Source: a virus. From it: a DNA stretch of 21,697 nucleotides. Position 1 is the stretch's first letter. Every line of letters starts with the position of its first letter. Shown one piece after another: positions 1-21,697 of the stretch. The notes beneath the pieces were generated by a model, which had not been told where the DNA came from, did not search any database, and saw nothing but the letters and a program-made list of their open reading frames with translations. The stretch is from IMG/VR virus record IMGVR_UViG_3300034101_003863, positions 1-21,697 of that record. One strand, written 5' to 3'. Position numbers and translations under genes: made by a program.

Positions 1-3000
1 AAAATGGCAGAAATACCACCTGTACCGTCATCACCCTTTACGGTATATAAAGTCCAGTAAGTATTAGAACTAATAGGATAAACTGGCGTAACTATAGAAG
101 CACTAGAAGTATGTCCCAAAATACAAGACCAACCATAACCATAAGAATCTATTACTATATCTCCTAGACTATAGTCTGTAGCAATAGCCCAGTTCCCTTT
201 AAAGACATTTCTAGTTGCATTGTCAACAGGTCTAGTAGCACCAACAACAGAACTCCATTCCATACCCGTACCGGAAGAGAATATCAAATTACCAGAACTA
301 TTCCTAACAGAGATACTATTAAAGTTAGCAGCTCCTGATTTATCTATTCTCCAACCAGTATAACTTCCACCACTATTACTATAATTATCTGACTGAATGA
401 TATTTCCAACCTGTGCCATATTAGTAATATAGGCAGTATTAGTTGCTAGTGCATTAGTTAATAAAGAGCCAGAAATAATCTGGTCTCCGTCTATAAATGC
501 TTTACCAGCATCACAGGTTAAATTAGTATCCCCTTTATAAGTAGCCAAAATTCTGCCACCAGCAGCAATAGCAGTAACAGATGAAGTAGAGCTTTGTAAA
601 GTAGTATTTCCTGGGATGTAATATAGATATAAAGTTCCGGCAGTCCATTGAACATTACCAGCAGTAACAGTTACATTTGTAGTTCCATTTTTAATACCTA
701 CAAAAGAACTCCAAGCTACATAGTTATTAGCAGGACTGTTAGGGGTAAATTGAAGCCCTGTGTAAGTGTATGTATCTGGATCCACAGAGGCAGACGTGAC
801 CGCAACTGAAGAACTTTCATCACCTGCACCGAATGCATCATAGAGAGTCACTGTGTATTTGAAAGTGGTTCCTGCAGTCGCTTCAAAATCGATGAAGCTG
901 GATGTGGTTTCCACGCTCTTTTGTAAAACCGTACCTGCAGAGTTATATTGCTTAAACACATACTTCAGTACATCTATATCAGACACGACAGGAACTTTTA
1001 AATATGCCGCATTAAACACAGGAGTAAAGTCCAAGGTCACAGCAGATGGTTTTGCATTGTCAAAAGTTGCATCCAAAGATGTTGATGACAAGTAGCCTGC
1101 GCTGTCCAGCGCAAACAATTTTATTTTGAATTTACGAGTGGCATTGCCGAATATTGAAGCATTCTTTTCAAAACTCATCGAGTATTGACCGTCCAACTTG
1201 TTGTCAGGGGTAATCACTTCAGTGGCTTTCAAAGTGTTTGTGTCGTGCGTGTAAAATTGTAAAACATACTTATCCAACGTGACACTTTTTGCTTTATTCG
1301 GTAGCGCATTCGACCACACAAACACGATATCTTTTGTGTTGAAAGAAACTGTCAAAACCCCATTGGATGCGATTGGCGCATCTTTCCCCTCCAAATGTAA
1401 ATTTGTTGGAGGAAGCAATTCAGAATTTTGCATCGTGTAGGAAATACCACCGCCATAAGTTCCAAGAATTTTGTTATTTTTCAGCTCAGTCAGCAATGTC
1501 GTGGATCGTACGGTGTACCTGTTTGCATCCGACGATGTTGTGTCAAAGTATAGATATAAAACACCAGCGGTCCATGCTGCATAACCTTCAGCAACCGTTT
1601 TCAGAAATGTGCCGTCTTTATAAACATTGAATGAATTCCAGGCAATCTTGTTGGCACTGGGGTTGTTTGGAGTCAACACAAGACCTTCAAACTTATACAC
1701 ATTGTCAATGAAGAATTCAGCTTCTTGGGTGCTGCTGTAAGTGAAGTCAGACAACTTACCTGCTCTTGAAATCGAACGCACAGCAAAGAAAGCACTTGGA
1801 GTGCTGAGCTTTGGCAATATGAACGTGTTGTCCACTGCTCTACCAATCTCATTGAATATCGGTAAATTGCCGGAAGTTCTTGGTCCACCAGCTTCGTACA
1901 TATACAACACATATCCAGCAAATTCAGAGAAATTCACCGGAGCCCAGGTCAAAGTTCCTGAAGAATTTGCCAAAGCATTGTTGCTCGGTTCATACACAAT
2001 CCACGCAGGTGCCGGAATCGACATTGCATACGTATTGTTTGGCTTCTGATATTCATTTGCTTTTTGAGACCATGACAAGTGTGTGTGATCGAACATTTGA
2101 GCTTGAACTTCGCAAGTATTTTCTTCCGTGACTTTCACACTGTTGATTCTGAAGTATTCATTGGAAATGCCGATGGTATTACTCGTGAGTGTTATAAAAT
2201 CCCCAGGTTCAAGATATTTATCTTTTATTTGATATTTGAACTTTATGCTGTAAGCTGTTCTGCTTGTTCTGACAAGTTCTTCTGCTTTTGCCAAAGCATG
2301 ATATCTGTCTGTGGCACCTTCAAAAAACTGCTCCATTTCCAACAGGGTATTGCTATCTTCCAACAACATCGTTTGATAAACGGTATTGTCATTTGTCACA
2401 GTTATGATCGAGCTGAAGGCAGTTTCTCTCGTTGTCCAAATGATTTTAGAACCTTTAGTCAACTTTGCACCCACAGCCTTGTCACCGCCAGAGTTACTGC
2501 CTGTGATCACAATTTTGTAAACCTTATCTATGTTGGCGTTTCCTAGCGTTACCGTTTGAGAACCAAGGGTCGACCAATCACTTTTCGAATAAGTATACAG
2601 TTGCGTGTTGCTGTCGTCATAAATTGTGATTGTCAGAGAATCATCCGCAGTGTATTCTAAAGTCATGGCACCCACGTCAGCCTTTCTCACAATTATGTTG
2701 TAAGTCAAGGTTGTATTGTTTGTCGCCGTGGACCATACACCGTAGTTATTCAGAAACCTGCCGCCAACTTGCTCTTCGTCATAACTATAGTCTGCGAGAG
2801 GGTAACGAACACCTCCGACACCGACCAAGGATGTTCCTGGGTATTTAGGAGGCCATGACACAGAATCTTCTTTGAAGTTTTCAGTTTCATTGTTGAATCT
2901 CACTATGCAGTGATTCAATCGCTCACTGGCTGTGGGCCAAGCCATCTCTATGTCTTGATCCATTATGAGATCATCTTCAGTCAAAGTTGCCGCAACGACT

Positions 3001-4211
3001 ATATTCGAATTCGACTGATTTGGATACTGCAAACTCAGCTTATATTTTCCGCCTGACCAAACAAGTCTTGCGTCTCCCATTGTGGCAAGAATAGCTTCAA
3101 CATTGTCTCTTACGGGTTTCTTTGTGTCAATGATTATATTACATTCATACAAAGGTAAATCTCTTGTTGAGACATTCTTCTTGCCGTCTGTGGATTTCCA
3201 AATTTTGCCGCCCACGGTCACGTTTGTTTGCACAGTCATTTCTGCAACCGGAGCACAAGCTTCGAATGATGCCAAGTCAATCTCCAGTACATCCACAGAT
3301 CCACCTGAAGTTGTGTCCATCAGGTAATCCAACAAACACCATACAGGATTGTTGCTATATTCCCACACAGTGTTCAATACACCGTTGGTTACTTTTCTGA
3401 TCAATTTACCTTCGATCAAAAATTGCAGAGAAGGAACTCCGCTAAATTGTGGATCATCTCTGTCCAAACGAATCACGGCAGATATGTAAGCCATTCCTTT
3501 GAATGTGGCATTGCTTCTGTCCGGAAAGTTCTGTGAGATAATTACATCTGCCTTGTTCAAACCTGCTTCAGTGTAATGTGCGTCAATACGCATTGCGGAA
3601 CGAGGTTTGCTTGGGTCATTCCATTTTGTTTTGGAAGGATCTTCGTCCGCTGTGTAAGAGGTGCCTGCAGGGACAGAGCCGTACGTACCCAATGCAGGGT
3701 CGTCTAAATAACGAGAATCTTCGATGATCACGTCAATCACGTTGTTGATTGGACCTATGCACAGTGCTTGTTGAAAGTAAAGAAATTCATTTCTGGAGCC
3801 ATTTGTGTAAGAGCGGTCAAGCATTGTGCTCGTACCATACACGTAATCATGCGACACCACGGCTGATTCACCCGTGACAGCATTCATTTCCAACATTGTA
3901 TATGACCCTGACTGAGTCACAGCGGGTGTCAAGCTTTCTCCAAAGCTCTTGTCTGCATTTGAAGCCACAAAGTTAAAATCGCTTGACGTATTGTGATACG
4001 TCCTGATACCGCCTATTTTAGCTCTTCCATATACCAATCCCAGATGCTCTGGTTGTCCTTCGACAACGGTTTCAAAACCTTTTCTAGCCTCTGCAGCTTC
4101 ATTGTTTTGTGCAGGAGTTTTCTTTTTAGATTGTGTCAACTGAAATATGACAGAGGCAATTGTCATCACTATGGAAACAACTGCCATGATTGTTGCAAAT
4201 AAACCTGCCAT
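1..4211 (-). CDS. Tail-tip hub / host-specificity protein (lambda J-like), 3' end cut by window edge
   Basis: An uninterrupted frame of 1403 codons runs from ATG at 4211 off the left edge. I checked by eye that it has no in-frame stop. The start overlaps the preceding stop (TGATG), which suggests translational coupling. The N-terminus has a hydrophobic stretch at residues 3-25. It is followed by VYGRAKIGG (about 60-68), typical of phage tip-attachment proteins, and by ARLVWSGGKYKLSLQYP (about 378-394), typical of the J/Phage-tail_3 region. Residues about 730-832 look like a fibronectin III domain. Two similar modules follow (about 839-927 and 1147-1234), each with WTAG.LYLY. Then come IDGDQI and GWRIDKSGAANFN (about 1235-1300), as in DUF1983-type tail fibres. 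A W/Y-rich segment resembling small carbohydrate-binding domains (about 1334-1395) comes next, then a GDDGTGG start. Role (inferred from family): closes the tail tip and contacts the receptor. The family call is solid; receptor binding is inferred. Confidence 0.85.
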   Translation of the reverse strand, partial: MAGLFATIMAVVSIVMTIASVIFQLTQSKKKTPAQNNEAAEARKGFETVVEGQPEHLGLVYGRAKIGGIRTYHNTSSDFNFVASNADKSFGESLTPAVTQSGSYTMLEMNAVTGESAVVSHDYVYGTSTMLDRSYTNGSRNEFLYFQQALCIGPINNVIDVIIEDSRYLDDPALGTYGSVPAGTSYTADEDPSKTKWNDPSKPRSAMRIDAHYTEAGLNKADVIISQNFPDRSNATFKGMAYISAVIRLDRDDPQFSGVPSLQFLIEGKLIRKVTNGVLNTVWEYSNNPVWCLLDYLMDTTSGGSVDVLEIDLASFEACAPVAEMTVQTNVTVGGKIWKSTDGKKNVSTRDLPLYECNIIIDTKKPVRDNVEAILATMGDARLVWSGGKYKLSLQYPNQSNSNIVVAATLTEDDLIMDQDIEMAWPTASERLNHCIVRFNNETENFKEDSVSWPPKYPGTSLVGVGGVRYPLADYSYDEEQVGGRFLNNYGVWSTATNNTTLTYNIIVRKADVGAMTLEYTADDSLTITIYDDSNTQLYTYSKSDWSTLGSQTVTLGNANIDKVYKIVITGSNSGGDKAVGAKLTKGSKIIWTTRETAFSSIITVTNDNTVYQTMLLEDSNTLLEMEQFFEGATDRYHALAKAEELVRTSRTAYSIKFKYQIKDKYLEPGDFITLTSNTIGISNEYFRINSVKVTEENTCEVQAQMFDHTHLSWSQKANEYQKPNNTYAMSIPAPAWIVYEPSNNALANSSGTLTWAPVNFSEFAGYVLYMYEAGGPRTSGNLPIFNEIGRAVDNTFILPKLSTPSAFFAVRSISRAGKLSDFTYSSTQEAEFFIDNVYKFEGLVLTPNNPSANKIAWNSFNVYKDGTFLKTVAEGYAAWTAGVLYLYFDTTSSDANRYTVRSTTLLTELKNNKILGTYGGGISYTMQNSELLPPTNLHLEGKDAPIASNGVLTVSFNTKDIVFVWSNALPNKAKSVTLDKYVLQFYTHDTNTLKATEVITPDNKLDGQYSMSFEKNASIFGNATRKFKIKLFALDSAGYLSSTSLDATFDNAKPSAVTLDFTPVFNAAYLKVPVVSDIDVLKYVFKQYNSAGTVLQKSVETTSSFIDFEATAGTTFKYTVTLYDAFGAGDESSSVAVTSASVDPDTYTYTGLQFTPNSPANNYVAWSSFVGIKNGTTNVTVTAGNVQWTAGTLYLYYIPGNTTLQSSTSSVTAIAAGGRILATYKGDTNLTCDAGKAFIDGDQIISGSLLTNALATNTAYITNMAQVGNIIQSDNYSNSGGSYTGWRIDKSGAANFNSISVRNSSGNLIFSSGTGMEWSSVVGATRPVDNATRNVFKGNWAIATDYSLGDIVIDSYGYGWSCILGHTSSASIVTPVYPISSNTYWTLYTVKGDDGTGGISAI

Positions 4212-4816
4212 CAGACTTTACCCCACTTTAATGTTATGGCACCTGAACCTTCATATATTTGATCACAACTGGAATCATTGGCATCTCTTTGTCTCACAAA
4301 ATCTCTGCTTATGAATAAAGATTTTTTCGAATCTAAATTTCTCATTGGGCTTGAGCCTGTTATTTGCAAAATATTTTCTCCAAGTTCATTTGTCTTGATT
4401 AAGTAAGAAGCACCGTCTATACGACCTTTGTATACTATCGGACAATCTGCGATTTCCAAATAAGGAAAACCTGTTGAATGATTCACAAAACCAAGGCGAC
4501 CCTCTAAGACTCTTCCGACAAGATTGTTCCTGACACTCGACATTTTGCTCAGCATAGGGTCTGCCAAAGTTATCTTATATTGTTCTCTGTCAACATTTGT
4601 GTTCATTTGAGGAGGATCGATTGAAATCAATGTTGCATCTGAAGAATAATTATACCCAACAAGATCAACGCCTGCATTTTGCAATTGTATATCCATGAAG
4701 TAATTTGTTGTGCTGTACATAATACTTCCGTCATAATTCAATATTCGTAACATATAAAATACATCAACAACTTCTTGTGATAATGCGTTGCGTACATTCA
4801 CACTGAAATTGATCAT
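4211..4816 (-). CDS. Distal tail / baseplate hub-type minor tail protein (DUF2163-like)
   Basis: 201 residues. It lies between the other small tail-tip protein and the J-like hub, a position usually held by baseplate or distal tail components in siphoviruses. The C-terminal third (SSPMRNLDSKKSLFISRDF, then RQRDANDSSCDQIYEGSGA and WGK) resembles the end of DUF2163/distal-tail proteins, where a Cys-containing R..D.S...Y.G pattern precedes a terminal W-G-K. The middle contains ITLADPMLSKMSSVRNNLVGR, with the look of a beta-rich hub domain. There is no signal peptide or membrane segment. Its ATG overlaps the stop of the upstream gene by one base (stop and start share 4816), and its own TGA overlaps the hub ATG, so translation is probably coupled. 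Assignment rests on position plus a faint C-terminal resemblance; the exact family is uncertain. Confidence 0.6.
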   Translation of the reverse strand: MINFSVNVRNALSQEVVDVFYMLRILNYDGSIMYSTTNYFMDIQLQNAGVDLVGYNYSSDATLISIDPPQMNTNVDREQYKITLADPMLSKMSSVRNNLVGRVLEGRLGFVNHSTGFPYLEIADCPIVYKGRIDGASYLIKTNELGENILQITGSSPMRNLDSKKSLFISRDFVRQRDANDSSCDQIYEGSGAITLKWGKV

Positions 4817-5451
4817 CAGATTGCCTCCACCAGTTTGACCGTGCCATTATCCATCAATATACCGTCTTCATAAACCATTCCTATCACGGTGTCTGTGTCA
4901 TACTTACAGTTCATGATCACGTCATCTTGATATGTGATTGTGGTTCCTGCCGGGACGGCTGAACGTAATACGGGATAGATATTCAATGCAACTGTGTTCA
5001 AAGTGCCTGATAAAACAGCATCAGATGTGATCATATAAATCTTTGTGTGATTACTGAACTTTATGAATGTACCTTTTGGTATGACTTTTGCGTTGTTACT
5101 TGCGTTTGCACTGATCAACAGTTGTGATGCACTTGCCGCAGTTGCGGCATAAATTGCCACTGTGCTCGTGGCTGTCTTGGCCTGTTTTGCCCCGTAATTT
5201 TGGGGCATTATAATTTGCATTGTTTCTGAAACACCTTTCGTGATAAAATTTACCATCAGGTCTTGAGCGGAGGTGGAAAGTGGAGACAATCGCGCCTCCA
5301 CCTCCCATCTTTGTGTTGCTCTTCTGAAGGTATTTCTTTTCAATGAAAGGGTATCTGAAACAGTCACAGGTTGATTACTTCTGACTGTGAGCGGAGTCAC
5401 AAATTCAGCTATCACCTTCGCCTGTGTCGAATCGTAGATACCATATGCCAT
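4816..5451 (-). CDS. Minor/distal tail protein
   Basis: 211 residues, directly downstream of the tape measure gene and overlapping its stop by one base (TAATG). The N-terminal part (residues about 20-75) contains LSLKRNTFRRATQRWEVEAR and TMQIIMPQNYG. This resembles the beta-barrel of distal tail-type proteins that form the first ring below the tube, in which an R-W-E motif precedes a long helix. The middle is Ala/Ser/Thr-rich (about 90-125). The C-terminal half (about 125-205) is mostly beta, with PKGTFIKFSNHTKIYMITS. That stretch looks like a small inserted barrel of the kind seen in phage tail proteins where values such as 'start/finish of coordinate' are bounded. Gene order (tape measure, this protein, a second ~200-residue protein, J-like hub) supports a tail-tip role. 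I do not recognise a specific named family with confidence. Confidence 0.6.
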   Translation of the reverse strand: MAYGIYDSTQAKVIAEFVTPLTVRSNQPVTVSDTLSLKRNTFRRATQRWEVEARLSPLSTSAQDLMVNFITKGVSETMQIIMPQNYGAKQAKTATSTVAIYAATAASASQLLISANASNNAKVIPKGTFIKFSNHTKIYMITSDAVLSGTLNTVALNIYPVLRSAVPAGTTITYQDDVIMNCKYDTDTVIGMVYEDGILMDNGTVKLVEAI

Positions 5452-8400
5452 TATCTTCTATAACCTCTTTCTTTATTGTGATTGTTTACACCTTCCGCGA
5501 TATTGGGAAGCATTTTGTATATTTCTGCTTTTGTTTGTCTAGAGATGTCACCTGTGATTGTCAAGTTGACAATTTGTTGACTTCCTGAAGAATTTGCAGA
5601 TGCTGCTGGCTTTATGTCAACCATGTTCGGTTGAAGCATCACAGGAGTCGATGTATCTCCGATTAAACCACCTGTGGCAAATTTTGGAGTCTTTCCTGAA
5701 TTTAAGGCTTGAAGCAAACCCAGATGTTCTTTAGTTGCTGCGGCATTCACCACGAATTCACCGTTGGATACCATTGCCATTATGGAATCAGAAGTCCCTG
5801 TGCCTGGGCCGGATATGCGACCACCGTCGGCAAAGAAACCTCCCATGCTCGAAAAAGCACCCATTATGGAGCTTCCAATATCACCTAAACTACCGCCAAG
5901 ACTACCCATCAAACTACTTAAACCGTCAGTTAAGCTTCCAAAAACACTACCAAAAGACTCGCCTATTCCTGATAACAAATCACCGCCTTTTGAAAACAAA
6001 CTTGAAAAAGAGTCAGATATTGTTGAGAAGATGCTGCTACTTTCGCCCACAGAACTTGCCATATTTGTTTCAAAAGTATCTGCCATTGAAGCAAACTTAG
6101 GAGTAAATGCGGATTCCATTGCAGAAGCACTGTCACCAATCTTCGATGGCATCCCGGAAACTGCTGAAAGATCTGCCATGTTTGACGAAATCCCTGCACC
6201 TTCAAAATTCATCATGGTGCTCGGAGATGTATTCCACAATCCGGACACAGGATCAAAACCTGAAGCAATATTGCCAAACAATTGATTTGTAGGAGAACCA
6301 GCGGAAACCAAACCAGAAACTTGGCTTGATAACCCTGCAAATAAAGAAGTGCCCTGGGCAAGTCTATTTCCTTTATCGCCACCTTTGTCTTGCCCCAATA
6401 GAATCTTCTCAATCCTTTGAAGCACAGTCACGGTTTCAGCCGTGTTTGCGGAGACACCTTGGTCTGTGTATTGCCCAAATGTGCTGCTGAAACTGTCCAA
6501 GAAAGACTTATCACCGAACAAACTTGAGAATGTGGCGGAACCTGCTGAGAACACACCCTTGCCAAGATCAGAAATCATACCACCGGCTTTTTCCGTCAAA
6601 GGCTTGGTTAAACCTTCAATGAATGTGTCTGTGATAGAGCCTGTGACTTTGTCCAGCATACCAGCGGTAAATTCCTTGAATGTGGATTTACCTTTGACAA
6701 GATCTTTTATGCCATCCTTGAAGCCAGAAGATACGTCAGATGAGAACGCCTTGCCTGCATCTTCAGCGGCTTTCTTCATGGAGACTTCATCAAGTTTTTC
6801 TTTAATTTTATCGAGTTGATCATTATAGTCATCCACAGATTTCTTTAGCAGTCTGCGAGTATCATCTGAGATCAAATCACTGTCTAGTAATGCATTTGTT
6901 TCACCTATTTTTGATACCAAGTCTATTGCAGCTTTCGCCTGTGCATCTGATGCATTCAACCATGTTTCTTCAAAAGTCTGTCCATAATGGATAAATGCCA
7001 GTTTTAATTTTCGCAAGCTACTTGTGGTATTTGATTGTAAAGTTTTATAAAATTGCTCATTTTCTTTCAATCTAGCATCGTCTATGGCCTGGTAAGCAGC
7101 ATCACTTCTTTGTGTACCAGAAGTACTAGGCTTATTATCAATTACATCTACTGTGGGTAGGGTTTTTGTGTCAGACGGTAATGGCTTACCTGTTGTCAAA
7201 ATTGCATTTGTATTCTCAATACCTTTCTTTATCTCTTTTTGTAATTCAACCTGAGCAGTTAAAGGGTCTTGCATTGTCTTTTGAAGTTGTTCATAAACAG
7301 ACAATGGATCTGCACCTTCCGCCAATTTATTGAATATTTTGGTTTGTTCTTCTGTCAACTGAGGTAAATCGCCTATTTTTGACAAAGCATCTAACGCCCC
7401 TAGATTTTCAATTGAGATTTGTCTTTGTGCTCTAGGAACTTTTATAAAATCTTTAAATTCAATACCACTTTGTCCAGATAAAGCTTTGAATTTTTCAAAA
7501 GCTGCCTTAGCACCTGTTGTCATACCTTCTGTGATAGATTTAGCAAAAGAGGAAGTTATTGCAGCAAAATCTAATACATTTTCTTTTATTGAAATTGCTC
7601 TTTTATTTGCTTGATCCAATAATCCCACCAACTCTTTAAACCTAAGATTGTTTTTAGGATCTTTCATGGACTCTTGTAAGGAAGTTATTTCAGAATCAAT
7701 TTGAAATAAATCTTGTATAGTACTATCCGGTAACAATTTAATCAAAGAATTGTCAGTAACACCAACTCTGCTCAAACCCTGCAACATTTTTGCAGGTGTG
7801 GAATAAATGACCTTGGATAATTTTTCAAATGCAATTGCAGAAGCTCTCATTTTACGTTCAACAAGCTTGTCTATTTCTGATTTACTTACAGTATTGCCCA
7901 ATTTTTGAATTGCTTCTTCCAAGTCAGATACAGCATATAGTGCTGATTTAAGTTGTTCAAAATCAGTGCTTGATAATACTTTAAGATCTTCTACGGTTAT
8001 TTGTTGACCAGTTGCAGACAATAAAGATGTCAAAGATTTTGCTTCTTTTGTTGTTTCTGTAAAATCCTTTTTAAGTCTCTCTATTTTAGAACTTAATTTT
8101 GCAACAGATTCTTGAGAACCTCCACTTTGCATCAAAGTATCTCTTTCTTCTATCATTGCGTTTAAATCAACGATAGCCTTACGAGTCGGATTTATGCCCT
8201 TTGTTCTTATTGCATCGTAATAATCAATACCAGCTCTTGAAGCTAAATCAAGCATTGCCAATGACGAAGTACTACCAGAAGTTAATTCTTTTGTAAAATC
8301 TGTATTTAATTGTTTTAAACTTGTTTGTGTTTCTTCAAAAGCAGTGGTATATGCTTTACCCACATCATCAGCTTGTTTAAAAATATAACCCATTTTAGCT

Positions 8401-11400
8401 TTTTCTAAAGTAGGTCCTGGAGATAGTAGGCTTATAGATTTCTTTGTTTTAAGATCTTCTACTTTATTGGCCAATTCAGTATAGGCCTTTGCATATTTAT
8501 CAGCAGCCTCATCCGTCATTCTCTGATATACTTGGTCGGAAAATACGGGAGCACCAGCCTTGGTCATTATGTCTTTGAGTTTAAATTGCTTTCTAGACAT
8601 ATCCACAGCTTCACCAAGATTCTTTTCTTGTGTAAATCTTGTGACCAATTCTTTTATTCGAATTATTATTTCACCTCTTTGTCCAATATCAGATGTTTTA
8701 TCCAATTGTTCATTTAAAACTTTAGCTTCATTTCCGATTTCTTTCAAACGATCTAGAGATGCCTGATCAGCCACTAATAATTCTTTGAAATTTACTTTAG
8801 AGCCTGTTAACGTGGTTAAGTTTGCTTCTAAATTTTGCAGTTGTTTGTTAAACTCTTCAATCTTAGTTCTTTCTCCAAGATCTTTGTAAGCAGTGAATAT
8901 ATCATTTGTTGCACTACTTAGGGCTTCTGCTTGTTTTACTTGTAAACCAGTCCGTGCTTGTTCAGAGAGAGGTGTTGGAGTATACTTACCCATAAAACCT
9001 GTCTTTGCTGTTCGTGCCAATTCATCGGTATACTTAACATAATCGGAAGTGGCTTTATTAATTTTTTCAACCAAGCCAGGATCCAAATTATCTATCATTG
9101 TAGATGCTTTATACAATTCACTCAGATTCTTTTCAGACTTAGATAACCCTTTGAAATCTGCCTTATATTTAGTACCTTTTTCAGAAGATAAATTTCTTAT
9201 TTCATCTGCAATTTGTTTTGCAGCTTCTTTATCAAAAGTCACCTTAAGTTTAGCCTTTAAGAAATTTTCTTTTATGGTATACTTAAAATCCAATACACCC
9301 TGCTCAAAATTATTTGCTATTTTATCGAAATTTCTAATAGGTTCTGGGTTATAAATTTTATTCAAACTTTCTTCTATCTTAGAAGGATCAAATGCAGATT
9401 TTGAAGTCAATTTATCTGTTAATTTAGATAAACCTTTTATTTCGTCTTCAATGGCTTTCCTTTCTTCTGAACCAAATTCAGCGCCTTTTTCATAAGAATT
9501 TGCTGAATTAATTAAACTAGTATTAAGCTCATCTATTCTGGAGTTAAGCTTATCAATAGATGCTGTATCTAAGTTATTTTTATTTATATCTCTTATATCA
9601 TAACCGATACTTACTCTACGCTCTTTTGCAAAAGCCTCTGCTTGTTTAGATAATCCTGTTATATCAGACGTCTTAGTTGTACTACCTAGTCCAATGATTT
9701 CTTTTGTCTTACCATATACACTTTGAAGATCTTCCAATAAATTCCCAGATTCACCAAATAACCATGTATATAATAAACCTCCACCAACAACTGTTATTGC
9801 AATTGCACCAATCAATGTTGATATAGATAAGCCTATCAATTTAGCCAAATTACGAAATACCTTCAAAAATGCTGCTTGCAAAGAACGATTAAAATGAAAG
9901 GCAAGTAAAGCAGCTGCAGTGCCGCCTATCTCTGCCAACTGAGATCCACCTAAAAGATTCCCACCCAGTGCACCTAGAAAATAACTACTTGCAATTATTC
10001 CAACACCTTTGAAAGCCAATGCGAATTTACCAATCCCTTCTATACCGCTTTTGAAAACTGTTTTAAAGTCTATATATTTGAAGATATTCATAAATGATAA
10101 AGCTTTTTGCGCTAAATTTGCAAAGCTTCCACCCAATTGAACAGAACTCGTAAGTGCTTTTGCTGTTATGTCAGAAGTTATAATATTACCAATTAATTTA
10201 AAAGTACTAAGTATCTGATCTTTAAAGAAATATATACTTGCAAGTGTGATACTACTATAGAATCCAAAACTATCAGGCAATCCTGAAAATATTTCCTTAA
10301 AATTAATTGAAGTTATGCTTTCTTTTATTGAATCAAATAATGTTTTTTGAGATATTGCCGCGTCTTCACTTGCATTTGCCATGGAAGAGAATAACGACAT
10401 TGCCATACCTATTAATATGGTTATCCCGAGTCTGCCAAAAAGGAATTTACCGATTACACCCATTGAACCTGAAGTTCCTGAAAATTTAGAAGAAAAACCT
10501 GTCAATATTGATGATATATTCGTGATAGTTGCATTTGTTGAATTTGAAAAATAATCCAATACTTTTGGTATCTGATTGAAAGAAGATAATAAAACATCTC
10601 TCATGGATTTTGAAATATCCTCAAACACCTTTACAAATTTCATTTTCGTGGACATCTGAGGTAATGTTTTGCTACTAAACACATCAAATAAATTTGTATG
10701 CTTAGAAATTTCCGACATCGTCAGCATCATTCCCTTTAGTATCGGATCTAATATTTCTTTTCTAACTGTTTTCAACAATGTTGCACTGCCTTTGTCACCC
10801 AAGAGTGCAAGGTAAATTAGACCACCTTGTGCAGCCAAATGTGCAATCGGAGAGCCTGAAAATAGTGAATCAAATGTTCCTAGTGAATTAAGGATCAAAC
10901 CTAAAACTGAGAAGGTAGTTACTGCTCGCCCCTTTCCAAATAACATCTCAGATATTAAGCCTTCTTTTCCGCCAACAAATTTACCTAGACTGGTTCCCAA
11001 GGAAAATATCAACTCTATTTTGTCTTTGAAAATACCTAAATAAGCTAATCCTTTCAGTATATTCTTACCTAAGAAATAACTCAAAAGAAGTCCTAGAGGT
11101 CCGCTGATTCCTGCCAGATCTGCAATACCTAATATAGCAGATAAGGCTGTTCCTATTATAGGCAATTCTTTTACAAAACCTGTTATAAAACGTGAGGTGG
11201 CCACTGATAGTGCATTGAGTAATGCGGGTAAACTTTCAATAAAACTAGCAACAAACTTTCCGGCCAATTCACCTACAAAATTAAAAGCAGCTCCAACCAG
11301 ACTTTCATTTGCAAAAGCATTTGTCAATTCTTCTGTTAAAAACGTAGAACTCTTAATAAAGCTAGATAGCAAGGCACCTTCAATTATTAGTTTAATACCA

Positions 11401-13442
11401 CTCGGAGGAAATAACAAGCTTGTCAATATCAACCCAAAGCCTGACAAAATACTTTTCAATATGTCTGGAGCTTGTTCAAAAGTCGTTTTAAACACAAAAT
11501 TCAGATTTTCCCCAAAACTTTTAAAGAAAGAAACTAAGGAATCAGCTGAAAAATTTAACCCTATGTCTTCTACCTTATTAACTATCTTCTTTTTCACTTC
11601 AGGTCTCAGTGTAAGACCATCTGAGGAAAATAACTCTTTTGTACCTGAATAAATGGCTTCAAAAGTACTTGAGACTTTGTCTTTAAAATCTAGGACGCCT
11701 CTTTTGGAATTATTCCAAAGATTTGCGGAAGTTTCTTTCACATTTTCCACAGTATCTGTCCACCAAGAATGTCCTATTACTTGGTCGTATATCTGAAAAA
11801 AAGCTTCAATTACATTTTTGCTGAATGATAGTATATTTGTTAACGCTGAATTTAGGTTTGATTTTTCATAAATAGCCTTGAAAAAATCACTGATAATAAG
11901 TTTGGCTTCAATTAAATTATCTATGAAATAGTCTTTTATTGCAACACCTATATCAGAAAAAGTATCCTTTAATGCGGCCAATCCAGGCATGAAATAAAAA
12001 TTAAACAATTTATTCAATTCATAAAATTTTATTGATAACCCTGTCACACCACGAATCATCTGGTTTAACGTACCCAAGAAATTAGATAGTAAACCTGGTT
12101 TTATCACAAATAAATCATTTGTAAGTCCAAAATAATTGCTTAAAAATCTCAAATTAAATATGAGATTAGAGGTAAAACGATCCAACCTAGAAGAGATACT
12201 GGCGGTGTTTCCTGCTATAGCTTTTGCCAAAATATTAAAAGCTATTCCATACTCTCTTAGACTTTTTTCATTAAATAAGTATTTGATGTAGTCTGCATCA
12301 AAACCTTTTGAGAATATCGAGCGAGGGCTCAATCTTTTTAAAATGGTGATCGCATCTTCTACGTCACTGCGTATTGAAATCACATTTATTATTTTAAAGC
12401 CTAAAAATGAAGAAAAGAGATTCAGGACTTTATCATCAATGAAACGAAATGCAGAGTTAACATCTTGTATGAGTGTCCTACCGAAAAATACTTTGGGAAA
12501 TATCTCATATGCTTGTTTCCCTACTGCACTTAGCATGGTTAATATAGGTTTACCTATGTTTTGTGCAGCTGCACCAAACTTGTGAAATACTATTGCAAAA
12601 CTATTACCTAATTCGAAAGCATCAAAAGAAGCCTTTCGAATCGAATGCGATATATCTAATGCAGTGCCGGATAGTCTTTCTGACAAACCCAATCCCTTGT
12701 CAAGCTCATAAATATATGTTTGTATGGCTTCTGTTAAAGATTCCCCTGCTTGTGCTGCTGTAACTGATGTAACTGCAAATTCAGAACTTATTTTTGCTGC
12801 CTGACTCTCTAACGCCTTAAACACTACATCAGATGTGACTTGGCCTTCTGCAGCCAGTTTACGTAATTGGCCTGTAGATATATCGAGCTCATCTGTAATA
12901 GCTTTTGCCAATCGTGGCGCTTGTTCCAATACTGAATTAAGTTCTTCACCTCTGAGAGTGCCCGACGACAATCCTTGTCCTAATTGAGTAATAGCCGCTG
13001 CTGCACTAGTTGCACTACCGCCTGTCATGGCAATAGCTTTCTGTATAGTTTCAGTGGTTTTTAATATGCGTGTGTTTGAGATACCTGCGCTGGCAAGAGA
13101 TCTGCCTAATGATGCGTAAACATCTGTTGTACTTTTTATCGATACACGTGTAGCCTCAGAAATTTTATAAAGTTCTTCCTGAGTTTTTATCAATTCTTTA
13201 TTTCTACCAGTGACCAATGCCACTTTATTTTCCAATTCCTTGAAGCTGGTAGAAATTTCTTTTACATAATTTAATCCAAGACCTACTGCGGCTGTTCCTC
13301 CTAGCGTTAAAAACATCTCTTTCAAAGAAGAAGACACATCAGTAGTGCTTTTATCAATATTTTTGAGTGAGCGATTTATATTGGCTAAGTCTTTTTCAGC
13401 CTGCGAAGTTCTTGTTTGGACATCTAATAGAATACCTGACAT
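5451..13442 (-). CDS. Tail tape measure protein
   Basis: 2663 residues, far longer than the lambda tape measure (853). It sets tail length and occupies the tail lumen. Residues about 1-245 match the conserved N-terminal tape-measure domain: a heptad-rich start, then SATSAAAAITQLGQGLSSGT, LRGEELNSVLEQAPRLAKAI and GQLRKLAAEGQVTSDVVFKAL. Residues about 655-1225 hold many hydrophobic helices (e.g. IAITVVGGGLLYTWLFG near 1210), likely membrane-active during DNA entry. About 1230-2150 is coiled-coil-rich. About 2470-2600 is Gly/Ser-rich and ends in FADGGRISGPGTGTSDSI and VSNGEFVVNAAATKEHLG, the standard C-terminal signature. The sequence GAGAGG lies 4 bases before the ATG. By the usual 0.15 nm per residue the tail would be roughly 400 nm (inference). 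Base composition changes near 6.8 kb, inside the gene. No peptidase or muramidase motif is obvious. Confidence 0.96.
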   Translation of the reverse strand: MSGILLDVQTRTSQAEKDLANINRSLKNIDKSTTDVSSSLKEMFLTLGGTAAVGLGLNYVKEISTSFKELENKVALVTGRNKELIKTQEELYKISEATRVSIKSTTDVYASLGRSLASAGISNTRILKTTETIQKAIAMTGGSATSAAAAITQLGQGLSSGTLRGEELNSVLEQAPRLAKAITDELDISTGQLRKLAAEGQVTSDVVFKALESQAAKISSEFAVTSVTAAQAGESLTEAIQTYIYELDKGLGLSERLSGTALDISHSIRKASFDAFELGNSFAIVFHKFGAAAQNIGKPILTMLSAVGKQAYEIFPKVFFGRTLIQDVNSAFRFIDDKVLNLFSSFLGFKIINVISIRSDVEDAITILKRLSPRSIFSKGFDADYIKYLFNEKSLREYGIAFNILAKAIAGNTASISSRLDRFTSNLIFNLRFLSNYFGLTNDLFVIKPGLLSNFLGTLNQMIRGVTGLSIKFYELNKLFNFYFMPGLAALKDTFSDIGVAIKDYFIDNLIEAKLIISDFFKAIYEKSNLNSALTNILSFSKNVIEAFFQIYDQVIGHSWWTDTVENVKETSANLWNNSKRGVLDFKDKVSSTFEAIYSGTKELFSSDGLTLRPEVKKKIVNKVEDIGLNFSADSLVSFFKSFGENLNFVFKTTFEQAPDILKSILSGFGLILTSLLFPPSGIKLIIEGALLSSFIKSSTFLTEELTNAFANESLVGAAFNFVGELAGKFVASFIESLPALLNALSVATSRFITGFVKELPIIGTALSAILGIADLAGISGPLGLLLSYFLGKNILKGLAYLGIFKDKIELIFSLGTSLGKFVGGKEGLISEMLFGKGRAVTTFSVLGLILNSLGTFDSLFSGSPIAHLAAQGGLIYLALLGDKGSATLLKTVRKEILDPILKGMMLTMSEISKHTNLFDVFSSKTLPQMSTKMKFVKVFEDISKSMRDVLLSSFNQIPKVLDYFSNSTNATITNISSILTGFSSKFSGTSGSMGVIGKFLFGRLGITILIGMAMSLFSSMANASEDAAISQKTLFDSIKESITSINFKEIFSGLPDSFGFYSSITLASIYFFKDQILSTFKLIGNIITSDITAKALTSSVQLGGSFANLAQKALSFMNIFKYIDFKTVFKSGIEGIGKFALAFKGVGIIASSYFLGALGGNLLGGSQLAEIGGTAAALLAFHFNRSLQAAFLKVFRNLAKLIGLSISTLIGAIAITVVGGGLLYTWLFGESGNLLEDLQSVYGKTKEIIGLGSTTKTSDITGLSKQAEAFAKERRVSIGYDIRDINKNNLDTASIDKLNSRIDELNTSLINSANSYEKGAEFGSEERKAIEDEIKGLSKLTDKLTSKSAFDPSKIEESLNKIYNPEPIRNFDKIANNFEQGVLDFKYTIKENFLKAKLKVTFDKEAAKQIADEIRNLSSEKGTKYKADFKGLSKSEKNLSELYKASTMIDNLDPGLVEKINKATSDYVKYTDELARTAKTGFMGKYTPTPLSEQARTGLQVKQAEALSSATNDIFTAYKDLGERTKIEEFNKQLQNLEANLTTLTGSKVNFKELLVADQASLDRLKEIGNEAKVLNEQLDKTSDIGQRGEIIIRIKELVTRFTQEKNLGEAVDMSRKQFKLKDIMTKAGAPVFSDQVYQRMTDEAADKYAKAYTELANKVEDLKTKKSISLLSPGPTLEKAKMGYIFKQADDVGKAYTTAFEETQTSLKQLNTDFTKELTSGSTSSLAMLDLASRAGIDYYDAIRTKGINPTRKAIVDLNAMIEERDTLMQSGGSQESVAKLSSKIERLKKDFTETTKEAKSLTSLLSATGQQITVEDLKVLSSTDFEQLKSALYAVSDLEEAIQKLGNTVSKSEIDKLVERKMRASAIAFEKLSKVIYSTPAKMLQGLSRVGVTDNSLIKLLPDSTIQDLFQIDSEITSLQESMKDPKNNLRFKELVGLLDQANKRAISIKENVLDFAAITSSFAKSITEGMTTGAKAAFEKFKALSGQSGIEFKDFIKVPRAQRQISIENLGALDALSKIGDLPQLTEEQTKIFNKLAEGADPLSVYEQLQKTMQDPLTAQVELQKEIKKGIENTNAILTTGKPLPSDTKTLPTVDVIDNKPSTSGTQRSDAAYQAIDDARLKENEQFYKTLQSNTTSSLRKLKLAFIHYGQTFEETWLNASDAQAKAAIDLVSKIGETNALLDSDLISDDTRRLLKKSVDDYNDQLDKIKEKLDEVSMKKAAEDAGKAFSSDVSSGFKDGIKDLVKGKSTFKEFTAGMLDKVTGSITDTFIEGLTKPLTEKAGGMISDLGKGVFSAGSATFSSLFGDKSFLDSFSSTFGQYTDQGVSANTAETVTVLQRIEKILLGQDKGGDKGNRLAQGTSLFAGLSSQVSGLVSAGSPTNQLFGNIASGFDPVSGLWNTSPSTMMNFEGAGISSNMADLSAVSGMPSKIGDSASAMESAFTPKFASMADTFETNMASSVGESSSIFSTISDSFSSLFSKGGDLLSGIGESFGSVFGSLTDGLSSLMGSLGGSLGDIGSSIMGAFSSMGGFFADGGRISGPGTGTSDSIMAMVSNGEFVVNAAATKEHLGLLQALNSGKTPKFATGGLIGDTSTPVMLQPNMVDIKPAASANSSGSQQIVNLTITGDISRQTKAEIYKMLPNIAEGVNNHNKERGYRR

Positions 13443-13460
13443 AAAACCTCTCGATTTAAA

Positions 13461-13484
13461 ACCCCAAAATATTAATTTTGGGGT
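13461..13484 (-). terminator. Perfect 10-bp hairpin between the gp10-like gene and the tape measure gene
   Basis: A perfect inverted repeat: arm ACCCCAAAAT, four-base loop, arm ATTTTGGGGT. It contains the stop codon of the gp10-like gene (13472-13474). On the transcribed (minus) strand it is followed by TTT then AAATC, so the U-tract is short. It could be a weak intrinsic terminator, an attenuator, or an mRNA-end stabilising or processing element that sets the tape measure level. The structure is certain; the function is inferred. Confidence 0.55.
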
Positions 13485-13783
13485 GTATTATTATGTTGTA
13501 CAATAACTCCATTTGGCTTTACATTTGGGTTATTCAGTACGGTTTTCTCTATAAAATGCGCAGGAGCTTGTTTTGAAGTTCCCTCATTTAATACAGAGAT
13601 GTAATTTACATTATTTACTATATTACGTCCATCAATTTTCCAACCATCTCTAGCATTTCCAGTATCAACAGGGGTGGCTTCTTTCAATTTATTTAATAGA
13701 TCTTCTGTAATTTTTTGTCTTTGTTTCTCTATTTCAGCTCTGACATCTTTGTTCAAATTACCTTTTACTTTTAATTTAATCAT
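13472..13783 (-). CDS. HK97 gp10-like / minor tail-completion protein
   Basis: 103 residues. The core ATPVDTGNARDGWKI (residues about 36-50), NYISVLNEGTSKQAPAHFIE (about 60-79) and the KTVL that follows are the hallmark of the HK97-gp10-like family. Members of that family act in neck or tail completion at the head-tail joint. The N-terminal 35 residues are a basic, helical lead-in. The start overlaps the preceding stop by four bases (ATGA), so it is translationally coupled to the tail-chaperone frame. The position is odd: gp10-like genes normally sit between head closure and tail terminator, whereas here the gene lies between the tail chaperones and the tape measure. It may therefore have a tail-assembly job rather than the usual connector job. 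Confidence 0.82.
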   Translation of the reverse strand: MIKLKVKGNLNKDVRAEIEKQRQKITEDLLNKLKEATPVDTGNARDGWKIDGRNIVNNVNYISVLNEGTSKQAPAHFIEKTVLNNPNVKPNGVIVQHNNTPQN

Positions 13784-14420
13784 AAGCTAAGCGATTCGCC
13801 TCCCTTTGCAGATAATATTTTAGAGAACAATGAAGAACCCTTCAGAGATGATACAGCTGAATCTTGATTCGTATTTCTGTGCGGATTATTATAAATTGGA
13901 TCCAATGATCCAAAATACTTCCAAGGTTTTTCTTTTGCACCTTGTGTTTGTAACACTTTATATATACGATCATCTTCTCTCCAACCCACAGGTCTTCTTT
14001 CGAAATAATTGTACCATCCCAAAAGTTCTTCGTAAGTCATTTCTTCGTATATTTTATGCACAGACATTTTTAAATGAAAAGCTATCTCGTAAATGGATAG
14101 CTCCTCATCTGTCAGTGTTACTTTCCCGCGTCTTGGCCAATGCCAGAGAACTTCATGATTTCAGTTGAAAGTTTTGAAAGTTCATCCATTGGAAAAGTCT
14201 CAAAGTCTTCGTCAGTCAAATCTTCACCACCTTCCACAGCAGCTCTGATGACGGTGCGTAAGATTCCTAAACCTGCAGTGTCGTCATCTTGCAATTCTTT
14301 TGCCTTGGCTTGAATGTCCATTACTTCTGAAACGCTGAGTTTAGAAATCTTAACTTCTTCACCCATGAATTTAACAACTTTTTGTACGCGTTTGCCTACT
14401 AAACTTTTGATACCTGACAT
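13780..14420 (-). CDS. Tail assembly chaperone fusion gpGT-like, made by -1 frameshift
   Basis: Frameshift product joining the upstream chaperone (100 residues) to a second frame of 113 codons that ends at 13780. Slippage at 14121-14127 takes the ribosome into VTLTDEELSIYEIAFHLK and on into MSVHKIYEEMTYEELLGWYN, in one open frame. The E-L-x-x-W-x-x-Y-F-x-x-x-P-x-G-W pattern is typical of the T part of lambda-type G-T chaperones. The internal ATG at 14067 has no Shine-Dalgarno sequence before it (TTTTCATTTAAAA), which argues that the second frame is made only as a fusion. Role by family: binds tape measure and tail tube subunits before tail polymerisation. The C-terminal end is Ser/Lys/Gly-rich. 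Confidence 0.85.
14118..14420 (-). CDS. Tail assembly chaperone gpG-like
   Basis: 100 residues. I start it at the ATG at 14420 (MSGIKSLVGKRVQKVVKF), because AAAGGA lies 8 bases upstream. A longer frame from 14465 would overlap the preceding gene and lacks such a site. The protein is small, acidic and helical, with GLGILRTVIRAAVEGGEDLT and FPMDELSKLSTEIMKFSGIG, typical of the G component of siphovirus tail chaperones. It ends directly after a GGGAAAG slippery heptamer with the stop codon adjacent, so a fraction of ribosomes should continue into the T frame. The start lies two bases after the stop of the upstream gene. Confidence 0.85.
   Translation of the reverse strand: MSGIKSLVGKRVQKVVKFMGEEVKISKLSVSEVMDIQAKAKELQDDDTAGLGILRTVIRAAVEGGEDLTDEDFETFPMDELSKLSTEIMKFSGIGQDAGK
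14121..14127 (-). other. Programmed -1 ribosomal frameshift site (GGGAAAG)
   Basis: The minus strand reads GCG GGA AAG TAA. The heptamer G GGA AAG fits X-XXY-YYZ exactly and is the same as that of lambda G-T. Shifting -1 gives GGG AAA GTA ACA CTG, which stays open to the stop at 13780, in frame with the T-like ORF. The zero-frame stop follows the slip site at once. Confidence 0.88.
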
Positions 14421-14421
14421 C

Positions 14422-14658
14422 TTAATTTCCTTTGAATTCTTCACTGTGGGCGGCCTGATAGTCATCTAGCTGCTTCCTCATTGTATGTAAAGTAGAAAGT
14501 GTTTTAAACACTTCTGTTGATTTTTCTTGATTGCCATCAAACTCAGCCACTCTCGCAAATGTTTTACGAATGCTGATATCAATGGATTTTCTCATATGTT
14601 TGGCTGTGACTCTCAGTACATAACCAGCGTCAAACGGTTTTTGTTTATCTTCTTCCAT
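14422..14658 (-). CDS. Small helical protein of unknown function
   Basis: 78 residues, rich in charged and helix-forming residues, with a basic first half (AKHMRKSIDISIRKTFARVA) and a second half ending in LHTMRKQLDDYQAAHSEEF. There is no signal peptide, cysteine or recognisable catalytic motif. It lies between the zinc-ribbon gene and the tail chaperones and ends two bases before the gpG-like start, so it belongs to the tail operon. It may be another small tail-assembly helper, but I recognise no family. The start ATG at 14658 follows ATGGAAAATAT, a modest ribosome-binding site. Confidence 0.65.
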   Translation of the reverse strand: MEEDKQKPFDAGYVLRVTAKHMRKSIDISIRKTFARVAEFDGNQEKSTEVFKTLSTLHTMRKQLDDYQAAHSEEFKGN

Positions 14659-14669
14659 ATATTTTCCAT

Positions 14670-14822
14670 TTAGGAAACCTTATGAATTGTGCCACACACA
14701 GTGCATTTAGCACCTTTCTTTTGGTTGTGATTGCACACTCTCATACCCTTTCCGTATTTAGTGTCTTGATATTTTGCAGCTGGAGTATCACTGCAATTAC
14801 ATTTTAAAATCGACATAGACAT
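14670..14822 (-). CDS. Tiny zinc-ribbon-like phage protein
   Basis: 50 residues. A longer open frame extends upstream to 14945, but that part overlaps the tail tube gene and the hairpin, and ATGAGG precedes the ATG at 14822 by 6 bases, so I start there. Another ATG lies two codons on. The sequence has a CNC pair near the start, then KYQDTKYGKGMRVCNHN, then KGAKCTVCGTIHKV. Two or more Cys pairs (C-x-C and C-x2-C) with an intervening His suggest a single zinc-binding ribbon. Short proteins with a QD..YGKG.RV.N..(R/K)CTVC pattern occur in many tailed phages (from memory). Their function is not established. It sits just after the hairpin that follows the tail tube gene. Confidence 0.75.
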   Translation of the reverse strand: MSMSILKCNCSDTPAAKYQDTKYGKGMRVCNHNQKKGAKCTVCGTIHKVS

Positions 14823-14846
14823 AATAAGCCTCATTTTAAGAATTGA

Positions 14847-14868
14847 AAGTGCCCTCGAAAGGGCACTT
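14847..14868 (-). terminator. Hairpin after the tail tube gene, probable (partial) terminator
   Basis: Perfect 9-bp stem. On the transcribed strand it reads AAGTGCCCT, a TTCG tetraloop, then AGGGCACTT, followed by TCAATTCTT. It starts 12 bases after the tail tube stop and ends 24 bases before the zinc-ribbon start. The UUCG loop and GC-rich stem make it very stable, but the U-run is weak. It probably reduces read-through, so that capsid and tube mRNA outnumber the downstream tail genes (inference). Confidence 0.7.
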
Positions 14869-14880
14869 AAGAATACACAA

Positions 14881-15501
14881 TTAGATTGTGTATGCGCCAT
14901 AGAAATCAGATTGAACTGAAATAGCAATGGTTGCAGTTGTTGCATCAGTCAAGTTAGGAGTTACCAACAGTGATTCCAATTTACCTCTGAAGAAGAATTG
15001 AGAATTTTGAACTGTGCCTAAGCCGCCTATGTTTGAGTCGTACTTGCTCTGAGTTGCAGTCGGAGTGGTAGAACCTGTTGGATCAGAGGCCAACAATGTA
15101 AACCTCCAAACGCGCGATACACCGTCGCCAACCATGTTACCCAAAGTGTCGGCTGGGCTTGTACCTGTGGTGTTTTTAGACCACTCAGATGGCAAATAGT
15201 TGATTGTAATTTCCAAAGATGGCGCATCAGATTGACCACCGATAGATTGTGACTGCTTTTGACCATAAACAGGTACGTTTACAATGTTTGGCTGTGCACC
15301 GATAGCAGGGAATTCACGTACGTTAGGGATTCTAGCGTATTTTGGGACGCTTGTCACAGTTGAGAACATCCCAGTAAAACCGGCTGCATCATAAGTTGCT
15401 GGAACTGCGCCAGATGTTTCTGCTTTACCAGCGGTTACGGTACCTACATAAACAGAAAGATCTGTATAGATAGCTGCACCGATTGAGTTAATATGTGCCA
15501 T
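14881..15501 (-). CDS. Major tail tube protein
   Basis: 206 residues. The first 25 residues (MAHINSIGAAIYTDLSVYVG) form the arm or loop region. Residues about 55-110 contain IPNVREFPAIGAQPNIVNVP, VYGQKQSQSIGGQSDAPS and LEITINYLPSEW, the pattern of the siphovirus tube fold, where the subunit's beta-barrel polymerises as hexamer rings around the tape measure. The C-terminal FFFRGKLESLLVTPNLTDAT and IAISVQSDFYGAYTI fit the same family. Its ATG follows the stop of the tail terminator gene directly (TAAATG), and it is the last gene before the strong hairpin. A high expression level is expected from its structural role. Confidence 0.92.
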   Translation of the reverse strand: MAHINSIGAAIYTDLSVYVGTVTAGKAETSGAVPATYDAAGFTGMFSTVTSVPKYARIPNVREFPAIGAQPNIVNVPVYGQKQSQSIGGQSDAPSLEITINYLPSEWSKNTTGTSPADTLGNMVGDGVSRVWRFTLLASDPTGSTTPTATQSKYDSNIGGLGTVQNSQFFFRGKLESLLVTPNLTDATTATIAISVQSDFYGAYTI

Positions 15502-15909
15502 TTATTCGACTCCGAAAAAATTAAAAGGTATTGTATATTTTGCTCTAAAAAGAGTTGTGTTGCTGGGATCGTTTCCAACAAAGTCTAGACTGCTTTTTTG
15601 TAATTGTAAAGAAACGCCTTCTCTTAAGAGAAAATTTTTACAAGACAGAAAAGAGTCTAATGTGTCTGCAATAAAGCTGGTCCGGTTCGGCCCTGTGCCT
15701 GCAGCTGTAAATATATCTATTATTAGTATTCCAGATACGGATTTCATATTTATACTTGGGCCACTTGGGATAATGTTCACTCTGATGTATTCATTTTCCA
15801 AATCTTTTGGTACAAAATTAGATGGCACTGTTTTGATATTAAGGATGCTCCAGGCTTGCGCACCAAAAACAGAAAAAATAGCGTCTTGTAAATCAGTAAA
15901 CTTACCCAT
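15502..15909 (-). CDS. Tail terminator / tail-completion protein
   Basis: 135 residues. It sits directly upstream of the tail tube gene, where siphoviruses keep the tail terminator (gpU-like) that stops tube growth and binds the head connector. Visible features are an N-terminal helix (TDLQDAIFSVFGAQAW), YIRVNIIPSGPSINM around residues 40-55, and a last beta part ending FRAKYTIPFNFFG. This alpha/beta pattern resembles DUF4128-type terminators. It overlaps the upstream gene by eight bases and abuts the tube gene, consistent with coupled translation. No catalytic motif. The assignment is by position and fold-like pattern. Confidence 0.75.
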   Translation of the reverse strand: MGKFTDLQDAIFSVFGAQAWSILNIKTVPSNFVPKDLENEYIRVNIIPSGPSINMKSVSGILIIDIFTAAGTGPNRTSFIADTLDSFLSCKNFLLREGVSLQLQKSSLDFVGNDPSNTTLFRAKYTIPFNFFGVE

Positions 15910-16261
15910 TACTACTCACCCTGATTACGCTGAAAAGTGATATAAAACCATTATCTTTTATATTATCACTTATTGTCCAAGTTTCATTGTTATAGATGAC
16001 AGAGTCAAAATTAGAAATATTACCTATTTCTTTTGTCTTTGCAAGCAATTGCATTGAAACAACGCCAAAGTCTTTTCGACTTTTTTCTTTGCCAACAATC
16101 ACTGTTTTAGCAGAATATGTTACACTGGTATCAGTCACAAGACTTGTATTAAAATCAAAAGTACTTGATGTCTTTTTTATATATACAAAGTCTTCAGCAA
16201 GATCTTTCAGCTGATTAAAAGCTAAATTTAAACTACTATCAATAAGATTTTTATAGCTCAT
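15902..16261 (-). CDS. Head closure / head-tail joining protein
   Basis: 119 residues. It starts inside the upstream stop codon (TAATG overlap) and overlaps the tail terminator by eight bases. An N-terminal helix (NLIDSSLNLAFNQLKDLAED) leads to a beta-rich body: FVYIKKTSSTFDFNTS, YSAKTVIVGKEKSRKD, and SVIYNNETWTISDNIKDNGF. Such a small beta barrel between the adaptor and terminator genes is what head-closure proteins (SPP1 gp16-type) look like. No known active site. Order in the operon is the main support. Confidence 0.68.
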   Translation of the reverse strand: MSYKNLIDSSLNLAFNQLKDLAEDFVYIKKTSSTFDFNTSLVTDTSVTYSAKTVIVGKEKSRKDFGVVSMQLLAKTKEIGNISNFDSVIYNNETWTISDNIKDNGFISLFSVIRVSSNG

Positions 16262-16734
16262 TAGTTAGCTCTCCACCACGAGTTTGAACCTGAATTTATC
16301 AACAGTGGAGATATGATAGTCTTGACCGCTGCTGGTATTAAATTTGGTTTTTGTATTTTTGAAAGAGATATAGTACCAATATTTAAATTTAAAACGCGGC
16401 CTGTGTCATCTAGCAGATTTTCATTGTTCAATAAATGATTTGCAAGCTCAAATGTTGCTTGTTCAATTCTCTTAGGTATGCCTGAAAGAGTGACATTTGC
16501 GCCAATCCTCGGGTCAAAATAAGAACCAACCCTTGGAAAAGCCAAGGGTTGATTGGAATCTATGGCAACACCTGTCCAGCGTAAATTATCCAGAATATTT
16601 GTTGCAGTCACCAATGAACTCGCTTTTAATGCAATATCTGCAGAAGACCATCCAGTAGAGTCAAGACGGTTCTCAAAATAAGCATCACTTTCGGCAACTG
16701 TAACATAGGAATTTATACCTTTATTTAGTGCCAT
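16261..16734 (-). CDS. DnaT-like head-tail adaptor protein
   Basis: 157 residues, twelve bases downstream of the capsid gene. Recognised by MALNKGINSYVTVAESDAYF at the N-terminus, ASSLVTATNILDNLRWTG (about 38-55), NQPLAFPRVGSYFD (about 60-73) and IPKRIEQATFELANHLL (about 86-102). These are the spaced motifs of the family annotated in phages as 'DnaT-like ssDNA-binding', which in structural operons serves as the head-tail adaptor (gp6-like) on the portal ring. The aromatic position in the usual LAWPR motif is Phe here. The short C-terminal tail ends SWWRAN. A 10-bp hairpin lies inside the gene at 16527-16551. The name DnaT is a family label; replication activity is not implied. Confidence 0.85.
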   Translation of the reverse strand: MALNKGINSYVTVAESDAYFENRLDSTGWSSADIALKASSLVTATNILDNLRWTGVAIDSNQPLAFPRVGSYFDPRIGANVTLSGIPKRIEQATFELANHLLNNENLLDDTGRVLNLNIGTISLSKIQKPNLIPAAVKTIISPLLINSGSNSWWRAN

Positions 16735-16746
16735 AAAATATCTCCA

Positions 16747-17928
16747 TTAAGAATGGAAGATTGGCAAGATACCTAAAGATAATGCTGAATCAGTTTTACG
16801 TTCCCATGTGCCTTTGGCATTTGAAATTGTGTTTACAGATGTTAACAAAGTAGGAGTGCTAACTTCGATTGCATATGCATACTCTGCATCACTAGGGAAT
16901 TTATCTTGTGCGCCAGCCCAGTTATAACCGGCAGGAGCCAATACATAGCCCCAACGATACCAAATTTCGGTAGAACCGCCACCATTGTAAGAGCCTGCTG
17001 TACGTTGAATTTCAACGCCATCAGGAACATCCAAAGGTTGCATTGCAATAGCACCTGGCAATACGATATAGCTGGTTTTTGTACCAACGATATCTACGCC
17101 TGCGCCTGAATTGATTTTTGCCAATTCATTTGCACTTAAGCTTTGGTTAGCACGAGTTTGAATCAATCTGAATTTACCATTGAAAATGGTTTCAAACTGA
17201 ACATTACCTTCAGTGACAACAATGCTGTTCACTAAGTTAGCTGCGCGTAAAGAAGCCAAAGTTTCTGGAGAGCAAACTAAATAAGCCCACTCTGGCTCAT
17301 AGTCTTTGAAAGCCATGCCAAAAGCGCTTAAGAACGCTGTTGCACGAGCCGAGCCTTGTTCTGCAGCAGAAGCAGGAATGACAGGTTTGCCTGCGCCTAA
17401 ATCGACATAAAAACCATAGCGTTTGTCTTTAACATCATTTTCAAAGGTTTGACCACCCAAGCCTGGTTGACCTGAACCTGCTGCCGCACCGTTCAATGCT
17501 TCGGAAATTGCAACACCTTTCAAAATGGCAAGAATTGCATTGTGTTCATCTTGCGCTTGAGTTTCACCAAAATCAAGACCAATTTTTGCTAAACCGTCTT
17601 GTTGAGTGACAACTTGTTGCAAGTTAACTTTTTCTGCACCATGTGTACGAACTGTTTTTACATAGTTCAAGAAATCAGAAGCATAGTTAGTTTTTGAACC
17701 AACAGCTGCAGAAGTCAAAGATGCAACATTGATCACAGGGTTTAATGGTTTAAACCAACGAACTTGGCCGATGAAGGTTTCAGTTGATGTATCAATGTTT
17801 GGGTTTGAGCCGACAATACCTGTACCCGACAATTTACGAGCGTTGGTATAGGCTTCATCAGAATAAGCACTGATAGTGCTTTGTAAAACAAAAGTTGTAG
17901 CGCCAGCTAAGTCTGTTGTTGCTGTCAT
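16747..17928 (-). CDS. Major capsid protein
   Basis: 393 residues. It lies directly after the scaffold gene and before the adaptor. Its start is preceded by AAGGATTTTTAA, a clear ribosome-binding site. Residues about 55-70 contain GQVRWFKPLNPVINVASL. The middle has DEHNAILAILKGVAISEALN and a Gly-rich loop (GAAAGSGQPGLGGQTFEN). The C-terminal half has EIWYRWGYVLAPAGYNWAGA, as in a group of siphovirus capsid proteins where RWGYVLHP(x)GY occurs near the C-terminus. It is probably an HK97-fold subunit (inferred). No protease motif or separate head protease gene is visible in the window; scaffold removal may be encoded upstream or may not need cleavage. Codon use is richer in GC than in the tape measure gene, in line with a highly expressed protein. 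Confidence 0.93.
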   Translation of the reverse strand: MTATTDLAGATTFVLQSTISAYSDEAYTNARKLSGTGIVGSNPNIDTSTETFIGQVRWFKPLNPVINVASLTSAAVGSKTNYASDFLNYVKTVRTHGAEKVNLQQVVTQQDGLAKIGLDFGETQAQDEHNAILAILKGVAISEALNGAAAGSGQPGLGGQTFENDVKDKRYGFYVDLGAGKPVIPASAAEQGSARATAFLSAFGMAFKDYEPEWAYLVCSPETLASLRAANLVNSIVVTEGNVQFETIFNGKFRLIQTRANQSLSANELAKINSGAGVDIVGTKTSYIVLPGAIAMQPLDVPDGVEIQRTAGSYNGGGSTEIWYRWGYVLAPAGYNWAGAQDKFPSDAEYAYAIEVSTPTLLTSVNTISNAKGTWERKTDSALSLGILPIFHS

Positions 17929-17943
17929 TTAAAAATCCTTAAA

Positions 17944-18606
17944 TTATCTCCGAGGGAGTTTACCCTCAGTAGCGAGTTTTAGTACTTCTTCTTGGCTCAT
18001 TTCAAACAGAGATTTGCCTGAAGAAGAATTTTTGTTTGTAGAGCTACTGTTTGAACTTCCAGTCCCATTTGATACTTTTGCTTTAAACAAGAAAGAGTTA
18101 TCTTCGGCTTCAGAAAAGACTTTTACAAAATCTTTGATTGAAATACCTGATTTGTGAACCCATGAGCCACTTTCGTTTTGGATGAGTTGTCCCACAATTT
18201 CCTTACGAGCCATTTCTACAGCTTTTTCATTTCTGAATTGATAGCTTGATAAAGCCGACTGAACATCTCGATCACGAGTAAGCTCTACATTCCGTCTTTC
18301 CAACGCTTCTTTTTCAGCTTTGATTTCAGCCAATTGTAACTCATAAGCTTCTTTGTGTTTACCTTCATCTTGTAAACGCTGTAATTCTGCTTCTTTTTCT
18401 TTTTGTTTATAAGTGGCAAGCTCTTTCAGCACATCGTCTCTTGCACCATATGCTTTATCTAACTTACCTTTAATGTCTTTGAGGCTTTCCTCTAACCGTT
18501 CTTGTACAAGTTTTTCCACTAAATCTTTTTCAGAATCAGTGTTGCCAGTGGTTTTGTCATCAACATTTGTATTTTCTGGATCTGTATTGTCAGTATTTGT
18601 AGTCAT
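17944..18606 (-). CDS. Capsid scaffolding protein
   Basis: 220 residues from the ATG at 18606, which follows CAAGG by 7 bases. The open frame extends to 18744, but that extension runs through a promoter-like region and overlaps the polymerase stop, so I reject it. The first 25 residues are a polar Asn/Asp/Thr-rich tail. Residues about 27-115 form a long charged coiled coil (LVEKLVQERLEESLKDIKGK, then a series rich in Glu/Lys). The C-terminal part has a Ser/Asn/Gly-rich linker (VSNGTGSSNSSSTNKNSSSG) and ends in FEMSQEEVLKLATEGKLPRR, a short basic helix as in scaffold proteins that contact the capsid. Placement immediately before the major capsid gene supports the call. Confidence 0.85.
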   Translation of the reverse strand: MTTNTDNTDPENTNVDDKTTGNTDSEKDLVEKLVQERLEESLKDIKGKLDKAYGARDDVLKELATYKQKEKEAELQRLQDEGKHKEAYELQLAEIKAEKEALERRNVELTRDRDVQSALSSYQFRNEKAVEMARKEIVGQLIQNESGSWVHKSGISIKDFVKVFSEAEDNSFLFKAKVSNGTGSSNSSSTNKNSSSGKSLFEMSQEEVLKLATEGKLPRR

Positions 18607-18725
18607 TGTTTTACCTTGAGTACGACTCGTTATGAGAAAAATACAATTTTTCTCTTGGAATTCATTTAGTATAATTTTGTATTTAATTTCAACTTCTATT
18701 ATACGGGTTAATTTAACGGGTTTCG
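18607..18725 (-). promoter_or_regulatory. Intergenic promoter region of the capsid operon
   Basis: A 119-base gap between the polymerase stop and the scaffold start. It has a perfect sigma70-type -10 box TATAAT (+ strand ATTATA at 18698-18703), preceded by the direct repeat AACCCGT (two copies, 13 bases apart). No good TTGACA-like -35 is visible at 16-18 bases; TTAACG is at about 20. An AT-only-centred hairpin with arms GAGAAAAA and TTTTTCTC is at 18634-18654, and an imperfect palindrome GAGTACGACTC at 18618-18628. It may drive the head-tail genes by host or phage polymerase. The promoter call rests on the -10 box and position. Confidence 0.5.
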
Positions 18726-19115
18726 TTAACCTACTCCGTACCAACCGTAATCACCCTCAAAATTTGAAGGCACTTCTTTCAAGATATCTTCTTTTAACAA
18801 GATATCGGATTCTTTTAGAACCTTACCACCTACAACAGACCGCCCTGCAATAGGTATCAAACCAATGTCAATGGCTTCATTCAAATACTTATCGTATAAG
18901 TCTTGCGGTAAACCTCTGGCTTTCATTTCATCAAGCGTAGAGACTATTACATTTTTATCTAAGGTCTTTGCATATATCTTTCGTAATGCATTTCTTGCAT
19001 TTAACATTTCTGCTGCATTCGCAAAGAAAGCATCGTGAATTGTACTTGTGGGTACATTATTTGCCTTGCCCCATAGATGGAAATTTTTAACAATTGTTGC
19101 GTCATTAGAATGATT
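18726..19115 (-). CDS. Single-subunit RNA polymerase, last exon (motif C and C-terminus)
   Basis: 129 codons, joined by splicing to the exon at 19850-20905. It begins NHSNDATIVKNFHLWGKANN and continues VPTSTIHDAFFANAAEM. This aligns with T7 RNA polymerase from His784 (HSQDGSHLRK...) to the motif C aspartate (IHDSF, Asp812), with nearly the same spacing (25 versus 27 residues from the His to the HD pair). The second metal-binding Asp is thus present in IHDAF. After motif C come a helical segment (LNARNALRKIYAKTLDKNVI) and an aromatic end DYGWYGVG, like the aromatic C-terminal 'foot' of T7-type enzymes. The DNA polymerase A counterpart would read VHDE, so RNAP fits better. The stop is at 18726-18728. 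The methionine at 19007 is not a gene start. Confidence 0.82.
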   Translation of the reverse strand, partial: NHSNDATIVKNFHLWGKANNVPTSTIHDAFFANAAEMLNARNALRKIYAKTLDKNVIVSTLDEMKARGLPQDLYDKYLNEAIDIGLIPIAGRSVVGGKVLKESDILLKEDILKEVPSNFEGDYGWYGVG

Positions 19116-19638
19116 CGTTTTGTTCAGATTGATCGCTAGTCAATCCCGTCAATATATTTAGCTTGGCAAATTTACCCTGTAATTTAATAGCAAGTTCATC
19201 ATAAGCAATAGCCGCTTCTAACTCTGTATTAAATTGACCAATATAGTGTCTTCTATCTTCAAAGCGAATAGAAGCCTTCCAATAACCTTTGACTGCATCA
19301 AACCAAACCCCTTTGTATTTGCTTGTTCCATTTGATTGTCTAGCCTTATTGTATTGGTTTTCCAAGGCTGTTGCGAGTCGTAGATTCTCAATATGATTAT
19401 TTTGTCTATTGCCATCAATATGATCTATGAATAAATCATCTGGTATTTCTTTGTTTGTCAAAATGAACCACGTGAGTCTATGTATATAGTAATATTTACC
19501 ATCAACTCGTACTCGTCTGTAACCGTCTTCAGCAATATAGCCAGCTTCTGCGTCTTTTTTAGCAGAGCCTCTTGAAATACGGTTATATAATTTACCATTT
19601 TTATAGTAGAAAAGAGCCTTCAGGCGTTCTAACTTCAT
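19105..19638 (-). CDS. Intron-encoded HNH homing endonuclease with AP2 DNA-binding domain
   Basis: 177 residues inside the left group I intron, starting after hairpin P9. The start is preceded by GAGGAA. Residues about 1-40 are a small beta lead-in (YKNGKLYNRISRG). HRLTWFILTNKEIPDD, then FIDHIDGNRQNNHIENLRLA (residues about 53-90), is the HNH_3 nuclease core with its His and Asn residues. Residues about 105-162 are an AP2/ERF-type domain: SKYKGVWFDAVKGYWKASIR, then YIGQFNTELEAAIAYDELAI. This architecture is common in phage homing endonucleases that cut intronless alleles. The stop codon lies about 10 bases beyond the predicted 3' splice site, inside the last exon, so the ORF overlaps the host gene in another frame. 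Mobility in the present is inferred, not shown. Confidence 0.88.
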   Translation of the reverse strand: MKLERLKALFYYKNGKLYNRISRGSAKKDAEAGYIAEDGYRRVRVDGKYYYIHRLTWFILTNKEIPDDLFIDHIDGNRQNNHIENLRLATALENQYNKARQSNGTSKYKGVWFDAVKGYWKASIRFEDRRHYIGQFNTELEAAIAYDELAIKLQGKFAKLNILTGLTSDQSEQNESF

Positions 19639-19849
19639 TTTTAATTTCCTCTAAATATTTAACTACTGCATGTTACCATGCAGACCAGACTATCTCTTCA
19701 ATCTTTCGATTGTTCCGCGCTTCGAACACGCTTGTGCCCTACATAATAGTCGTTACACCTTCAATGGAATTTTATATTCCAAAGCTTGGCTCGGTATTGT
19801 CCATTAAGGAGTTTCACCGAATTCACGGAATTTTAAAACGGCTAAGTCA
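19116..19849 (-). ncRNA. Group I intron (complete, 734 nt) in the RNA polymerase gene
   Basis: P1 forms between exon AAACGGU (19856-19850) and intron GCCGUUU (19842-19836), with the U·G wobble at the splice site (19850 with 19842). The core contains CGGTGAAACTCC, GGACAATACCGAGCCAAGC and the R-like GTGTAACGACTA. P7 pairs GACTA (19747-19751) with TAGTC (19688-19692), in the typical S motif AAGAGATAGTC. P8 is a hairpin at 19699-19712 (CAATC, GAAA, GATTG). P9 is a 7-bp hairpin with a GUAA tetraloop at 19666-19683. The last intron base is G (19116). Joining the flanks restores ...AFAVNG|NHSNDA... in frame. Subgroup IA-like from the conserved core; splicing itself is inferred. The HNH-AP2 gene lies after P9. 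Confidence 0.9.
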
Positions 19850-20905
19850 ACCGTTTACTGCAAAGGCAGTACGCGCTCTTGTTGAATCGGCAATGTCATT
19901 TATTTTGCCGTCCTTATTCATCATTTCTTCCCACCAAGTCATTTCAGTCTTTTGAGGTACTTGCAATATATTGGTGGTCCACTCGCCTTGCTTGTTCTTG
20001 TAAAAAAGTCTTTCTTCAAATTGTTGTGTGAAATTCTGCTCAATCACTTTTCCATCAAAATTAACCCAAGGAACATTTGTCCAAGATTTTGGCATCTTAT
20101 TTGCGCTGAGGAACTCAACTTCAAATACATCTTGTTCTTCCAAAAACTTACCTTGTAGTAAATTTGTTGGCGTCGGTGCAGCAGGTCTCAAAAACGACAG
20201 TTTAAAATATTTACCGCCAGTCCTTCTTGATTCAGGTATTGCAGTACCATACAGGATATCGTGTAAATTACTGTCTGGTTTGTAAAAACTTAATCGCTTT
20301 AAAACTTTTTCACTTAAAGCTTCCCCTGCCTTTAACCCAAGGATCTGGCTGATTGTATCTGGCAAAACATAGCCCTTTCTTTTACTGCCAAATATCCTTT
20401 CCTTTGCAATCACATTCCAATCAAAAGCAGCAGACGATGGTTTTGCATTGTTCAGGTAATCTTCCGCCAATCTTCCAAAGAACTTTGTGAAGTCTTTTAA
20501 GATAGGTACCTGTTCTCTGAGATGCTCGCTCATTATTTTTGCGATATCTTTGAAATCGCCCGGAGTGACAATCCTTTCATAATTCAAAGAAAGTTTCTCC
20601 ACAAGATCTTTTGTCTTAGGTTCCAAGAAATAAAGTTGATCTAAAATTTCATCACCTGGGTCTAAACCTTTATTAAAGATATCCTTGACATTCTCTCTGA
20701 GTGCTCTCAATTCATCTGCGGTCACTTGGTCAAACTTTTCATATCTTGCTATACGAGCGGAAATCTCATTGAGCACAGTTTCACGATCTGAAGCTTTTAC
20801 GACGAGCGTATCCTTATCTTTACCGAGAACTTTGGAGAGTTTACCTTCTACATTTAATGTGCCGGTTCTTTCGCCAGCGCCGTAGAACGTTACCATATTT
20901 TGCAT
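19850..20905 (-). CDS. Single-subunit RNA polymerase, internal exon (motif B side)
   Basis: 352 codons lying between the two introns. The first residues MQNMVTFYGAGERTG match motif B of single-subunit RNA polymerases (K-R-S-V-M-T-L-A-Y-G in T7, with Tyr639-Gly). The catalytic Lys should lie just before the intron, outside the window. The exon ends TEMTWWEEMMNKDGK, then DSTRARTAFAVNG, leading to the His784-like region in the last exon. WVNFDGKVIEQNF resembles the conserved segment that precedes it in T7. From motif B Tyr to the motif C Asp there are about 372 residues, against about 173 in T7, so some 200 extra residues are inserted here. The ATG at 20905 follows the endonuclease stop directly, but it is within the exon and not a start. 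It could be an N4-type virion polymerase or polyvalent protein (uncertain). Confidence 0.8.
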
Positions 20906-21538
20906 CTATCTTTGAATGCACTCGCTAGGTGCATCCGATTCATAATAAAAATCAGGATAATTTTCAGATTTACAACGTCGAGAAATCACATTATGACAAA
21001 TTTTATGGGCTTTACCAGCATCTCTGACAGAGCCAAATCTGCCTAGAGGCGTGATAACTGCTTTTGACCTAGGATGCAAGTCACCTGTTTTATTTTTCAT
21101 ATACATTGGATGAGCAGGGTCTTTAAACATAAAGGCATTTGATTCCTTCATTTGCTCATAATTCTCAGACCATTGCACCTTAGCACTTGTGCTTGCGCGA
21201 TCTTTGTGCTCTTGTAATTTCATGTGATTGTGTTTTGAAAAAGCCTTTTTTGCAATTTCATAATGAATTGCCTTGAAAGTTCCTTTTCTCTCAGACTTTC
21301 TTTCAATGTCGCACATACCAAAGAACGCACGAGCCATCTGCTTGTTGTCATGAATTTTATATAAAAGCCAATGGGCAATAAAGTGCGCACGTCCAGACAA
21401 ATAAATCAGATTGTCTTTTTCATTTCCGCCACCCATAGATTTTGGGATGATGTGGTGCAATTCATAGTAGCCATCAGTGGGCTTTACTTCAGTGCCATGT
21501 TTAAGTAACAAGTTTACATAAAGATTGTTGTAATTCAT
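20906..21538 (-). CDS. Intron-encoded HNH homing endonuclease (second type)
   Basis: 210 residues in the right-hand group I intron, starting after its P9 hairpin and preceded by AGGAAATGAA. The HNH core is at residues about 22-56: GYYELHHIIPKSMGGGNEKD, then NLIYLSGRAHFIAHWLLYKI. This is the classical HH..P....GG......L..LS...H pattern of phage HNH nucleases, different from the HNH_3-AP2 type of the left intron. The middle is basic and helical. The C-terminal ITPLGRFGSVRDAGKAHKIC and ISRRCKSENYPDFYYE form a NUMOD/IENR-type DNA-recognition module. The stop TAG lies immediately before or at the 3' splice junction with the polymerase exon. Function by family: makes a site-specific cut in intron-free copies and thereby drives intron spread. 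Confidence 0.87.
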   Translation of the reverse strand: MNYNNLYVNLLLKHGTEVKPTDGYYELHHIIPKSMGGGNEKDNLIYLSGRAHFIAHWLLYKIHDNKQMARAFFGMCDIERKSERKGTFKAIHYEIAKKAFSKHNHMKLQEHKDRASTSAKVQWSENYEQMKESNAFMFKDPAHPMYMKNKTGDLHPRSKAVITPLGRFGSVRDAGKAHKICHNVISRRCKSENYPDFYYESDAPSECIQR

Positions 21539-21697
21539 TTCATTTCCTAAAATATTTTATTTAAATCCTATATATTTCTATATAGATGAGACCATCTCTT
21601 CAACCCGCAGGTTGTTCCGCATTTCCATCACCATCGCTTGTGATGTACGGACTTCATCAACTGTTCTAGTTGGTATGTCCTGGTCGTTACACCTTCA
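20906..21697 (-). ncRNA. Second group I intron, 5' part beyond window
   Basis: At the right edge the minus strand reads GAAGGTGTAACGACCA. P7 pairs GACCA (21681-21685) with TGGTC (21590-21594) within AAGAGATGGTC. P8 is at 21601-21614 (arms CAACC and GGTTG). P9 is a 7-bp hairpin with a GAAA tetraloop at 21568-21585. The 5' splice site, P1 and the P3-P6 half lie outside. The 3' end is near 20903-20906. A G at 20906 or at 20903 could be the last intron base. Homologous to the left intron, with compensatory changes in P7, P8 and P9. Confidence 0.82.

Follow-up and report, generated by a model that had tools for sequence, protein, structure and literature searches.

The window analysed here, the whole of a 21,697-nt (21.7-kb) virus record of a tailed phage, encodes tape measure, tail, head and scaffold proteins, every gene being on the minus strand, and reaches at its right end into the 3' part of an interrupted RNA polymerase gene. 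What kind of polymerase this gene encodes, and why its most conserved codons should be interrupted by two group I introns, as a preliminary description had proposed, are the questions that the locus raises. Exon 1, the 5' part of the gene, lies outside the window; in intact relatives, the protein joins a Phage_Mu_F head domain to a single-subunit RNA polymerase (ssRNAP), and the gene is referred to below as MuF-RNAP. Residues are numbered as in one such relative, L006, from its Met. The relevant features of the window are:

16747 to 17928, minus strand: major head protein (phrog_247, E 9.1e-20)
17944 to 18609, minus strand: head scaffolding protein, the next gene (phrog_206, E 9e-13)
18726 to 19115, minus strand: exon 3 of the MuF-RNAP gene, with the His784-like residue, motif C (IHDAF) and the C-terminus
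19105 to 19638, minus strand: HNH_3 and AP2 homing endonuclease ORF of the left intron, 177 aa
19116 to 19849, minus strand: left group I intron, 734 nt, separating codons G1429 and N1430
19850 to 20902, minus strand: exon 2 of the MuF-RNAP gene, an open frame from motif B (QNMVTFYGAG) to the VNG before the His784-like residue
20903 to 21697, minus strand: right group I intron, its 3' 795 nt, the 5' end lying beyond the contig end
20906 to 21538, minus strand: HNH homing endonuclease ORF of the right intron, 210 aa

Elsewhere in the window, positions 5451-13442 encode a 2663-aa tape measure protein (PF20155, E 9.1e-52). A match to RF02269 at 18708-18805 was dismissed, as it lay under the gathering score (E 0.23).

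Matches to the Rfam group I intron model RF00028 bear out the claim of two such introns in one polymerase gene, the left one being complete in the window and the right one whole in a relative, L003. The left core matched at 19666-19902 (77 bits, E 2.7e-18), and the limits of this intron were set by comparison with intronless relatives; the 5' exon ends in GTAAACGGT and the 3' exon begins with AATCATTCT. A 7-bp P1 helix (AAACGGU/GCCGUUU) ends in a terminal U.G pair, the final intron base is G, and an in-frame TGA stands directly at the 5' splice site. Homologous introns occupy the same site in L003, L011, L033 and L085. The endonuclease matched PF13392 (HNH_3, E 1.6e-13) and PF00847 (AP2, E 3.6e-8), both above cut-off, as well as phrog_99 (E 2.5e-58), and its stop codon lies 11 nt inside exon 3.

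The visible part of the right intron matched RF00028 with 29.9 bits (E 4.9e-5), under the gathering score because the intron is cut by the contig end. The whole intron, present at the same site in L003 (L003:2225-3103, 879 nt), scored 56.3 bits against a gathering score of 50, and the two copies are 95.7% identical across the 795 visible nt. The final base is G in the window, and the L003 intron has a 7-bp P1 with a U.G pair and a terminal G. The endonuclease matched phrog_655 homing endonucleases (E 2e-33) and, marginally below the cut-off, PF01844 (E 2.9e-4). Both introns encode homing endonucleases, as had been described, and both enzymes are of HNH families. When joined, the exons form a single 480-aa open frame that aligns with uninterrupted relatives. 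Exon 2 is 93% identical to L002 and L003, while exon 3 is 99% identical to L003 and also aligns with the uninterrupted genes.

Both insertion points fall at the catalytic core. T7 RNAP relies on Y639 and H784 for ribose discrimination, and the window's two introns therefore flank this function. The H1431-S-N-D of L006 corresponds, by motif, to the H784-S-Q-D of T7 RNAP, and on this match the earlier reading of the His site, directly before the His784-like residue, was right to within one codon: the left intron separates G1429 from N1430, one codon 5' of H1431, and the described distance of 28 codons to the end of IHD is correct. The right intron had been placed just before the Tyr-Gly of motif B but lies six codons upstream of it, between A1078 and Q1079, one codon after the K631-like motif B lysine. 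The window itself holds motif B without its lysine, the His motif and motif C.

Exon 2 alone gave no match in PDB, PHROGs or Pfam, and exon 3 matched the phrog_2051 RNA polymerase weakly (E 0.0016); the family becomes apparent only through intact relatives. In L006, one open frame contains Phage_Mu_F (PF04233, E 5.9e-14) and RNA_pol (PF00940, E 3.6e-12) domains and matched phrog_241 (head morphogenesis) and phrog_414 (RNA polymerase). The MuF domain is N-terminal in the intact relatives and the polymerase forms the C-terminal part of the same protein, a region beyond the window. Phage_Mu_F and a T7-type RNAP share a single frame at L006:2767-7440, L087:8055-12626 and L067:2611-7002. Full-length, uninterrupted copies of the fusion gene numbered 77 among the relatives, and at least 547 stretches encode a relative, locus counts mirroring search patterns and not abundance. 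Within the phage collection, only EBPR siphovirus 1, DSS3_VP1 and DSS3_PM1 contain the whole fusion, and their records describe it as a head or minor head protein.

The ssRNAP motif residues of L006 (D861 of DxxGR, D1011 of motif A, K1077 and Y1085 of motif B, H1431, and D1457 of motif C) show little or no variation across 51 relatives. An AlphaFold model of the polymerase part built from 51 sequences reached pLDDT 83 and pTM 0.82 (from nine sequences, pLDDT was only 55), and it matched T7 RNAP with Z 25.6 over 526 residues at 3.5 A, mitochondrial RNAP with Z 26.4, and N4 virion RNAP (mini-vRNAP, VIA-align) with Z 18.6. We know of no MuF domain in N4 vRNAP. With PF00940 above cut-off in the intact relatives and a predicted fold that matches T7 RNAP, the placement in the single-subunit family made in the preliminary description holds.

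In-frame domains of variable occurrence were observed in loops of the polymerase (L033:1362-1808, L028:3501-4307, L041:4076-4855 and L002:5260-5775); one is GNAT-like, and the others tested had no Pfam match. These insertions look like variable loop domains and could possibly be injected cargo domains. Inteins were considered for the insertions near L006 residues 987-991 and 1109-1112 and rejected, as none of them matched a Pfam intein model.

The order of genes is portal, MuF-RNAP, scaffold and major head, identically so in DSS3_VP1; in L087, too, the portal gene lies upstream of MuF-RNAP. Because the polymerase is fused to a Phage_Mu_F head protein and is encoded between portal and scaffold, it is probably a virion RNAP. 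Fusion to a head protein within a structural operon makes it more likely that the enzyme would be made late, packaged in the head and used for early transcription in the next infection, a route suggested by the MuF fusion and the gene order. An alternative holds that it is no virion enzyme at all, acting as a late polymerase in the same cell or serving purely in structure or packaging, its polymerase fold a relic, and the second, more T7-like free RNAP of these phages (described below) would fit such a role. This alternative is unlikely, as the catalytic residues are conserved in the 51 relatives, the fusion and gene order are typical of head proteins, and N4 and phiKZ, the known two-RNAP phages, each combine a virion enzyme with a non-virion one.

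The double interruption reported in the preliminary description is real but is no curiosity of this contig. Group I introns were found at ten positions in the MuF-RNAP genes of relatives, with up to four per gene: F880 (S1), A1012/S1013 (S2), A1075/A1076 (B0, in L113), A1078/Q1079 (B1, the window's right intron), V1082 (B2), F1084 (B3), G1429/N1430 (S6, the window's left intron), S1432/N1433 (S6b), I1455 (S7a) and D1457/A1458 (S7b). Rfam matches at the gathering score back nine of the ten, B0 in L113 not being among the matches. The positions form five clusters, located after DxxGR and at motif A, motif B, the His motif and motif C. The expectation that insertion occurs at invariant codons was confirmed, since every one of the ten sites ranked among the best-conserved 5% of positions in the gene (percentiles 95-99.7); when five positions were drawn at random, equal conservation arose about once in 100,000 draws (P ~1e-5), even within the polymerase half. 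The nucleases encoded were of HNH_3 type with NUMOD4, AP2 or HTH parts, or of the phrog_655/HNH type.

Several relatives illustrate how densely these motifs are occupied. Four group I introns interrupt one gene at L062:4028-8345, two with nuclease ORFs and two without. In L048 (630-1161), L049 and L061, two introns lie in motif B with a 17-nt exon between them, as read from the sequence. In EBPR siphovirus 1 (L066, JF412302.1), an unannotated motif B intron splits the gene into gp47 (head protein), gp48 (HNH) and gp49 (hypothetical). At L113:11868-12831, the intron lies at RKA/AKAQ, 9 nt upstream of the usual AKA/QNM, and the same AAGGCT exon hexamer precedes both points, as if the guide sequence had used a nearby repeat. 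Some boundaries in relatives are provisional, because a simple P1 scan found no strong uninterrupted P1 in six introns, including those of EBPR siphovirus 1 and L062 S1, and the junction drawn for L114 lacks a terminal G.

Comparisons among close relatives revealed how these introns are distributed and related. The introns of the window and L003, the latter carrying both in complete form, are 95.7-95.8% identical, against 75-91% per 100 nt for most of the intervening exon 2; the left intron is furthermore flanked by a tract of 95-98% identity extending about 1 kb downstream (one 100-nt block at 88%). Such a tract is as expected of homing with co-conversion and bears indirectly on cleavage by the HNH nuclease. 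Identical exon-2 proteins occur with differing introns: L040 has none, L046 has B2, and L049 has B1 and B3; L032 and L033 differ at the left site; and L008 has none while L009 apparently has S6, the latter ending before exon 3, so that its S6 intron is deduced. Intron labels were unclustered on the tree, with B1 requiring nine changes for nine rows (shuffled mean, 8.7); for S6, only manually read sites were counted, and the 11 changes obtained with the automatic label were set aside, as that label also flagged uninterrupted genes with variant motifs. Any one site is occupied by homologous introns, and at S6 the homology spans the full intron with its nuclease; B1 and B2 introns, at sites 11 nt apart, are related over 400-800 nt as well. 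Finally, L024 and L048 share a B1 intron, 99% identical over 200 nt, with and without a nuclease ORF. Together, these comparisons document recent intron mobility at the level of sequence.

The account that we consider highly probable is that the gene encodes a probable virion MuF-RNAP of T7/mitochondrial type and contains two mobile homing introns that splice out, spread by their HNH nucleases and belong to a repeated invasion of this gene family. Each intron would fold as a ribozyme and leave the transcript, restoring an uninterrupted polymerase message, and each nuclease would cut or nick intronless copies of the gene in co-infecting relatives, into which the intron would then be copied. The catalytic codons that serve as targets could not easily be mutated by competitors, and imprecise loss of an intron would kill the polymerase, which would explain why the same few motifs have been invaded repeatedly.

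The preliminary description had further suggested that splicing could couple late transcription to intron processing, a proposal that is unsupported, as the sequence gives no clear pointer to regulation. More generally, the introns might be kept because splicing regulates polymerase synthesis, and several of them, like the window's left intron, begin with an in-frame stop at their 5' splice site that would keep unspliced RNA from being translated. A stop within two codons or fewer was present in 10 of 28 introns against 16% expected, a mild excess among related introns that are not independent; moreover, presence is sporadic even where the exon-2 protein is identical, unlike that of a needed control element, making this explanation very improbable. 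Similarly improbable is a gene permanently in pieces, with introns that no longer splice and exons translated separately and assembled as a split polymerase, for although an in-frame ATG directly precedes exon 2 (the last three bases of the intron), gp47 and gp49 of EBPR siphovirus 1 are annotated as separate ORFs, and N4 RNAPII is a natural two-subunit ssRNAP, neither ribozyme cores nor splice junctions are damaged, most introns have P1 helices, the break would part the lysine of the motif B helix from its tyrosine, and uninterrupted genes prevail among the relatives. Mobile homing introns that repeatedly invade polymerase genes are the best reading.

The invasion extends to a second polymerase. 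MuF-RNAP was present in all 15 long relatives searched, and in 14 of these a further, stronger RNA_pol match marked a distinct gene for a free T7-like RNAP, whose open frame spans about 730-780 aa in intact copies; its counterpart in DSS3_VP1, gp080, is annotated as RNA polymerase. Group I introns interrupt the free RNAP gene in four records (G002, G004, G009 and G014), with sites placed by inspection of the junctions. In G014, an intron lies right after the Asp-Gly of motif A, the equivalent of S2 in MuF-RNAP, and another just before DxxGR; in G009, one lies right after the Lys-Arg of motif B, the equivalent of the window's right intron; and in G002 and G004, one lies in the codon of the motif B tyrosine. 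Free T7-like RNAP genes interrupted by group I introns were observed at loci L189, L190, L191 and L192. A 74-kb contig of the same phage type (L187, JAOUJT010000001.1) lies inside a gammaproteobacterial metagenome bin, a hint of the host or a binning error. On a broader scale, we give roughly even odds to the view that these phages are a widespread, for the most part uncultivated group with an ejected MuF-RNAP and a free RNAP, both genes being battlefields on which homing introns serve as weapons between co-infecting phages, directed at homologous codons of the two paralogues.

The closest tested precedent is gp210 of phage PhiPA3, an HNH endonuclease in a group I intron of the virion RNAP gene that attacks the intronless homologue of a co-infecting phage (PMC11620839, 2024). 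Both cases involve an HNH-bearing group I intron in a conserved RNAP gene, here with a probable virion role. In the jumbo phages of that study, however, a single intron interrupts the beta subunit of a multisubunit RNAP, whereas here introns enter a head-fused ssRNAP at ten positions, as many as four to a gene, and invade a further RNAP too. Group I introns are known to favour conserved sites of polymerase genes, as in the SPO1 DNA polymerase (PMC2814812), and the major capsid protein of a crAss-like phage is split into five ORF fragments (PMC7886860). The present case shares with these the conserved-codon insertion rule and the presence of several introns in a phage gene, but differs in the host gene and in having ten mapped positions in one family and two homologous ones in a paralogue. 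As insertion at conserved codons is an established rule, the intron part of the finding is a striking case of known behavior.

The newer part, as far as we have searched, is the fusion of MuF with an ssRNAP, for which no describing paper was found under partial literature coverage. Phage MuF fusion proteins join the MuF domain to enzymatic domains thought to be injected (PMC5512222), and the partners named in the sections consulted are other enzymes, with no ssRNAP found among them. Like phage P23-45 (PMC10770324), these phages have a polymerase fused to a structural protein plus a second, non-virion RNAP; there, in contrast, it is the tape measure that carries the polymerase, an enzyme related to cellular RNAPs, while here the partner is a MuF head protein and the fold is of T7 type. 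The single-subunit virion RNAP fold is shared with N4 (Z 18.6), which also has another RNAP in its genome (PMC4496689), but N4 vRNAP is a giant protein and the fold here is closer to T7 and mitochondrial RNAP (Z ~25-26).

How a phage begins its infection is decided by virion RNAPs, and building a T7-type polymerase into a head protein would add a packaging route beside those of N4 and the P23-45 tape measure fusion, in a protein that public records annotate as a head protein only. The gene is also a natural homing experiment, with ten positions, neighboring related introns, alleles with and without introns that share an identical exon-2 protein, a 17-nt exon with a ribozyme on either side, and two homologous targets in a paralogue. 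In a cultivated relative, the idea that such introns act in competition between phages becomes testable.
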